Assembly (NCBI RefSeq): GCF_003260195.1
Contig: NZ_QEIH01000009.1
Coordinates: forward strand, 124,001-188,000
Source of the DNA: Lutibacter citreus
GTDB taxonomy: Bacteria; Bacteroidota; Bacteroidia; Flavobacteriales; Flavobacteriaceae
Length of the DNA: 64,000 nt
Reading direction: 5' to 3'
The notes under the pieces are model-generated. The model saw only the letters and a list, made by a program, of their open reading frames with translations, made no database searches and was not told the DNA's origin. The position numbers were made by a program, and so were the translations under genes. This document shows, in pieces, positions 1-64,000 of this stretch. The first letter of the stretch is position 1; each line of letters starts with the position of its first letter.

Positions 1-161
1 AAAGTAGAATTTTAGAACAATCTGTTTGATTACAACGAGTTGTTCAAATGTATATTGTTTAAAAAATAATGATTTAAATTGTGTTTTTCATTAAAAAAAA
101 TCGCATATAGCTATTATTTTTTAATTTTTGTATTGAGGGTGAATGTTTTTTATAAAAATGA
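1..161. other. AT-rich intergenic DNA, no gene recognised
   Basis: No convincing coding region, RNA or repeat was seen here. It lies upstream of the promoter of the aromatic amino acid operon and may include the 3' flank of a gene outside the window. Confidence 0.6.
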
Positions 162-191
162 TTGATGTTTTAAATATTATGTATAAATTTG
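162..191 (+). promoter_or_regulatory. Promoter of the aromatic amino acid operon
   Basis: TTG at 162-164, a 19-base spacer, and TAAATTTG at 184-191 match the flavobacterial consensus TTG-N17-23-TAnnTTTG exactly. Transcription would start near 196-198, about 14 bases before the leader peptide start codon at 211. The assignment is by motif only. Confidence 0.7.
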
Positions 192-210
192 GGCTCATAT
201 TTAACGAATT

Positions 211-273
211 ATGATAACAAATAACACTTGGAATAGCTTCTATTTTTACTTTTATTTTAACAATAAGAGATGA
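211..273 (+). CDS. Aromatic-residue leader peptide (attenuator)
   Basis: This 20-codon ORF encodes MITNNTWNSFYFYFYFNNKR. After one Trp it has seven consecutive Phe/Tyr codons (FYFYFYF, 238-258). It sits between a well-formed promoter and an intrinsic terminator, directly ahead of the genes that make phenylalanine and tyrosine. By analogy with the classical pheA and trp leaders of enterobacteria, ribosome stalling at the aromatic codons when charged tRNA is scarce would favour read-through. The codon bias, position and mutually exclusive RNA structures are visible in the sequence; translation and regulation are inferred. There is no Shine-Dalgarno sequence, which is normal in Bacteroidota. Confidence 0.8.
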   Translation: MITNNTWNSFYFYFYFNNKR

Positions 274-315
274 GGCTTTGTATGTGTTAGTTAAAAATAT
301 AAATTATAAAGTCTC
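272..315 (+). promoter_or_regulatory. Antiterminator pairing of the phe/tyr attenuator
   Basis: GAGGCTTT at 272-279, overlapping the leader stop codon 271-273, can pair with AAAGTCTC at 308-315 (eight pairs, one of them G-U). The second arm overlaps the 5' side of the terminator stem, so the two structures exclude each other. A ribosome at the stop codon would cover 272-279 and allow termination. One stalled at codons 238-258 would leave it free. Confidence 0.65.
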
Positions 316-339
316 GAAATTATTTCGAGATTTTTTTTT
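309..339 (+). terminator. Intrinsic terminator of the phe/tyr attenuator
   Basis: TCTCGAAA (312-319) and TTTCGAGA (323-330) form a perfect 8-bp stem with a 3-base loop, followed by nine T residues (331-339). It ends 16 bases before the pheA start codon, so it can only act as a regulated leader terminator or end an upstream transcript. Confidence 0.85.
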
Positions 340-355
340 GATAATTACTGAATAA

Positions 356-1174
356 ATGAAAGTAGCAATACAAGGAATAAAAGGATCATTCCACCACATA
401 GTGGCTGAGGAATATTTCGGTAAAAATATAGATTTACTTGAGTGTTTATCTTTTACTGAAATGCCTGCATTATTAGAAGATAATAAAGCAGATGTATTGA
501 TTATGGCTATTGAAAATTCAATTGCAGGTGCAATACTACCAAATTACGCACTTATTGATGACCATAAATTAACAATATGCGGAGAATTTCATTTGTCAAT
601 TCATCATAATTTAATGGCGCTTAATGGGCAGTCTATTGAAGATATTAAAGAAGTATATTCACATCCTATGGCACTATTACAGTGTCATAAATTTTTTAAA
701 GACTATCCACACATTAAATTAATTGAAGATGAAGATACTGCATCTGTAGCAAAAAGAATTCAAGATAATAAATTAATGGGTGTTGGAGCTATAGCAAGTA
801 ATTTGGCTGCTGAAACCTATAAATTGGATATTTTAGCATCAGACATTCAAACAATTAAAGAAAATGCTACTCGTTTTTTTATTTTAACAAATAACCAAGA
901 TAAAAGTAGTGTTTCAGCTAATAAAGCTTCAATTAAATTTATTACAAGTCATGATACTGGAAGTTTGGCAGAAATTTTAACCATGTTAGCAAAGCACGGT
1001 TTAAATTTATCTAAAATTCAATCAATGCCGGTGATAGATACTCTTTGGAAATATTCATTTTTTGCAGATGTTGTTTTTACAAGTTATGCAGACTATTTTG
1101 ATGCTCTTGAAGAGATTAGAGAGAAGGTAGAAGCACTGGAAATATTAGGAGAATACAATAAAGGAAAAAGATAA
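356..1174 (+). CDS. pheA: Prephenate dehydratase
   Basis: It converts prephenate to phenylpyruvate in phenylalanine synthesis. The N-terminal part is the periplasmic-binding-fold catalytic domain, with the signature TRFFIL at residues 172-177. An ACT regulatory domain occupies roughly residues 193-265. At 272 aa it is a monofunctional dehydratase without a chorismate mutase domain; mutase activity is supplied by the fused enzyme at the end of this operon. In the ACT domain the usual Phe-binding motifs GALV and ESRP appear as GSLA and QSMP, so feedback binding may be altered. The stop codon shares one base with the next start (TAATG), implying translational coupling. Confidence 0.95.
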   Translation: MKVAIQGIKGSFHHIVAEEYFGKNIDLLECLSFTEMPALLEDNKADVLIMAIENSIAGAILPNYALIDDHKLTICGEFHLSIHHNLMALNGQSIEDIKEVYSHPMALLQCHKFFKDYPHIKLIEDEDTASVAKRIQDNKLMGVGAIASNLAAETYKLDILASDIQTIKENATRFFILTNNQDKSSVSANKASIKFITSHDTGSLAEILTMLAKHGLNLSKIQSMPVIDTLWKYSFFADVVFTSYADYFDALEEIREKVEALEILGEYNKGKR

Positions 1175-2328
1175 TGATACAAAAAGCTGACAGATTAGGA
1201 AGTGTTAAAGAATACTACTTTTCAAAAAAATTAAGAGAAGTAGCAGCTTTAAGAAGTGAAGGGAAACCAATTATAAATATAGCTATTGGGAGTCCAGATT
1301 TACAACCACCATTAAGCGTTGTTAACGCATTGCAAAGCGCGGTTGAATTACCAAATGCACATCAATATCAAAGTTATCAAGGTATTCCAGAATTAAGAGA
1401 AGGAATGTGTAATTTTTATAAAGAAAAATACAATGTTTCTTTAGATATGAATACTGAAGTGCTTCCTTTAATGGGATCTAAAGAAGGTATCATGCATATT
1501 TCTATGGCTTTTTTAAATAAAGGAGATAAGGTGTTAATTCCTAATCCAGGATATCCAACATATGCATCTGTAACTAATTTAGTGCAAGCTGAAGCTATTA
1601 ATTACGATTTAAATGAGGCGGGAAATTGGCTGCCAGATTTTGATGCATTAGAAAAAGAAGATTTAAAGAATACGAAAATAATGTGGGTAAATTACCCTCA
1701 TATGCCAACTGGTGCCGTGGCAAGTAAAGAAGATTTTAAGAAATTAATTGCGTTTGCAAAAAAACATGAGATACTTATTGTAAATGACAATCCGTATAGT
1801 TTTATTTTACATAAAAATCCGTTAAGTATTTTAGAAGTTGAAGGAGGAAAAGAAGTTGCTATAGAGTTAAATTCTTTAAGTAAAACCTTTAATATGGCAG
1901 GTTGGCGTGTAGGAATGGTTGTTGGTGATGCAGAAATTATTAAAACGATTTTACAAGTAAAAAGTAATATGGATTCTGGAATGTTTTTAGGAATTCAAAA
2001 AGGGGCTGTTGAAGCATTTAAACTTGGGGATGACTGGTTTAAAGGTCAAAATGAAATTTATACATCAAGAAGAGCAATAGTTTGGAAAATATTTGATGCC
2101 TTAAATTGTACTTATGATAAAAACATAGGAGGATTATTTGTTTGGGGGAAATTACCGAAAGGAGTGAAGTCTGAAGAAATAACGGATGAGTTATTATATA
2201 ATAAAAATGTATTTATAACACCAGGTACTATTTTTGGTTCAAACGGAGAAGGTTATATTAGGGCATCTTTATGTGTTGAAGAAAATGTTTTAAATGAAGT
2301 ATTAAATAGATTAACAACTAAAAATTAA
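1174..2328 (+). CDS. Class I/II aminotransferase, aromatic type
   Basis: This is a fold-type I PLP-dependent aminotransferase of 384 aa. The PLP lysine is Lys237 in the motif SLSKTFNMAGWR, and GSPD near the N-terminus and NYPHMPTG fit the aspartate aminotransferase superfamily. Its place between pheA and tyrA suggests it transaminates phenylpyruvate and 4-hydroxyphenylpyruvate to Phe and Tyr, or prephenate to arogenate. Substrate specificity cannot be read from the sequence. It overlaps pheA by one base and is followed after four bases by tyrA. Confidence 0.88.
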   Translation: MIQKADRLGSVKEYYFSKKLREVAALRSEGKPIINIAIGSPDLQPPLSVVNALQSAVELPNAHQYQSYQGIPELREGMCNFYKEKYNVSLDMNTEVLPLMGSKEGIMHISMAFLNKGDKVLIPNPGYPTYASVTNLVQAEAINYDLNEAGNWLPDFDALEKEDLKNTKIMWVNYPHMPTGAVASKEDFKKLIAFAKKHEILIVNDNPYSFILHKNPLSILEVEGGKEVAIELNSLSKTFNMAGWRVGMVVGDAEIIKTILQVKSNMDSGMFLGIQKGAVEAFKLGDDWFKGQNEIYTSRRAIVWKIFDALNCTYDKNIGGLFVWGKLPKGVKSEEITDELLYNKNVFITPGTIFGSNGEGYIRASLCVEENVLNEVLNRLTTKN

Positions 2329-2332
2329 TACA

Positions 2333-3190
2333 ATGGAAAAGTTAGTTGTATTAGGATTAGGGTTAATTGGAGGTTCTTTAGCTTTAGATTTAAAAAAAAG
2401 AGGTCAATTTAAAGTTTTTGGATTTGATAAAAATCCAGAGCATATAAAGAAATCACTTGAGTTAGGTGTAATTGATGAAGAAATTTCATTTTCAGAAATT
2501 GCAGATGCAGATGTTATTATTGTGTCTGTTCCTGTAAATGTGGTAGGGAAATTAGTTTCCAAAGTTTTAGATATTGTATCTGCAACTACCTTGGTTTTTG
2601 ATGTTGGATCGGTAAAAAATGAAATTTGTAAAGAAATTGCAAACCATCCAAATAGAAAGAATTTTGTGGCAGCACATCCTTTGGCTGGTACAGAATTTTC
2701 GGGTCCTGAAGCTGCAATATTAAATTTATTTGATGAAAAAGTAAATATTATTTGTGAAGCAGATAAAGCAGATTGGAGAATTTTAGATAGAGCAATTAGC
2801 TTGTTTAAAATGTTGAATATGCACATTAAAATGATGAATCCTGTAGAGCACGATAGGCACATAGCTTATGTTTCACATTTATCGCATGTAAGTTCATTTA
2901 TGTTAGGGAAAACAGTGTTAGAGATTGAAAAAAATGAACAAGCAATTTTTGATATGGCAAGTACGGGTTTTGCTTCAACAGTTCGTTTGGCAAAAAGTTC
3001 AGCAAATACTTGGACACCTATTTTCTTAGAAAATAAAGAGAATGTGATTAAATCATTAGATGAGTATATAAAAAACTTAAATGAATTTAAAGAATTGATT
3101 GAAAATAATGATGCTGAAGCGTTGAACGAATCAATGAACAGCACCAATTATATAAAAAGTATATTAAACGGAATAAAAGAAAGCAACTAA
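2333..3190 (+). CDS. tyrA: Prephenate dehydrogenase
   Basis: It oxidatively decarboxylates prephenate to 4-hydroxyphenylpyruvate for tyrosine synthesis. An N-terminal Rossmann motif (GLGLIGGSLA, about residues 7-16) binds NAD(P). HPLAGTEFSGP and the His-rich HIAYVSHLSH helix belong to the TyrA substrate site. The 285-aa length matches single-domain TyrA without ACT or mutase fusions. It lies between the aminotransferase and the DAHP synthase genes, so one transcript carries both branches and the entry enzyme of the pathway. Confidence 0.94.
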   Translation: MEKLVVLGLGLIGGSLALDLKKRGQFKVFGFDKNPEHIKKSLELGVIDEEISFSEIADADVIIVSVPVNVVGKLVSKVLDIVSATTLVFDVGSVKNEICKEIANHPNRKNFVAAHPLAGTEFSGPEAAILNLFDEKVNIICEADKADWRILDRAISLFKMLNMHIKMMNPVEHDRHIAYVSHLSHVSSFMLGKTVLEIEKNEQAIFDMASTGFASTVRLAKSSANTWTPIFLENKENVIKSLDEYIKNLNEFKELIENNDAEALNESMNSTNYIKSILNGIKESN

Positions 3191-3207
3191 ATAAGATTTA
3201 AATTAAG

Positions 3208-4284
3208 ATGGAAATTACTAAAGAAAACAGAAAGTGGTTAGATGGAATGGGATTAGATCATCCTATTGTAATTGCAGGACCTTGTAGTGCAGAGACAGAA
3301 GAACAAGTTTTAAAAACAGCACATTTATTAAAAGATACAGATACAAATGTGTTTAGAGCTGGTATTTGGAAACCTAGAACAAGACCAGGAGGTTTTGAAG
3401 GTGTTGGAGGAATCGGTTTACCTTGGTTACAAAGAGTTCGTGAAGAAACTGGAATGAAAATTACTACTGAAGTTGGAAATGCAAACCACGTAGAGTTGGC
3501 TTTAAAAGCAGATGTAGATATTTTATGGATTGGAGCAAGAACAACTGTAAATCCTTTTGCAGTTCAAGAAATTGCTGATGCTTTAAAAGGTGTTGATAAA
3601 CCAGTGTTAGTGAAAAACCCAGTAAATCCAGATTTAGCTTTATGGTTAGGTGGTGTTGAACGTTTTCAAGCAAATGGTATTTCTCAATTAGGAGTTATTC
3701 ACCGTGGATTCTCAGCATACAATACAGGTCATTACAGAAATAAACCGAAATGGCATATAGCAATTGAATTGAAAAAAGAATTTCCAGATTTACCTTTAAT
3801 TTTAGATCCATCTCATATTTGTGGTCGTAGAGATACTATTTTAGATGTTTCACAAACTGCATTGGATTTAAACTTTGATGGATTTATGATTGAAACTCAT
3901 ATTGATCCAGATAATGCTTGGAGTGATGCTGCACAACAAATTACACCTGCAAGATTGGATGAAATTACTAAAGAATTAAAAATTCGTCAAAAAAGTAGTT
4001 CTAAAGAAAGTTTCCAAAATAAATTAAATTTATACCGTAAAGAATTAGATTTAATTGATGGAAATATTGTTGATATTTTAAGCGATAGAATGGTAATTGC
4101 AGAAAATATTGGCAAATTAAAAAATAAAGAAAATGTGGCTATTTTACAAAGTGGTCGTTGGTCTGATATTTTAGCGGCAATGGTTGAAACTGGAGTTAGC
4201 AAAGGCTTAAGTAAAGAATTTGTTGAAGAAGTATTTAAAGCTATTCACGTTGAATCTATTAACATTCAGCACAGAGTAAAATAG
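3208..4284 (+). CDS. Bifunctional DAHP synthase / chorismate mutase
   Basis: Residues 1 to about 260 are a type I-beta (KDO8P-synthase-like) 3-deoxy-D-arabino-heptulosonate 7-phosphate synthase, with IAGPCSAET near the N-terminus, KPRTRPGGFEG, and the metal-binding DPSHICGRRD region. Residues from about 268 to 358 form an AroQ-type chorismate mutase helical domain. The protein therefore makes the first committed shikimate intermediate and also prephenate. This fusion is common in Bacteroidota, where the mutase domain typically serves in feedback control (family knowledge). It is the last gene of the operon and is followed by a terminator-like hairpin. Confidence 0.94.
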   Translation: MEITKENRKWLDGMGLDHPIVIAGPCSAETEEQVLKTAHLLKDTDTNVFRAGIWKPRTRPGGFEGVGGIGLPWLQRVREETGMKITTEVGNANHVELALKADVDILWIGARTTVNPFAVQEIADALKGVDKPVLVKNPVNPDLALWLGGVERFQANGISQLGVIHRGFSAYNTGHYRNKPKWHIAIELKKEFPDLPLILDPSHICGRRDTILDVSQTALDLNFDGFMIETHIDPDNAWSDAAQQITPARLDEITKELKIRQKSSSKESFQNKLNLYRKELDLIDGNIVDILSDRMVIAENIGKLKNKENVAILQSGRWSDILAAMVETGVSKGLSKEFVEEVFKAIHVESINIQHRVK

Positions 4285-4307
4285 TTCTAATTAAAGAATA
4301 TATATAG

Positions 4308-4363
4308 AACCTTGGTTTTAATAAAGATTTATGTTGGATCTAAATTAAAATCAAGGTTTTTTT
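4308..4363 (+). terminator. Terminator after the aromatic operon
   Basis: AACCTTGgTTTTA near 4308-4320 pairs with TAAAATcAAGGTT, giving a stem with one mismatch and a loop of about 24 bases, followed by a T run. It ends the operon before the polyprenyl synthase promoter. Confidence 0.65.
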
Positions 4364-4383
4364 ATAGAATAAATCTGGTATTA

Positions 4384-4417
4384 TTGTAATATCATTTAAA
4401 ATAATCTGTTATTTTTG
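4384..4417 (+). promoter_or_regulatory. Promoter of the polyprenyl synthase gene
   Basis: TTG at 4384-4386, a 23-base spacer and TATTTTTG at 4410-4417 fit the flavobacterial consensus. The -7 element ends seven bases before the ATG, so the mRNA would be leaderless or nearly so. Confidence 0.5.
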
Positions 4418-4424
4418 TTAACCA

Positions 4425-5402
4425 ATGAAGCCAATAGAACAAATTAAACAACCCATTCTTGATGAAATGGAGCTCTTTGAATCTAAATTCAGAGAAGCAA
4501 TGGTTACTAAGGTTCCTTTATTAAATAGAATTACGCATTATATTGTAAGACGAAAAGGAAAACAAATGCGACCAATGTTTGTTTTTTTGGTTGCAAAAAT
4601 GGTTTCTAACGGTAATTTTGATGAACGTACTTATAGAGGAGCTTCAATAATAGAATTGATTCATACAGCTACTTTAGTGCATGATGATGTTGTTGATGAT
4701 AGTAATAGAAGAAGAGGTTTTTTCTCTGTAAATGCTTTATGGAAAAATAAAATAGCCGTTCTAGTAGGTGATTTTCTACTTTCAAAAGGATTATTACTTT
4801 CAATTGATAATGAAGATTTTGATATTTTAAAATTGATTTCTGTTGCGGTTCGTGAAATGAGCGAAGGAGAATTATTACAAATTGAAAAGGCTAGAAAACT
4901 TGATATTACTGAAGATGTATATTTTGAAATAATTCGTCAGAAAACAGCAACTTTAATTGCGGCTTGTTGTGGTATTGGTGCCGCTTCAGTAGGAAGTGAA
5001 CCCGAAGAAATTGAAAAAATGCGTCTTTTTGGAGAGTTGATTGGTATTGCTTTTCAAATTAAAGATGATTTGTTTGATTATACCAATGCTAAAATTGGAA
5101 AACCTACAGGTATTGATATTAAAGAGCAAAAAATGACCTTGCCTCTTATTTATACACTTAATAATTGTACTTCAAAAGATAAAAAGTGGCTAATAAATTC
5201 AGTTAAAAATCATAATAAGGATAAGAAAAGAGTAAAAGAAGTTATTGCTTTTGTAAAAGAAAACGGAGGTATTGAATATACTATTTCAAAAATGAAAGAA
5301 TATCAAACAAAAGCATTAGATATTTTAAAATCTTACCCAGAGTCAACCTATAAAGAGTCTTTACTAATTATGGTTAATTATGTTATTGAAAGAAAAATCT
5401 AA
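4425..5402 (+). CDS. Polyprenyl diphosphate synthase (IspB-like)
   Basis: This is a trans-prenyltransferase that extends allylic diphosphates with isopentenyl diphosphate, probably for the menaquinone side chain. Both Asp-rich motifs are present: HDDVVDD from His86 (first aspartates 87-88) and KDDLFDY at 213-219. The GKQMRP motif near the N-terminus binds IPP. At 325 aa it has the length of octaprenyl or heptaprenyl diphosphate synthases; chain length cannot be deduced with confidence. It stands alone between a terminator and a convergent minus-strand gene whose 3' end lies four bases away. Confidence 0.92.
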   Translation: MKPIEQIKQPILDEMELFESKFREAMVTKVPLLNRITHYIVRRKGKQMRPMFVFLVAKMVSNGNFDERTYRGASIIELIHTATLVHDDVVDDSNRRRGFFSVNALWKNKIAVLVGDFLLSKGLLLSIDNEDFDILKLISVAVREMSEGELLQIEKARKLDITEDVYFEIIRQKTATLIAACCGIGAASVGSEPEEIEKMRLFGELIGIAFQIKDDLFDYTNAKIGKPTGIDIKEQKMTLPLIYTLNNCTSKDKKWLINSVKNHNKDKKRVKEVIAFVKENGGIEYTISKMKEYQTKALDILKSYPESTYKESLLIMVNYVIERKI

Positions 5403-5406
5403 GGAT

Positions 5407-6597
5407 TTAGTTTTTCTTATTCACTAATTTAAACTGCGTTTCTAAAGGCACTCCGTAAAGACCTTCAATCTCAGATTTTATTTTCTTATAAAATTTTGTG
5501 TCTGGTGGTAAACTTAAATTATTCCAAAACTCTGGATTGTAAGGTAAATCTAAAAGCCCCATATCAAGGTCTATTCCGTAATCTCTAATTCTTCTTTTGT
5601 CCTTCTCGGTGTGCACAGAATATACAGAACCTTCTACTTTGTAAGAAGTTCTATTTGCAATTGTATTTCGATATTCACTTGGGACTTTTTCGTTTTGAAG
5701 TACCCATTCATGTTTAAAATAGTTTAAAACTAATTTTCCACTTTTGTGATTTTTATATAAATATAAAGTGCGGCCTCTTTCTATTTTGTATATTTTATGG
5801 GTGTCAATTCCAATATAAAAAGTAATTTTTTCCCATTTAATTTTAGGGTTTTGTCCTGTTACAATTAGAACGTCTTCACCTTCATATGAAGAGTTTCCTG
5901 TTCTTTTCCAATTAAATTTTTTTAAATTTCGTCTATGCTGGGAATCGACAGGTCTTAGTGGATTTAATTGTACCATGTAATTTATCCAGTGAGTCCAATC
6001 CTTACTTTTCCAAACTCTATAATCGGCTGATTTTCTTGCCTGAGTAACCTGCAGTCTTCCTAAACCGTATGCTGGTCCTCTATCTAAATATTTTAAGTAG
6101 TTTTCTACAAAAAATTTTGATGTACCGCCCTCAGTTGTAGCTCTACGGAGTAGTATTTCTAATACGTGAGTACTACTTAATGTGTTCTCTTTTACTTTCT
6201 TTAGAGCGTTTAATACATAGGTTTTAGCACTTAAAAGTTGCACTTCGTCCATCATTATCGCACTTTCTTCTAGGATAATCTTTTTATCCTTTAGGTTCAT
6301 GAATTTTTCTACTTGAATTCTTGTTGATTTAAATCCTAGTGATGATATGGTTAGAGTGTCTTTCAATTCACTATTTGAAACTTGCAGTGAAAACTCACCA
6401 TCTTCAGTACTAGATGTTCCTCTACTTTTAGAAACAATACTTACAGATGCATAAGGAATTGTAATTTGAGATTTATCAATAATAGTACCTTTAAGTTCTA
6501 TTTTTTTAGTTTGTGCAGTTAATTGAAATAAGGAAACAAATATTCCTAATAAAGAACTAATAATGTAATACTTGTAATTAATAGATTTTTGTTTCAT
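5407..6597 (-). CDS. Exported protein with carboxypeptidase-regulatory-like domain
   Basis: A signal peptide covers roughly residues 1-30 (hydrophobic run ending LTAQ). It is followed by a carboxypeptidase-regulatory-like beta-sandwich of about 85 residues with the typical sequence LKGTIIDKSQITIPYASV. This domain is common at the N-terminus of Bacteroidota outer-membrane proteins. The remaining 280 or so residues resemble members of the family that lack a TonB-receptor barrel, and I do not recognise a catalytic motif. It is probably periplasmic or outer-membrane associated. It is transcribed alone and converges on the polyprenyl synthase. Confidence 0.75.
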   Translation of the reverse strand: MKQKSINYKYYIISSLLGIFVSLFQLTAQTKKIELKGTIIDKSQITIPYASVSIVSKSRGTSSTEDGEFSLQVSNSELKDTLTISSLGFKSTRIQVEKFMNLKDKKIILEESAIMMDEVQLLSAKTYVLNALKKVKENTLSSTHVLEILLRRATTEGGTSKFFVENYLKYLDRGPAYGLGRLQVTQARKSADYRVWKSKDWTHWINYMVQLNPLRPVDSQHRRNLKKFNWKRTGNSSYEGEDVLIVTGQNPKIKWEKITFYIGIDTHKIYKIERGRTLYLYKNHKSGKLVLNYFKHEWVLQNEKVPSEYRNTIANRTSYKVEGSVYSVHTEKDKRRIRDYGIDLDMGLLDLPYNPEFWNNLSLPPDTKFYKKIKSEIEGLYGVPLETQFKLVNKKN

Positions 6598-6655
6598 TCA
6601 GAAAAATATTTTTCTAAATATAATAATTATTTCTAACTGACTAGGTTTCTATTTG

Positions 6656-8170
6656 TTATTTGTTTAAGCATATCAATTCCTCAATATGTTTTCTAGAATT
6701 TGAAAGTCTAGGAACTTTATGTTGTCCTCCTAATTTTCCTTGTAATCTCAGCCAGTCGTAAAACAATCCTTCTTTGGCTATATTTATTTTAGGCATTTTT
6801 AAAGCCATATTGTTATAGCGTTTTGCCTCATAATCTGAATTAATAGATTTTAGCGCATTATCCAATAATTCTGTGAAATAATTTATATTGTTAGGCTGTT
6901 TATCAAACTCAATCATCCATTCGTGTCCACCGCTTTTATTCGCATCCATAAAAATTGGTGCAGCTGTATATTCCAGTATTTCGGCATCTGTTTTTAAACA
7001 GGCTTGTTTTAAAGCTTCTTCAGCATTTTCAATAATTAATTCTTCTCCAAAAACATTTATAAAATGCTTTGTTCTCCCTGTTATTTTTATTCTGTAAGGA
7101 TCTAATGATGTAAACTTAACGGTATCACCAATTAAATACCTCCATAAACCACCATTGGTTGTAATAACTAGCGCATAATTAATATCTAATTCTACTTCTT
7201 GTAGAGAAATGGTTTCTGAATTTTCGCCATCATATATATCCATTGGAATAAATTCATAAAAAATACCATAATCAAGCATTAAGAGCATTTCAGTTGAATT
7301 ATTTATATCTTGAATAGCAAAAAATCCTTCTGAAGCATTGTAAGTTTCGTAATATTTAAAGTCTTGTTTAGGAATTAATTTTTTAAAATGTTCACGGTAT
7401 GGGTTAAAATTTACACCACCATGAAAATAAACTTCCAAGTTAGGCCAAACTTCTAAAATGTTTTCTTTTCCGGTTTCTTCTAATACTTTATTTAATAAAA
7501 CTAACATCCAACTTGGTACACCAACTAAACTTGTAATGTCTTCATTAATAGTTTCTTCAACAATAGCTTGTATTTTGGTTTCCCATTCACCCATTAAAGC
7601 TGTTTCTTGTTTTGGAGCACTGCTAAAATCCGCCCAAAAAGGCATGTTTTCAATAATTATAGCAGATAAATCACCAAAATAAGTGTCATTATCTTCATAA
7701 ACAGCGCTGCTTCCTCCTAAACGTAATCCTTTTCCGGTGAATAGTTGCGCTTCTTCATTATTATCTAAATAAAGACACAACATATCTTTTCCTGCTTTAA
7801 AATGACAATCTTCTAATGCTTCATCACTAACAGGTATAAATTTACTTTTGGCATTTGTAGTTCCACTAGATTTTGCAAACCATTTTATTTGAGTAGGCCA
7901 AAACACATTTTGCTCGCCCTTTCTGGTGCGTTCAATTAAAGGTTCAATAGATTCATATTGTTGAATAGGAACATTTTTAGTAAAATCTTCATAGGTTTCA
8001 ATATTTTTAAATTGATAATTTTTACCAATTTCAGTGTTTTTTGCTTTGTATAATAATTTAAACAATAATTCATTTTGAACATCAATAGGGTATTTTAAAA
8101 ATAACTCTATCTGATGTTTTCTTTTTTTTAGAAACCAGGAAATAATTGAATTAACTATTTGAAAGGGCAT
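6656..8170 (-). CDS. GH3 auxin-responsive promoter family protein
   Basis: This 504-aa protein matches the GH3 family of adenylate-forming enzymes. Visible hallmarks are KWFAKSSGTTNAKSKFIPVS (the Ser/Thr-rich P-loop-like motif), YNASEGFFAIQ, YALVITTNGGLWRYLIGDTV and the KITGRTKHFINVFGEEL segment. In plants GH3 proteins conjugate acyl acids such as indole-3-acetate to amino acids; the bacterial substrates are unknown. The gene is monocistronic and overlaps no neighbour if the divergent DUF2797 gene starts at 8216. Confidence 0.88.
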   Translation of the reverse strand: MPFQIVNSIISWFLKKRKHQIELFLKYPIDVQNELLFKLLYKAKNTEIGKNYQFKNIETYEDFTKNVPIQQYESIEPLIERTRKGEQNVFWPTQIKWFAKSSGTTNAKSKFIPVSDEALEDCHFKAGKDMLCLYLDNNEEAQLFTGKGLRLGGSSAVYEDNDTYFGDLSAIIIENMPFWADFSSAPKQETALMGEWETKIQAIVEETINEDITSLVGVPSWMLVLLNKVLEETGKENILEVWPNLEVYFHGGVNFNPYREHFKKLIPKQDFKYYETYNASEGFFAIQDINNSTEMLLMLDYGIFYEFIPMDIYDGENSETISLQEVELDINYALVITTNGGLWRYLIGDTVKFTSLDPYRIKITGRTKHFINVFGEELIIENAEEALKQACLKTDAEILEYTAAPIFMDANKSGGHEWMIEFDKQPNNINYFTELLDNALKSINSDYEAKRYNNMALKMPKINIAKEGLFYDWLRLQGKLGGQHKVPRLSNSRKHIEELICLNK

Positions 8171-8215
8171 ATTATATTAAGTATATTTAGCGAGTTAAAT
8201 TTAATAAAAATCTTT

Positions 8216-9013
8216 ATGAAATATCAAACAGTTTTAAAAAAAATGAAAACTGAATTAAATGAAAAAGTTCAGTATTACTTAGATGTAGATAATGATTTTT
8301 TAAATTTGAATCAGTTGTTAGATAGAGAGTTAGAAATTAGCTTTGAAGGATATCAATGTTTATGCTGCGGAAAAGAGAAAAAAATATTTCGTCAAGGAAA
8401 CTGTTATGACTGTTTTTATGAGAATGCTGCGGTAGGAGATTGGATTATGAAACCTGAATTAAGTAAAGCACATTTAGGCATTGAAGACCGTAATTTGGAA
8501 TATGAAAAACAAGTACAATTAAAACCACATATTGTTTATTTGGCCTTGTCTAGCAATGTGAAAGTTGGTGTTACACGTAAAACTCAAGTTCCAACACGTT
8601 GGATTGATCAAGGTGCTAGTAAAGCAATTGAAATAGTTGAGGTGCCAAACCGCTATTTAGCGGGAATAACAGAAGTTGCCTTAAAAGAGTATGTTGCCGA
8701 TAAAACTAGTTGGCAAAAAATGTTGAAGAATAACCTTGTTGATGCTGATTTAATAGAAGAAAGAGAAAAGTTAAAAGCCTATATTCCAGAAGAAGCGCAA
8801 GATTATTTTTTAGCAAACAATAGTAAAGTTACAGAAATAAATTATCCTGTTTTAAGTTATCCTGTAAAGATTAAAACGTTGAATCTTGAAAAAACACCTT
8901 TTTATTCCGGTAAATTAAAAGGAATTAAAGGTCAGTATTTGTTGTTTGAAGATAATACAGCTTTTAATGTAAGAAATAGTGAAGGGTATAAGGTGATAAT
9001 AACCTTAAAATAA
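8216..9013 (+). CDS. DUF2797 family protein (zinc ribbon plus GIY-YIG-like fold)
   Basis: I chose the start at 8216 (MKYQTVLKKMKTE) because it matches the family N-terminus; an upstream ATG at 8159 would overlap the divergent gene. Four cysteines arranged as CLCCG and GNCYDC form a probable zinc ribbon around residues 44-66. Further on, VYLALSSNVKVGVTR, a conserved RWIDQGA and a later E..LK..V.D.T.WQ pattern resemble a GIY-YIG or T5orf172-like nuclease fold. That second resemblance is my inference. No biochemical function is known to me, and the protein is likely cytoplasmic. It converges on the small lipoprotein gene. Confidence 0.8.
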   Translation: MKYQTVLKKMKTELNEKVQYYLDVDNDFLNLNQLLDRELEISFEGYQCLCCGKEKKIFRQGNCYDCFYENAAVGDWIMKPELSKAHLGIEDRNLEYEKQVQLKPHIVYLALSSNVKVGVTRKTQVPTRWIDQGASKAIEIVEVPNRYLAGITEVALKEYVADKTSWQKMLKNNLVDADLIEEREKLKAYIPEEAQDYFLANNSKVTEINYPVLSYPVKIKTLNLEKTPFYSGKLKGIKGQYLLFEDNTAFNVRNSEGYKVIITLK

Positions 9014-9021
9014 AATAAGTG

Positions 9022-9378
9022 TTATTTTCTATCGTCTTGCCAAACTAATGTTTTTACAATATTACTTGTAAATACAGGGCAATTTCCGTCACCTTTACCA
9101 GTAAAACCGCCATCGGGAGAACAAAGAACTTTGCAATTTTTATTATATAAATAATTGTATTGGTCACAACAATCTGATGTAATATGAAAATAGGTGGCGC
9201 CGTTATCTACCCATTTCCATACCTCAGTTGGAGGATTGGTAACATTATTATTCATAATTGTTTCAATTTTATTTTCAATACAAGCTGGAATTTCTTCCTC
9301 TGAAACAGTCTTGTCGCAGCTTTTAGAAATAAATGAAATAACAATTATTAGAAATAAATATTTTATTATTCTTTTCAT
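9022..9378 (-). CDS. Small lipoprotein, DUF6970-like
   Basis: The 118-aa product begins with a lipoprotein signal peptide ending in SKSC, with the lipidated cysteine at residue 21. The mature part has several cysteines (SDCCDQYNYLYNKNC, KVLCSPDGGFTGKGDGNCP) that probably form disulfides in the periplasm or on the surface. The pattern recalls the DUF6970 family, which I name from memory and cannot confirm. Function is unknown. The gene stands alone, with about 150 bases of AT-rich DNA upstream. Confidence 0.72.
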   Translation of the reverse strand: MKRIIKYLFLIIVISFISKSCDKTVSEEEIPACIENKIETIMNNNVTNPPTEVWKWVDNGATYFHITSDCCDQYNYLYNKNCKVLCSPDGGFTGKGDGNCPVFTSNIVKTLVWQDDRK

Positions 9379-9531
9379 TTGGGGGTATTAATATAAATGT
9401 TTCTTTTTATTGATGACTAAGGTCATTTACTTTATGTTTCATTTACACTAGTATATCAACTAAACTATTATATTGTTACCTAGTATTAATTAGTATTCAA
9501 AAAATATGCCAAAATTATTTAACTGCTTGTT

Positions 9532-12117
9532 TTATTGTTTTTTAACGGTATCCTTCTTTTTTAATAAGCTTTTTAAAATGGTATTTGTTGAATTTTTTAT
9601 AACATCTTTAGAACTCGTTTTTGTTGAGTCATTTTCTTTTTTATTACCGTTTAAAATTTTAGTAATTTCACTAGTACCTTTATCTATTAATTTATTTTTT
9701 TGTTGATCAACTAATTGTTTTGTTAGGGTTGTAGCAGCTTGTTTTAAATTAGTTGTTACGCTTGGTTGTGTAAAAGAACCTAAAATGTTTGCGGTAATTG
9801 GAATGCTTATGTTGTCTTTTTCTTGTTCACTTAAATTTGCGATAAGGCTTGAAACTTCTGCTCCTAAGTATTTTGCAGGCACATTAAGGGTGATATTATA
9901 ATCCATTGTTTTATCAAAACCGTGTGAACCACTAATTTGAATAGGAATGTTTTTGTAATTTACGTTAAATGGTTTTATAGATACTTTACCATTTTCAAAA
10001 GATATAGAGGTTTTTATTTTTTCTAAATCAATATCATTTAAGTTTATAAAGTCTAAATTACTCCCTAATAAAGAAAGCGCTTTAGAGTTTTTAAAAGTGT
10101 TTTTTGAAGTTAATAATTCAGACAATGCATTTCCGCTTATGGTAGCTAAATTTGGTGTTAAATCATCATTTAAATTACCGGAAAATTTTAAATCTGAATT
10201 TAATTTACCATTCAGTATTTTAGCAATTGGAGCCAGCGCATTAAATAGTTCTAATTGAGTAAAAGATTGTGCAATATCAAAATTTTTAATATCCATATTA
10301 AATGCAAACGTTGGTGTTTTTGTTTTGGTTGAAACGTTTCCATTCATAATAATATTTCCATTAAATATATCTGATGATAAATTTTTTAAATCTGCTTTTT
10401 CATCTTTAATTACTAATATACCTTTTACATTTTTTAGCGTTAAATTATCGTAAATTACATTGCTGGCGGTTGCATTAATAGTGCAATCTAAGAAAGAAGG
10501 TATTTTTAATTGCTCTTTATTTGTATTTTGTGGTGTTTTTTCATTGGTTTCAGCATCCATAAAATCATTCAAATTAAAAGTATTTGAATTTAAATTGAAA
10601 TCTCCTTTTATATCTTCATTGTTTAATACAAAACCGATTAAATTTTCAATGGTTCCGTTCATTTTTAAATCGGATTTACCAGTTTTAGCTTCAAAATTAT
10701 TTAGTTGAACACTTTTGGTGTTGAAAGTTACTTTAGCATCTGAAATTTCAATGGGATTTGCCATTTCATTTCCTTCATATTTAAAATTCACCAAGGAAAT
10801 ATGGCCTGAGTTTTTTGTGTTTTCGTATTGCTTTTTCTCAATTGAATTCATATCAAAATCAGTTTCAAAATCTGCTTTTACAATTCCCTGTAAATCCTTA
10901 ATAGTTTCCATAGGGTAAGCTTTACTGATTTTAGCCAAGTTAATAATACCTTTTGCTTTTGCTTTAATTTTTGGATTGTTAATTATATTGCTAATAAAGG
11001 CGCTAGAGGTAAACGTGTCTTCATCAATTTTAAATGCTAAATTTTGGATATCAACCTTGGTGTCGTTTGTAATTCCAGTTGTGTTTAAAATTGTAGATTT
11101 AATTTGAATGTTTTCAATTGTTTTAGATAAATTAGGATATTTAAAACTAGCATTATTTGATGCAATATTAATGTTAAAGTTAGGAATGTATTTATCATCT
11201 ATAATTCCTTTTAACGTTCCGTTAAGTGAAAATTTACCACTTGTTTTTACATTACTAATATCTTTTGAATATTTTTCAGGAATTAAAGCTAAAAAGTTTT
11301 TGAAGTCTGATGAAGGTGTTTTAAAACTAAGATCTATTTCTTTATTGTTATCATTTAATTTAACAAAACCATCAAAAATTAATGGAAGTTGGTTTATTAA
11401 AGCTTCATTTTCTAAGAATGTAAATTTTTGCTGATTTAAATCCATTGCTATATTGGCATTTAATTGGATTGAATTATTTTTTAAATAACTTGTGTCTTCA
11501 TAATCAAAAGAAACATTAGAACTTGTTTCTGTTTTTAGTTCTGAAATGGCTTTAGAAAAATTACCGCTACCTTTATGGTTGAAATTTTCAAGTTTTAAAG
11601 CTATTTCTGAAGATACATCAGTATAATAAATGTTACTATTTTCAATAGAATATCCGTCTAGCTTTAACTTAATTCCACTATTTTCTGTACTATTTTCTGA
11701 AGTTGAAGTGGCACTTTCTTTCGTAATATTATAATTCGCCTCACCTTTTTTATTAATTAAAATATTAAATGCAGCTTCTTCAATAGTAATAAAGCTTACA
11801 TTTATCTCTTCAGAAGTGGATTTAAATAAACTAGAAATTGGAAATTTAAGAGAAAGAGCTTTTACGTTTGCCAAAGTATCTCCTTCAAAAGGTTTTTTTG
11901 TAGTAATTAAGAAGTTGTTTAAACTAACTTTAGCATTTGGAAAACTAGAAATTAAGCTAATATCCACATTGTTAAAATCTATTTTTGCATTTACATTATT
12001 GTTAGCAGTTTCTTTAATTAGCTCAACAATTTTGTCTTCAAAAAAATAAGGAATAGCTATTAATATTCCTAAAATAACAATTAGAATACCAATAATAATT
12101 TTTGCAGCTTTTTTCAT
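9532..12117 (-). CDS. AsmA-like outer-membrane biogenesis protein
   Basis: This 861-aa protein has an N-terminal signal-anchor helix (residues 5-27, Ile/Leu rich). The rest is repetitive beta-rich sequence with the AsmA-type C-terminal region (LNGKLNSDLKFSGNLNDDLTP, followed by a segment resembling GSHGFDKTMDYNITLNVP). AsmA-like proteins are long periplasmic beta-groove proteins thought to move phospholipids between inner and outer membranes (family knowledge). The C-terminus is a Lys/Asn/Thr-rich tail. It appears monocistronic, and the 5' untranslated region to the next gene is about 75 bases. Confidence 0.85.
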   Translation of the reverse strand: MKKAAKIIIGILIVILGILIAIPYFFEDKIVELIKETANNNVNAKIDFNNVDISLISSFPNAKVSLNNFLITTKKPFEGDTLANVKALSLKFPISSLFKSTSEEINVSFITIEEAAFNILINKKGEANYNITKESATSTSENSTENSGIKLKLDGYSIENSNIYYTDVSSEIALKLENFNHKGSGNFSKAISELKTETSSNVSFDYEDTSYLKNNSIQLNANIAMDLNQQKFTFLENEALINQLPLIFDGFVKLNDNNKEIDLSFKTPSSDFKNFLALIPEKYSKDISNVKTSGKFSLNGTLKGIIDDKYIPNFNINIASNNASFKYPNLSKTIENIQIKSTILNTTGITNDTKVDIQNLAFKIDEDTFTSSAFISNIINNPKIKAKAKGIINLAKISKAYPMETIKDLQGIVKADFETDFDMNSIEKKQYENTKNSGHISLVNFKYEGNEMANPIEISDAKVTFNTKSVQLNNFEAKTGKSDLKMNGTIENLIGFVLNNEDIKGDFNLNSNTFNLNDFMDAETNEKTPQNTNKEQLKIPSFLDCTINATASNVIYDNLTLKNVKGILVIKDEKADLKNLSSDIFNGNIIMNGNVSTKTKTPTFAFNMDIKNFDIAQSFTQLELFNALAPIAKILNGKLNSDLKFSGNLNDDLTPNLATISGNALSELLTSKNTFKNSKALSLLGSNLDFINLNDIDLEKIKTSISFENGKVSIKPFNVNYKNIPIQISGSHGFDKTMDYNITLNVPAKYLGAEVSSLIANLSEQEKDNISIPITANILGSFTQPSVTTNLKQAATTLTKQLVDQQKNKLIDKGTSEITKILNGNKKENDSTKTSSKDVIKNSTNTILKSLLKKKDTVKKQ

Positions 12118-12193
12118 AATTCAAACAGTTTTATCTTGTTCAAATAAAACGAAAAAAAATGAAGATTAGTGAAAATAATATGCTAAAATTTTA

Positions 12194-12883
12194 TTAATGA
12201 AATTCAATTTCTTCACCTTCTTTTAATTTAAACCGTTGTTTAAATAAATAAACAATAAAGTAAAGGATAGGAGTGTCTAAAAGTGCAATTATTATTTTAA
12301 AAACAAAACCACTTATTACAAGTGTGTTAAATAAACTCCATGGTAAAACTTTAAAACTACAAAGTAATGTAACCACGGTTAAAGTATCAATCAATTGAGA
12401 AGAAAAAGTAGAGAAATTGTTACGGAGCCATAAATGTTTACCGTTGGTTTTTCGTTTCCAAAAATGGAATATACGAATGTCAATAAATTGGGCGAATAAA
12501 TAAGCAAGCATTGATGCTAACACAGCAATAGGAGATAAGCCAAATACTTTAGTAAAGGTATCATTATCTACGGGAGAGGCTTCTATTGCAGGTGTGTAAT
12601 TACCTACTAAAATAATTAACATAGAGAAGAATGAAGCGAAAATACCAGCAATTACAACTTGGTTTGCTCTTTTCTTTCCGTAAATTTCTGAAATAATATC
12701 AGTAATTAAAAAAGTTATGGGATATGGTAAAATACCAACTGAAAGCTCAAATCTAAACCAACCAAAAGGATTCCAAAAGAAGAATTTTTGAAAAATTAAA
12801 TTTGAAGCAACTAATGCCGCAACAAACATAGATGTTAAAATAAGGTATATTGTAAAGGCTTCAGATTTAAGTTTGTGAGTCAT
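12194..12883 (-). CDS. Queuosine precursor transporter (YhhQ/DUF165)
   Basis: It is predicted to import 7-cyano- or 7-aminomethyl-7-deazaguanine for queuosine tRNA modification. The 229-aa protein has about six membrane segments. It carries the family motif around FLITDIISEIYGKKRAN and a later QFIDIRIFHFWK and SQLIDTLTV region. I placed the start at 12883 (MTHKLKSEAF); an upstream TTG extension would run through the promoter and start of the divergent fabD. Gene spacing suggests that it and fabD are transcribed divergently from the 75-base gap between them. Confidence 0.88.
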   Translation of the reverse strand: MTHKLKSEAFTIYLILTSMFVAALVASNLIFQKFFFWNPFGWFRFELSVGILPYPITFLITDIISEIYGKKRANQVVIAGIFASFFSMLIILVGNYTPAIEASPVDNDTFTKVFGLSPIAVLASMLAYLFAQFIDIRIFHFWKRKTNGKHLWLRNNFSTFSSQLIDTLTVVTLLCSFKVLPWSLFNTLVISGFVFKIIIALLDTPILYFIVYLFKQRFKLKEGEEIEFH

Positions 12884-12893
12884 TAGCAGTAAG

Positions 12894-12927
12894 TTGTTAC
12901 GAATATAGCAAATATTTTGTATTTTTG
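12894..12927 (+). promoter_or_regulatory. Promoter of fabD
   Basis: TTG at 12894-12896 and TATTTTTG at 12920-12927 with a 23-base spacer match the flavobacterial consensus. The predicted transcript begins about 25 bases before the fabD ATG at 12959. Confidence 0.5.
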
Positions 12928-12958
12928 CATTTTGAAATTTAAACCGAAAAATTATATT

Positions 12959-13843
12959 ATGAAGGCATATATTTTCCCTGGTCAGGGAGCACAATTTACT
13001 GGGATGGGAATGGATTTATACGAAAACTATCCTTTAGCTAAAGAACTTTTTGAACAAGCAAATGAAATTTTAGGTTTTGCTATAACTGATATAATGTTTA
13101 AGGGTACGGCAGATCAATTAAAACAAACAAAGGTAACTCAACCAGCTATATTTTTACATTCTGTAATTTTGGCAAAAGTATTGGGTGATGATTTTAAACC
13201 AGAAATGGTTGCGGGGCATTCTTTGGGGGAACTTTCTGCGTTAGTAGCAAATGGAGTTTTAACTTTTGAAGACGGACTTAAATTGGTTTCAAAAAGAGCC
13301 TTAGCTATGCAAAAAGCTTGTGAAGCACAAGAATCTACTATGGCAGCAGTTTTAGGATTGGATGATGCTGTTGTTGAAGAAGTTTGCGCAAGTATAGATG
13401 GTGTAGTAGTTGCTGCAAATTATAACTGTCCAGGTCAATTAGTTATTTCTGGAGAAATTGAAGCAATTGACAAAGCCTGTGCGGCACTTACTGAAAAAGG
13501 AGCAAGACGTGCTTTAAAATTACCTGTTGGTGGAGCATTTCATTCTCCATTAATGGCACCTGCCAGAGAAGAATTAGCAGCTGCAATTAAAGCTACTGTA
13601 TTTAGTGAGCCTACTTGTCCTGTTTATCAAAATGTAGTTGCAAAAGCAGTTATAAGTCCTGATGAGATTAAAGAAAATTTAATAGCACAATTAACAGCGC
13701 CAGTGCGTTGGACACAATGTATTCAAGCAATGATTGCTGATGGTGGTACTGAATTTATTGAAGTTGGTCCTGGTAAAGTTTTACAAGGATTAATGCGTAA
13801 AATAGATAGAAGTGTTACTGCAAGTGGAGCAAGTCTCAGTTAA
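12959..13843 (+). CDS. fabD: Malonyl-CoA:ACP transacylase
   Basis: It transfers malonyl from CoA to acyl carrier protein to supply fatty acid elongation. The start at 12959 gives MKAYIFPGQGAQ, the conserved N-terminus with the GQGAQ motif; an upstream in-frame ATG at 12917 lies inside the promoter. The catalytic serine is Ser88 in GHSLGE, and the catalytic His is in GGAFHSPLM. The 294-aa length is standard. It is a single-gene unit ending at a strong bidirectional terminator. Confidence 0.95.
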   Translation: MKAYIFPGQGAQFTGMGMDLYENYPLAKELFEQANEILGFAITDIMFKGTADQLKQTKVTQPAIFLHSVILAKVLGDDFKPEMVAGHSLGELSALVANGVLTFEDGLKLVSKRALAMQKACEAQESTMAAVLGLDDAVVEEVCASIDGVVVAANYNCPGQLVISGEIEAIDKACAALTEKGARRALKLPVGGAFHSPLMAPAREELAAAIKATVFSEPTCPVYQNVVAKAVISPDEIKENLIAQLTAPVRWTQCIQAMIADGGTEFIEVGPGKVLQGLMRKIDRSVTASGASLS

Positions 13844-13852
13844 GAATAAAAA

Positions 13853-13883
13853 TAAAAAAAAGCCGCTATTAGCGGCTTTTTTT
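13853..13883. terminator. Bidirectional terminator between fabD and a convergent gene
   Basis: AGCCGCT at 13861-13867 and AGCGGCT at 13871-13877 form a 7-bp stem with a 3-base loop. It is flanked by an A run on the left and a T run on the right, so it can stop transcription from both sides. Confidence 0.9.
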
Positions 13884-13889
13884 ATTTCA

Positions 13890-14462
13890 TTAATTATCAG
13901 TTAAAGTATAAGTAATAGTTAATATATCTGATTGATCTGAATTTAATTTTGAGTAATATTCTTTATCATTACTTTTTGTTAAATAATAAAGTACTCTATG
14001 TCCTTTGTCTGGTCCATTTCCAGTATAAGCACTTCCAATTCCTGTAATTAAATTAGTAACTTCGGAATCAGTTAACTTTAAAAGAGATGTTGGTGATTTT
14101 CCCATTTGTCCTTCACCTTTTCGAACATCTCTCCAAGCATAAATATTTAATTGTAATCCATCTGCAACTTTTCCATCAGTGATTTGAACACCTACGTTTC
14201 TAGAAGTACTTGATGAATTTACAATTGAAGAGTAATTTATCCACATATCATAATTAATATTTGAAATGTTTATAGCGCTACCTGCTTCAGTTGGTGCTTT
14301 TATATCAAATTTTAAATTTTTATCTTTTGAAGATTCTAAATCTAATAAAGCAACCTCTGGAATAGTAATGGATACACTGTGAGAGTATTTATTAGAGTTT
14401 TGAGAGTGTATTTTTATAATAGTTGTAAAAAAAATGATTAGTATTAATATTTTTGAATTCAT
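13890..14462 (-). CDS. Secreted protein of unknown function
   Basis: The 190-aa product has a signal peptide (MNSKILILIIFFTTIIKIHSQ). The mature sequence is rich in Ser, Thr and Asn with predicted beta character (VSITIPEVALLDLE, SDILTITYTLTDN), suggesting an extracellular or surface beta-sandwich protein. I do not recognise the family and see no catalytic motif. Upstream it has a -7 promoter element and a pair of direct repeats, so it may be under specific transcriptional control. It is flanked by terminators on both sides and is monocistronic. Confidence 0.7.
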   Translation of the reverse strand: MNSKILILIIFFTTIIKIHSQNSNKYSHSVSITIPEVALLDLESSKDKNLKFDIKAPTEAGSAINISNINYDMWINYSSIVNSSSTSRNVGVQITDGKVADGLQLNIYAWRDVRKGEGQMGKSPTSLLKLTDSEVTNLITGIGSAYTGNGPDKGHRVLYYLTKSNDKEYYSKLNSDQSDILTITYTLTDN

Positions 14463-14486
14463 AATTTTCGAGGTTTAATTATACTC

Positions 14487-14494
14487 CAAAAGTA
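14487..14494 (-). promoter_or_regulatory. -7 promoter element of the secreted-protein gene
   Basis: On the minus strand this reads TACTTTTG, a perfect TAnnTTTG match, 25 bases upstream of the start codon. No TTG is found at the usual distance upstream (the nearest is TCG), which suits a promoter needing an activator. Confidence 0.45.
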
Positions 14495-14542
14495 TATTTG
14501 TTTGTGGAGGATACGTCGAAAATTAAGATGGAAAAGGTTTAA

Positions 14543-14574
14543 CTATCGATAAACGGTAAATAGCTATCGATAAA
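14543..14574. repeat. Tandem direct repeat, candidate activator-binding site
   Basis: CTATCGATAAA occurs at 14543-14553 and again at 14564-14574, a period of 21 bases or two helical turns. The core TATCGATA is palindromic. The pair lies about 80 to 110 bases upstream of the secreted-protein start codon. The spacing is typical of LytTR-type response-regulator sites; the assignment is inference. Confidence 0.5.
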
Positions 14575-14581
14575 TTGGGGT

Positions 14582-14619
14582 AAAAAAAAAGCCTCTGAAT
14601 TTCAGAGGCTTTTTTTTTA
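14582..14619 (-). terminator. Terminator of the galE operon
   Basis: GCCTCTGAA and TTCAGAGGC (14591-14609) form a 9-bp stem flanked by A and T runs. On the minus strand it starts right after the galE stop codon and is followed by a run of nine T residues. Confidence 0.88.
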
Positions 14620-15624
14620 TAAAGTTTCCTGCCATTTCCATGCAGAAAGTAATGCGTCATCTAAAGTTAATTCAGTTTGCCAACCTAATTCTTCTTTAGC
14701 ATAATTAGTGTCAGCATAAGCAGCAGTAATATCTCCAGCTCTTTTATCTACTAATTTATAGTTTACTTTTTTACCTGTAACTTTTTCAAAAGATTTAATT
14801 ACTTCTAGTACAGAGTTTCCTTTTCCTGTACCTAAATTAAATACCTCATACTGTGCTTTGTTGTTATTTTCAATTAGCCTTTTTAAAGCAACAATATGTG
14901 CTTTGGCTAAATCTACTACGTGAATGTAATCACGTACAGCAGTTCCATCAACAGTATCATAATCACTACCAAATACAGAAAGCTCTTTACGTATTCCAGC
15001 TGCAGTTTGCACAACAAAAGGAATTAGGTTTTGAGGAACACCAATTGGTAATTCTCCAATTTTAGAAGAAGCGTGCGCCCCAATTGGATTGAAGTAACGT
15101 AGTGCTATTGCTTTTAAATCTGATATTTTAGTAGTGTCTTTAATAATTTCTTCACCAATTTGCTTTGTGTTTCCATAAGGAGATTCAGCAGGTTTTATTG
15201 GTGCGTTTTCAGTAATTGGTAACTCATCAGCTTGTCCATAAACTGTACAAGAAGAACTAAAAATGAAATTATTTAAATTGTTAGCTTTTAATTCTTGTAA
15301 AATATAAATTAAACTTCCAAGGTTGTTTTCATAATATTCTAATGGCATTTGTACGCTTTCACCAACTGCTTTTGAGGCTGCAAAATGAATCATACCATCT
15401 ATTTTATTAGTAGCGAAAAAATTTTTAACAGCTGCTTTTTCTCTTAAATCTATATTGAAATAAGTGGGTTTTGTACCTGTAATAGATGTGATTTTATCAA
15501 GCACTTCAATACTTGAATTTGATAAATTATCAATTATTAAAACTTCAAAACCTTCGTTTTGTAATTCTACTACTGTGTGAGATCCAATAAATCCTAACCC
15601 TCCTGTTACTAATATTTTTTCCAT
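14617..15624 (-). CDS. galE: UDP-glucose 4-epimerase
   Basis: It interconverts UDP-glucose and UDP-galactose (or the N-acetyl forms) for surface polysaccharide or galactose metabolism. The NAD-binding motif GGLGFIGSH is at residues 8-16. The catalytic YxxxK is Tyr150 and Lys154, and Ser124/Ser125 in FSSSCTVYG complete the triad region. The length of 335 aa is typical for GalE. It lies two bases downstream of a DegT-family aminotransferase gene and ends at a strong terminator. This pairing points to nucleotide-sugar synthesis for cell-surface glycans. Confidence 0.92.
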   Translation of the reverse strand: MEKILVTGGLGFIGSHTVVELQNEGFEVLIIDNLSNSSIEVLDKITSITGTKPTYFNIDLREKAAVKNFFATNKIDGMIHFAASKAVGESVQMPLEYYENNLGSLIYILQELKANNLNNFIFSSSCTVYGQADELPITENAPIKPAESPYGNTKQIGEEIIKDTTKISDLKAIALRYFNPIGAHASSKIGELPIGVPQNLIPFVVQTAAGIRKELSVFGSDYDTVDGTAVRDYIHVVDLAKAHIVALKRLIENNNKAQYEVFNLGTGKGNSVLEVIKSFEKVTGKKVNYKLVDKRAGDITAAYADTNYAKEELGWQTELTLDDALLSAWKWQETL

Positions 15625-15626
15625 AA

Positions 15627-16757
15627 TTATTTATTTATAAAATCATTTACTGTTTTTGTTATAAACTCTAATTGCTCCTTGTCTAATTCTGTGTGCATTG
15701 GTAATGAAATAACAGTATTTTTTAATTCATTTGTCGCTACAAAATCAGCTTCATTATAACGTTCATCAGCATATGCTTTTTGGCTGTGTAATGGAACTGG
15801 ATAATAAATTGCATTTGGAATTCCATTATCTAATAAATGTTGGTGTAATTCATCACGTTTTCCATTCAATATTTGCAAAGTATATTGGTGAAAAACATGG
15901 GTTGTATAATCACTAACTGCAGGAGTTACAATATTTTTGTTTGAAGAAAATGCGTTTGTGTAAAATGCAGCTGATTTTTGACGAGCTTCACAATATCCGT
16001 TTAATAATGGTAATTTAACTCTTAAAATAGCAGCTTGTATACTGTCTAATCTAGAATTTACACCAACTACATCATGGTAATAACGTTTATACATACCGTG
16101 GTTTACCATTCCTCTAATAATGTGAGCTAAATCGTCATCATTAGTAAAAATTGCACCACCATCACCATAACAACCTAAGTTTTTTGAAGGGAAAAAAGAA
16201 GTTGTCCCAACATGTCCAATAGTTCCAGCTTTCTTACTAGATCCATCTTTAAAAGTGTAGCTAGATCCAATTGCTTGAGCTGTATCTTCAATAACAAATA
16301 GGTTATGTTCTTTTGCAATTTCTAAAACGGCTTCCATATTAGCACATTGTCCGTATAAGTGAACTGGTACAATAGCTTTAGTTTTTGGAGTAATTGCTTT
16401 TTTAATTGCATCAATATTTATATTGAAAGAGTCTTTTTCAACATCAACTAAAACAGGTGTTAAGTTTAATAAACCTATTACTTCAACTGTTGCGGCAAAT
16501 GTGAAATCTGCGGTTATTACTTCGTCTCCAGGTTTTAAACCTAATCCCATTATTGCAATTTGCAAAGCGTCTGTACCATTGGCACAAGGAATTACATTTT
16601 TAACACCTAAATATTCTTCTAATTCTTTTTGAAAAGCGTGGACTTCAGGTCCGTTTATATATGCTGTAGATTTTAAAACTTCTAAGACTTTTTCGTCTAT
16701 TTGTTTTTCTATTTTAGTGTATTGACCCTTTAGGTCAACCATTTGTATTTTATTCAT
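15627..16757 (-). CDS. DegT/DnrJ/EryC1/StrS family sugar aminotransferase
   Basis: This PLP-dependent enzyme of 376 aa most likely aminates a keto-nucleotide sugar. Hallmarks are the N-terminal MVDLKGQY, GTDALQIA, DFTFAATVE, IEDTAQAIG and the PLP lysine at Lys192 in SFFPSKNLGCYGDGG. Relatives make amino sugars for O-antigen or capsule, but the specific substrate cannot be told. It is the first gene of a two-gene operon with galE, driven by a clear promoter at 16784-16814. Confidence 0.88.
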   Translation of the reverse strand: MNKIQMVDLKGQYTKIEKQIDEKVLEVLKSTAYINGPEVHAFQKELEEYLGVKNVIPCANGTDALQIAIMGLGLKPGDEVITADFTFAATVEVIGLLNLTPVLVDVEKDSFNINIDAIKKAITPKTKAIVPVHLYGQCANMEAVLEIAKEHNLFVIEDTAQAIGSSYTFKDGSSKKAGTIGHVGTTSFFPSKNLGCYGDGGAIFTNDDDLAHIIRGMVNHGMYKRYYHDVVGVNSRLDSIQAAILRVKLPLLNGYCEARQKSAAFYTNAFSSNKNIVTPAVSDYTTHVFHQYTLQILNGKRDELHQHLLDNGIPNAIYYPVPLHSQKAYADERYNEADFVATNELKNTVISLPMHTELDKEQLEFITKTVNDFINK

Positions 16758-16783
16758 TATAAGAAAGTTTCTATTCTAACGAA

Positions 16784-16814
16784 CAAAAATACAATAAATG
16801 AGCATGTTATACAA
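16784..16814 (-). promoter_or_regulatory. Promoter of the sugar aminotransferase-galE operon
   Basis: On the minus strand, TTG (16814-16812), a 20-base spacer and TATTTTTG (16791-16784) match the flavobacterial consensus exactly. The start codon lies 27 bases downstream. Confidence 0.65.
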
Positions 16815-16843
16815 TTAATAAATGTTATAAAAGCTATAACGTT

Positions 16844-17731
16844 TTATTCGAATAAATCAGACGATAAATACCTATCACCTCTATCACAAATAATGGCTAC
16901 AATAACTCCTTTTTCTAAAGTTTCAGCTAATTTAACTGCAGTTGCCACAGAACCACCGCTACTCATTCCTGCAAATATTCCTTCTTCATTTGCAAGTCTT
17001 TTTGTCATTTTACGAGCTTCTTGTTCACTAACCTCCATAACAACATCAACTTTTTTAGGGTTAAATATCTTAGGTAAAAACTCTGGAGACCATTTTCTTA
17101 TTCCAGGTATTTTTGAATTATCTGTTGGTTGAGCTCCAACTATTTGAATATTTTTATTTTGTTCTTTTAAATAAGTTGAAGTTCCCATTATTGTTCCGGT
17201 TGTACCCATAGCAGAAACAAAATGAGTTATTTCACCATCTGTGTCTTTCCAAATTTCAGGGCCGGTTGTTTTATAATGTGCTTTCCAATTATCATCATTT
17301 GCAAATTGGTTTAGCATTATATATCCTTTTTCCTCAACCATTTTTTCGGCATAAGCTCTAGCGCCTTCAATTCCAATAGTACTAGAAGTTAAAGTTACTT
17401 TTGCTCCATAAGCTTGCATTGTTTGTACCCTTTCTTTAGTTGAGTTTTCAGGCATTACTAATTCAATTTGAATTCCAAATAATTGAGAAATCATAGCCAA
17501 TGCAATTCCTGTATTTCCACTAGTTGCTTCAATTAAATAAGCATCCTTTTTTATAGTACCTCTTTCTAATGCAGATGAAATCATGTTATAGGCTGCTCGG
17601 TCTTTAACGCTTCCTCCTGGGTTGTTACCTTCTAACTTTAGAAATAATGAAACATTTTTATTCTTTATTAAATGCTGTGCTTTAACTAGTGGTGTATTTC
17701 CTATAAAATCAATCAATGTATTACTTTTCAT
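16844..17731 (-). CDS. cysM: Cysteine synthase B
   Basis: O-acetylserine sulfhydrylase makes cysteine from O-acetylserine and sulfide or thiosulfate. The PLP lysine is Lys43 in GGSVKDRAA, the phosphate-binding loop is TSGNTGIAL, and the C-terminal region has AGMSSGGSV. The length of 295 aa and the N-terminus fit the CysM-type subgroup. The gene overlaps the upstream serine acetyltransferase gene by 11 bases, so substrate producer and consumer are co-translated. Confidence 0.9.
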   Translation of the reverse strand: MKSNTLIDFIGNTPLVKAQHLIKNKNVSLFLKLEGNNPGGSVKDRAAYNMISSALERGTIKKDAYLIEATSGNTGIALAMISQLFGIQIELVMPENSTKERVQTMQAYGAKVTLTSSTIGIEGARAYAEKMVEEKGYIMLNQFANDDNWKAHYKTTGPEIWKDTDGEITHFVSAMGTTGTIMGTSTYLKEQNKNIQIVGAQPTDNSKIPGIRKWSPEFLPKIFNPKKVDVVMEVSEQEARKMTKRLANEEGIFAGMSSGGSVATAVKLAETLEKGVIVAIICDRGDRYLSSDLFE

Positions 17732-18515
17732 TTCTTTTTTGTTTTACCCTAGTATCTGGTCTGTGATAAACTAAAGTGTTTTTTGGTATAGATTCTGTGA
17801 TCCAAACGTTACCACCAATTGTGCTGTTTTCTCCAATAATGGTATCGCCTCCTAAAATGGTAGCATTAGCATAAATAGTTACATTACTTTCTACGGTAGG
17901 ATGTCTTTTGGTGCCTTTCATATTTTTTTCTACTTGTAAAGCTCCTAAAGTAACACCTTGATAAATTTTTACATGATCCTTAATAATGCAGGTTTCACCT
18001 ATAACAGTACCAGTTGCATGGTCAATAAAAAATGATTTTCCAATGGTTGCTCCAGGGTGAATGTCTGTTCCTGTTTTACTATGTGCGTATTCACTCATTA
18101 ATCTAGGAATCAATGGAGTATCTAAAATAAATAATTCGTGACTAAAACGATATATTGCAATTGCGTAGAAACCAGGATATGCAAGATAAACTTCTTCAAT
18201 GTTGTTTGAAGCAGGATCTCCGCTCACCAATTCAAGCGCATCTAAATTTAAGTTATCAAATATTTCAGGAAGTGTATTTAAAAATTTATTCCAAATATCA
18301 TCACAAGAAGTTCTTACGGAGCAAGCTAATTTATAAATCTCTTTAAAATCCGTCTCTAATTGTTCTATATTTTGCTCAATGCAAGAATTAGAATCAAATA
18401 AAGTATAAAACAAATTATTAGTAAAAGCTTCAGTTTTAGTTTTTAAACTGAAGTTTAATTGCGGCTTGTTTTTGCTCGAAATTATTCTATTGATGATACT
18501 TTGTTTAGCTGTCAT
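17721..18515 (-). CDS. cysE: Serine O-acetyltransferase
   Basis: It acetylates serine with acetyl-CoA in the first committed step of cysteine synthesis. The N-terminal 130 residues are helical. The C-terminal half is a left-handed beta helix of hexapeptide repeats with HPGATIGKSFFIDHATGTVIGE and the catalytic His-Asp region DIHPGA. At 264 aa it resembles the EpsC-type serine acetyltransferases found in Bacteroidota. It is followed with an 11-base overlap by cysM. Confidence 0.92.
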   Translation of the reverse strand: MTAKQSIINRIISSKNKPQLNFSLKTKTEAFTNNLFYTLFDSNSCIEQNIEQLETDFKEIYKLACSVRTSCDDIWNKFLNTLPEIFDNLNLDALELVSGDPASNNIEEVYLAYPGFYAIAIYRFSHELFILDTPLIPRLMSEYAHSKTGTDIHPGATIGKSFFIDHATGTVIGETCIIKDHVKIYQGVTLGALQVEKNMKGTKRHPTVESNVTIYANATILGGDTIIGENSTIGGNVWITESIPKNTLVYHRPDTRVKQKRNEK

Positions 18516-18624
18516 AATTATTGGTTACTAATGAATATTAATTACCCATTGTATTTTAATATAACTTTAAAATTACAATGTATAGTAAAAATGCAATATG
18601 AAACTCTCTTTTATAAACTATAAA

Positions 18625-19740
18625 TTAAATAATAGTTGATTGGCCTAAATCAATGTTATCTTTATTGTAAAATGTATTTTCATCATCTAAAATAAAGTCG
18701 CTAATAAAAGTTCCTACATTTGTTGTTGAAAAATGATTTGTTGAATTTAAATCAGGTGTTGTGATATTTAACTCAATAGATTTTTCTACAGCAGCTCTAA
18801 TAGATTCAGCTTCTTCAAACAATTCAAAATGTTCTAACAATAATGCTGCAGATAAAATAGCAGCAAGAGGGTTTGCAATATTTTTTCCTTTTGCTCTTGG
18901 AAAAGATCCGTGAATTGGTTCAAATAGAGCGGTATGTTTACCAACAGATGCAGATGCTAATAAACCGATAGATCCAGAAATTACACTTGCTTCATCAGAT
19001 AATATATCACCAATCATATTTTCTGTTAAAATAACATCAAATTGCGTTGGTTTTAAAATTAACTGTTTGGCAGCATTTTCAGCATATAAAAAGTTTAACT
19101 CAACGCTAGGATGCTTCTTTCCTATTTCTATTACTCGATTTCTCCATAGTTTAGAAGTTTCTAAAACATTGGATTTATCCACAAGAGTTAATTTTTTTCT
19201 TCTAATTTTTGCGGCGTTAAATGCTAAATGAGTAATTCTATCAATTTCTTCAACTGAATAAGAACATGTATCATAGGCTGTTAAGCCGTCTTCGCTTAAT
19301 TTTTTTTCTCCAAAATAAATTCCACCAGTCAATTCTCTAAATATAACTATGTCAACACCATTCACAACTTCCTCTTTTAGATTAGATTTATGAATTAAAG
19401 AGTCGTAAGTAATAACAGGTCTAATGTTAGCGTACAAACCTAGTTTAAGTCTTAATTGGAGTAAACCTTGTTCAGGTCTAATTTTAATATTTGGATTATT
19501 ATCATATTTAGGATCACCAATAGCACCAAATAAAATGGCATCAGCTTTTGAACAAATTTTTAAAGTTTCTTCAGGTAGCGGATCTCCTGTTTCATCAATA
19601 GCGGCTGCACCTACAAGAGCTTTTGTATATTTAAAAGTGTGTTGGTGTTTTTCAGCTATAGCGTCTAATACTTTTACAGCTTGTTGAGTTACTTCTGGTC
19701 CAATTCCATCGCCTGGAAGTAAAGCGATATTTAATTTCAT
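18625..19740 (-). CDS. leuB: 3-isopropylmalate dehydrogenase
   Basis: It oxidises and decarboxylates 3-isopropylmalate to 2-ketoisocaproate in leucine synthesis. The N-terminal NIALLPGDGIGPEV, RPEQGLLQLRLKLGLYANIRP, the ENMIGDILSDEASV metal-binding aspartates and the later GSIGLLASASVG are classic for the family. The 371-aa length is slightly longer than usual because of a C-terminal tail. It lies downstream of leuA with about 195 bases between them, so it may be a separate transcript or follow read-through of a weak hairpin. Confidence 0.94.
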   Translation of the reverse strand: MKLNIALLPGDGIGPEVTQQAVKVLDAIAEKHQHTFKYTKALVGAAAIDETGDPLPEETLKICSKADAILFGAIGDPKYDNNPNIKIRPEQGLLQLRLKLGLYANIRPVITYDSLIHKSNLKEEVVNGVDIVIFRELTGGIYFGEKKLSEDGLTAYDTCSYSVEEIDRITHLAFNAAKIRRKKLTLVDKSNVLETSKLWRNRVIEIGKKHPSVELNFLYAENAAKQLILKPTQFDVILTENMIGDILSDEASVISGSIGLLASASVGKHTALFEPIHGSFPRAKGKNIANPLAAILSAALLLEHFELFEEAESIRAAVEKSIELNITTPDLNSTNHFSTTNVGTFISDFILDDENTFYNKDNIDLGQSTII

Positions 19741-19810
19741 ACATGTTTAATTGAATGATTGTCGAACCTTTAAAGTTGTCAAATCAAATTTTAATATTTA
19801 TTATATACAA

Positions 19811-19840
19811 ATTAAGCCTTTTCTTTTGAAAAGGCTTAAT
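19811..19840 (-). terminator. 13-bp inverted repeat between leuA and leuB
   Basis: Positions 19811-19823 and 19828-19840 form a perfect 13-bp stem with a four-base loop. The downstream minus-strand sequence has only three consecutive T residues, so termination may be inefficient. I saw no leader peptide between leuA and leuB. It could be a partial terminator or an mRNA-stabilising hairpin. Confidence 0.5.
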
Positions 19841-19935
19841 AATAACTATTAAAATTAATAAATTTAACTTAGTATTTTAAAATTAATAACAATTTTCACA
19901 TAAAACTATTGTTAATTGATTTTAAAATGAGTGGT

Positions 19936-21111
19936 TTAGATATGTATTTTTGTTTTTAAAATATGGTTTAAATCCATTAAATGGTGAATGTCTTCATCAT
20001 TTACTTGTTTATGATGATCTGCAAATTTTAAAAATTGAGGATATAAATCATCCAATTGAATTTTTGTTAAATCAAATCCAATATTTTTTGCTCTATATGC
20101 TAAAGCAGCTCTACCACTTCTTGCAGTTAAAACAATAGAAGATTCAGTAACTCCAACATCTGCTGGATCCATTATTTCATATGTTTCACGGTTTTTTATA
20201 ACACCATCTTGATGTATTCCCGAACTATGTGCAAAAGCATTTTCGCCAACAACAGCTTTGTTTGGTTGCACTAACATTCCCATACTTTCTTGTACAAGTT
20301 TACTTGTATCGTACAATAATTTTGTATTTACACCAGTGTCTAAATTTAAGTAAGGGTGTTGTTTTAAGATCATTACAACCTCTTCTAAAGCCGTATTTCC
20401 TGCACGCTCTCCAATACCGTTAATAGTACATTCTATTTGACGTGCTCCATTTTGAATACCAGCAATAGCATTTGCAGTTGCCAAACCTAAATCATTATGA
20501 CAGTGACAAGAAATAATCACATTGTCAATTCCTTTTACATTTTCTTTTAAGTATTTTATTTTTGCACCGTATTCATCAGGTAAACAATATCCTGTAGTAT
20601 CAGGGATATTTACAACAGTGGCACCGGCTTTAATAACAGCTTCTATAACTCTAGCTAAATACTCATTGCTTGTTCTACCAGCATCTTCAGCATAAAACTC
20701 TACATCTTCAACAAAAGTTTTTGAAAATTTAACAGCACCTATAGCACGTTCAATTATTTTTTCTTCAGTTGAATTAAATTTAAATTTAATATGAGATTCA
20801 GAAGTTCCTATTCCAGTATGTATTCTTGGTCTCTTAGCGTATTTTAATGCTTGTGCAGCTACTTCAATATCTTTTTGGTTTGCTCTGGTTAACCCACAAA
20901 CCGTTGCAGTTTTTACTAGTTTTGAAATTCTTTCTACAGAATTAAAATCACCGGGACTTGAAATTGGAAATCCAGCTTCAATAACATCAACACCTAAAAT
21001 ATCAAGACGCTCAGCAATGACTAATTTTTGTTCAGTATTTAACTTACAACCAGGGACTTGTTCTCCATCTCTTAAGGTTGTATCAAAAATTTGGACTCTA
21101 TTTTTACTCAT
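19936..21111 (-). CDS. leuA: 2-isopropylmalate synthase, short form
   Basis: It condenses acetyl-CoA with 2-ketoisovalerate in the first step of leucine synthesis. The start at 21111 gives [18 protein letters not shown], the conserved N-terminus; an upstream in-frame ATG at 21144 would add 11 atypical Lys-rich residues. The metal ligands lie in DTTLRDGEQ and [11 protein letters not shown]. At 391 aa it lacks the C-terminal leucine-binding regulatory domain of the roughly 515-aa enzymes, so direct feedback inhibition is probably absent. A -7 element TATTTTTG (minus strand, 21149-21142) lies 31 bases upstream. leuC and leuD are not in this window. Confidence 0.92.
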
Positions 21112-21261
21112 TTTTGATTTTTTTTTATCACATTTGAATTTCAAAAATAGAGTTATAGGTTTTCTAAAATTAGGGGTTTTTAATAAAATTTACTATATTC
21201 AAATGGGTAATATACCTATTAAAGAGTTGAAAATCAATAAAATAAAAATAAATTAGTTACA

Positions 21262-22806
21262 ATGGCTATTGAGCAAAAAGATGCACTTTTTACATTAGTA
21301 AAGTCACTTTCAAAATCTGAAAAACGACAATTTAAACTGTATGTTGGTAGATTAGGGGGAAATTCTGAAGCTAATTTTATATCGTTATTTAATTTATTGG
21401 ATAAAGTAAATGTTTATAATGATGGTTTAATATTAAAAAAAACCAATATTAAAAAACAGCAAATATCTAATACCAAAGCACATTTATATAAGCAAATTTT
21501 GGTGAGTTTAAGGATGAATCCTGTGCATCAAAATGTAAGTTCGCAAATAAGAGAGCAGTTTGATTTTGCAACTGTTTTGTATAACAAAGGTTTGTATAAG
21601 CAAAGTTTAAAAATTTTAGATAAAGCAAAAGAGTTGGCGCTTAGTAATGGTGAAAATAATTTAGCTTATGAAATAGTTGAGTTTGAAAAAATTATAGAAT
21701 CACAATATATTACAAGAAGTATGAGTAATAGAGCAGATGAACTTGCTGAACAAGCAAAGGAGTTAAGCTTAAAAAATGTGAGAATTAGTAAGCTTTCAAA
21801 CTTATCACTTCAATTATATAGTTTGCTTTTAAAAGCTGGTTATGTGAAAGATAACAAAGATTCTACATTATTAACAGAGTATTTTGAAAGTAGAATGCCG
21901 AAATTTGATTTGATGAAAATGGGTTTTAAGGAGAAGCTTTTTTTATACAAAGCTTATTTATGGCATAGCTTTATTAAACAAGATTTTGTTTCGGTATATA
22001 AATATTCTCATAAATGGGTTGATTTGTTTGAAGAGAATCCAGAAATGAAAAAACAACATCCTGTTTTTTATTTAAAAGGAGTCAATTATTTGGCAGAATC
22101 TCTATATTTAAATAGTCATAGAACAAAGTTTAAGGCAATACTTGAATCGTTAGATTTTGATATTAAAAACAATAATATAGTTTTAAATCAAAACACTAGT
22201 ACGTTGGCCTTTATTTATTACAATCAAAATAAATTGAACTTGTTTTTTTTAGAAGGGCAGTTTACAAAAGGACTAGATTTTGTTCAAAATTTATTAATTG
22301 AACTTAAAAAGTTTGAAGGGCAAATTGATGCGCATCACATTATGGTTTTTTACTATAAAATTGGTTGTATGTATTTTGGAGCTGGTAAAAACGAAGAGTG
22401 TATTTTTTATCTTCAAAAAATTATAAATAATAAAGATTTAAAAATGAGAGAAGACTTATTGTGTTTTTCTCGAGTTTTAAATTTGGTAACACATTACGAA
22501 GCTGGTATAGATTATAATATTGAAAAGCTTATTGTTTCAACATATAAATTTTTGTTGAAAATGGATGATTTACATGAGGTGCAGCGTAAAATGATCGCTT
22601 TTCTTAAAAACTTAAGTGATATATATCCTCAAGATTTACGTAAAGAATTTATTAAGCTTCATAAAGAATTAAGTAAATATAAAGAGCATCCTTTTGAAAA
22701 AAGAGCTTTCTTGTATTTAGATATTTTATCTTGGTTAGAAAGTAAAATTGAAAATAAATCAGTTGAGTCTATTATTCAAGAAAAGGCAAAAAAACTTTTA
22801 AAATAA
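21262..22806 (+). CDS. Helical-repeat protein of unknown function
   Basis: The 514-aa product has no signal peptide or membrane segment. It consists almost wholly of predicted alpha helices with tetratricopeptide-like periodicity (for example LYNKGLYKQSLKILDKAKELA at about residues 111-131). The N-terminus (LFTLVKSLSKSEKRQFKLYVG) looks conserved in Bacteroidota from memory. No enzymatic motif is visible, and a cytoplasmic scaffold role is possible but unsupported. It is transcribed divergently from leuA and precedes the ilv leader region, with no clear terminator after it. Confidence 0.65.
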   Translation: MAIEQKDALFTLVKSLSKSEKRQFKLYVGRLGGNSEANFISLFNLLDKVNVYNDGLILKKTNIKKQQISNTKAHLYKQILVSLRMNPVHQNVSSQIREQFDFATVLYNKGLYKQSLKILDKAKELALSNGENNLAYEIVEFEKIIESQYITRSMSNRADELAEQAKELSLKNVRISKLSNLSLQLYSLLLKAGYVKDNKDSTLLTEYFESRMPKFDLMKMGFKEKLFLYKAYLWHSFIKQDFVSVYKYSHKWVDLFEENPEMKKQHPVFYLKGVNYLAESLYLNSHRTKFKAILESLDFDIKNNNIVLNQNTSTLAFIYYNQNKLNLFFLEGQFTKGLDFVQNLLIELKKFEGQIDAHHIMVFYYKIGCMYFGAGKNEECIFYLQKIINNKDLKMREDLLCFSRVLNLVTHYEAGIDYNIEKLIVSTYKFLLKMDDLHEVQRKMIAFLKNLSDIYPQDLRKEFIKLHKELSKYKEHPFEKRAFLYLDILSWLESKIENKSVESIIQEKAKKLLK

Positions 22807-22821
22807 AATTTAAACAAAACT

Positions 22822-22851
22822 TTGCTTTTAAAAAAATAAGTTACATATTTG
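22822..22851 (+). promoter_or_regulatory. Promoter of the ilv operon
   Basis: TTG at 22822-22824, a 19-base spacer and CATATTTG at 22844-22851 match the consensus with one mismatch in the -7 element. The spacing is identical to that of the phe/tyr promoter. The leader peptide start codon lies 11 bases downstream. Confidence 0.55.
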
Positions 22852-22861
22852 TTTTTCAATT

Positions 22862-22927
22862 ATGAAGAAAGTCAATATCAATATCTTTTCTGTAAATGTC
22901 TCTGTGATTATTTCGCAAGTAGGTTAG
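22862..22927 (+). CDS. First ilv leader peptide (Val/Ile rich)
   Basis: This 21-codon ORF begins MKKVNINIFSVNVSV. It contains five Val and four Ile codons, nine of 21 residues, ending in VIISQVG. Two Val codons are GTC, which is uncommon in this AT-rich DNA. It lies between the ilv promoter and an intrinsic terminator. Stalling on Val or Ile codons would be expected to free the antiterminator arm at the stop codon. Function is inferred from composition and RNA geometry; it is too short for standard gene finding. Confidence 0.8.
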   Translation: MKKVNINIFSVNVSVIISQVG

Positions 22928-22969
22928 GACTGTTATTGTAATTACATATAAATTATAAAGCCTTCCTAA
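22924..22969 (+). promoter_or_regulatory. Antiterminator pairing of ilv attenuator 1
   Basis: TTAGGA at 22924-22929 overlaps the leader stop codon (22925-22927). It is complementary to TCCTAA at 22964-22969, within the 5' arm of the terminator. Only six pairs are visible, so this is the weakest of the three antiterminators. Confidence 0.5.
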
Positions 22970-22989
22970 ATTTTAGTAAGGCTTTTTTA
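22959..22989 (+). terminator. Intrinsic terminator of ilv attenuator 1
   Basis: AGCCTTcCTAAA (22959-22970) pairs with TTTAGtAAGGCT (22972-22983) over 12 positions with a single mismatch, followed by six T residues. Confidence 0.88.
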
Positions 22990-22999
22990 TTATAAAAAA

Positions 23000-23062
23000 A
23001 TGAAATTAATAAAAATACAAATCGTCATTTTAATTCAAGTCGTTATTGTCTTAATAACGTGA
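23000..23062 (+). CDS. Second ilv leader peptide (Ile/Val/Leu rich)
   Basis: This 20-codon ORF reads MKLIKIQIVILIQVVIVLIT. Fourteen of its 20 residues are branched-chain: seven Ile, four Val and three Leu. It starts 11 bases after the T run of the first ilv terminator and is followed by its own terminator, so the two attenuators are in series on one transcript. Leu appears only in this second leader. Translation and regulatory function are inferred. No promoter is obvious between the two leaders. Confidence 0.8.
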   Translation: MKLIKIQIVILIQVVIVLIT

Positions 23063-23102
23063 TGAAGGTTTGTATATATAATCAAATAAAAAAACCTACA
23101 TC
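23061..23102 (+). promoter_or_regulatory. Antiterminator pairing of ilv attenuator 2
   Basis: GATGAAGGTTT at 23061-23071, overlapping the leader stop codon 23060-23062, can pair with AAACCTACATC at 23092-23102 at ten of 11 positions. The segment nearly copies the terminator's own 3' arm (GATGTAGGTTT), so it acts as a decoy. The two structures are mutually exclusive. Confidence 0.72.
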
Positions 23103-23127
23103 TAAAAAAATGATGTAGGTTTTTTTA
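23091..23127 (+). terminator. Intrinsic terminator of ilv attenuator 2
   Basis: AAAACCTACATC (23091-23102) and GATGTAGGTTTT (23112-23123) form a perfect 12-bp stem with a nine-base loop, and the T run continues to 23126. Confidence 0.9.
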
Positions 23128-23336
23128 TTGCATAATCATTGTAAAAAATAACAACTTAAAAATCTTAAAATCAATATATTATGAATAATTAGAAGAGACT
23201 GAATATTGTAAAAAAAGTAAAAAAAAAAGTAATAAAACAAATATCTAATTTAAATTTGTTCCTTATTAAAAAATAGTAAATATAAATTGAATTAATTTGC
23301 GAATTATTCAGTGAAATTGAAAAAACATTAAAATAA
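23128..23336 (+). other. 5' untranslated region of ilvD
   Basis: No ORF or hairpin of note is present after the second terminator. TAAATTTG at 23251-23258 fits a -7 element, but no TTG lies at the right distance upstream. An internal basal promoter that bypasses both attenuators is therefore possible but weakly supported. Confidence 0.4.
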
Positions 23337-25019
23337 ATGCAATTAAACAAATATAGTAAAAGAGTAACACAAGATCCAACGCAACCTGCAGCTCAAGCAA
23401 TGTTGTATGGAGTAGGTTTATCTGATGATGATATGAAAAAACCTCAAGTTGGTATTGCAAGTACTGGTTATGATGGTAACCCTTGTAATATGCACCTTAA
23501 TGGCTTAGCTGGATTTATTCAAGATGAAGTAAATAAAAATGACTTAGTTGGATTAAAGTTTAATACAATTGGAGTTAGTGATGGTATTTCAATGGGGACT
23601 TCAGGGATGAATTATTCTTTACCTTCTCGTGATGTTATTGCAGACTCTATTGAAATAGTAATGAATGCACAAAGTTATGATGGTTTAGTTACCGTTGTAG
23701 GTTGTGATAAAAATATGCCAGGAGCAATTATGGCAATGCTACGTTTAAATCGTCCATCATTAATGGTGTACGGAGGAACAATTGCTTCGGGAAAACACAA
23801 TGGTAAAAAATTAAATATTGTTTCTGCTTTTGAAGCCTTAGGTCAGAAAATATCTGGAGCTATAGATGAAGAAGAATATAGACAAATTATTAAAAAAGCA
23901 ATTCCAGGAGCAGGAGCTTGTGGAGGTATGTATACAGCAAATACAATGGCATCATCAATTGAAGCTATGGGATTTGCATTACCATATAATTCATCAATTC
24001 CAGCTGAAAATCCTCATAAAGAATCTGAAAGTGAGCGAATTGCCGCAGCTATCAAAAATTTACTGGAGTTGGATTTGAAACCTTTAGATATAATTACAAA
24101 AAAATCTCTTGAAAATGCAATTACATTAGTAAATGCTTTAGGAGGTTCTACAAATGCAGTACTACATTATTTAGCAATTGCACACGCAGCAGGTATTGAA
24201 TTTACTTTAGATGATTTTCAACGTGTAAGTGATAAAACACCTTTAATAGCAGATTTAAAACCAAGTGGAGAATATTTAATGGAAGATGTTCACGGAGTTG
24301 GAGGTACACCTGCAATTATGAAATATTTATTAGATGAAGGTTTTTTACATGGAGATTGTATGACAATTACAGGTAAAACATTGGCTGAGAATTTAGCAGA
24401 TGTAAAAGCTATTAAGTTTGAAGATGGTCAGGATGTTATTCATCCAACAGATAAAGCATTAAAATCTTCTGGAAATCTTCAAATTTTATTCGGAAATCTT
24501 GCTACAGCAGGTTCCGTAGCTAAAATTAGTGGTAAAGAAGGAAATTTATTTGAAGGGAAAGCAGTAGTTTTTAATAGTGAAGACGAAGCAAATGCAGGAA
24601 TTGGTGCAGGAAAAGTTTCAAGAGGAGATGTAGTAGTTATAAGATATGTAGGCCCAAAAGGAGGTCCGGGAATGCCAGAAATGCTAAAGCCAACTTCTAT
24701 GATAATGGGAGCAGGTTTAGGGAAATCAGTAGCGTTAATTACTGATGGACGTTTCTCTGGTGGAACTCACGGATTTGTTGTAGGACATATTACTCCAGAA
24801 GCACAATCTGGAGGAACAATTGGTTTGATAGAAGATGGTGATATTATTAAAATTGATGCCTCAAATAATTCTATTAATGTTCTTGTTTCTGAAGAAATAT
24901 TAGCAGAAAGAAAGACAAAGTGGGTTGAACCAGCTCCAAAACATACAAAAGGAATATTATATAAATATGCTAAAACAGTTTCTTCTGCTTCAGAAGGATG
25001 TGTTACAGATAAATTTTAA
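23337..25019 (+). CDS. ilvD: Dihydroxy-acid dehydratase
   Basis: It dehydrates dihydroxy-acids to 2-keto acids, the third common step of valine and isoleucine synthesis. The iron-sulfur cluster cysteines are visible in HLNGLAGF-adjacent CNMH, in [14 protein letters not shown] and in [12 protein letters not shown]. The length of 560 aa is standard for the IlvD/Edd family. It is the first structural gene of the ilv operon and is followed after three bases by ilvB. Expression is probably set by the two tandem attenuators upstream. Confidence 0.96.
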
Positions 25020-25022
25020 TAT

Positions 25023-26756
25023 ATGAAAACATTAAACAAGGAAGCGAAACAGAAGGAGACAGCAAAAACTGTTAAAATTTCAGGTGCAGAGGCAGTTCTA
25101 AATTGCCTTTTAGCGGAAGGTGCTGATTTGGCTTTTGGATATCCGGGAGGAGCCATTATGCCAGTTTATGATGAAATATATAAATATCGTGAAAAATTTC
25201 ACCATGTTTTAACACGTCATGAACAAGGAGCAATACACGCAGCGCAAGGCTTTGCACGTGTTACTGGAAAACCAGGAATTGTATTTGCAACCTCAGGACC
25301 TGGAGCAACAAATTTAGTTACTGGTATTGCTGATGCCCAAATAGATTCTACACCTTTAGTGTGTATTACAGGTCAAGTAGCATCTCATTTATTAGGGTCG
25401 GATGCTTTTCAGGAAACCGATATAATTGGTATTTCAACACCTGTAACCAAATGGAATTATCAAGTTACAAAAGCTTCAGAAATCCCTGAAGTTATTGCTA
25501 AAGCATTTTACATTGCAAAATCTGGAAGACCAGGACCCGTTTTAATTGATATTACTAAAGATGCTCAATTTGGAGAGTTGGATTTTTCATATAAAAAATG
25601 TGAAAAAATAAGAAGTTATAGAGCAATTCCTAAGTTTGATACTAAAAAAGTAAAAGAAGCAGCTACATTAATAAATAGCGCAAAAAAACCATTTATTGTT
25701 TGGGGACAAGGAGTTATAATTGGTGAAGCAGAACAAGAGTTTAAAAACTTTATAGAAAAAACAAATATTCCTTCAGCTTGTACAGGTCTTGGCCTTTCAG
25801 CTTTAGATACAGCACACCCTTTAAATGTTGGTATGGTTGGTATGCATGGTAATTATGCACCAAATGTATTAACCAATTCTTGTGATGTTTTAATTGCTAT
25901 TGGTATGCGTTTTGATGACCGTGTTACTGGAAATTTAGAAACATACGCAAAGCAAGCAAAAGTTATTCATTTAGAAATTGACCCTTCTGAAATTGATAAA
26001 AATGTAAAAACAGATATTGCTGTTTTGGGTTCAGTAAAGGAAACTTTAGTGGATATAATGCAATATGTTAATAAAGGAGATCATAGTGAATGGATGAAAG
26101 AATTTGATAAATTATATCAAATTGAAAAAGAAACTGTAATTGACGATCAATTAAATCCTATCAAGCAAGGCTTAACAATGGGTGAGGTTTTAAGTGGTAT
26201 TAATAAAGAAACAAAAGGAGATGCTGTAATAGTTACCGATGTTGGGCAGCATCAAATGTTTGCTTGGCGTTATGCTAACTTTACAAAAACAAGAAGTAAT
26301 GTTACTTCTGGTGGATTGGGAACTATGGGATTTGCATTGCCAGCAGCAATTGGTGCAAAACTGGGAGTTCCAAATCGTGAAGTAATTGCTATTATTGGAG
26401 ATGGAGGTTATCAAATGACTTGTAATGAATTGGGGACAATATTACAAACAAGAGCAGCTGTTAAAATTGTAGTATTAAATAATGGTTATTTAGGAATGGT
26501 ACGTCAATGGCAAGAACTGTTTTTTGATAAACGCTATGCCTCAACAGAAATGGTGAGTCCAGATTTTGTTAAATTAGCAGAATCTTATGATATTGAAGCT
26601 CAAAGAGTTTCGAGTCGAGGAAATTTGGCTCAAGCAATAAAAACAATGGTGCAATCAAAAGAATCCTATTTTCTTGAAGTAGTTATTGAAAAAGAAGACA
26701 ATGTTTTTCCAATGATACCAACAGGAGCAAGTGTTTCAGATATAAGATTAAGTTAA
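25023..26756 (+). CDS. ilvB: Acetolactate synthase large subunit
   Basis: This thiamine-diphosphate enzyme forms acetolactate or acetohydroxybutyrate. The activating glutamate lies in VLTRHEQGAIHAAQGFAR. The TPP-binding motif GDGGYQMTCNELGT continues to the conserved asparagines in VVLNNGYLGMVRQWQELFF. The length of 577 aa suits a catalytic subunit. It is followed two bases later by the regulatory subunit gene, with which it forms the holoenzyme. Confidence 0.95.
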   Translation: MKTLNKEAKQKETAKTVKISGAEAVLNCLLAEGADLAFGYPGGAIMPVYDEIYKYREKFHHVLTRHEQGAIHAAQGFARVTGKPGIVFATSGPGATNLVTGIADAQIDSTPLVCITGQVASHLLGSDAFQETDIIGISTPVTKWNYQVTKASEIPEVIAKAFYIAKSGRPGPVLIDITKDAQFGELDFSYKKCEKIRSYRAIPKFDTKKVKEAATLINSAKKPFIVWGQGVIIGEAEQEFKNFIEKTNIPSACTGLGLSALDTAHPLNVGMVGMHGNYAPNVLTNSCDVLIAIGMRFDDRVTGNLETYAKQAKVIHLEIDPSEIDKNVKTDIAVLGSVKETLVDIMQYVNKGDHSEWMKEFDKLYQIEKETVIDDQLNPIKQGLTMGEVLSGINKETKGDAVIVTDVGQHQMFAWRYANFTKTRSNVTSGGLGTMGFALPAAIGAKLGVPNREVIAIIGDGGYQMTCNELGTILQTRAAVKIVVLNNGYLGMVRQWQELFFDKRYASTEMVSPDFVKLAESYDIEAQRVSSRGNLAQAIKTMVQSKESYFLEVVIEKEDNVFPMIPTGASVSDIRLS

Positions 26757-26758
26757 TT

Positions 26759-27280
26759 ATGGAAGAAATTATAAATTTTACATTTTCAGTATATACTGAA
26801 AATAACGTAGGAATATTAAACCGTCTTTCTGCAATATTTTTAAAACGACATATTAATATTGAGAGTATGTCTGTTTCAAAATCAGAAATTGAAAACGTTC
26901 ACAGATTTACATTTGTAGTGAATATACCTGAAGTACTAGCTAGAAAAGTTGCAGGGCAATTAGAAAAGCAAATTGAAGTAATACGAGCTTTTTATCACAC
27001 ACAAGATGAAATTATTTACAATGAAACAGCTTTGTTTAAAATTTCATCAGAACATTTATACGATGAGAAACTTCAGAAAAAATTTAAATTTAGAAGAGCT
27101 CATATACTTACAATAACTGAAAATTATTTTGTTATTGAAGCTTCAGGAACAAAAGAAAATATAGATAAAATGTATAGGAAATTAAAACCTTATGGTTTGT
27201 TGCAATTTGTTCGTTCAGGACGTATAGCAATTACAAGACCTAAAATGGCAATTTCAGAATTATTACAAGAATTTAATTAA
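26759..27280 (+). CDS. ilvN: Acetolactate synthase small (regulatory) subunit
   Basis: An N-terminal ACT domain (about residues 5-80, with NFTFSVYTENNVGILNRLSAIFLKRHINIESMSV) binds branched-chain amino acids for feedback control. The C-terminal domain activates the large subunit. At 173 aa it has the usual two-domain length. Its start is two bases after the ilvB stop. Confidence 0.94.
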   Translation: MEEIINFTFSVYTENNVGILNRLSAIFLKRHINIESMSVSKSEIENVHRFTFVVNIPEVLARKVAGQLEKQIEVIRAFYHTQDEIIYNETALFKISSEHLYDEKLQKKFKFRRAHILTITENYFVIEASGTKENIDKMYRKLKPYGLLQFVRSGRIAITRPKMAISELLQEFN

Positions 27281-27301
27281 AAGAATAAAAGAATAAAAAA
27301 A

Positions 27302-28774
27302 ATGGCAAATTATTTTAACACACTTTCATTAAGAGATAAATTAGATCAATTAGGAAAATGTAGATTTATGGATTCTTCGGAATTTGGAGAAGGTGTAGAA
27401 GCTTTAAAAGGAAAAAAAATTGTAATTATTGGTTGTGGAGCTCAAGGGTTAAATCAAGGTTTAAATATGAGAGATTCAGGTTTAGATGTTTCTTATACAT
27501 TAAGACCTGCTGCAATTGCTGAAAAAAGACAATCGTTTTTAAATGCTTCAGAGAACAATTTTAAAGTAGGAACTTATGAAGAAATGATTCCTTCTGCAGA
27601 TTTACTAATTAATTTAACTCCAGATAAGCAACACTCAAATGTTGTTAATGCAGTTATGCCTTTAATGAAAAAAGGAGCAACATTATCGTATTCTCACGGA
27701 TTCAATATTGTTGAAGAAGGAATGCAAGTACGTAAAGATATAACAGTGATTATGGTAGCTCCAAAATCACCTGGTTCTGAAGTAAGAGAAGAATATAAAA
27801 GAGGTTTTGGTGTTCCAACATTAATAGCGGTACATCCAGAAAATGATCCTGAAGGAAAGGGTTGGGCACAAGCAAAAGCTTATGCAGTTGGTACTGGAGG
27901 TCACACAGCGGGTGTGTTAGAATCTTCATTTGTAGCTGAGGTAAAATCAGATTTAATGGGTGAACAAACTATACTTTGTGGTTTGTTACAAACAGGATCT
28001 ATTTTATGTTTCGACAAAATGATTGATGAAGGTGTAGAAGCAGGTTATGCTTCTAAATTAATTCAATATGGTTGGGAAACTATTACAGAAGCTTTAAAAT
28101 ATGGAGGTATTACTAATATGATGGATAGACTTTCTAATCCAGCAAAAATAGCAGCATTTAAAGTTTCAGAAGAATTAAAAGAAATTATGCGTCCATTATT
28201 TCAAAAACATATGGATGATATTATGGAAGGTGAATTCTCAAAAACAATGATGGAGGATTGGGCTAATGATGATGTTAATTTATTAACTTGGAGAGCTGCA
28301 ACAGGCGAAACTGCATTTGAAAAAACTCCTGCAGGAGATGTTGAAATTTCTGAACAAGAATATTTTGATAATGGTGCATTAATGGTAGCCATGGTAAAAG
28401 CAGGTGTTGAATTGGCTTTTGAAGCAATGACAGATTCTGGTATTATTGATGAATCTGCTTATTATGAATCTTTACACGAAACTCCATTAATCGCAAACAC
28501 AATTGCAAGAAGAAAATTATACGAAATGAATAGTGTAATTTCTGATACAGCTGAATACGGTTGTTATTTATTTGATCACGCTTGTAAACCTTTAATTGCA
28601 GATTATGTTAAAAATGCGCCAAGTAATTTAGTTGGTCGCCCATTTAATGATGGTACTACAGGAGTTGATAATAAAGAGTTAATTGAAGTAAATGCAGTTA
28701 TTAGAAATCACCCAGTTGAAGAAATAGGGGAGTATTTAAGAGAATCTATGACGGCAATGAAGAAAATTATTTAA
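27302..28774 (+). CDS. ilvC: Ketol-acid reductoisomerase, class II
   Basis: It converts acetolactate to dihydroxyisovalerate with NADPH. The Rossmann motif [20 protein letters not shown] and the reductoisomerase knotted domains are clear. At 490 aa it is the long class II form, whose knotted domain is duplicated within one chain. The gene follows ilvN after 21 bases. Confidence 0.96.
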
Positions 28775-28785
28775 AAAATTAAATT

Positions 28786-30048
28786 TTGAGTGAATCTACT
28801 AAAAAAAGTATTTCATTAGAAAAAATTTATAAAGCTCAACAGAGCATTAAAGGAGTTGTGCAAGCAACTCCTTTAATGTTTATGAAAAATTTTTCTGAGG
28901 AATACGGAGCAAATATTTATTTTAAAAGAGAAGATCTTCAAGTTGTCCGTTCCTATAAAATTAGAGGAGCCTATAATAAAATTCAAGGTTTATCATCTAA
29001 GGAATTAGAAAATGGAATTGTTTGTGCAAGTGCAGGAAATCACGCACAAGGAGTTGCTTTTGCTTGTAAGAAATTAGAAGTGAATGGAACTATTTTTATG
29101 CCTGTAACTACGCCTCATCAAAAAATTGATCAGGTAAGAATGTTTGGTGGTGAGTTTGTTGATGTACAGCTTATTGGTGATAGTTATGATGATAGCCAAG
29201 CAGCTGCTAAGGAATTTTGTGATGCTAACAATAGTACGTTTGTGCATCCGTTTGATGATTTAGATGTTATTGCCGGTCAAGGAACAATTGGTTTGGAAAT
29301 ATTGAATGATATTGATACTCAAATTGATTACTTATTTATGCCTGTTGGAGGAGGAGGTTTAGCTTCTGGAGTGGGAAGTGTTTTTAAAGCTTTAAGTCCA
29401 GAAACAAAACTTATTGGGGTAGAGCCTAAAGGAGCGCCTTCTTTAACAACTTCATTAAAAAACGGAATAAATACAACCTTAACTGAAATTGAAAAGTTTG
29501 TTGATGGTGCTGCTGTTAAAAGAATGGGAGAAATTACTTTTGAGTTTTGTAAAGAGTTGTTAAACAATACAGATACCGTTTGTGAAGGACAAATTTGCAC
29601 AACAATATTAAAAGTATATAATGAAAATGCTTTGGTGGTTGAACCTGCCGGCGCATTGTCTATTGCTGTTTTAGAACAGTATAAAGAGCAAATTAAAGGA
29701 AAGACAGTTGTATGTGTTGTAAGTGGAGGTAATAATGATATTACCCGAATGGAAGAAATGAAAGAAAGAGCTTTACTTTTTAAAGGTTTAAAGCATTATT
29801 TTATTATTAGATTTCCGCAAAGAGCTGGGGCTTTAAAAGAATTTGTAGTTGATGTTTTAGGTGCAAACGACGATATAACCTATTTTGAATATACAAAAAA
29901 GAATAATAGAGATAATGGACCTGCAGTAGTTGGGATTCAACTTGAATCTAAAGAAGATTTTGAACCTTTAGTGGCAAGAATGAAAGAAAAGGGGTTTTTG
30001 GGAGATTATTTAAATGATAATCCTGAATTATTTCAATTTTTAATTTAA
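28786..30048 (+). CDS. ilvA: Threonine dehydratase
   Basis: It deaminates threonine to 2-oxobutyrate, the committed step to isoleucine. The PLP lysine is in SYKIRGAYNK, with CASAGNHAQGVAF and the phosphate loop PVGGGGLASGVG. A C-terminal ACT-like domain of about 90 residues (from roughly LKHYFIIRFPQRAGAL) provides regulation. The start is a TTG codon at 28786; no ATG fits without losing conserved N-terminal residues. It closes the ilv operon. I saw no terminator immediately after it. Confidence 0.93.
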   Translation: MSESTKKSISLEKIYKAQQSIKGVVQATPLMFMKNFSEEYGANIYFKREDLQVVRSYKIRGAYNKIQGLSSKELENGIVCASAGNHAQGVAFACKKLEVNGTIFMPVTTPHQKIDQVRMFGGEFVDVQLIGDSYDDSQAAAKEFCDANNSTFVHPFDDLDVIAGQGTIGLEILNDIDTQIDYLFMPVGGGGLASGVGSVFKALSPETKLIGVEPKGAPSLTTSLKNGINTTLTEIEKFVDGAAVKRMGEITFEFCKELLNNTDTVCEGQICTTILKVYNENALVVEPAGALSIAVLEQYKEQIKGKTVVCVVSGGNNDITRMEEMKERALLFKGLKHYFIIRFPQRAGALKEFVVDVLGANDDITYFEYTKKNNRDNGPAVVGIQLESKEDFEPLVARMKEKGFLGDYLNDNPELFQFLI

Positions 30049-30284
30049 AATTTGTTAATTATTTAGGGTCTTTATATGAATGTTGTTAAATATTAAACAA
30101 AACGGATAATGTATTAGAAAAAATGCGTATTATTGTACTAATGAAAATTAATAAGTTACATACTACAAATGTACGCCGCTTCGTGCGCCGCCCCTTGCGG
30201 GCTTAATTTTTATTGAAAACGATGAGTTCGTTTTCGCTTCTCAAAAACATAAATATATTAATTTTATAATTCAAAAAGTGAACA
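30049..30284 (+). other. Leader region of the arginine operon
   Basis: Within this AT-rich gap there is a GC-rich island (about 30171-30203) that carries a candidate Arg leader ORF. A perfect 8-bp hairpin, GAAAACGA/TCGTTTTC with a five-base loop, follows at 30215-30235. No T run follows the hairpin, so it does not look like a standard intrinsic terminator. TATTATTG at 30128-30135 is a one-mismatch -7 element. Confidence 0.5.
30141..30206 (+). CDS. Possible arginine leader peptide
   Basis: This 21-codon ORF begins MKINKLHTTNV and ends RRFVRRPLRA. It has five Arg codons (four CGC and one CGG), types that should be rare in this genome. Its place just ahead of the arginine operon parallels the phe and ilv leaders. 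The case is weaker than theirs because no intrinsic terminator or clear antiterminator is visible. The Arg codons could also simply reflect the GC-rich patch. Confidence 0.4.
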   Translation: MKINKLHTTNVRRFVRRPLRA

Positions 30285-30902
30285 ATGAAAGTTGTTATTG
30301 CTAATATATCGCATATAAAATATGCAGAAATAATTTGTGACACTATAAAGGAGTCTGCAAAGGTAAGAGGTACAGGTATTGCTGAAAGAACACCTGAATA
30401 TGTCTCGAAAAAAATTAGTACAGGTGATGCCATTATTGCTCTTGAAAATGATAAATTTGCTGGGTTTTGTTATATAGAAACTTGGGATAATAAGTCATTT
30501 GTAGTTAATTCGGGATTAATTGTACATCCTGATTTTAGAAATCAAGGTTTGGCAAAAAAAATTAAAACTAAAATTTTAGAATATTCCAAAGAAAAATATC
30601 CAGAAGCTAAAATATTTGGTATTACTACAGGTTTGGCAGTTTTAAAAATTAATTATGAGTTAGGGTATCAACCAGTAACTTTTTCAGAATTAACTACTGA
30701 TGAAGCTTTTTGGAATGGATGTAAAACTTGTAAAAACTACGATGTTTTATTGAGGACAGAGAAAAAAATGTGTTTATGTACAGGAATGTTATATGACCCA
30801 AAACATGTAAAACTTGTAAAAGAGCATAAATACAATTCAAAAACATTGAACAGATTAAAAAGAATAAAACAAGCATTATTTCTAAAGAAGAAAACTAAAT
30901 AA
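30285..30902 (+). CDS. GNAT-family N-acyltransferase of the arginine operon
   Basis: The 205-aa protein has a GNAT fold with the acyl-CoA-binding motif RNQGLAKKI at about residues 86-94 and a preceding VVNSGLIVHPDF strand. Its C-terminal part has a Cys-rich stretch (CKTCKNYDVLL, MCLCTGMLYDP). It is the first gene of the arg operon, four bases before argG. No argA or argJ is recognisable in the operon, so it is a reasonable candidate for the missing glutamate N-acylation step. That role is inference. Confidence 0.78.
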   Translation: MKVVIANISHIKYAEIICDTIKESAKVRGTGIAERTPEYVSKKISTGDAIIALENDKFAGFCYIETWDNKSFVVNSGLIVHPDFRNQGLAKKIKTKILEYSKEKYPEAKIFGITTGLAVLKINYELGYQPVTFSELTTDEAFWNGCKTCKNYDVLLRTEKKMCLCTGMLYDPKHVKLVKEHKYNSKTLNRLKRIKQALFLKKKTK

Positions 30903-30906
30903 TATC

Positions 30907-32088
30907 ATGGAAAAAGTTGTAGTTGCATATAGCGGAGGTTTAGACACATCTTATTGTGTAAAATATTTACAAAACGAATTAAATTTAGAAGTTCACAGTG
31001 TATTAGTAAATACAGGTGGGTTTTCAGAAGAAGAGTTAAAAGTAGTAGAAGCTAAGGCTTATGATATGGGTGTGAAAACACACACAAATCATAATATATT
31101 AGATATTTATTACGAAAAGGCTATTAAATTTATGGTTTATGGAAATGTATTGAAAAATAATACATATCCATTATCTGTAAGCGCTGAACGTGTTTTTCAA
31201 GCTATTGAAGTTGTTGAGTATGCTAAAAAAATTAATGCAAAATATATAGCTCATGGAAGTACAGGAGCTGGAAATGATCAAGTTCGTTTCGATATGATTT
31301 TCCAAACATTAGCTCCAGAAATTGAGATTATTACACCAATTAGAGATTTAAAATTATCAAGACACGAAGAAATTGAATACTTAAAAAAACACGGAGTAGA
31401 CTACCCTTGGTCTCAAGCTAAATACTCAATTAATAAAGGAATTTGGGGAACAAGTGTAGGTGGTGTTGAAACTTTAACATCTCACCAATCTTTACCAGAA
31501 TCAGCTTACCCAAGTCAATTAGAAAAAACGGAACCAACAGATATTAAATTGCATTTTAAAAAAGGTGAATTAGTTGGTTTAAATGATGAATTTGACACGC
31601 CAGTTAAAACAATTTTAAAAGTTGAAGAAATTGCTTCAAAATATGCAATTGGTAGAGATATTCACGTTGGGGATACTATTGTTGGTATTAAAGGTAGAGT
31701 TGGTTTTGAAGCTGCTGCAGCTACAGTTATTATTAAAGCGCATCATTTGTTAGAAAAACATGTGCTTTCTAAATGGCAACAAAACTTAAAAGAAGGTATT
31801 GGTAGTACATATGGAACATTATTGCATGATGGTCAGTACTTTGAACCTGCAATGAGAGATCTTGAAGCGTTTTTAACTAATTCTCAAAAAACAGTAACTG
31901 GTGAAGTTTATTTAACTCTAAAACCTTATCACTTTAGTTTAAATGGAATTGAATCTAAACATGATTTAATGAAATCTAAATTTGGTGAATATGGAGAAAC
32001 TAATAAAGCGTGGACTGCAGAAGATGCAAAAGGATTTATTAAAATTTTGGGGACGGCAAATAAAATTTATCATAGCGTAAACTCGTAA
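30907..32088 (+). CDS. argG: Argininosuccinate synthase
   Basis: It joins citrulline and aspartate with ATP. The PP-loop YSGGLDTSYCV at residues 8-18 and the GSTGAGNDQVRFD motif identify the family. At 393 aa it is of normal length. It sits between the GNAT gene and argC with gaps of four and two bases, as expected in one polycistron. Confidence 0.96.
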   Translation: MEKVVVAYSGGLDTSYCVKYLQNELNLEVHSVLVNTGGFSEEELKVVEAKAYDMGVKTHTNHNILDIYYEKAIKFMVYGNVLKNNTYPLSVSAERVFQAIEVVEYAKKINAKYIAHGSTGAGNDQVRFDMIFQTLAPEIEIITPIRDLKLSRHEEIEYLKKHGVDYPWSQAKYSINKGIWGTSVGGVETLTSHQSLPESAYPSQLEKTEPTDIKLHFKKGELVGLNDEFDTPVKTILKVEEIASKYAIGRDIHVGDTIVGIKGRVGFEAAAATVIIKAHHLLEKHVLSKWQQNLKEGIGSTYGTLLHDGQYFEPAMRDLEAFLTNSQKTVTGEVYLTLKPYHFSLNGIESKHDLMKSKFGEYGETNKAWTAEDAKGFIKILGTANKIYHSVNS

Positions 32089-32090
32089 TT

Positions 32091-33068
32091 ATGATAAAAG
32101 TAGGAATAGTTGGAGGAGCTGGTTACACAGCAGGAGAGTTAATTAGATTATTAGTGAATCACTCACAAGCAGAATTAGATTTTGTTTATAGCACTTCAAA
32201 TGCTGGTAATTATATTTATCAAGTTCATCAAGACTTATTAGGTTCTATAGATTTAAAATTTTCAGATACGATCAATAAAAATGTTGATGTCTTATTTTTA
32301 TGTTTAGGACATGGGAATTCAACTGCATTTTTAGAGAATAATTCATTTTCGGATTCAACAAAAATTATTGATTTAAGTAATGATTTTAGGTTGAATGCGG
32401 ATGATGTTTTTCAAGGAAGAAAATTTGTGTATGGATTGCCAGAAACTCAAAAAAGTGAAATTAAAAAGGCAACTAATATTGCAAATCCAGGTTGTTTTGC
32501 AACCGCAATTCAAATGGCTTTATTGCCATTAGCAAATGCTTTAAAAATAAATGATACGGTTCATATAAACGCAACCACAGGATCTACAGGAGCAGGAGTT
32601 TCACCAATGGCAACAACACATTTTAGTTGGAGAGATAATAATTTTTCAGTGTATAAAGCATTTACACATCAACATTTAGGTGAAATAGGAGAAAGTATTG
32701 CAGGGCTTCAAAAAGATTTCAATCAAGAATTATTATTTATTCCAAATAGAGGAAATTTTAGTAGAGGAATATTTGCTTCAATTTATTTAAAATATGAAGA
32801 TAGCATTGAAGAAGCTGTTAAATTATTTGAAAACTTTTATAAAGATGCAGCATTTACACATGTTTCAAAAACTCCAATTCATTTAAAACAAGTTGTAAAT
32901 ACAAATAATTGTTTTTTACATATTGAAAAACATGGAAATCAATTGTTAATAACCTCAGTTATAGATAATTTATTAAAAGGAGCTTCGGGTCAGGCAGTTC
33001 AAAATATGAATTTAATGTTTGGCTTTAATGAAACAGAAGGATTAAAATTAAAAGCGAATTCATTTTAG
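32091..33068 (+). CDS. argC: N-acyl-gamma-glutamyl-phosphate reductase
   Basis: It reduces N-acylglutamyl phosphate to the semialdehyde with NADPH. The dinucleotide motif GIVGGAGYTAGEL is at the N-terminus, and the catalytic cysteine is in NPGCFATA. The length of 325 aa is standard. Given the acyl-ornithine carbamoyltransferase in the same operon, the natural acyl group may be succinyl rather than acetyl. Confidence 0.94.
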   Translation: MIKVGIVGGAGYTAGELIRLLVNHSQAELDFVYSTSNAGNYIYQVHQDLLGSIDLKFSDTINKNVDVLFLCLGHGNSTAFLENNSFSDSTKIIDLSNDFRLNADDVFQGRKFVYGLPETQKSEIKKATNIANPGCFATAIQMALLPLANALKINDTVHINATTGSTGAGVSPMATTHFSWRDNNFSVYKAFTHQHLGEIGESIAGLQKDFNQELLFIPNRGNFSRGIFASIYLKYEDSIEEAVKLFENFYKDAAFTHVSKTPIHLKQVVNTNNCFLHIEKHGNQLLITSVIDNLLKGASGQAVQNMNLMFGFNETEGLKLKANSF

Positions 33069-33089
33069 AATTCAACAAAAAACAAACCA

Positions 33090-33884
33090 ATGAAAATAGC
33101 GATTTTAGGAACAGGAAATTTAGGGTACTCAATAGCAATTGGAATTTTAAGTCAAGAGAATTTTAAATTTAAAAATTTATATTTAACTAAAAGAGAAACC
33201 TCTTCAATAGATTCTTTAGCAAAATTACCAAACGTTAAAATTTCAACTGATAATAAAAAAGCTGTTCGCTTTTCTGATGTTATAATAATAGCCGTTCAAC
33301 CAAAGCAATTACAAGGAGTTTTGGAAGAAATTAAAGATTATATAAATCCAAAAAGACATACTGTTATTTCTGTAGTTACAGGAAGGGAAATTAGTGAGAT
33401 TGAAAGTGTTTTAGGTACTGATATTGCTATTGTAAGGAGTATGCCAAATACAGCTATTTCTGTTGGGCAGTCTATGACTTGTATGAGTGGAAATAAAAAA
33501 GGTGCTGAAAATATAGAATATGCTAAAATGATTTTTAATTCTTTGGGTAAAACTATGTGTATTGAAGAGCGTTTAATGCAAGCAGCAACTGTTATTTGTG
33601 CAAGTGGAATTGCCTTTTGGATGCGTTTAATTAGAGCGACTACGCAAGGTGCTGTTCAGTTGGGTTTTGATGCTGAAGAAGCACAAGAACTTTCTATGCA
33701 AACGGCTTTAGGTGCTGCTAGTTTATTGATAAAATCTAGAAACCATCCGGAAGAAGAAATTGATAAGGTAACAACGCCTAGTGGTTGTACTATTCAAGGT
33801 TTAAATGAAATGGAACATCAAGGATTAAGTTCTTCTTTAATAAAAGGGTTGATGGCTTCATTTGATAAAATTAATCAAATTTAA
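33090..33884 (+). CDS. proC: Pyrroline-5-carboxylate reductase
   Basis: It performs the last step of proline synthesis. The Rossmann motif GTGNLGYSIA is at residues 7-16. The family signature appears as the segment starting ASLLIKS with VTTPSGCTIQGLNEME. At 264 aa it matches ProC. Finding it between argC and argD is typical of flavobacterial arg operons, which share glutamate-derived chemistry with proline synthesis. Confidence 0.93.
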   Translation: MKIAILGTGNLGYSIAIGILSQENFKFKNLYLTKRETSSIDSLAKLPNVKISTDNKKAVRFSDVIIIAVQPKQLQGVLEEIKDYINPKRHTVISVVTGREISEIESVLGTDIAIVRSMPNTAISVGQSMTCMSGNKKGAENIEYAKMIFNSLGKTMCIEERLMQAATVICASGIAFWMRLIRATTQGAVQLGFDAEEAQELSMQTALGAASLLIKSRNHPEEEIDKVTTPSGCTIQGLNEMEHQGLSSSLIKGLMASFDKINQI

Positions 33885-33893
33885 ATTTTAATT

Positions 33894-35018
33894 ATGGAAT
33901 TATTTGATGTTTATCCATTGTATGATGTTACTCCTGTAAAAGCAGAAGGAACTTATGTATGGGATGTTAAAGGAACAAAATATTTAGATTTATATGGTGG
34001 TCACGGTGTTATTTCTGTAGGTCATACACACCCCAAATATGTGGCAGCTATTTCAAATCAATTAAGCAATTTAGGATTTTATTCTAATTCAATTCAAAAT
34101 CCTTTACAAAAGGAATTGGCTAAAAAATTAGGAAAACTTTCGGGTTGTGAGAATTATAACTTGTTTTTATGTAATTCAGGAGCAGAAGCAAATGAAAATG
34201 CCTTAAAATTGGCTTCATTTAAAACAGGAAAAAGTAGAGTTATTTCTTTTAAAAACTCTTTTCACGGAAGAACTTCTGCAGCTGTTGCAGCAACAGATAA
34301 TAAAAATATAAATGCACCTATAAATCTTCAACAAGAAGTAACATTTTTACCTTTAAATAATATTGAGTTGGTAATTCACGAACTTGGGAAAGGAGATGTT
34401 GCAGCTGTTATTATTGAAGGAATTCAAGGTGTTGGAGGATTGGATGAGGGTACTAGCGAGTTTTTTCAAGAAGTTGAAAAAATATGTAAAGAACTAGATG
34501 TATTTTTAATTTTAGATGAAATTCAGTCAGGTTATGGTAGAAGTGGAAAGTTTTTCGCTTTTCAATATCATAACATTCACCCAGATATTATTACAACAGC
34601 AAAAGGTATGGCCAATGGTTTTCCAATTGGTGGTGTGTTAATTTTAGATAAGCACAAAGCTAAATACGGAATGTTAGGGACTACTTTTGGTGGAAATCAT
34701 TTGGCGTGTGCCGCTGCAATTTCAGTATTAAATATTATTGAAGAAGAGCAATTAATTAAAAATGTGAATGCTGTTTCGGCATATTTTTTAGAACAAATTA
34801 AATCTATTTCTCAAGTTCAAAAAGTAAAGGGGAAAGGTTTAATGTTGGGTGTTGAATTTGATTTTGAAGTTGGGGAATTAAGAAAGAAATTAATCTTTGA
34901 TAAACAAATTTTTACTGGTGGCTCAATGAATAAAAAGTTGTTAAGAATTTTACCTCCGTTAACAATGAAAAAAGCGCAAGTAGATATTTTTATCAATGCA
35001 TTAAAAGAAATTTTATAA
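33894..35018 (+). CDS. argD: N-acylornithine aminotransferase
   Basis: This class III PLP aminotransferase of 374 aa converts N-acylglutamate semialdehyde to N-acylornithine. Signatures are LYGGHGVISVGHTHP, CNSGAEANENALK, FHGRTSAAVAAT, LDEIQSGYGRSG, and the PLP lysine in ITTAKGMANGFPIG. The acyl group is probably succinyl, judged from the operon's carbamoyltransferase. The stop codon shares one base with the proA start (TAATG). Confidence 0.92.
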   Translation: MELFDVYPLYDVTPVKAEGTYVWDVKGTKYLDLYGGHGVISVGHTHPKYVAAISNQLSNLGFYSNSIQNPLQKELAKKLGKLSGCENYNLFLCNSGAEANENALKLASFKTGKSRVISFKNSFHGRTSAAVAATDNKNINAPINLQQEVTFLPLNNIELVIHELGKGDVAAVIIEGIQGVGGLDEGTSEFFQEVEKICKELDVFLILDEIQSGYGRSGKFFAFQYHNIHPDIITTAKGMANGFPIGGVLILDKHKAKYGMLGTTFGGNHLACAAAISVLNIIEEEQLIKNVNAVSAYFLEQIKSISQVQKVKGKGLMLGVEFDFEVGELRKKLIFDKQIFTGGSMNKKLLRILPPLTMKKAQVDIFINALKEIL

Positions 35019-36214
35019 TGAATAAGTTATTAACTACTCAACAAAAAAACAATGTTTTGAGCACAATGGCTCAATTGATTGATCAGGAGCAAGCATTAAT
35101 TGTTGCCGCTAATACTATAGATGTAGAAAGTTACAATGGAGATGATTTAGCAATGGAAAAACGATTAAAAGTTGACGATGCTAAAATAGCTGGAATGATT
35201 TTGTCATTAAATCAACTAGTTGCTGATTCTGAACCTATTGGAAAGGAGCTGTATAATTTTACGCATGAAAACGGGATGAATATGATAAATAAAACCGCTC
35301 CGTTTGGTACTGTTTTAATTATTTATGAATCGAGACCAGATGTTACTGTGGAGGCTGCCGGGATTGCTTTTAAATCTGGAAATAAAATTTTATTAAAAGG
35401 AGGTAAAGAATCTTTAAATTCAAATTTAAAAATTGTTGAATTATGGCATAAAGCCTTAACAAAACACAATATTTCTACAGATTGGGTTGAGTATTTAAAT
35501 TACGATCGGGTAAAAACACAAGCATTTTTAGAAAATCCAACCCAACAATTAGATTTAATTGTACCGCGCGGAGGAGAGCGTTTGATTGAGTTTGTTAAGA
35601 AAAATGCCAAATGTCCAGTAATTGTTAGCGGTAGAGGAAATAACTTTGTGTATGTAGATTCTGAAGCTGATTTAGATGTTGCGTTGAATATTATTAATAA
35701 TGGAAAAACGTCCAATATATCTGTATGTAACGCCGTAGATAAAGTATTGATTAATTCAAAATTGGAGAATAAAGATCAATTCATAAAAACATTGGTAGAT
35801 AAACTATTGGAATCTAATGTTGAGATATTAGGTGATGCTGTATTATCAACATATGATAATGTTTCTGAATATGATAATGAATCAATTTGGTATAAAGAGT
35901 TTTTAGATTATAAAATTGTTATTGGAAGTGTTAATTCAACTGAAGAGGCAATTGCTAAATCTAACAAATATAGTGGTGGACATTCAGCAGTAATTATTAC
36001 AAAAAATGATGAAACTGCGGAAATTTTTATGGAAAATACAGATTGTGCAGCGGTTTATCAAAATGCATCTTCTAGATTTACAGATGGAGGTCAGTTTGGT
36101 TTAGGTGGAGAACTAGCAATTAGTACAGATAAATTACACCATAGAGGCCCAATGGGATTACACCATTTGGTAACTAATAAATGGTATGTTAAAGGAAATG
36201 GGCAAATCAGATAA
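35018..36214 (+). CDS. proA: Glutamate-5-semialdehyde dehydrogenase
   Basis: Also called gamma-glutamyl phosphate reductase, it acts in proline synthesis. The aldehyde-dehydrogenase fold is recognisable by PFGTVLIIYESRPDVTVEAAGIAFKSGN and the catalytic cysteine in ISVCNAVDKVLIN. At 398 aa it is normal. It overlaps both argD upstream and proB downstream. Confidence 0.94.
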   Translation: MNKLLTTQQKNNVLSTMAQLIDQEQALIVAANTIDVESYNGDDLAMEKRLKVDDAKIAGMILSLNQLVADSEPIGKELYNFTHENGMNMINKTAPFGTVLIIYESRPDVTVEAAGIAFKSGNKILLKGGKESLNSNLKIVELWHKALTKHNISTDWVEYLNYDRVKTQAFLENPTQQLDLIVPRGGERLIEFVKKNAKCPVIVSGRGNNFVYVDSEADLDVALNIINNGKTSNISVCNAVDKVLINSKLENKDQFIKTLVDKLLESNVEILGDAVLSTYDNVSEYDNESIWYKEFLDYKIVIGSVNSTEEAIAKSNKYSGGHSAVIITKNDETAEIFMENTDCAAVYQNASSRFTDGGQFGLGGELAISTDKLHHRGPMGLHHLVTNKWYVKGNGQIR

Positions 36215-36977
36215 AAAAAGAATTTTATTAAAAATTGGTTCTAATGTTTTAACAAAAGAAACCAATCAAATTTCAAGAGGAAAACTTGAAGATATTGCGC
36301 GTCAGATAGCGCAATTAAAAGATAAATACGAATTTGTTATTGTAAGTTCAGGAGCAATTGCTGTTGCAAAACAATTTGTTGAACTTGAAAGTAATGGTAA
36401 GCTAATAAACGTAAAGCAAGCTTTAGCATCTATAGGTCAACCACATTTAATGCGTATTTTTCACGAGAATTTTTGGGAACTAGGTTTATTTACCTCCCAA
36501 TGTTTATTGTCGTATTCAGATTTTAAAAAAGAGAAATCTAGAGATAATATTAAAAATACCATTAATGTATTGGTTGAAAATAATTATATCCCAATTATTA
36601 ATGAAAATGATACGGTAGCAACTGATGAAATAAAATTTGGTGATAATGATAAATTATCTGCATTAACAGCTTCGTTATTAAAAGTAGATTTACTTATTAT
36701 TGCTACAAATACCAATGGTATTTATACAAAAGCTTCTATTGAAGCTGATAAGTTTGAAACGATAAAAGAAACATCTGAAATTGAGACATTAAAAAGTCAA
36801 ATTAATGAAGATTCAATTTCAAAACATGGAACTGGCGGTATGGCAACAAAAATTGCTGCTGCTGAAATTGCTCAGAAAGCAACTATTGAAACTTGGATTG
36901 TAAATGGGTTGAAAGATAATTTTATTGTGAATGCAATAAATAATGAATCGGAGTTTACCAAAATAATTACAAAATAG
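36198..36977 (+). CDS. proB: Glutamate 5-kinase, short form
   Basis: It phosphorylates glutamate for proline synthesis. The amino acid kinase fold shows LLKIGSNVLT at the N-terminus, IVSSGAIAVAK, NENDTVATDEIKFGDND and TGGMATKIAAAEIA. I prefer the ATG at 36198 (MGKSDKKRILLK); another in-frame ATG lies at 36186. Either overlaps the end of proA. The 259-aa protein lacks the C-terminal PUA domain of the E. coli enzyme. Confidence 0.92.
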   Translation: MGKSDKKRILLKIGSNVLTKETNQISRGKLEDIARQIAQLKDKYEFVIVSSGAIAVAKQFVELESNGKLINVKQALASIGQPHLMRIFHENFWELGLFTSQCLLSYSDFKKEKSRDNIKNTINVLVENNYIPIINENDTVATDEIKFGDNDKLSALTASLLKVDLLIIATNTNGIYTKASIEADKFETIKETSEIETLKSQINEDSISKHGTGGMATKIAAAEIAQKATIETWIVNGLKDNFIVNAINNESEFTKIITK

Positions 36978-36978
36978 A

Positions 36979-37926
36979 ATGAAAAATTACTTAAACATTA
37001 ACGATTTAGATTCTTTGCAAGAAACAATTTCAGAAGCTATTGAGTTAAAAAAACAACCGCTAAAATTTGAAGAACTTGGAAAAGGAAAAACAATTTGTTT
37101 ATTGTTTTTTAATAATAGTTTACGTACTCGTTTAAGTACACAAAAGGCAGCTCAAAATTTAGGGATGAATCCTATTGTAATGAATTTTGGTGCTGAAGGT
37201 TGGCAATTAGAGTATGAAGATGGTGTTGTAATGAATAAAAATAAATCTGAACACGTTAAGGAAGCAGCTCAAGTAATTGCTCAATATTGCGATATTGTAG
37301 CAATAAGAGCATTTGCAAGTTTAACAGATAAAGAAAAAGATTTAGCTGAAATTGTTCTAAATAATTTTAAAAAATATGCAGGTATTCCTGTAGTGAATAT
37401 GGAAAGTGCTGTAGGGCATCCTATGCAAGCTTTGGCTGATGCAATTACTATGGAAGAATACAAAGTAGCCCATAAACCAAAGGTTGTTTTAAGTTGGGCG
37501 CCACATCCAAAAGCACTTCCACATGCCGTTGCAAATTCATTTGTTGAAATGATGCAATTACAAGATGCAGATTTTGTGATTACACATCCTAAAGGTTATG
37601 AGTTGGATCCAACTATTACAAAAAATTCAAATATTGAATATGATCAAAAGAAAGCATTTGAAAATGCAGATTTTGTGTATGTAAAAAATTGGAGTTCATT
37701 TAAAGATTATGGTCAGGTTGTTAAAAGCGATTCAGATTGGATGATTACGGGCGATAAAATGGACGTAACGAACAAAGGTAAATTTATGCATTGTTTACCT
37801 GTTAGGCGAAATGTTGTTGTTGCTGATGAAGTAATAGACTCTGAAAATTCAATAGTAATTGAACAAGCAAATAACAGAACATATTCAGCTCAAATAGTAT
37901 TAAAAAAAATATTAGAGGATTTATAG
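36979..37926 (+). CDS. argF': N-acylornithine carbamoyltransferase, probably succinyl-specific
   Basis: It carbamoylates an N-acylornithine rather than free ornithine. The carbamoyl-phosphate motif is SLRTR at about residues 47-51. The HCLPVRRN motif and overall 315-aa sequence match the Bacteroides N-succinylornithine and Xanthomonas N-acetylornithine enzymes. Position 90 is Ser, in NKSEH. In the known enzymes this position is Pro in the succinyl-specific enzyme and Glu in the acetyl-specific one, and replacing that Glu by Ser is reported to switch specificity to succinyl. Ser90 therefore favours N-succinylornithine, by inference. It starts one base after proB. Confidence 0.9.
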   Translation: MKNYLNINDLDSLQETISEAIELKKQPLKFEELGKGKTICLLFFNNSLRTRLSTQKAAQNLGMNPIVMNFGAEGWQLEYEDGVVMNKNKSEHVKEAAQVIAQYCDIVAIRAFASLTDKEKDLAEIVLNNFKKYAGIPVVNMESAVGHPMQALADAITMEEYKVAHKPKVVLSWAPHPKALPHAVANSFVEMMQLQDADFVITHPKGYELDPTITKNSNIEYDQKKAFENADFVYVKNWSSFKDYGQVVKSDSDWMITGDKMDVTNKGKFMHCLPVRRNVVVADEVIDSENSIVIEQANNRTYSAQIVLKKILEDL

Positions 37927-37946
37927 TTTAAAAACTATAAAAAGTT

Positions 37947-38025
37947 GTTAACCTGAACTTGATTTTAGGCTCTCATAGTAATTAAAGAAACGTGTGATGA
38001 GGTTCTGAATCAAATTCAGAATGAC
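37947..38025. repeat. Inverted-repeat element between argF' and argB
   Basis: Two imperfectly complementary arms at 37947-37976 and 37997-38025 share a core related to TTCTGAATTTGATTCAG. They flank about 20 bases and would fold into a long hairpin in the transcript. A related single arm lies at 41302-41323 after argH. It looks like a degenerate interspersed repeat or MITE-like relic inserted in the operon's only long internal gap. It carries no gene. Confidence 0.6.
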
Positions 38026-38044
38026 GTTTAAAAATTTAAAATAA

Positions 38045-38827
38045 ATGAGTAAACAAACACTAAAAGTTGTAAAAATAGGAGGGAATGTTATTAATAATGA
38101 AGAAGCGTTATTTTCATTTTTAAAAGATTTTTCTGAATTAGAAGGGCCAAAAATATTGGTGCATGGTGGAGGGAGAAAAGCAACTGAAGTATCTTCTGCA
38201 ATGGGTTTAAAACCTCAAATGATAAATGGTAGAAGAGTAACTGATGCAGCTACTGTTGAAGTGGTAACAATGGTTTATGCAGGTTTGTTAAATAAAAAAG
38301 TAACAGCGAAATTGCAAAGTTTAGGCTGTAATGCTATGGGTTTATCTGGCGCTGATGCAAATTGTGTTTTGGCTCATAAACGTATAGTAAAAGATATAGA
38401 TTACGGTTTTGCAGGTGATGTAGACGCTATTAATTCTGAGATTATAGATGTATTGTTAAAAAATAATGTAACGCCAGTTTTTTGCGCAATTACACACGAT
38501 AAAAAAGGACAATTATTAAATACAAATGCAGATACAATTGCATCTGAAGTTACTATTGGAATGAGTAAATTGTATATGACAGAATTAAATTTTGTTTTTG
38601 AATTGAAAGGTGTTTTGGAAAGTATTGACGATAAAAATTCTGTTATTACTGAAATTAATTCAAAAAAATATGAACAATTACTAAAGCAAGGAATTATTGC
38701 TGATGGAATGATTCCTAAACTTCATAATTGTTTCAATTCATTAGAAAAAGGAGTGAGTAAGGTGAAGATTGGTGATGTCTCATTAATGAAAAAATCAACT
38801 AAATTATACACAACATTAAGTTTGTAA
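38045..38827 (+). CDS. argB: N-acylglutamate kinase
   Basis: It phosphorylates N-acetyl- or N-succinylglutamate. The amino acid kinase motifs KIGGNVI near the N-terminus, LVHGGGRKATE and the C-terminal DGMIPKLHNCFNSLEKGV are clear. The 260-aa length matches ArgB. It is separated from argF' by the 118-base gap holding the inverted repeat, but probably remains in the same transcript. Confidence 0.93.
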   Translation: MSKQTLKVVKIGGNVINNEEALFSFLKDFSELEGPKILVHGGGRKATEVSSAMGLKPQMINGRRVTDAATVEVVTMVYAGLLNKKVTAKLQSLGCNAMGLSGADANCVLAHKRIVKDIDYGFAGDVDAINSEIIDVLLKNNVTPVFCAITHDKKGQLLNTNADTIASEVTIGMSKLYMTELNFVFELKGVLESIDDKNSVITEINSKKYEQLLKQGIIADGMIPKLHNCFNSLEKGVSKVKIGDVSLMKKSTKLYTTLSL

Positions 38828-38832
38828 AAAAA

Positions 38833-39891
38833 ATGATAGAACAACTTACAAAAGAAGCAATTGAATTGCTTAAAAAGTTAATTTCAACGCAATCTTTTTC
38901 TGGAGAAGAAAATGAAACAGCGTTATTAATTACGCAATTTCTTTCGTATCATGATATTCCGTTTAAAACTGATAAACACAACGTTTGGGCAAAAAACAAA
39001 CATTTTGATGCATCAAAAAAAACAATCTTGTTAAACTCTCATCATGATACAGTGAAACCAAACAAAGGTTATACACGAGATCCATTAAAAGCAGAGGTTA
39101 TTGATGGTAAATTATATGGTTTGGGGAGTAATGATGCCGGAGGTTGTTTGGTTTCATTATTAGCAACATTCACCTATTTTTATAATAGAGAAGATTTAAA
39201 ATACAATTTTGTAATTGTTGCTTCTGCTGAAGAAGAAAATTCTGGTCCAAACGGTTTAAATTCAATGTTAAAAATTATTCCTAAAATTGATTTTGCAATT
39301 GTAGGAGAGCCAACTTTAATGAATTTAGCTATTGCAGAAAAAGGGTTAATGGTTATGAATTGCGAAGCAAAAGGAACTGCAGGTCACGCAGCTCACGGAG
39401 TAGGAGATAATTCAATTTACAACGCAATGGAAGATATTAACTGGTTTCAAACATTTGAATTTCCAAAGGTTTCAGAAACTTTAGGAAAGGTTAAAATGAC
39501 CGTTACACAAATTGAAGCAGGTAGCCAGCACAATGTTATACCTGCAAGTTGTAAATATGTGGTAGATGTTCGTGTTACAGATGCGTATTCAAATCAAGAA
39601 GTATTTGATATTATTTCTGCAAATGTAAAATCAGAAGTTTGTCCAAGATCTTTGCGTTTAAATTCATCTTCAATACCTAAAAATCACGAAATTGTACAAG
39701 CTGGAATTAAATTGGGAAGAGAAACGTATGGTTCTCCAACACTTTCAGATCAAGCGGTTTTAAGTTGTCCTTCATTAAAATTAGGACCTGGGCAAAGTTT
39801 ACGTTCGCATACAGCAAATGAGTTTATTTTTGTAAACGAAATAAAAGAAGGAGTAGATTTATATATTAAAATTTTAGAAGAAATTGTATAA
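38833..39891 (+). CDS. argE: M20-family N-acyl-citrulline/ornithine deacylase
   Basis: This zinc metallohydrolase of 352 aa removes the acyl blocking group. Metal and catalytic residues are visible in LLNSHHDTVKP, GSNDAGG, SAEEENSG and GEPT. Because the carbamoyltransferase acts on acyl-ornithine, the expected substrate is N-acylcitrulline, probably N-succinylcitrulline. That would release citrulline for argG. The specificity is inferred. It lies between argB and argH. Confidence 0.88.
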   Translation: MIEQLTKEAIELLKKLISTQSFSGEENETALLITQFLSYHDIPFKTDKHNVWAKNKHFDASKKTILLNSHHDTVKPNKGYTRDPLKAEVIDGKLYGLGSNDAGGCLVSLLATFTYFYNREDLKYNFVIVASAEEENSGPNGLNSMLKIIPKIDFAIVGEPTLMNLAIAEKGLMVMNCEAKGTAGHAAHGVGDNSIYNAMEDINWFQTFEFPKVSETLGKVKMTVTQIEAGSQHNVIPASCKYVVDVRVTDAYSNQEVFDIISANVKSEVCPRSLRLNSSSIPKNHEIVQAGIKLGRETYGSPTLSDQAVLSCPSLKLGPGQSLRSHTANEFIFVNEIKEGVDLYIKILEEIV

Positions 39892-39981
39892 ACATGTTCA
39901 CTTAACGTAGTTTAAGGGATATTAAATAATATATTGTGGTTTTAATAAAAATTAACCATTATATTTTAAAAACAACACAAA

Positions 39982-41259
39982 ATGAAACTTTGGGATAAAG
40001 GATTTTCAACAGATAAAAAAATAGATATTTTTACAGTTGGTAATGATAGAGAGTTAGATTTAATTTTAGCAAAATATGATGTTATTGGGAATTTAGCACA
40101 CGCTAAAATGTTGCATAAAATTGGTTTATTAACTTCTGATGAAATTAATAGTTTAGAGGTTGAGTTAAATGCAATTTTAAAAACAATTGAAGCAGGGGAA
40201 TTTACAATTGAAGATACTTTTGAAGATGTACATTCTAAAGTGGAGTATATGCTAACTGAAAAGTTAGGAGATACTGGTAAAAAAATTCATACAGCACGTT
40301 CAAGAAATGACCAAGTTTTAGTTGATGTGCATTTGTATTTAAAAGATGCTTTAATTGAAATAAATGATGGAGTTGATGAATTGTTTGATTTGTTGATAAA
40401 GTTAGCAGAACAATATAAAGATGTGTTATTACCTGGTTATACGCATTTACAAGTTGCTATGCCATCTTCTTTTGGAATGTGGTTTTCTGCGTATGCCGAA
40501 ACGTTAATTGATGATATTTATTTCTTAAAAGCTGCTTACAAAGTAGCAGATCAAAATCCGTTAGGTTCAGCTGCAGGATATGGTAGTTCTTTTCCAATTG
40601 ATAGAGATGAAACAACAAAATTATTAAATTTTGAAACGTTGAAGTTTAATTCAGTTGCGGCTCAAATGGGACGTGGAAAATTAGAAAAATCAGTTTCTTT
40701 TGGTTTAAGTTCTGTTGCAGCTACTTTGGCAAAAATGAGTATGGATATTTGTTTGTATATGAGTCAGAATTTTAGTTTTATTTCTTTTCCAGATGAATTA
40801 ACAACGGGTTCTAGTATTATGCCTCATAAAAAAAATCCAGATGTTTTTGAGTTAATTCGTGGTAAATGTAATAAGTTACAAGCGTTACCAATGGAATTTA
40901 CAATGATTTCAAATAATTTACCAAGTGGTTATCATAGAGATTTACAGTTGTTAAAAGAAGGTTTAATTCCTTCATTTTCAACGTTAAAATCTTGTTTGGA
41001 AATGCTGACGTATTCTTTAAAAAACATTCAAGTAAAAGAGAATATTGTTGATGATGAAAAGTACTTGTATTTATTTAGTGTTGAGGAAGTTAATAAGTTA
41101 GTTCAAAACGGAACTCCGTTTAGAGATGCTTATAAAATTGTAGGAAAAAATATTAATGAAGGTAATTTTAATCCTGATAAAACGGTAAATCACACACATA
41201 AAGGAAGTGTTGGTAATTTATGTTTGGATGAAATTGTAGCCAAGAAAAATAGGGCATAA
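39982..41259 (+). CDS. argH: Argininosuccinate lyase
   Basis: It cleaves argininosuccinate to arginine and fumarate. The fumarase/aspartase superfamily signature GSSIMPHKKNP is present, as are HTARSRNDQVLVD and the conserved LPGYTHLQVAMP. The length of 425 aa is slightly short of the E. coli enzyme. It is the last gene of the arginine/proline operon and is followed by a strong terminator. Confidence 0.95.
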   Translation: MKLWDKGFSTDKKIDIFTVGNDRELDLILAKYDVIGNLAHAKMLHKIGLLTSDEINSLEVELNAILKTIEAGEFTIEDTFEDVHSKVEYMLTEKLGDTGKKIHTARSRNDQVLVDVHLYLKDALIEINDGVDELFDLLIKLAEQYKDVLLPGYTHLQVAMPSSFGMWFSAYAETLIDDIYFLKAAYKVADQNPLGSAAGYGSSFPIDRDETTKLLNFETLKFNSVAAQMGRGKLEKSVSFGLSSVAATLAKMSMDICLYMSQNFSFISFPDELTTGSSIMPHKKNPDVFELIRGKCNKLQALPMEFTMISNNLPSGYHRDLQLLKEGLIPSFSTLKSCLEMLTYSLKNIQVKENIVDDEKYLYLFSVEEVNKLVQNGTPFRDAYKIVGKNINEGNFNPDKTVNHTHKGSVGNLCLDEIVAKKNRA

Positions 41260-41262
41260 ACA

Positions 41263-41297
41263 AAAAAAGAGCCTAATTTAATTAGGCTCTTTTTTTT
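41263..41297. terminator. Bidirectional terminator after argH
   Basis: GAGCCTAAT (41269-41277) and ATTAGGCTC (41281-41289) form a 9-bp stem with a TTA loop. An A run lies before it and a T run after it, so it can serve both argH and the convergent DUF3570 gene. Confidence 0.92.
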
Positions 41298-41301
41298 ATT
41301 C

Positions 41302-41325
41302 GTCATTCTGAACTTGTTTCAGGTT
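41302..41325. repeat. Single arm of the interspersed repeat
   Basis: GTCATTCTGAACTTGTTTCAG starts at 41302 and shares its core with the arms of the element at 37947-38025. From memory, similar sequences are scattered in flavobacterial intergenic regions. Confidence 0.5.
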
Positions 41326-41343
41326 CGCGTATTTTTAGCATTC

Positions 41344-42798
41344 TTAATCCATTACAAACTTAAATCCTAAAGAAACAATACTAGAGCTTAATCCTGTATT
41401 TCTTTCGTAATTACTATATTTTAAATCAACACTTTTTAAACCCAGTTTCCAAATTCTACGTTTTGTAAAAATATCAGTATAAGAAATTCCTAAACTATAT
41501 TGGTTTGAATTAAATTCAGATAAATCGTAATCTGAAGTATAAAATTCATTCGTAGAAACTAATTCTTCATAAGGCGCAAAATAATCTGCTGCGGTTTGAT
41601 TGTAATATCTATATGAAGGATAAATAGTAAACTTGTTACTTAGTTTAATGGGTACTTCAAGACTAGCTGTATGAGATGAAATTCCCCAATCATCATAATA
41701 ATAACGGTAATATGTTCTTAAAGAAACTACTTCATTTATATAATAATTAAAACGTGCTCCAATAGGTATTTTAAAACGAGTATCAGGCAAACGTTCAATA
41801 TCATCAGCTAATTGAAAAACATCTGTATTCTCCTTTGAAGTGTACTTAGAAATGCTTGAAGCATTGCCTATATAATAATTATCTCTGTCTGAAAAATAAA
41901 CACGTTGCATAGGGTTTGCTAACCAACCATCTTGTTGAATAATATCTGCAAAAATTGAAAATTGAGCTTTTTCACTAATAATTTGAGAAAAACTTAATGA
42001 TAAAGAATACGTGTTTCTAGATTCATCTTCAATAAGTGTATTGTTTAAAGGGCTCCATACGTTTGAGCCGTTTTTATCAACTAAATCTCCATCTTGGTCT
42101 AATATGTCAATACCACTAAAAAAGCCGTTATTTAAGTTCTGATTAGCTTCTAAATATGAATCTATTTCGGTTGGAAAAACTGGTTGCCAAGAATCGAAGT
42201 AGACATTTGCTTTCACTCCAATTTCGGTGTTTTTTTCGTTAAATAGCTTTGTTAAACTACCTCCAAATCCAAAAGATGTATAATCATATTCTTTAGAAAC
42301 ACTTAAGTTTCCGTCTAAAATTGTATTTCTATCATCAGAAGAATGACTGTAATTAGCAGTTAAATTAACCCAAGCATCAGATTGTGAAGCTCCAGAAGAT
42401 TCTACCCAAGGGCTTCCTCCACTTCCTGAACTATTATTATCATCATCGTGATCATCGTCATCATGTCCGTTATTATTTGAAGCTCCTGAAGCATCAAAAG
42501 GATCTAAATTACTTGAAGACGCTGAACTATATGCCGAAATTGTTGCATCAATAGTTAAAACATCGTCATCATTTAAAGGAATAGAAACGGTTAAAGTACT
42601 TGCAATGTCTGTTAATTCTTCAGTTCCAATACCACCTGTTACGGCAGCATTATCACCATCTTGAGAATAGTAACTAGAAATAAAATCAACTTCGGTGTTT
42701 TCTAAAACCCTTTTTTTATAAGTTTTCTCTGCAGTTTTTTCTTGTGAATAAGATGCTATTGAGAAAAGTGTAATTAAAATTAGTGTTATTTTTTTCAT
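41344..42798 (-). CDS. DUF3570 outer-membrane beta-barrel protein
   Basis: I placed the start at 42798, where MKKITLILITLFSIASYSQ forms a signal peptide; a longer frame would overlap the upstream lipoprotein gene. The mature 465 or so residues are rich in alternating aromatic strands and end in a strand with Phe (SLGFKFVMD), typical of an outer-membrane barrel. A predicted surface loop at about residues 110-130 holds an unusual Asp/His cluster (GHDDDDHDDDNN) that may bind metal. Function is unknown. It is the last gene of a four-gene operon with DUF4266, ApbE and thioredoxin-fold genes. Confidence 0.85.
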   Translation of the reverse strand: MKKITLILITLFSIASYSQEKTAEKTYKKRVLENTEVDFISSYYSQDGDNAAVTGGIGTEELTDIASTLTVSIPLNDDDVLTIDATISAYSSASSSNLDPFDASGASNNNGHDDDDHDDDNNSSGSGGSPWVESSGASQSDAWVNLTANYSHSSDDRNTILDGNLSVSKEYDYTSFGFGGSLTKLFNEKNTEIGVKANVYFDSWQPVFPTEIDSYLEANQNLNNGFFSGIDILDQDGDLVDKNGSNVWSPLNNTLIEDESRNTYSLSLSFSQIISEKAQFSIFADIIQQDGWLANPMQRVYFSDRDNYYIGNASSISKYTSKENTDVFQLADDIERLPDTRFKIPIGARFNYYINEVVSLRTYYRYYYDDWGISSHTASLEVPIKLSNKFTIYPSYRYYNQTAADYFAPYEELVSTNEFYTSDYDLSEFNSNQYSLGISYTDIFTKRRIWKLGLKSVDLKYSNYERNTGLSSSIVSLGFKFVMD

Positions 42799-42811
42799 TA
42801 TAAATATTTTT

Positions 42812-43024
42812 TTAATTACAGCCGCAGCCTCCACCAGATTTTCCTCCGTTCGCACCAGAAGCTGCTTCACGATATACTTGTGCACTTGTTTCAAACTTCT
42901 CAATTTTCCTTGAAGATAGCACCATATCAGGGTCATTAATATATACTTTTTCGTATTCTTTAACAGCAACGCAAGATGTTAAAGAACCAATGGCTAGCGC
43001 CATTAAACTCAGTTTTTTAATCAT
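42812..43024 (-). CDS. DUF4266 small lipoprotein
   Basis: This 70-aa protein has a lipoprotein signal peptide with the lipidated cysteine at residue 18 (LTSC). The C-terminus ends in GGKSGGGCGCN with Cys67 and Cys69, a feature I associate with the DUF4266 family. A nearby SGAN sequence faintly resembles the SGAT-type flavinylation site used by ApbE, but the acceptor Thr is replaced by Asn. It is two bases downstream of apbE and 13 bases upstream of the DUF3570 gene. Function is unknown; a periplasmic metal- or flavin-linked role is speculative. Confidence 0.82.
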   Translation of the reverse strand: MIKKLSLMALAIGSLTSCVAVKEYEKVYINDPDMVLSSRKIEKFETSAQVYREAASGANGGKSGGGCGCN

Positions 43025-43026
43025 TT

Positions 43027-44001
43027 TTAATTTATATTTATGTTGTTTGAAGTGTGAATATTTCCTTTACTATCAATAATAATACAATCAATTCCTTTTA
43101 ATTGATTAATTCTGTTTAATCCAACTTCGGTTCCCATAACAAAAATAGAAGTTGCCAATGCGTCTGCCAATTCAGCTTTTGGAGCAAAAACGGATACACT
43201 TATAATATCTGTAGCTGGATAACCGGTTCTTGGATCAATAATATGTGTGTATCTAATATTGTTAAACGTTACATATTTCTCGTAATTACCAGATGTAACA
43301 ACCGCTTTGTTGCTAATTGGTAAAGTAGCAAATGCAATGTTTTTATTCATTGGGTTGGTAATTGCAATCATCCAATCTTTTCCATTTGGCTGCTTTCCCC
43401 AAGTATTCATATCGCCAGATGCATTTATAATTCCAGCTTTTACACCTTTTGAAATTAATAATTGTTTGGCTTTGTCAGCGGCATAACCTTTTCCTATGGC
43501 GCCAAAACCGATTTTCATTCCTTTTAATTCTAAAAAAACTGTTTGTTTTTCTTTATTAAGAATAATATGTTGAAATCCAACTTTTGATACCGACGCTTTA
43601 ATTTCTTCTTCGGAAGGCATTGTTTTCATACTTCCATCAAACCTCCAAATTTTATCCATAGAAGCATAGCTAATATCAAAGGCACCATCGGTTAATTTTG
43701 AAATTGCTAACGCACGTTCAATTAATTGAAATAACTCCTTATCCACTTTTACAGGTTTAATTCCTGCGTTACTAATTATTTTTGAAGTTTGAGAATTTGG
43801 ATCCCAAGAAGATATTAATTTTTCAATTCGTGAAATTTCATCTACAGCAATATTAATATAGTTTGAAGCGTTAACCGAATCTTTTGCAGATACAGTAATA
43901 TCAAACCTGCTCCCCATAAGTTTAAAGGTTTTTTTATGAAGCTGTTGTCCATAAATTATAGAAGTGCAAAATAGAATTGCTACTATTAAATATGTTTTCA
44001 T
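43027..44001 (-). CDS. apbE: FAD:protein FMN transferase
   Basis: It covalently attaches FMN from FAD to Thr or Ser residues of exported proteins. A signal peptide precedes the enzyme (residues 1-18). ApbE motifs are visible as LMGSRFDITV, GAIGKGYAADKA, INASGDMNTWG, DPRTGYPATD and the C-terminal ADALATSIFVMG. At 324 aa it is complete. It is sandwiched between a thioredoxin-fold gene and DUF4266 in a tight operon, so its flavinylation target may be encoded alongside it. Confidence 0.92.
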   Translation of the reverse strand: MKTYLIVAILFCTSIIYGQQLHKKTFKLMGSRFDITVSAKDSVNASNYINIAVDEISRIEKLISSWDPNSQTSKIISNAGIKPVKVDKELFQLIERALAISKLTDGAFDISYASMDKIWRFDGSMKTMPSEEEIKASVSKVGFQHIILNKEKQTVFLELKGMKIGFGAIGKGYAADKAKQLLISKGVKAGIINASGDMNTWGKQPNGKDWMIAITNPMNKNIAFATLPISNKAVVTSGNYEKYVTFNNIRYTHIIDPRTGYPATDIISVSVFAPKAELADALATSIFVMGTEVGLNRINQLKGIDCIIIDSKGNIHTSNNININ

Positions 44002-44005
44002 TTTA

Positions 44006-44437
44006 CTAGAATGAAGAAAGAAGAGATATATATTCTTTAGGACTCATTTTTTTATAACCAGTATTGCCCAAAACATTGCCACTTTTATCTAAAACTGCAA
44101 CAAAAGGAAAATAACCTCTAGTGTTGTATTTTTCCATTAATTGTTGGTTGCTTTTCTTTTCTTCTTCTGAAAGTTTGTTTTTCTTTTTTCTAGGGAAATC
44201 TGCCTTTAGCATCACAAAATTTTTGTCTGCATAATTTTTAAATTCTTGAGTACTCCAAATTTCTTTGTCTAACTTTATACAAGGAGCACACCAATCGGAT
44301 CCTTGAAAAACTAATACTATTTTTTTATTTTCTTTTGAAGCTAGTTCTTTTGCTATATTAAAATTTGTATTCCAGTTTTGAGAAAAACCAGCGAATGTGA
44401 TTAGCAATAATGCTAAACTTAAAAATGTTTTTTTCAT
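44006..44437 (-). CDS. Exported thioredoxin-family protein
   Basis: The 143-aa protein begins with a signal peptide (MKKTFLSLALLLITFAGFSQ). It has a thioredoxin fold with the active site WCAPC, Cys50 and Cys53. The sequence FQGSDWCAPCIKLDKEIW places it in the periplasmic DsbD-gamma or thiol-disulfide family. It is the first gene of the operon that continues with apbE, DUF4266 and DUF3570. It may keep the cysteines of the DUF4266 protein reduced, which is inference. Confidence 0.88.
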   Translation of the reverse strand: MKKTFLSLALLLITFAGFSQNWNTNFNIAKELASKENKKIVLVFQGSDWCAPCIKLDKEIWSTQEFKNYADKNFVMLKADFPRKKKNKLSEEEKKSNQQLMEKYNTRGYFPFVAVLDKSGNVLGNTGYKKMSPKEYISLLSSF

Positions 44438-44535
44438 TTGTATGTGTCTGTTATTTAATTAATTAAGGGTGTTTCTGTCTTAATTTAATATAAGTTCGTT
44501 TTATTTAACGAAGAATAAGTCGTAAAAGTATCTTG

Positions 44536-45222
44536 TTAATTACAAGCTTTCCAGATAACTTCATTTGGAGTTGGAGCAGTAATATTAATTTCTTCTTTAG
44601 TTACAGGGTGAATAAAGTTTATTTTACGAGCGTGTAAATGAATACTCGCATCTTTATTACTTCTGTTAAAACCATATTTTAAATCACCTTTAATAGGAGA
44701 ACCAATTGCTGATAATTGACAACGTATTTGATGATGTCTCCCAGTTTCTAAATCAACTTCTAAAAGGTGGTAATTATCTAAAGATTTAATTGTTTTATAA
44801 TGAAGTATTGCTTTTTTACTTCCTTCAATTTCAGAAGAATAAGAAGTGGATTTGTTGTTCTTAGGATTTTTTCTTAAATACCCAATAAGTGTATCTTCAG
44901 TTTTTAATGGTTTGTTTTTTACAACAGCCCAATAGGTTTTATTTACAGTTTTATCACGCAACATTTTATTGAAGCGTTCTAAAGCTTTTGAAGTTTTTGC
45001 AAATACAATTATTCCTGTAGTTGGTCTGTCTAATCGGTGTACAACACCTAAAAAAACATTACCAGGTTTATCGTATTTTTCTTTAATATATTCTTTAACA
45101 ATGTCACTTAATGGTTTGTCTCCGGTTTTATCGCCTTGTACAATATCTCCAGATTTTTTATTGACAATTATTAAATGGTTGTCTTCAAATAAAACTTCTA
45201 AATTTTGTTTGGTTGAAGCCAT
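44536..45222 (-). CDS. RluA-family pseudouridine synthase
   Basis: It isomerises uridine to pseudouridine in rRNA or tRNA. The catalytic motif HRLDRPTTGIIVFAKT contains the conserved Asp. LEDNHLIIVNKKSGDIVQG near the N-terminus and GRHHQIRCQLSAIG complete the family pattern. At 228 aa it lacks an S4 RNA-binding domain. The target RNA cannot be told. It starts one base after the engB stop and is probably co-transcribed with it. Confidence 0.92.
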   Translation of the reverse strand: MASTKQNLEVLFEDNHLIIVNKKSGDIVQGDKTGDKPLSDIVKEYIKEKYDKPGNVFLGVVHRLDRPTTGIIVFAKTSKALERFNKMLRDKTVNKTYWAVVKNKPLKTEDTLIGYLRKNPKNNKSTSYSSEIEGSKKAILHYKTIKSLDNYHLLEVDLETGRHHQIRCQLSAIGSPIKGDLKYGFNRSNKDASIHLHARKINFIHPVTKEEINITAPTPNEVIWKACN

Positions 45223-45223
45223 T

Positions 45224-45835
45224 TTAAAGATTTTTATCCAATCCGTTGTTTATTTCTTCAATGTAATTAAGTAATTCTTCTTTTCCGTTTGATGAAGTTG
45301 CTGAAGTAATAAAATAAGGAGGCATTTCTTGCCAAATAGTGCTTGTCATTTTTTTAACATAGCTTTCAATATTTCTATTTAATTCAGAAAGTTTAAGTTT
45401 ATCAGATTTTGTAAAAACAATACTAAAAGGGATTTCACTTTCACCTAAAAACTCCATAAATTCTAAGTCTACTTTTTGCGGCTCATGACGGCAATCAATT
45501 AACACAAAAGAACATATAAGTTGCTCTCGTTGAAGGAAGTAGTTTTTTATAAAACTTTGGAAGGTTCTTTTTACACTTTTAGAAACTTTTGCATATCCAT
45601 AACCAGGTAAATCAACTAAAAACCAATTATTGTTAATTTTAAAGTGATTAATAAGTTGTGTTTTTCCAGGTCTTCCTGAAGTTTTAGCTAACTTATTTTG
45701 TCCTGTTAGCATGTTTATAAGTGATGATTTACCAACGTTAGACCTTCCAATAAATGCATATTCAGGAAGTCTTTCCTTTGGGCATTTTGAAACGTCAGAA
45801 TTGCTAATTACAAAACTGGCTGTATTTATCTTCAT
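45224..45835 (-). CDS. engB: EngB/YihA/YsxC ribosome-biogenesis GTPase
   Basis: This GTPase helps assemble the large ribosomal subunit. The P-loop [12 protein letters not shown], the G3 motif DLPGYG and the G4 motif TKSDK are all present, and the length of 203 aa is normal. It lies between an alpha/beta hydrolase gene and the pseudouridine synthase gene with gaps of three and one bases, indicating an operon. Confidence 0.94.
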
Positions 45836-45838
45836 TTT

Positions 45839-46603
45839 TTAAATATTTCGCTCTTTTAGCCAATTTTCAAGAATTTTATTGAATTCTTCGGGATGTTCCA
45901 TCATTGGTACATGTCCACATTTGTCAATCCAATATAATTTTGCGTCTGGTAAAAGTTTTTCAAAGTCAACAGCTACTTCTGGTGGAGTCACTGAATCGTT
46001 TTTTCCCCAAATAATACATGCTGGAGTATTCATGTCTGCCAAATCTTTTGCCATATTATGTCTTATAGCGCTTTTAGCTATGGCTAAAGTTCTTATAGTT
46101 TTATGCCTATTATTTACAGTGCTAAATACTTCATCAACCATTTCTTTTGAAGCTACCGACGGATCATAAAAAACATCTTGTGTTTTATTTTCAATATATT
46201 CATAATTGCTACGTTTTGGGAACGTATCTCCCATAGATTTTTCATACAAACCAGAACTTCCGGCTAGTACTAATCCTGCAACGTTTTTTAAGTTTTGTTT
46301 TGTAAAATACAACGCTATATGGCCACCTAAAGAGTTTCCAAGAAGAATTGCTTTCTCAATTTTTTTAAACTCCATAAATTCCTTTAAAAACTTAGCTAAA
46401 TTTTTAACATTCGTTTTTAAAAGCGGTAATGTATAAATTGGTAATTCAGGCATTAATACTTTGTATCCATTTTTTGAAAAATGGTCAAAAACACTTTCAA
46501 AATTACTTAGAGTTCCCATTAGGCCATGAAGTACAATTATTGGTTGTCCTTCACCAGCTTCAACGTAACTGAATTTCCCTTCTTTTTTAAGATTGCTACT
46601 CAT
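45839..46603 (-). CDS. Alpha/beta hydrolase
   Basis: This serine hydrolase of 254 aa has an N-terminal oxyanion motif VLHGLMG and the nucleophile elbow GNSLGGHIA. A catalytic aspartate lies near WGKNDSVTPP and a histidine in CGHVPMMEHP. It has no signal peptide. The substrate is not predictable from sequence; relatives include esterases and haloperoxidase-like enzymes. It is the first gene of the operon with engB, divergent from the mraZ operon. Confidence 0.88.
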   Translation of the reverse strand: MSSNLKKEGKFSYVEAGEGQPIIVLHGLMGTLSNFESVFDHFSKNGYKVLMPELPIYTLPLLKTNVKNLAKFLKEFMEFKKIEKAILLGNSLGGHIALYFTKQNLKNVAGLVLAGSSGLYEKSMGDTFPKRSNYEYIENKTQDVFYDPSVASKEMVDEVFSTVNNRHKTIRTLAIAKSAIRHNMAKDLADMNTPACIIWGKNDSVTPPEVAVDFEKLLPDAKLYWIDKCGHVPMMEHPEEFNKILENWLKERNI

Positions 46604-46748
46604 TAATTCTCAGATTTAAAGCTTACTGCAAAGGTAGCTTTTTTTTCTAAAATATGGCTTTTTTATCAAGGAGAGGATTTAATTATTTAAAAACCTGAAT
46701 TTCAAAAAAATAGCTTTGGAATGGTATGATGTGGTAAAAGTTATCAAC

Positions 46749-46778
46749 AAAGTGGGTAAAAGTGGAAAAAAGTGGGAA
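46749..46778 (+). promoter_or_regulatory. MraZ operator, three tandem repeats
   Basis: AAAGTGGGTA, AAAGTGGAAA and AAAGTGGGAA follow one another without a gap, each ten bases. This fits the known MraZ-binding arrangement of GTGGG-type boxes on a ten-base period. It lies just upstream of the -7 element at 46787-46794, over the expected -33 region, so binding would repress the dcw promoter. Confidence 0.85.
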
Positions 46779-46786
46779 AAAATTTA

Positions 46787-46794
46787 TATTTTTG
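46787..46794 (+). promoter_or_regulatory. -7 element of the dcw promoter
   Basis: TATTTTTG matches TAnnTTTG, 19 bases before the mraZ start codon. No TTG is visible in the -33 region, which is occupied by the MraZ boxes. Confidence 0.6.
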
Positions 46795-46813
46795 AATTCA
46801 GACATAATCTATC

Positions 46814-47290
46814 GTGATAAACTTAACAGGGACATATGAAGGTAAGGCAGATGCTAAGGGTAGGCTGCTGCTAGCAGCTGCTTTAAAGAAGCAACTGGCT
46901 CCTGTTTTGCAAGATGGTTTTGTGCTGAAACGTTCCGTATTTCAGCAGTGTTTGGAGTTGTATCCGATGGCTGAATGGAATATTCTGATGGCAAAAGTAA
47001 ACAAGTTGAATAGATTTGTTAAGAAGAATAATGATTTTATCAGAAGGTTTACAGCAGGTGTAAAGGTTGTTGAATTAGATGCTTCAGGTAGGTTATTAAT
47101 ACCTAAAGATTTACAAGGGTTTGCAGAAATTACAAAAAATGTTGTTTTGGCTTCTAGTGTAAATATAATTGAGGTTTGGGATAAAGAAAAGTATGAGAAT
47201 GTAATTAATGATTTAACCGTTGATTTTGCCGATTTAGCTGAAGATGTAATGGGAAATGAAACAGAAATAGATATAGATGGACTATCATAA
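46814..47290 (+). CDS. mraZ: MraZ transcriptional regulator
   Basis: It is a DNA-binding repressor of the division and cell-wall cluster. It has two MraZ (SpoVT/AbrB-like) domains, each with the DxxxR motif: DAKGRLLL and DASGRLLIP. The start codon is GTG at 46814; the length is 158 aa. It is the first gene of the dcw cluster and overlaps rsmH by 14 bases. The upstream three-repeat operator indicates autoregulation. Confidence 0.94.
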   Translation: MINLTGTYEGKADAKGRLLLAAALKKQLAPVLQDGFVLKRSVFQQCLELYPMAEWNILMAKVNKLNRFVKKNNDFIRRFTAGVKVVELDASGRLLIPKDLQGFAEITKNVVLASSVNIIEVWDKEKYENVINDLTVDFADLAEDVMGNETEIDIDGLS

Positions 47291-48173
47291 TCCGGTATTG
47301 TTGAAAGAAAGTGTAGATGGTTTAAATATTAAACCTGACGGCGTATATGTGGATGTTACGTTTGGAGGCGGAGGTCACTCGCGAGAAATATTAAGTAGGC
47401 TTGGAGAGAAGGGTAAATTATTTGCTTTTGATCAAGATGAAGATGCGCAACGAAATAAGATAGATGATTTGAGGTTTACGTTAATTCCGCAAAATTTCAG
47501 ATTTATAAAAAGATACTTGAGGTTTTATGGAATTAAAAAAGTTGATGGTGTTTTAGCTGATTTAGGAGTCTCTTCTCATCAATTTGATGAGGCTGAAAGA
47601 GGTTTTTCTACGCGTTTTGATGCTGATTTAGATATGAGAATGAATCAGGCGGGTGAATTATCTGCTTATGAAGTTATTAATAAATATGATGAAGCGCAGA
47701 TTAGTAGTGTGTTGTTTCAATATGGTGAATTAAGAAATTCTAGAGCAATTGCAAGTAAAATTGTAGAGGCCCGTTCTGAAAAGAAAATTAAAACGAGCTT
47801 TCAATTAAAAGAAGTTTTAAGTGAGTTTGTTCCGAAAGCGGTTGAGCATAAAATTTTAGCTCAAATATTTCAGGCTATTCGAATTGAGGTGAATCAGGAG
47901 ATTGAAGTGTTAAAAGAGTTTTTGCAACAAATTCCAGAACTGCTACTTGATAATGGAAGGTTAAGTGTTATTTCATATCACTCCTTAGAAGATAGGCTTG
48001 TGAAAAGGTTTATAAGAAATGGTTTGTTTGAAGGGGAGCCTGAAAAAGATATGTTTGGTAATGTAGATGTGCCAATGAAGAAGGTTGAGAAATTAATAGT
48101 TCCTAATTCGTCTGAAATTAAAATAAATAATAGAGCGCGAAGTGCTAAATTAAGAATAGCAACAATAGTTTAA
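47277..48173 (+). CDS. rsmH: 16S rRNA (cytosine-1402-N4) methyltransferase
   Basis: Also called MraW, it N4-methylates C1402 in the ribosomal P site. The SAM-binding motif DVTFGGGGHSREIL, the HSLEDRLVKRFI region and length of 298 aa are characteristic. It overlaps the mraZ end and shares a base with the ftsL start (TAATG). Confidence 0.95.
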   Translation: MDYHNPVLLKESVDGLNIKPDGVYVDVTFGGGGHSREILSRLGEKGKLFAFDQDEDAQRNKIDDLRFTLIPQNFRFIKRYLRFYGIKKVDGVLADLGVSSHQFDEAERGFSTRFDADLDMRMNQAGELSAYEVINKYDEAQISSVLFQYGELRNSRAIASKIVEARSEKKIKTSFQLKEVLSEFVPKAVEHKILAQIFQAIRIEVNQEIEVLKEFLQQIPELLLDNGRLSVISYHSLEDRLVKRFIRNGLFEGEPEKDMFGNVDVPMKKVEKLIVPNSSEIKINNRARSAKLRIATIV

Positions 48174-48499
48174 TGTCTGTAAAATCTAGTATATATAATT
48201 TTTTAAAGGGAGAGTTTCTAATAAGTAAAGATTCTTTTAAGAATTGGAAATTTATATTATTCATTGTTGGTTTAATGTTAATGATGATTGCAAGTTCACA
48301 TAGCTCAGATAAAAAGGTTATGGAAATTGCAAGGTTAAATAAAGATTTAAAAGAGTTGAGGGCTGAATTTTTAGATACACGGTCCATATCTATGGAAATG
48401 AGGTTGGAATCAACAATAAGGAAAAAGGTGTTAGAATCAGGTATTAAGCCAAGTGAGAAACCACCGCAAGTAATAAGGGTAGTAACAGGAAAAAAATAA
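48173..48499 (+). CDS. ftsL: FtsL-like division protein
   Basis: This small bitopic protein has one transmembrane helix (about residues 26-41, FILFIVGLMLMMIA). A short periplasmic coiled coil follows (residues 50-90), with heptad-like Leu and Ile. FtsL joins the FtsQLB complex that activates septal wall synthesis. The call rests on its position between rsmH and ftsI and on topology, since FtsL sequences are poorly conserved. Confidence 0.8.
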   Translation: MSVKSSIYNFLKGEFLISKDSFKNWKFILFIVGLMLMMIASSHSSDKKVMEIARLNKDLKELRAEFLDTRSISMEMRLESTIRKKVLESGIKPSEKPPQVIRVVTGKK

Positions 48500-48505
48500 A
48501 AGAAA

Positions 48506-50497
48506 TTGGGAGTAACAAAAAAAGGCATATTAAATAAGTTGTACGTAGTATTTGCGTTCATTCTGCTTTTTTTGGTGGCAATAGTTGTAAGGTTGTCTGA
48601 AATTCAATTTTCTGAAGGTGATAAGTATAGAGAGCTTTCAGAAAAATTGACACTTAGAAATGATACAATTTATGCTAATAGAGGAAGTGTTTTTGCTTCT
48701 GACGGTAGTTTGTTAGCTACCTCTATGTCTCAATATGAAATAAGAATGGATGCTTATACTGTAAATGGTGAGGTGTTTGAGAAAAATATTAGAGCATTAT
48801 CAGCGAGTTTGGCTAAAATGTTAGGGAATTCAACAACTTACTGGGAACGAAAAATAAGGAAAGCAAGAAATTCTAAAAATAGATACTTATTTATTGCTCG
48901 AAAACTAGGTTATACAGATTTTGTAAAAATTAAAAGTTTTCCAATTTTTAATTTAGGAATGTATAAAGGGGGTTTTATAGCTGAGCAATCAACAGTAAGA
49001 GCGCATCCTTTAGGTAAAGTTGCTCAAAGAACAATTGGTTACGATGATTATAGAGGTGCTCCAGGAATTGAAGGAGCGTATAAAAAATACTTGATCGGTA
49101 AAAATGGTTTCAGATTGAAACAAAAAATAGCAAAAGGTCAATGGAAGCCAATTAACGATAGAAATGAAAAAGAGCCAATTAACGGTAAAGATATTGTAAC
49201 AACTATTGATGTGAATATTCAAGATATAGCCCATCATTCTTTATTAAGACAGTTGGAGCATTATGAGGCTGAACATGGTTGTGTAGTAGTAATGGAAACT
49301 AATACTGGTGAAATTAAAGCAATTTCAAATTTAGGAAGGGGTACTTCAGGTAAATATTACGAAAAACGAAATTATGCAGTTTATGAATCACATGAGCCAG
49401 GATCTGCATTTAAACTAATGTCTATGGTTGTTGCTTTAGAGTCTGGAGCAATTGATACAAGCACAGTTGTAGATACGGGTAAAGGAAGGTATAGATTGTA
49501 CGGAAGGTATATTAATGATTCTAAACGCGGTGGTTTTGGAAAAATATCAGCAGCAAGAGCGTTAGAGGTGTCTTCTAATATTGGATTTGCAAGATTAATT
49601 GAAGAAAATTTCGGAAAAAAACCAGAGAAGTTCATTAATGCATTGTATAAAATGAATTTGAATCAAAAATTAGGTCTACCAATTAAAGGTGAAGGAGCTC
49701 CGTTAATTCCAAGTCCTGGACATGAATTATGGAGTAAAAATGCATTGCCGTCTATTGCTTATGGTTATAATTTAAAACTAACACCGTTACAAACTTTAAC
49801 TTTTTATAATGCTATTGCTAATGGTGGCGAGATGGTTAGACCAAGGTTTGTAAAAGAAATACGTTCATGGGATAAACATGTAGAGTCTTTTGAAAAAGAA
49901 GTAATAAATGAGGCAATATGTTCAAAAAAGACCATTGGTGAAATTAGAGAGATTCTAAAAAATGTAGTTAAAAGAGGAACTGGGAAAAAATTGTATTCAG
50001 AAGATTTTTCAATGGCGGGTAAAACGGGTACAGCACGTGTTGATTATGGAGATTATGCAAAATGGTTAAAAGATAAAAAATATATCTCTTCATTTACAGG
50101 TTATTTCCCTGCTGAAAACCCAAAGTATTCGTGCATTGTAGTTATTCATAAACCAAATAATAAAAAAGGGTTTTATGGTGCTGATGTTTCTGGTCCTGTT
50201 TTTAAAGATATTGCTCAAAAAATATATTCCACAAATCATATTATAAATAAGATAAACAATATAACGCCAGATTTTAAAAGTGTTAAATCGAGTTTTGAAA
50301 AATATTATACGATTTCTAATAAGGAATTAAAATTAATTCCAAATGTAAAAGGAATGGCTGCTATGGATGCAATTTCTTTACTTGAAAATTTAGGACTAAA
50401 AGTTAATTTTTCAGGAGTAGGAAAAGTAATAGGTCAATCACTAAAAGTGGGGCAAAAAATAGTTAAAGGATCAACAATTACAATAAAATTATCATAG
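48506..50497 (+). CDS. ftsI: Penicillin-binding protein (FtsI/PBP3 type) with PASTA domain
   Basis: This septal peptidoglycan transpeptidase has an N-terminal membrane helix and a PBP dimer domain. The catalytic SxxK is Ser300-Lys303 in PGSAFKLM, and the KTG motif starts at Lys506. A C-terminal PASTA domain (about residues 600-660, IPNVKGMAAMDAISLLENLGL) is present. The start is TTG at 48506, seven bases after the ftsL stop; the N-terminal TKKGILNKLY fits the family. Length is 663 aa. Confidence 0.93.
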   Translation: MGVTKKGILNKLYVVFAFILLFLVAIVVRLSEIQFSEGDKYRELSEKLTLRNDTIYANRGSVFASDGSLLATSMSQYEIRMDAYTVNGEVFEKNIRALSASLAKMLGNSTTYWERKIRKARNSKNRYLFIARKLGYTDFVKIKSFPIFNLGMYKGGFIAEQSTVRAHPLGKVAQRTIGYDDYRGAPGIEGAYKKYLIGKNGFRLKQKIAKGQWKPINDRNEKEPINGKDIVTTIDVNIQDIAHHSLLRQLEHYEAEHGCVVVMETNTGEIKAISNLGRGTSGKYYEKRNYAVYESHEPGSAFKLMSMVVALESGAIDTSTVVDTGKGRYRLYGRYINDSKRGGFGKISAARALEVSSNIGFARLIEENFGKKPEKFINALYKMNLNQKLGLPIKGEGAPLIPSPGHELWSKNALPSIAYGYNLKLTPLQTLTFYNAIANGGEMVRPRFVKEIRSWDKHVESFEKEVINEAICSKKTIGEIREILKNVVKRGTGKKLYSEDFSMAGKTGTARVDYGDYAKWLKDKKYISSFTGYFPAENPKYSCIVVIHKPNNKKGFYGADVSGPVFKDIAQKIYSTNHIINKINNITPDFKSVKSSFEKYYTISNKELKLIPNVKGMAAMDAISLLENLGLKVNFSGVGKVIGQSLKVGQKIVKGSTITIKLS

Positions 50498-51961
50498 TTG
50501 AAAATAGTTAAAGACATATTATATAAGGTTTCAATTAAAGCTGTTCACGGTAGCACTAGTGTGGGGTTTAATGAGATTCAGTTCAATTCTAGAAAGGTTG
50601 GGGAAAACGATATGTTTGTTGCTCAAAAAGGAGTTGTTTTTGATGGGCATAAATTTATTGATAAAGCTATTGAATTAGGAGCTAAAGTTATTGTATGTGA
50701 AGATTTACCTAAAAATATAAACTCAGAGTTAGTTTATATTAAGGTGAATGATTCTAATGAGGCATTGGCAATAATGGCGGCTAATTTTTATGATAATCCG
50801 TCTAGTAAATTAAAGCTTGTTGGAGTTACAGGGACAAACGGAAAGACAACTGTTGCAACGTTACTTTATAATTTATTTCAAAGTGCTGGCTATAAAACAG
50901 GGTTACTTTCAACAGTAAAAGTATTGGTTGATAAGCAAGAGTATGCAGCTACACATACTACACCAAATTCATTAGCTATAAATAACTATTTAAATGAGAT
51001 GGTTGAAGCTGGTGTAGATTTTTGTTTTATGGAAGTTAGTTCTCATGGAATACATCAGAAAAGAACAGAAGGATTACAATTTGATGGGGGTGTGTTTACA
51101 AACTTAACCCACGACCATCTTGATTATCATAAAACGTTTAAAGAATATAGAGATGTAAAAAAAATGTTTTTTGATACAATGTCAAAAAATGCGTTTGCAT
51201 TGGTGAATATTGATGATAAGAACGGGGCGGTAATGCTTCAAAATACTACGGCTAAAAAGTATACATATGCTCAAAAAACAATGGCCGATTTTAAAGTGAA
51301 AATTCTTGAAAGTCAGTTTACAGGGTTGTTGTTAACCATAAATGAGAATGAAGTTTGGGCAAAACTTATTGGAAGTTTTAATGCCTATAATTTAGTTGCT
51401 GTTTATGGAGTTTCTCAACTTTTAGGAATGGAATCAATTGAATCTTTAAGAATTATAAGTGAATTAGAAAATGTAAGTGGAAGATTTCAACATTTTATTT
51501 CTGAAGATGGCGTAACAGCAATTATTGATTATGCACATACACCAGATGCTTTAAAAAATGTATTGGAAACAATAAATGATATTAGAACAGGAAACGAAGA
51601 AATTATTACAGTTGTAGGATGTGGTGGAGATAGAGATAAAACAAAACGTCCTATTATGGGGCGAATAGCATCTCAACTAAGTACTCAGGTTATTTTTACT
51701 TCAGACAATCCAAGAAGTGAGGATGCGCAATCAATTTTAGATGAAATTGAATTAGGTGTTGAACCTCAAAATTATAGAAAGACACTAACTATTTTAGATA
51801 GAGAACAAGCAATTAAAACGGCTACAAAACTTGCTAAAAAAGGAGATATTATTTTAATCGCTGGAAAAGGACATGAAACTTATCAAGAGGTGAATGGAGT
51901 TCGTACTCATTTTAACGATTTTGAGAAGGTATCACAATATTTAAACGCTATAGAAAATTAA
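50498..51961 (+). CDS. murE: UDP-MurNAc-tripeptide synthetase
   Basis: It adds the third amino acid to the peptidoglycan peptide. The ATP motif GVTGTNGKTT is clear, and the specificity motif DNPR (residues 403-406) indicates meso-diaminopimelate. It starts with TTG directly after the ftsI stop (TAGTTG). Length is 487 aa. No murF follows it, so the last Mur ligase gene is outside the window. Confidence 0.94.
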   Translation: MKIVKDILYKVSIKAVHGSTSVGFNEIQFNSRKVGENDMFVAQKGVVFDGHKFIDKAIELGAKVIVCEDLPKNINSELVYIKVNDSNEALAIMAANFYDNPSSKLKLVGVTGTNGKTTVATLLYNLFQSAGYKTGLLSTVKVLVDKQEYAATHTTPNSLAINNYLNEMVEAGVDFCFMEVSSHGIHQKRTEGLQFDGGVFTNLTHDHLDYHKTFKEYRDVKKMFFDTMSKNAFALVNIDDKNGAVMLQNTTAKKYTYAQKTMADFKVKILESQFTGLLLTINENEVWAKLIGSFNAYNLVAVYGVSQLLGMESIESLRIISELENVSGRFQHFISEDGVTAIIDYAHTPDALKNVLETINDIRTGNEEIITVVGCGGDRDKTKRPIMGRIASQLSTQVIFTSDNPRSEDAQSILDEIELGVEPQNYRKTLTILDREQAIKTATKLAKKGDIILIAGKGHETYQEVNGVRTHFNDFEKVSQYLNAIEN

Positions 51962-51964
51962 GAG

Positions 51965-53191
51965 ATGTTATATTATTTGTTTGAATTTTTAGGTAAACAA
52001 TACGATTTAATTGGAGCAGGCTTGTTTCAATATATTACGTTTCGTTCTGCATTGGCATTTATTTTGTCGTTGCTATTTTCTACAATTTATGGTAAACAAA
52101 TAATTAATTATTTACAACGTAAACAAGTTGGAGAATCTATAAGAGATCTTGGGCTTGATGGTCAAGTGGAAAAAGCAGGAACTCCAACAATGGGAGGTGT
52201 TATAATAATACTTGCAACATTAATACCTGTGTTGTTATTGTCAAAATTAGATAATGTTTACATTATAATATTAATGGTTACAACCTTGTGGATGGGAACT
52301 ATTGGTTTTCTTGATGATTATATAAAAGTTTTTAGAAGAAATAAAGAAGGATTAAAAGGGCGTTTCAAAGTTTTAGGTCAGGTTACTTTAGGTTTGTTTG
52401 TTGGAGCAATGTTGTTCTTTCATCCAGATGTAACAATGAAAGAAAAACTACCAAAGAAATTTCAATATGAAACTGAGGCTGGTATTCCGGTATTATTTGG
52501 AGACGCAATTAAATCAACTAAAACAACAATTCCATTTTTAAAAAATAACGAATTAGATTATGCTGTTGCTTTTGATTGGATAGGTGATGGACTTAGAGAT
52601 TACGCTTGGTTATTATTTATTCCAGTAGTAATTTTTATTATTACAGCTGTTTCAAACGGAGCAAATTTAACTGATGGGATTGATGGTTTAGCAGCAGGAA
52701 CTTCAGCTATAATTGTGCTAACCTTAGGGATATTTGCTTGGGTTTCAGGGAATATAATTTTTGCAGATTATTTAGATGTAATGTATATACCAAACTCTGG
52801 AGAAATGACGATTTTTATTGCTGCTTTTGTAGGTGCGCTCGTAGGTTTTTTATGGTATAATACATATCCTGCTCAGGTTTTTATGGGAGATACTGGGAGT
52901 TTAACAATTGGAGGGATAATAGCAGTATTGGCAATTTCGGTTCGTAAAGAATTATTAATTCCAATTCTAGCAGGAATATTTTTAATTGAAAATTTATCGG
53001 TAGTCCTTCAAGTAGGATTTTTTAAATATACTAAGAAAAAATATGGTGAAGGAAGACGGATTTTTAAAATGTCTCCTTTGCATCATCATTACCAAAAAAT
53101 GGGTTATCACGAAAGTAAAATTGTAACAAGATTTTGGATTGTTGGAATTATGTTAGCGGTATTAACAATAGTAACATTAAAGTTGAGGTAA
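51965..53191 (+). CDS. mraY: Phospho-MurNAc-pentapeptide transferase
   Basis: It transfers phospho-MurNAc-pentapeptide to undecaprenyl phosphate, making lipid I. It is a polytopic membrane protein of 408 aa with the motifs [31 protein letters not shown] and MGDTGSL. It is longer than E. coli MraY because of an insert after the fourth or so helix (about residues 155-200). It joins murD without a gap. Confidence 0.95.
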
Positions 53192-54523
53192 ATGAAACTA
53201 GTTGTACTTGGAGCGGGAGAAAGTGGTGTAGGAACCGCTATTTTGGGAAAACAAAAAGGGTTTGAAGTTTTTGTTTCAGATAAAGGTGCAATTGCTGAAA
53301 AATATAAAAAAGTTCTTTTAAATAATAATATTTCTTTTGAAGAAGGAAAACACACACTTGTTGAAATTTTTAATGCAGATGTGGTGATGAAAAGTCCTGG
53401 AATACCTGATGACGTTTCAATGATTATTGATTTGAAACAAAGAGGAATTCAGGTGATATCAGAAATTGAATTTGCTTCAAAATATACCAATGGTTTGATT
53501 GTGGGGATAACTGGTTCAAACGGAAAAACTACAACAACAATGTTGGTAAATCATATTTTGAAAAAAGCGGGTTTAAATGTTGGAATGGGAGGAAATATTG
53601 GAGAAAGTTTTGCTGAGCAGGTGGCAGAAAATAATTTTAAGATCCATGTATTGGAGTTGAGTAGTTTTCAACTAGATGGAATTGAAAAATTTGCGCCGCA
53701 TATAGCAATAATTACAAACATTTCTCCAGATCATTTGGATAGGTATAAATATAAGTATAAAAACTATATCAATTCAAAATTTAGGGTAACTGAAAATCAA
53801 ACTGAAAATGATTTTTTGATTTATGATTATGATGATGTAGAAATAGCAAAATGGTTAAGTGAAAATAAAGTTAAAGCAACGCTATTGCCTTTTTCGTTGA
53901 CAGAGGAATTGAAGCAAGGAGTATTTATAAAAGACAATAGCATAATAATAAAATATAAAACCGAAGATAAAATAATGGGTATATCAACATTAGCCTTAAA
54001 AGGTAAGCACAATACGAAAAATGCTATGGCAGCGGCTATGACTGCTTCGTTATTAAAAGTGAGAAACAACTCAATTAGAGAAAGTCTTGAGGATTTTGAA
54101 GGTGCAGAGCATAGACTTGAACCTGTTTTAAAAATAAATGATGTTCATTATATAAACGACTCAAAGGCTACTAATGTAAATGCAACTTATTATGCATTAG
54201 ATAGCGTAAAAACACCTACTGTGTGGATTGTTGGAGGTGTAGATAAAGGAAATGATTATTTAGATTTAATGCCTTTGGTAAGAGAAAAGGTAAAGGCAAT
54301 TATTTGCTTAGGAGTTGAAAATCAAAAAATAATACAAACATTTAGCAATGTAGTAGATTTAATAGTTGAAACAGCTGGAGCTGAAGAAGCTGTTAAAGTA
54401 GCTTATAAAATTGCGGAAAAAGGAGATACAGTTTTATTGTCACCTGCTTGTGCAAGTTTTGATTTGTTTGAAAGTTATGAAGATAGAGGTAAACAATTTA
54501 AAAAAGCAGTTAGAGAACTTTAA
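53192..54523 (+). CDS. murD: UDP-MurNAc-L-alanine:D-glutamate ligase
   Basis: It adds D-glutamate to UDP-MurNAc-L-Ala. The N-terminal Rossmann-like domain starts LVVLGAGESGVGTA, and the central ATP motif is ITGSNGKTTTTML. The C-terminal domain shows HRLEPV and NDSKATNVNAT. Length is 443 aa. Genes on both sides abut without spacing. Confidence 0.95.
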   Translation: MKLVVLGAGESGVGTAILGKQKGFEVFVSDKGAIAEKYKKVLLNNNISFEEGKHTLVEIFNADVVMKSPGIPDDVSMIIDLKQRGIQVISEIEFASKYTNGLIVGITGSNGKTTTTMLVNHILKKAGLNVGMGGNIGESFAEQVAENNFKIHVLELSSFQLDGIEKFAPHIAIITNISPDHLDRYKYKYKNYINSKFRVTENQTENDFLIYDYDDVEIAKWLSENKVKATLLPFSLTEELKQGVFIKDNSIIIKYKTEDKIMGISTLALKGKHNTKNAMAAAMTASLLKVRNNSIRESLEDFEGAEHRLEPVLKINDVHYINDSKATNVNATYYALDSVKTPTVWIVGGVDKGNDYLDLMPLVREKVKAIICLGVENQKIIQTFSNVVDLIVETAGAEEAVKVAYKIAEKGDTVLLSPACASFDLFESYEDRGKQFKKAVREL

Positions 54524-55717
54524 ATGAGAAATATATTAAAAAATATTGAGGGTGATCGCACTATTTGGGCTATTGTAGGCTTTATGGCTATTTTGTCATT
54601 TATGCCAGTTTATAGCGCAAGTACAAATTTGGTGTACGTGGCAAATTCTGGTACAACAACATATCACTTAATAAAACATGTTGTTTTATTATTCTTTGGT
54701 TTTTTAATTATATATGGAGTACATAAAATTCCATATAGATATTTTAGTGGAGGTTCATTTTTAATGTTGCCGATTGTATTTGTTTTGTTAATAGTAACGT
54801 TAGCTAAAGGAACCGTAATAGGAGGTGCTAATGCTAGTAGATGGATACAAATACCAGTGATAGGTATTGGGTTTCAAACTTCAACATTGGCAGGTTTAGT
54901 ATTAATGGTTTATGTGGCTAGATATTTGGCTAAGAATAAAGAGAAAACAATAATTTTTAAAGAAAGTTTATGGCAATTATGGTTGCCAGTTGCCGCAATT
55001 TTGAGTTGTATTTTACCAGCTAATTTTTCTACAACGGCAATTATTTTCTCAATGATTTTATTAGTAACATTTATTGGAGGATATCCAATTAAGTATTTGT
55101 CTTATATACTTGGTATGGGAATTATAGCATTAACAGTATTTGTTTTAGCCGCAAAAGCATTTCCAAGCGTTATGCCAAATAGGGTAGATACTTGGATAAG
55201 TAGAGTAGAGAATTTTTCTGATAAAAATGCCGAAGAAGGTTATCAGGTTGAAAAAGCAAAAATAGCAATTGCAAGTGGAGGTCTCCACGGTCGTGGACCA
55301 GGTAAAAGTGTGCAAAAAAACTTTTTACCACAATCATCTTCTGACTTTATTTTTGCTATTATAGTAGAAGAGTACGGTTTGATATTTGGTGCTTTAACCG
55401 TTATTTTAATGTATTTTTTGCTGTTATTCAGGATATTAGTAGCTGCAAAAAAAGCACAAACAATATTTGCAACTTTACTAATAATTGGCGTAGGTTTGCC
55501 GATCATTTTTCAGGCGATAATTAATATGGCTGTAGCAGTAAATTTATTTCCTGTTACGGGGCAAACATTACCGTTAATTAGTAGTGGAGGAACGTCAATT
55601 TGGATGACGTGTTTTGCCATTGGAATAATATTAAGTGTTACAGCAGATAAAGAGAAAATAATTAATTCAGAAACAGAGGAGAGTCCTTTAGATATATTAC
55701 ATGAAGCAATCGATTAA
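54524..55717 (+). CDS. ftsW: FtsW septal peptidoglycan polymerase
   Basis: This SEDS-family protein of 397 aa has about ten transmembrane helices and polymerises lipid II at the septum with its partner FtsI. Family features include [12 protein letters not shown], the conserved aspartate region in [18 protein letters not shown] and [10 protein letters not shown]. It overlaps murG by 17 bases. Confidence 0.94.
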
Positions 55718-56795
55718 CATCATATTGAGCGGAGGAGGAACTGGAGGTCATATTTATCCAGCTGTTTCAATAGCAAATGAGCTAAAGGAAAAATATCCTG
55801 ATGCAAATTTTTTGTTTGTTGGAGCAAAGGATAGAATGGAAATGGAAAAAGTTCCACAGTCTGGATATGATATTAAAGGGTTGTGGATTTCCGGATTGCA
55901 AAGAAAGTTAACATTAAAAAATTTAGCATTTCCTTTTAAGCTAATAAGCAGTTTGTGGAATGCTTTTAAAATAATTAAAGATTTTAAACCAACTGTTGTA
56001 ATTGGAACAGGTGGTTTTGCCAGCGGACCAACATTGTATGCTGCAAGTATGAAAGGCGTAAAAACGTTAATACAGGAACAGAATTCTTATCCTGGGATAA
56101 CAAATAAATTATTAAGTAAAAAAGCAACTAGTATTTGTGTTGCCTATGATGGTTTAGAACGGTTTTTTCCTTCAGAAAAGATATTGAAAACAGGAAATCC
56201 AGTGCGTCAAGATTTGTTGAACGTTAATAGTTTAAGAGAGGAGTCAATTAAGTTTTTTGGATTAGATAAAACCAAAAAAACGTTAGTTGTTATTGGTGGT
56301 AGTTTAGGCGCAAGAGCAATTAATAACTTGGTTGAAAAGCATATAAAATGGTTGGTAGAAAATGGAGTTCAAGTTATTTGGCAAACAGGTAAGTTGTATT
56401 ATGATGAATTTAAAAAATATGAAGAGTTAGAAGGGGTTCAAACTTTTGCATTTCTAAATAGAATGGATTTAACGTATGCAGCTGCTGACATTCTAATAAG
56501 TAGAGCAGGGGCAAGTTCTATTTCAGAATTGTGTATTGTTGGCAAGCCAGTAATATTTATTCCTTCGCCAAATGTAGCTGAAGATCATCAAACAAAAAAT
56601 GCATTGTCTGTTGTAAATAAAGATGCCGCTTTATTGTTAAAAGAAACAGAGTTAGAAATGTTTAAAACTATGTTCTTGGAATTAGTGAATAACACTGATT
56701 TACAAAATAAATTGAGTAAAAACATTAAAACTTTGGCATTGCCAAATGCAACAAAAGATATAGTAAAAGAAATTGAAAGGTTAATAATTAATTAG
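55701..56795 (+). CDS. murG: Lipid II-forming GlcNAc transferase
   Basis: It adds N-acetylglucosamine to lipid I on the inner face of the membrane. The N-terminal [11 protein letters not shown] and the C-terminal [12 protein letters not shown] are conserved glycosyltransferase motifs, and GTGGFASGP is present. Length is 364 aa. The stop TAG abuts the TTG start of murC. Confidence 0.95.
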
Positions 56796-58142
56796 TTGAA
56801 TTTAGAAAATATACATAACGTTTATTTCATTGGAGTCGGAGGAATCGGAATGAGTGCTCTTGCCATCTATTTTAATAGTATTGGCAAGCATGTTGCTGGT
56901 TATGATAAAACACCAACAAATATAACTAACAACCTTCAAAATTTAGGAGTTGAAATTCACTTTGAAGATGCTGTAAATTTAATTTCTATACAATTTAAAA
57001 ATAAGGAAAATACATTAGTTGTTTATACACCGGCGATCCCAAGTGAACATAACGAATTAAATTATTTTTTAGATAATAATTATAAAGTTTTAAAACGGTC
57101 TGAAATTTTAGGCGAAATAACAAAAAATACAATTTGTTTGGCTGTTGCTGGTACTCATGGAAAAACAACAACTTCAACAATATTAGGACATATTTTAAAA
57201 GAAGCGAAGATAAATTCAACTTCATTTTTAGGAGGGATTTCTGAAAATTATAATTCTAACCTAATTTTAGGAGGTAGTGAAGTTTCAGTAGTAGAGGCAG
57301 ATGAATTTGATCGTTCATTTTTAAAATTATCCCCAAATATTGCTTGTATAACATCTATGGATGCGGATCATTTAGATATTTATGGGCAACATTCTGAATT
57401 GGAAAAATCATTTAGAGAATTTGCCGAAAAAGTATCAGATAAGCTTATTGTTAAAAAAGGATTGCCAATTGAAGGAGAAACCTTTGGTCTTGATGAAGAT
57501 GCAGATTATTATGCTTACAATATTAGAATAGAAAATGGAGCTTATATTTTTGATGTGAAAACACCTTTGGAAGCTATTGAAAATATAAAAATATATTTAC
57601 CAGGAAAACATAACGTGCTAAATGCAGTGGCAGCTTTGGCAATGGCAAATAGTTACGGAGTATCATTACCTGTTATTGCCAAAGCTTTACTAAATTTTAA
57701 AGGAATAAAAAGACGATTTACCTACAAAATTAATACTCCTAATTTAGTGCTTATTGATGATTATGCGCATCATCCAACTGAAATAAATGCGGTGGTTGAA
57801 TCGGTAAATGAAATGTATCCGAATAAAAAAGTTTTAGGGGTTTTTCAGCCTCATTTATATAGTAGAACAAGAGATTTTGTAGATGATTTTGCGCAAAGTT
57901 TATCAAAATTTGATGAATTAATTTTATTAGATATTTATCCTGCAAGAGAATTGCCAATTAAAGGTGTGAATTCCAGTTGGTTGCTCGATAAAATTGATAA
58001 TAAACACAAGCAAATTTCATCAAAAGAGAATTTAGTAGAAAATATAGGGAAATGTAATGCCGAAATTATCGTTGTAATAGGAGCAGGTGATATTGGGGAA
58101 ATGGTAGAAAAAATAAAAAATAGTTTAACAGTTGAAAGTTAA
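56796..58142 (+). CDS. murC: UDP-MurNAc:L-alanine ligase
   Basis: It adds the first amino acid to UDP-MurNAc. The N-terminal FIGVGGIGMSALA, the ATP motif AGTHGKTTTS and DDYAHHPTEI are diagnostic. It starts with TTG at 56796 immediately after the murG stop. Length is 448 aa. It overlaps ftsQ by 11 bases. Confidence 0.95.
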   Translation: MNLENIHNVYFIGVGGIGMSALAIYFNSIGKHVAGYDKTPTNITNNLQNLGVEIHFEDAVNLISIQFKNKENTLVVYTPAIPSEHNELNYFLDNNYKVLKRSEILGEITKNTICLAVAGTHGKTTTSTILGHILKEAKINSTSFLGGISENYNSNLILGGSEVSVVEADEFDRSFLKLSPNIACITSMDADHLDIYGQHSELEKSFREFAEKVSDKLIVKKGLPIEGETFGLDEDADYYAYNIRIENGAYIFDVKTPLEAIENIKIYLPGKHNVLNAVAALAMANSYGVSLPVIAKALLNFKGIKRRFTYKINTPNLVLIDDYAHHPTEINAVVESVNEMYPNKKVLGVFQPHLYSRTRDFVDDFAQSLSKFDELILLDIYPARELPIKGVNSSWLLDKIDNKHKQISSKENLVENIGKCNAEIIVVIGAGDIGEMVEKIKNSLTVES

Positions 58143-58854
58143 TTGGAATATCATAAAGGGTTTATTACTACTAGGTTTAGTGGTGTTTTTGTATGGGTTT
58201 TCCCATCATAAACATGATGCTAGAAAAGTAACTAATATAGCTGTTGAATTTGAGCAGGGAAACAACCTTTTTATGAATTATGAAATGGTTAATAAATTGT
58301 TAATACAAAAAGGAAAGACAGTTAAAAATGAAGCTAAAACTGTTATAGATTTACAGAAACTGGAGAAGAATGTTCTGTCACATTCTATGGTTGAAGATGC
58401 ATCAGTTTTTTTAACAGTTGATGGATTGCTTAAAACTATTGTAAAACAAAGAACCCCTATTGCAAGAGTTATATCCCATGGCCAAGATTATTATATAGAT
58501 AAACAAGCAAAAAAAATGCCTTTATCAGATAATTATTCGGCTAGAGTAATTTTAGTTTCTGGAAATATTACGGATAATGATATTGATGATATTTATCATT
58601 TAATTTCAAAAATTATAGAAGATGATTTTTTGAAAAAACAAATTATTGGAGTGCGTAAAATTGCGAATAAAGAATTTGTTTTAAATATGCGAATTGGTGA
58701 GCAAGAAATAGAAATAGGTAATTTGGAAAATTTGAATTTAAAATTTCAAAATTTAAAAGCCTTTTTTAATAAAACAATGGCAGACAAGACAATAGAGGAT
58801 TATAAAATAATAAATTTAAAATACAACAATCAGGTTGTTTGCACTAAAAAGTAA
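58132..58854 (+). CDS. ftsQ: Division protein FtsQ
   Basis: This bitopic protein of 240 aa has one transmembrane helix near the N-terminus (about residues 8-22, IKGLLLLGLVVFLYGF). A periplasmic region follows that fits the POTRA-beta architecture of FtsQ/DivIB, though sequence identity is low. It starts with TTG inside the murC 3' end. Its position between murC and ftsA is the main support. Confidence 0.85.
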   Translation: MKVNWNIIKGLLLLGLVVFLYGFSHHKHDARKVTNIAVEFEQGNNLFMNYEMVNKLLIQKGKTVKNEAKTVIDLQKLEKNVLSHSMVEDASVFLTVDGLLKTIVKQRTPIARVISHGQDYYIDKQAKKMPLSDNYSARVILVSGNITDNDIDDIYHLISKIIEDDFLKKQIIGVRKIANKEFVLNMRIGEQEIEIGNLENLNLKFQNLKAFFNKTMADKTIEDYKIINLKYNNQVVCTKK

Positions 58855-58857
58855 GGT

Positions 58858-60201
58858 ATGGAACATAATGATATTTCAGTAGGATTAGACATAGGAACAA
58901 CAAAGATTGTTGCTATGATAGGACGTAGAAATGAATATGGGAAAATAGAATTACTTGGAACGGGTAAGGCTAAAAGTTTGGGTGTGCACCGTGGTGTTGT
59001 AAATAATATTACTCAAACAATCCAGTCAATTCAAATGGCTGTAGATGAGGCAATAGCTGTTTCAGGAATTAATATTGATGAAGCTGTTGTTGGAATAGCA
59101 GGGCAGCATATTAGAAGCCTACAACATAGTGATTACATTACACGTCCTAATTCTGAAGAAGTAATTAGCGATGAAGATCTTGAAATGCTAGAAAAGCAGG
59201 TTCATAAATTGGTAATGTTGCCAGGAGAAGAAATAATTCATGTACTTCCACAAGAATTTAAAGTTGATGGACAAGGAGAAATAACAGAGCCTGTTGGGAT
59301 GTATGGTGGAAGATTAGAAGCTAATTTTCATGTAGTTGTAGGACAAGTTTCTTCAATTAGAAACGTTGGGCGTTGTATAAAAAGTGCAGGTTTAAATTTA
59401 GCAGGTATAACATTAGAACCTTTAGCTTCTGCAGAAGCTGTTTTAAGTACTGAAGAAAAAGAAGCTGGAGTAGCATTAATTGATATAGGAGGAGGAACAA
59501 CAGATTTAGCAATTTTTAAAAATGGAATAATTCGTCATACGGCGGTTATTCCTTTCGGAGGAAATGTTATTACAGAGGATATAAAAGAAGGTTGTTCAAT
59601 AATAGAAAAACAGGCTGAATTATTAAAAACAAAATTTGGATCAGCTTGGCCAGGAGAAAACAAGGATAATGAAATTGTTTCAATTCCAGGATTAAGAGGC
59701 AGAGATCCAAAAGAAATAACACTAAAAAACCTTTCAAGAATTATTCATGCACGTGTTGTTGAAATTATTGAACAAGTGTTTTTAGAAATAAAAAATTACG
59801 GTCACGAAGAGCCAAAGAAAAAATTGATAGCAGGAATTGTTTTAACAGGGGGTGGAGCGCAATTAAAACATTTAAAACAGCTAGTTGAATATATTACGGG
59901 AATGGATACTAGAATTGGATATCCTAACGAGAATTTAGCGGGAGATTCAGACGAAAGCTTATCAAGTCCACAATATGCAACAGCAGTAGGTTTATTAATG
60001 AATGGATTAAACCGATTAGATAAGAAGAAAATTAAATCAACTCAAGAAAAGGATATTCAAGACAAAGAAGCAGAGAATATTAAAGAAACTGAGATTGAAG
60101 AAGTTATTGAAGAAGAATCTGAAGATATTAAGGAGCCTAAAAAATCCATATTTGAGAAGTGGGGCGATAAATTCAGAGATTTTTTAGATAATGCAGAATA
60201 A
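58858..60201 (+). CDS. ftsA: Division protein FtsA
   Basis: This actin-like ATPase tethers FtsZ to the membrane. The phosphate-1 motif VGLDIGTTKIVAMIG, phosphate-2 motif ALIDIGGGTTDLAIF and adenosine motif IVLTGGGAQLKHL are present. A charged linker leads to a C-terminal amphipathic helix (IFEKWGDKFRDFLDNAE), the usual membrane anchor. Length is 447 aa. Confidence 0.95.
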   Translation: MEHNDISVGLDIGTTKIVAMIGRRNEYGKIELLGTGKAKSLGVHRGVVNNITQTIQSIQMAVDEAIAVSGINIDEAVVGIAGQHIRSLQHSDYITRPNSEEVISDEDLEMLEKQVHKLVMLPGEEIIHVLPQEFKVDGQGEITEPVGMYGGRLEANFHVVVGQVSSIRNVGRCIKSAGLNLAGITLEPLASAEAVLSTEEKEAGVALIDIGGGTTDLAIFKNGIIRHTAVIPFGGNVITEDIKEGCSIIEKQAELLKTKFGSAWPGENKDNEIVSIPGLRGRDPKEITLKNLSRIIHARVVEIIEQVFLEIKNYGHEEPKKKLIAGIVLTGGGAQLKHLKQLVEYITGMDTRIGYPNENLAGDSDESLSSPQYATAVGLLMNGLNRLDKKKIKSTQEKDIQDKEAENIKETEIEEVIEEESEDIKEPKKSIFEKWGDKFRDFLDNAE

Positions 60202-60247
60202 AATAAAATAGAAAGAAAAAGATAAGTAACACCAATAAATTTATACT

Positions 60248-62179
60248 ATGAGCAGTTCAGATTTTAGTAACATTTCATTCGATTTACCAAAAAACCAGTC
60301 AAACGTAATAAAAGTGATTGGAGTAGGAGGAGGAGGTAGCAATGCCGTAAACCATATGTACTTACAAGGAATTGATGGGGTTGATTTTGTTGTTTGTAAT
60401 ACCGATGCTCAGGCATTGCAAAGCAGCCCAATTCCAACAAAAATTCAATTAGGAGCTTCCTTAACTGAAGGGTTAGGAGCGGGAGCAAATCCTGAAGTGG
60501 GTGAACAAGCTGCTATGGAGAGTATTCAGGAAATTAAAGATATGCTGTCTACAAACTCTAAAATGGTGTTTATAAATGTAGGAATGGGTGGTGGTACAGG
60601 AACTGGTGCTGCGCCGGTAATTGCTAGGGTTGCTCGTGAGTTAGATTTGTTAACTATTGGTATTGTAACTATGCCTTTTTCTTTTGAAGGAAAAATGCGT
60701 AATGACCAAGCTCTAAAGGGAATTGAGCGTTTAAGAGAGTTTGTTGATTCTTTAGTGGTGATTAATAACAATAAATTACGTGAGGTTTATGGTAATCTTG
60801 GTTTTAAAGCAGGATTCTCAAAGGCAGATGAAGTTTTGTCTACGGCTTCTCGTGGTATTGCTGAAGTAATAACACACCACTATACTCAAAATATTGATTT
60901 AAAAGATGCCAAAACAGTGCTTTCTAACAGTGGTACAGCTATTATGGGGTCAGCTACAGCTTCAGGTCAAAATAGATCAGAAGAAGCTATTTCAAAAGCA
61001 CTAGATTCTCCGTTGTTAAATGATAACAAAATAATGGGGGCTAAAAATGTATTGTTATTAATTGTTTCCGGAACAGAAGAAATTACAATTGATGAGATAG
61101 GTGAAATTAATGACTTTATTCAAACTGAAGCAAAATCTAACGTTAACATAATAATGGGTGTTGGTGAAGATGAGAGTTTGGGAGATTCTATTGCTGTAAC
61201 AATTGTTGCTACGGGTTTTAATAAAGATCAACAACATGAAATTTCAAATACAGAAGCAAAAAAAATAATCCATACTTTAGGTGATGAGCAAGAAGCTTCA
61301 TTTGATTTTTCTGAAAAAAAGTTGAATGATACTAGTAAAAAAACAGATACAATTGAAAATGTTGTAAATCTTCCTGTTGAAGATGAGAAAGTTGTTTTTG
61401 ATTTAGGCGAGGAAGAAGAAGATTTTGAAATAATACCAACTACAGAATTTGTTAAAAATATTGATGTTGTTTATGAGGAAATATCTTCAGAAGTTATAAA
61501 AGAGGAGGATTTTGTTATTACTTCATTAAATGAAGAAGAAAAAGTAGAGATTCCAGAACCGAAAGAAAAACAAATAGAATTTACGTTTGATATTCCACTA
61601 TCTCAATTAAAGAAAAAACCAGTTGTTGAAGAGCAGAGAAAAGAGATTAAGGACCTTAAAGATATTGAAGTTGTAGATCCTAAAGTAGTTAAAACAGAAC
61701 AGCCTATAAAGAAAGATGCAGATGTATACTTTTCTTTGGAAGAATACAATGAGTTAGAGCAAAACTTATCTAAAGCAACTAAGAAAGTTGTTGAAGAAAA
61801 AACAGAAGTAATTATTAGTGAAGAGTTGAATTTAACAGTTCGTTCCGAAACAAGAAAGCCAGAAATTGATGTAAATGAACAAGTAGTTGTTGATTATAAA
61901 GAAGTTTCTCCACTTGATTTAACTATTTCAGAGTTGCAAGCAAGAGCTGAAGAAAGAAGAGAGAAAATGAAAAACTTTAATTACAAATTTGTGAATAAAG
62001 TAAATCAAAATATAGATGAGATTGAAAAAGAACCAGCATATAAACGTATGGGAGTTCAACTAGATCAGACATCACATTCATCAGAAAACAATCAATCTAG
62101 AACTACATTAAATATAGATGATAATGATGATATTCAATTAAGATCAAACAATTCATTCTTACATGATAATGTAGATTAA
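60248..62179 (+). CDS. ftsZ: Division protein FtsZ with a long C-terminal tail
   Basis: This tubulin-like GTPase forms the Z ring. The GTP-binding T-loop GGGTGTG is at residues 114-120, and the N-terminal GGGGSNAVNHM is typical. The globular core ends near residue 325. A tail of about 320 residues rich in Glu, Lys and Val follows, far longer than the tail of E. coli FtsZ (383 aa in total). It ends in a short conserved-looking peptide (DDIQLRSNNSFL). Long FtsZ tails occur in other flavobacteria from memory. A hairpin terminator follows. Confidence 0.94.
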   Translation: MSSSDFSNISFDLPKNQSNVIKVIGVGGGGSNAVNHMYLQGIDGVDFVVCNTDAQALQSSPIPTKIQLGASLTEGLGAGANPEVGEQAAMESIQEIKDMLSTNSKMVFINVGMGGGTGTGAAPVIARVARELDLLTIGIVTMPFSFEGKMRNDQALKGIERLREFVDSLVVINNNKLREVYGNLGFKAGFSKADEVLSTASRGIAEVITHHYTQNIDLKDAKTVLSNSGTAIMGSATASGQNRSEEAISKALDSPLLNDNKIMGAKNVLLLIVSGTEEITIDEIGEINDFIQTEAKSNVNIIMGVGEDESLGDSIAVTIVATGFNKDQQHEISNTEAKKIIHTLGDEQEASFDFSEKKLNDTSKKTDTIENVVNLPVEDEKVVFDLGEEEEDFEIIPTTEFVKNIDVVYEEISSEVIKEEDFVITSLNEEEKVEIPEPKEKQIEFTFDIPLSQLKKKPVVEEQRKEIKDLKDIEVVDPKVVKTEQPIKKDADVYFSLEEYNELEQNLSKATKKVVEEKTEVIISEELNLTVRSETRKPEIDVNEQVVVDYKEVSPLDLTISELQARAEERREKMKNFNYKFVNKVNQNIDEIEKEPAYKRMGVQLDQTSHSSENNQSRTTLNIDDNDDIQLRSNNSFLHDNVD

Positions 62180-62225
62180 AAATATTGCCCAAAGACAGGA
62201 ACCTTAGATTTAAATTCTAAGCTCG

Positions 62226-62275
62226 GAACCTGGAAATCTTTATGAAAATTAGAGATTTTCGGGTTCTTTTTTTTT
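62226..62275 (+). terminator. Terminator after ftsZ
   Basis: GAACC and AAATCT on the left pair with AGATTT and GGTTC on the right, separated by a small internal loop, followed by a run of T residues to about 62275. It closes the dcw cluster. Confidence 0.75.
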
Positions 62276-62300
62276 ATCTTCGCAATCAAAATAAGTTATT

Positions 62301-62750
62301 ATGAGTTTACAGCAAGATATAATGGTGAAATTAAAAGAAGCAATGAAATCGAAAGATTCTGTTGCCTTAGAATCACTAAGAGCAGTTAAGTCTGAAATTT
62401 TATTGGCTCAAACAAAAAGTGGAGCAACTGAAGATTTATCTAAAGAAGAAGAAATAAAACTAGTTCAAAAATTAGTAAAGCAAAGAAAAGATAGTGCAGC
62501 ACTTTATTTAGAGCAAGGTAGAAAAGATTTGGCTGAGCCAGAATTGGCACAAGTTGAGATAATTTCTCAATTTTTACCAGAACAAATGAGTGAAGAAGAT
62601 TTAAAGAGCTTTATTGGAGAAATAATTTCAAAAGTTGGAGCTTCTTCAATGAAAGATATGGGAAAAGTAATGGGAATGGCTTCAAAACAATTGGCTGGTA
62701 AAGCTGATGGTAAAGCTATTTCAGCAATAGTAAAGCAATTACTATCTTAA
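62301..62750 (+). CDS. GatB/YqeY domain protein
   Basis: The 149-aa protein matches the YqeY family, related to the tRNA-binding C-terminal domain of the amidotransferase subunit GatB. Motifs include LQQDIMVKLKEAMKSKDSVAL near the N-terminus and ISQFLPEQMSEEDL. Its precise role is unclear; a tRNA-linked function is supposed for the family. It directly precedes a tRNA-Arg gene. Confidence 0.9.
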   Translation: MSLQQDIMVKLKEAMKSKDSVALESLRAVKSEILLAQTKSGATEDLSKEEEIKLVQKLVKQRKDSAALYLEQGRKDLAEPELAQVEIISQFLPEQMSEEDLKSFIGEIISKVGASSMKDMGKVMGMASKQLAGKADGKAISAIVKQLLS

Positions 62751-62762
62751 AATAGAATAAAA

Positions 62763-62836
62763 GGCCTCGTGGCGCAACTGAATAGCGCACTGGATTTCGG
62801 CTCCAGCGGTTGTAGGTTTGAATCCTACCGGGGTCA
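62763..62836 (+). tRNA. tRNA-Arg (anticodon TCG)
   Basis: The acceptor stem GGCCTCG pairs with CGGGGTC (with two G-U pairs). A D stem of GCGC/GCGC, an anticodon stem CTGGA/TCCAG with loop TTTCGGC and a T arm GTAGG/CCTAC with TTTGAAT form a full cloverleaf of 74 bases. The anticodon TCG reads CGN arginine codons. The 3' CCA is not encoded. It ends before a hairpin terminator at 62843-62887. Confidence 0.95.
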
Positions 62837-62842
62837 CTTTTA

Positions 62843-62887
62843 AAAAACACAAACAATAGTAAATACTAGGGTTTGTGTTTTTTTTTA
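62843..62887 (+). terminator. Terminator after the tRNA
   Basis: AAAACACAAAC pairs with GTTTGTGTTTT across a loop of about 16 bases, followed by a long T run. Confidence 0.85.
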
Positions 62888-62981
62888 TTAATTGTGTACT
62901 TTTTTGTATGCTTTTTTCTTAAAAGTGTGTTAAAAAGCTTCTAAAATAATAAATACATTAAGATCGTTATGTGATTTTTGT

Positions 62982-63065
62982 TACATTTGCACCAATAGTT
63001 GAGGTTCTTAACCTCATTCTTTTTCATAGCAATTTACCCACCTCTCAAAGAAGTGGGTTTTTTTT
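62982..63065 (+). ncRNA. Candidate small RNA of about 70 nt
   Basis: A perfect -7 element, TACATTTG at 62982-62989, predicts a start near 62995. The RNA would hold a hairpin GAGGTT/AACCTC with a three-base loop (63001-63015) and a short single-stranded region. An intrinsic terminator follows, ACCCAC/GTGGGT (63036-63058) with eight T residues. The only overlapping ORF has no recognisable product. It may be one of the known flavobacterial small RNA motifs (for example Flavo-1), which I cannot verify. Confidence 0.6.
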
Positions 63066-63330
63066 ATCAATATTATTAATAATCCAACCTGTAAATTTGA
63101 ATTCTTTTACTATTAATTTAGTGAGAGATGGAAGTGCTCAAATAAGTGTTTATAAGTTTTTTATAAATGGATGATTTTTAAAGTAGGTGAGATAGTTTAT
63201 CTAAGTGTTATAAGAGCAAATACTTCTTGTTTTATTATTGAAATTCATATTTTAAATGTAAAATCTTAAAATTATTTTAATTGAATTTTTTAATATAAAC
63301 CTCTGTTAATAATTAAAATAGAATTAAAAT
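63066..63330. other. Intergenic DNA without a recognised feature
   Basis: Only short ORFs are present. One of 32 codons at 63171-63269 begins MIFKVGEIVYLSV, but it has no support beyond a faint resemblance to small DUF2158-type proteins. Confidence 0.5.
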
Positions 63331-63361
63331 TTGGTAATATAGTAAATGTTATATATTTTTA
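63331..63361 (+). promoter_or_regulatory. Promoter of the GntR regulator gene
   Basis: TTG at 63331-63333, a 20-base spacer and TATTTTTA at 63354-63361 match the consensus with one mismatch. Between it and the ATG lies ACCGGAACAGAACAG, a short tandem ACAG sequence that could be an autoregulatory site. Confidence 0.45.
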
Positions 63362-63385
63362 CCTACCGGAACAGAACAGTACGAT

Positions 63386-64000
63386 ATGAGTGAGAATGTT
63401 TTTACCTTAACTATAAACCATAATAGCGATATTCCAAAATATCAGCAGATAGTTAATTATATCACTAATGGTATAGCAAAAAACGTACTACTTATTGGTG
63501 ATGCATTGCCTTCTGTAAATAAAATTTGTAAAGAAAGTAAGTTATCTCGAGATACGGTTTTTAAGGCCTATTCCATTTTAAAAGAACAAGGAGTTATTGA
63601 TGCTGTACCTAATAAAGGGTATTATGTGGCAAGTGAAACCAAAAAAGTATTATTAGTTTTAGATACTTTTAAGGCGTATAAAGAAGTATTGTATCATTCT
63701 TTTATTAATAATTTACCTGATAATGTTATAACAGATGTTCAATTTCATCATTATAATATTGAAAATTTTAAAACCATAATAAATAACAGTAAAGGAAAAT
63801 ACTATAAATATATAGTTATGAACTTTGAGCATAAAGAAGTTCCAAAAGTTATTTCAAAAATAAACAGTGAAAAATTATTATTAATTGATTGGGATATTTA
63901 TTCAAATCCAGATAATAATTATTTGTTTCAGGATTTTGGAAAAGCTTTTTACGAATCTTTAAAAGATGCAATTCACTTATTTAGAAAGTATAAGGAAATC
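63386..64000 (+). CDS. GntR-family transcriptional regulator (cut by window end)
   Basis: The frame is open from the ATG at 63386 to the end of the window, 205 codons without a stop. The N-terminal 75 residues form a GntR winged helix: IPKYQQIVNYITNGIA, ALPSVNKICKESKLSRDTVFKAY and ILKEQGVIDAVPNKGYYV. From about residue 80 the sequence looks like a periplasmic-binding-protein or LacI-type sensor domain (KVLLVLDTF, KYIVMNFEH). Such regulators often control sugar utilisation genes. The target genes are probably outside the window. Confidence 0.88.
   Translation, partial: MSENVFTLTINHNSDIPKYQQIVNYITNGIAKNVLLIGDALPSVNKICKESKLSRDTVFKAYSILKEQGVIDAVPNKGYYVASETKKVLLVLDTFKAYKEVLYHSFINNLPDNVITDVQFHHYNIENFKTIINNSKGKYYKYIVMNFEHKEVPKVISKINSEKLLLIDWDIYSNPDNNYLFQDFGKAFYESLKDAIHLFRKYKEI

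Follow-up and report, generated by a model that had tools for sequence, protein, structure and literature searches.

The locus described here raises the question of whether transcription of a single branched-chain amino acid operon might be controlled by two leader-peptide attenuators placed one after the other. In a 64,000-nucleotide stretch of the Lutibacter citreus genome (the window; the genome is 5.1 Mb), a gene ending at 22806 is followed on the same strand by a gap of 530 bases, by ilvD, which starts at 23337, and by ilvB, ilvN, ilvC and ilvA (Table 1). These five genes form an operon making isoleucine and valine, the amino acids that both putative leaders would sense. The closest named relatives of the window's IlvD are from Lutibacter (83-86% identity), and at G000:C1:103188-104813 there is another ilvD-like gene, with 44% identity to the IlvD of the window. 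A previous sequence-only reading had noted two short ORFs rich in branched-chain codons in the gap, each followed by a terminator, and had proposed that they act in series like an AND gate. The proposal of two attenuators in series is supported by our analysis, in which each unit was found again in relatives and the arms on average fitted their own partners. We estimate at about 78% the probability that two ribosome-mediated attenuators stand in series before ilvDBNCA, with multiplying effects rather than a strict AND gate.

Table 1. Positions of the leader elements, promoter-like boxes and ilv genes in the window.
Feature	Position	Strand	Basis
Promoter-like -7 box CATATTTG, 5/6 fixed bases of TAnnTTTG	22844..22851	+	consensus match
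Leader peptide ORF A, 21 aa, stop TAG (putative)	22862..22927	+	ORF scan and detector; type-A leaders in relatives
Candidate antiterminator arm A2, overlapping leader A stop codon TAG	22919..22932	+	duplex energy, swap test
Putative intrinsic terminator A, stem 22957-22985 and T tract	22957..22989	+	fold, detector
Leader peptide ORF B, 20 aa, stop TGA (putative)	23000..23062	+	ORF scan and detector
Candidate antiterminator arm B2, beginning at leader B stop codon TGA	23060..23072	+	duplex energy, swap test
Putative intrinsic terminator B, stem 23088-23126 into T tract	23088..23127	+	fold, detector
TAAATTTG, full TAnnTTTG match, between terminator B and ilvD	23251..23258	+	consensus, genus conservation
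ilvD, dihydroxy-acid dehydratase	23337..25019	+	NCBIfam
ilvB, acetolactate synthase large subunit	25023..26756	+	family search
ilvN, acetolactate synthase small subunit	26759..27280	+	family search
ilvC, ketol-acid reductoisomerase	27302..28774	+	family search
ilvA, threonine ammonia-lyase	28786..30048	+	family search

The two leader ORFs and their terminator-like hairpins were found in the gap where they had been placed, and the codon counts were as originally given. The product of ORF A is MKKVNINIFSVNVSVIISQVG, with valine or isoleucine at nine of 21 codons and no leucine, and that of ORF B is MKLIKIQIVILIQVVIVLIT, with isoleucine, valine or leucine at 14 of 20. Judged from the sequence, a putative intrinsic terminator consisting of a hairpin and a T tract lies between each leader ORF and the first gene, and ORF B starts directly 3' of the T tract of terminator A. 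Taken alone, hairpin A folds at -10.3 kcal/mol (z = -3.2) and runs into its T tract, and hairpin B folds at -17.3 kcal/mol (z = -10.6). The fold of the whole unit A was modestly better than that of shuffled sequences (z = -1.8, with 12 of 200 shuffles as good), and a simple terminator scan reported neither hairpin in the window. The arm of the window's terminator B has the sequence CCTACATC in place of the usual CCTGTATC, of which it is a variant; this hairpin was filed as type B by its place, its TGA arm, its leader (VILIQV) and its flanks, and the sorting rule had a clause for CCTACATC.

A competing arm was confirmed by duplex energies at each leader stop codon. Arm B2 pairs with hairpin B at -11.5 kcal/mol (one of 100 shuffled arms did as well), and a hand check bore out the pairing at ten of 11 positions claimed for it, with one A:A mismatch. 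Arm A2 pairs with the 5' half of terminator A at -8.4 kcal/mol, which was equalled by 10 of 100 shuffled arms. The two units of the window may not be independent, because hairpin B is a better partner for arm A2 (-10.1 kcal/mol) than its own hairpin is; arm B2 with hairpin A gave -10.0 kcal/mol. A scan of the window against Rfam gave a tRNA as the sole match above the gathering score, and between 22700 and 23400 the best sub-threshold match was Thr_leader with 29.9 bits versus the 55 needed. By this measure the leader belongs neither to the T-boxes nor to another known RNA family.

The detector of leader-terminator units required an ORF with an ATG start and 10-42 codons, at least eight Ile/Leu/Val among 14 consecutive residues (seven of 14 at a looser setting), and, shortly before a T tract, a hairpin folding at -8 kcal/mol or lower. 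When the gap was shuffled 4000 times with dinucleotides preserved and searched with a slightly simpler detector, 3996 shuffles contained no unit, four contained one and none contained the two found in the real gap. We also collected 249 distinct ilvD upstream regions, comprising the window, 80 named loci (some from outside Flavobacteriaceae), 34 genomes of the genus and 141 genomes of the family, less seven duplicates. The 141 family genomes came from the better-scoring part of the 319 that gave a match among 395 searched, and distant members are thus under-represented. Chance counts were made on the 246 regions with at least 600 bases. Two or more units were present in 17 of these (15 A-B and two of other types), as against 0/738 shuffled and 0/246 reverse-complemented regions, and at least one unit was present in 130/246, as against 1/738 shuffles and 2/246 reverse complements. 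At the looser setting the corresponding numbers for real, shuffled and reverse-complemented regions were 138, 9 and 9 for at least one unit and 19, 0 and 1 for at least two. These counts point to frequent attenuation by leader peptides upstream of ilvD in this group of bacteria, at least one unit being found in 138/249 regions (looser setting, including some false 'other' units and some loci outside Flavobacteriaceae).

Two types of unit were recognized. Type A terminators have GCCTTCC..GGAAGGC or a near variant and leaders like NIISI.VSVIIS; type B terminators usually have CCTGTATCA..TGATACAGG, and 26 of 28 B leaders stop with TGA, which is itself part of the antiterminator arm. The exact B pattern occurred in 15 of 199 family genomes, that of the window not being one of them, at one place in each, and ilvD adjoined it in 13 of the 15. 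The strict type-A hairpin pattern had no match across the genome to which the window belongs, because the window's hairpin A does not fit it. Sorted at the looser setting, the 249 regions gave 111 with no unit, 91 A, 16 A-B, 16 other, 12 B, two other-A and one other-other, some of the 'other' units being false (e.g. L083). Relatives therefore carry A, B or both, and where both are present the order is the same: A was upstream of B in 17/17 cases, 16 by the detector and one with a GTG start (L085) by eye.

An ilvD match was obtained in 35 of the 38 genomes of the genus, of which 12 had A-B (11 by the detector and L085 by eye), 20 had A only (including L089 by eye), one had neither (L240) and two were not judgeable owing to other DNA upstream (L093) or a contig end (L109). 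Five further A-B cases came from outside the genus, namely G397 and G287 (both of one genus), G298, G347 and Gaetbulibacter sp. S0825, which was grouped with G347. In a quick IlvD tree of 120 rows, in which L085 and L089 kept their detector labels, A-B was scattered over two deep clades with 12 changes, and nine of 500 shuffles gave a number as low. In most A-only members of the genus the terminator lies at the position that B's terminator has in the tandems. Two of the genomes (L088 and L090) have 77 and 65 bases at B's place, ending with AGGTTTTTTTATA as B does. Compared with intact B regions these stretches gave z-scores of 2.2-5.0, and the reading of them as remnants of B is weak because genomes with just 10-12 bases there gave 0.9-4.9. 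The distribution fits an ancestral A-B arrangement with repeated loss of B; gain is also possible. A and B appear to be two distinct types that are gained or lost as modules, and a fresh duplication as the origin of A-B was rejected given that the two units are weakly alike (z = 2.5-6.4).

Other arrangements were encountered during these searches. Aquimarina L024 has two near-identical units before ilvD (z = 20.7), apparently a recent and independent duplication, and L031, a MAG titled Ignavibacteriae whose contig may be misassigned, has two leader-terminator units before ilvD. In L242 and L272 (genome G015, contig 8), taking the sequence at face value, an A-B leader precedes an open-frame ilvD remnant of 81 aa and then ilvB; a further ilvD-like gene with 43% identity is located elsewhere in that genome. 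In the window, ATAATCATTGTAAAA lies at 23132-23146, immediately 3' of terminator B. Both it and its reversed control have a single occurrence in the genome, and its core TCATTGTAA was present in 28/31 regions of the genus and in 0/90 other regions.

If each arm serves its own terminator, exchanging arms among units of the same type should weaken the pairing. The mean energy of own versus swapped arm 2:arm 3 pairs was -9.7 versus -8.5 kcal/mol for 109 A units and -12.8 versus -10.5 kcal/mol for 28 B units, and for each type 0/2000 permutations were as low, a test that is inflated by relatedness. At most five of 100 shuffled arms matched the real arm in 79/109 A units and 26/28 B units; the remaining 30 and two units failed this 5% level. 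Within the 16 tandems the mean energies were -9.5 kcal/mol for A with its own hairpin, -12.5 for B with its own, -6.9 for arm A2 with hairpin B and -3.7 for arm B2 with hairpin A, and the own hairpin was preferred by B2 in 16/16 and by A2 in 11/16. Two putative sensing ORFs with separate structures accordingly lie in one leader, the separateness holding on average only.

Folding with a masked ribosome footprint predicted that the antiterminator forms when the A site is at codons 1-18 of leader A or 1-14 of leader B, and at neither stop codon; with the ribosome stalled at codons 16-17 of leader B the 1:2 stem was favoured. In computation the antiterminator is thus mutually exclusive with the terminator and covered at the stop, less clearly so for the window's unit A. 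In the equilibrium model without a ribosome the arm 2:3 antiterminator also forms in both units, and the classical shut-down of an untranslated leader is therefore not predicted by the model.

We propose that one transcript would run from just before leader A through two attenuators to ilvDBNCA. A ribosome at a leader stop codon would cover the antiterminator arm, the terminator hairpin would form and transcription would end. A ribosome held at Ile or Val codons in leader A, or at Ile, Val or Leu codons in leader B, would leave the arm free to pair with the terminator's 5' side, which would let RNA polymerase continue. With the units in series, read-through probabilities would multiply and log-sensitivities would add, by a reasoning that assumes independence. 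Such a series would be expected to broaden the dynamic range and to make the Ile and Val sensitivities additive, and in the genus B would add a partial Leu input. A counterpoint to the need for a tandem is that 20 of the 35 genus genomes manage with A alone. The proposed AND gate would hold insofar as polymerase would have to pass both units, but not in the strict sense, given the predicted multiplication, the opening of B alone when only Leu is short, the possible bypass at 23251-23258 and the fit of arm A2 to hairpin B.

That only the second leader contains Leu is correct for the window but not in general. A Leu codon was present in 12/12 B leaders and 4/12 A leaders of the genus tandem genomes, Ile and Val being common to both, and TTA follows ATT in 12/12 of these B leaders; in the tandems outside the genus, 3/5 B leaders lack Leu. 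Leu sensing would be a genus-level trait. Because A would open on shortage of Ile or Val, shortage of Leu alone would open B only, and with A remaining shut Leu could therefore only modulate expression. No Leu-rich ORF was seen by eye in the short gap upstream of leuA.

The share of GTC among Val codons was 1% of 1158 in 44 long ORFs of the window, 37% of 97 in the A leaders of the genus and 82% of 22 in its B leaders. Arm 2 pairs more with GTC codons of both leader types, and with the ATC codons of A leaders, than with synonymous codons, which is not the case for ATC in B leaders. RNA structure may explain the excess of GTC, because these codons pair more with arm 2, and the bias was not carried forward as proof of selection on decoding. 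In a tRNA survey in which 150/526 and 150/447 candidates were scored, tRNA-Val(UAC) was the only Val tRNA seen and no tRNA-Ile was seen; three G025 matches had no type assigned.

Promoters of Bacteroidota use boxes other than those of the sigma-70 type. A sigma-70 promoter scan was uninformative (6 matches, 7.1 expected). With the -7 box consensus and spacing from PMC6847099, the box before leader A (Table 1) predicts a transcript start at about 22856, and therefore a 5' UTR of about six bases that would make leader A nearly leaderless. A TATTTG-like box is found just before leader A in most of the 31 aligned genus regions, and (T/C)AnnTTTG occurred within 60 bases of the first leader in 43/121 regions with an A or B unit (reversed pattern 20/121). 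A separate promoter between the leaders would speak against a tandem on one transcript, and the box search found (T/C)AnnTTTG within 60 bases before the start of the second leader in 0/16 detected tandems; one of the 16 has TAnnTTTG elsewhere between its leaders. Downstream of both units, TAAATTTG near -80 from ilvD was present in 27/31 genus regions and 0/90 others, where any TAnnTTTG occurred in 31/90 (reversed control 18/90). This box could be an attenuator-independent promoter that bypasses both units.

It is improbable that such a bypass supplies most of the ilv mRNA and leaves the attenuators to trim a minor transcript. The downstream box is a full match to the flavobacterial -7 consensus and the box before leader A carries one mismatch, but the latter is likewise conserved in the genus, and the downstream box is genus-specific with a reversed control that reaches 13/31 there because the site is partly palindromic. 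Somewhat easier to envisage, and still unlikely, is that one unit is active and the other is a decaying leftover, for instance the window's unit A, whose hairpin is weaker and mismatched. At -10.3 kcal/mol the window's terminator A falls short of most of the A terminators listed in the genus, arm A2 beats just 90 of 100 shuffles and prefers hairpin B, and 20 genus genomes with A alone together with the possible B remnants in L088 and L090 would agree with a single unit. On the other hand, leader A of the window still has an open frame with nine Val/Ile codons, a TAG within the arm and its T tract, and none of the 32 judgeable genus genomes with any unit (L089 and L085 by eye) lacks a type-A unit; one further genome has no unit at all.

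Coupling of the units, in which arm A2 also serves hairpin B and a stall in leader A can open both, would agree with the stronger pairing of A2 with hairpin B in the window and in 4/15 other tandems; the own pair is stronger in 11/16 tandems, however, and the 5' half of hairpin A, as the first to be made, would normally capture A2; we regard coupling as quite improbable. Since a same-strand gene ends upstream at 22806, the hairpins could in principle be its ordinary terminators and the ORFs incidental. This is very hard to reconcile with the frequency, far higher than in shuffles, at which Ile/Val-rich ORFs precede such hairpins in relatives, with arms at leader stops that on average fit their own hairpins, and with a promoter-like box between the upstream gene and leader A. 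Two attenuators in series before ilvDBNCA thus remained the preferred explanation. More tentatively, with somewhat less than even confidence, Flavobacteriaceae might possess two separate and old families of branched-chain attenuators, A and B, used as modules either alone or in the fixed order A-B, which would make the control of ilvDBNCA multiplicative and raise its gain; in one genus B would be tuned to Leu, and the modules would be gained or lost via the similar T-tract ends of the terminators.

The ilv operons of E. coli and Corynebacterium have one attenuator per leader. Ribosome-mediated attenuators are described for ilvGMEDA and ilvBN of E. coli (PMC1183508) and an attenuator for ilvBNC of Corynebacterium (PMC1262725, PMC11857589, PMC10272879), and the locus studied here resembles them in its Ile/Val/Leu-rich leader peptides, its alternative hairpins including a terminator and the biosynthetic operon 3' of them. 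It differs from them in having two types in series and in a leader A predicted to be nearly leaderless. A precedent for caution is Streptomyces coelicolor, in which replacing candidate regulatory codons before ilvB was without effect (PMC1262725). For Flavobacterium psychrophilum, which also belongs to the Flavobacteriaceae, 'strong clues' have been reported for attenuation by leader peptides ahead of amino-acid operons (PMC9723704); 'ilv' is absent from the main text of that paper and its relevant section names no tandem. The earlier statement that no tandem ilv attenuator has been described agrees with our search of the open-access literature, which found no tandem amino-acid leader with two intrinsic terminators, ilv leaders included, and does not imply absence from print. 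Tandem attenuators as such have been described (PMC3641672), and apparently it is the tandem ilv leader with two intrinsic terminators that is new. The determinants of gain in ribosome-mediated attenuation are a question for theory (PMC1183508), and relatives with A, B or A-B before the same gene represent a natural experiment on the addition of a second attenuator.

In arrangement the locus is like the tandem attenuators in the single mRNA leader of Salmonella mgtCBR, which also has two short ORFs, each tied to alternative stem-loops (PMC3641672). There the signals are ATP and proline, acting independently and additively, and the stem-loops are unlike intrinsic terminators (PMC3641672), whereas here both leaders are of the branched-chain type, the hairpins are of the intrinsic-terminator kind and the operon is biosynthetic. 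Tandem riboswitches (metE, glycine) are ligand-binding RNAs without leader peptides. Like those of B. clausii metE, where the two sites are expected to act as intrinsic terminators (PMC3641672), and of the glycine type, the putative attenuators before ilvDBNCA would place two sensors in series.
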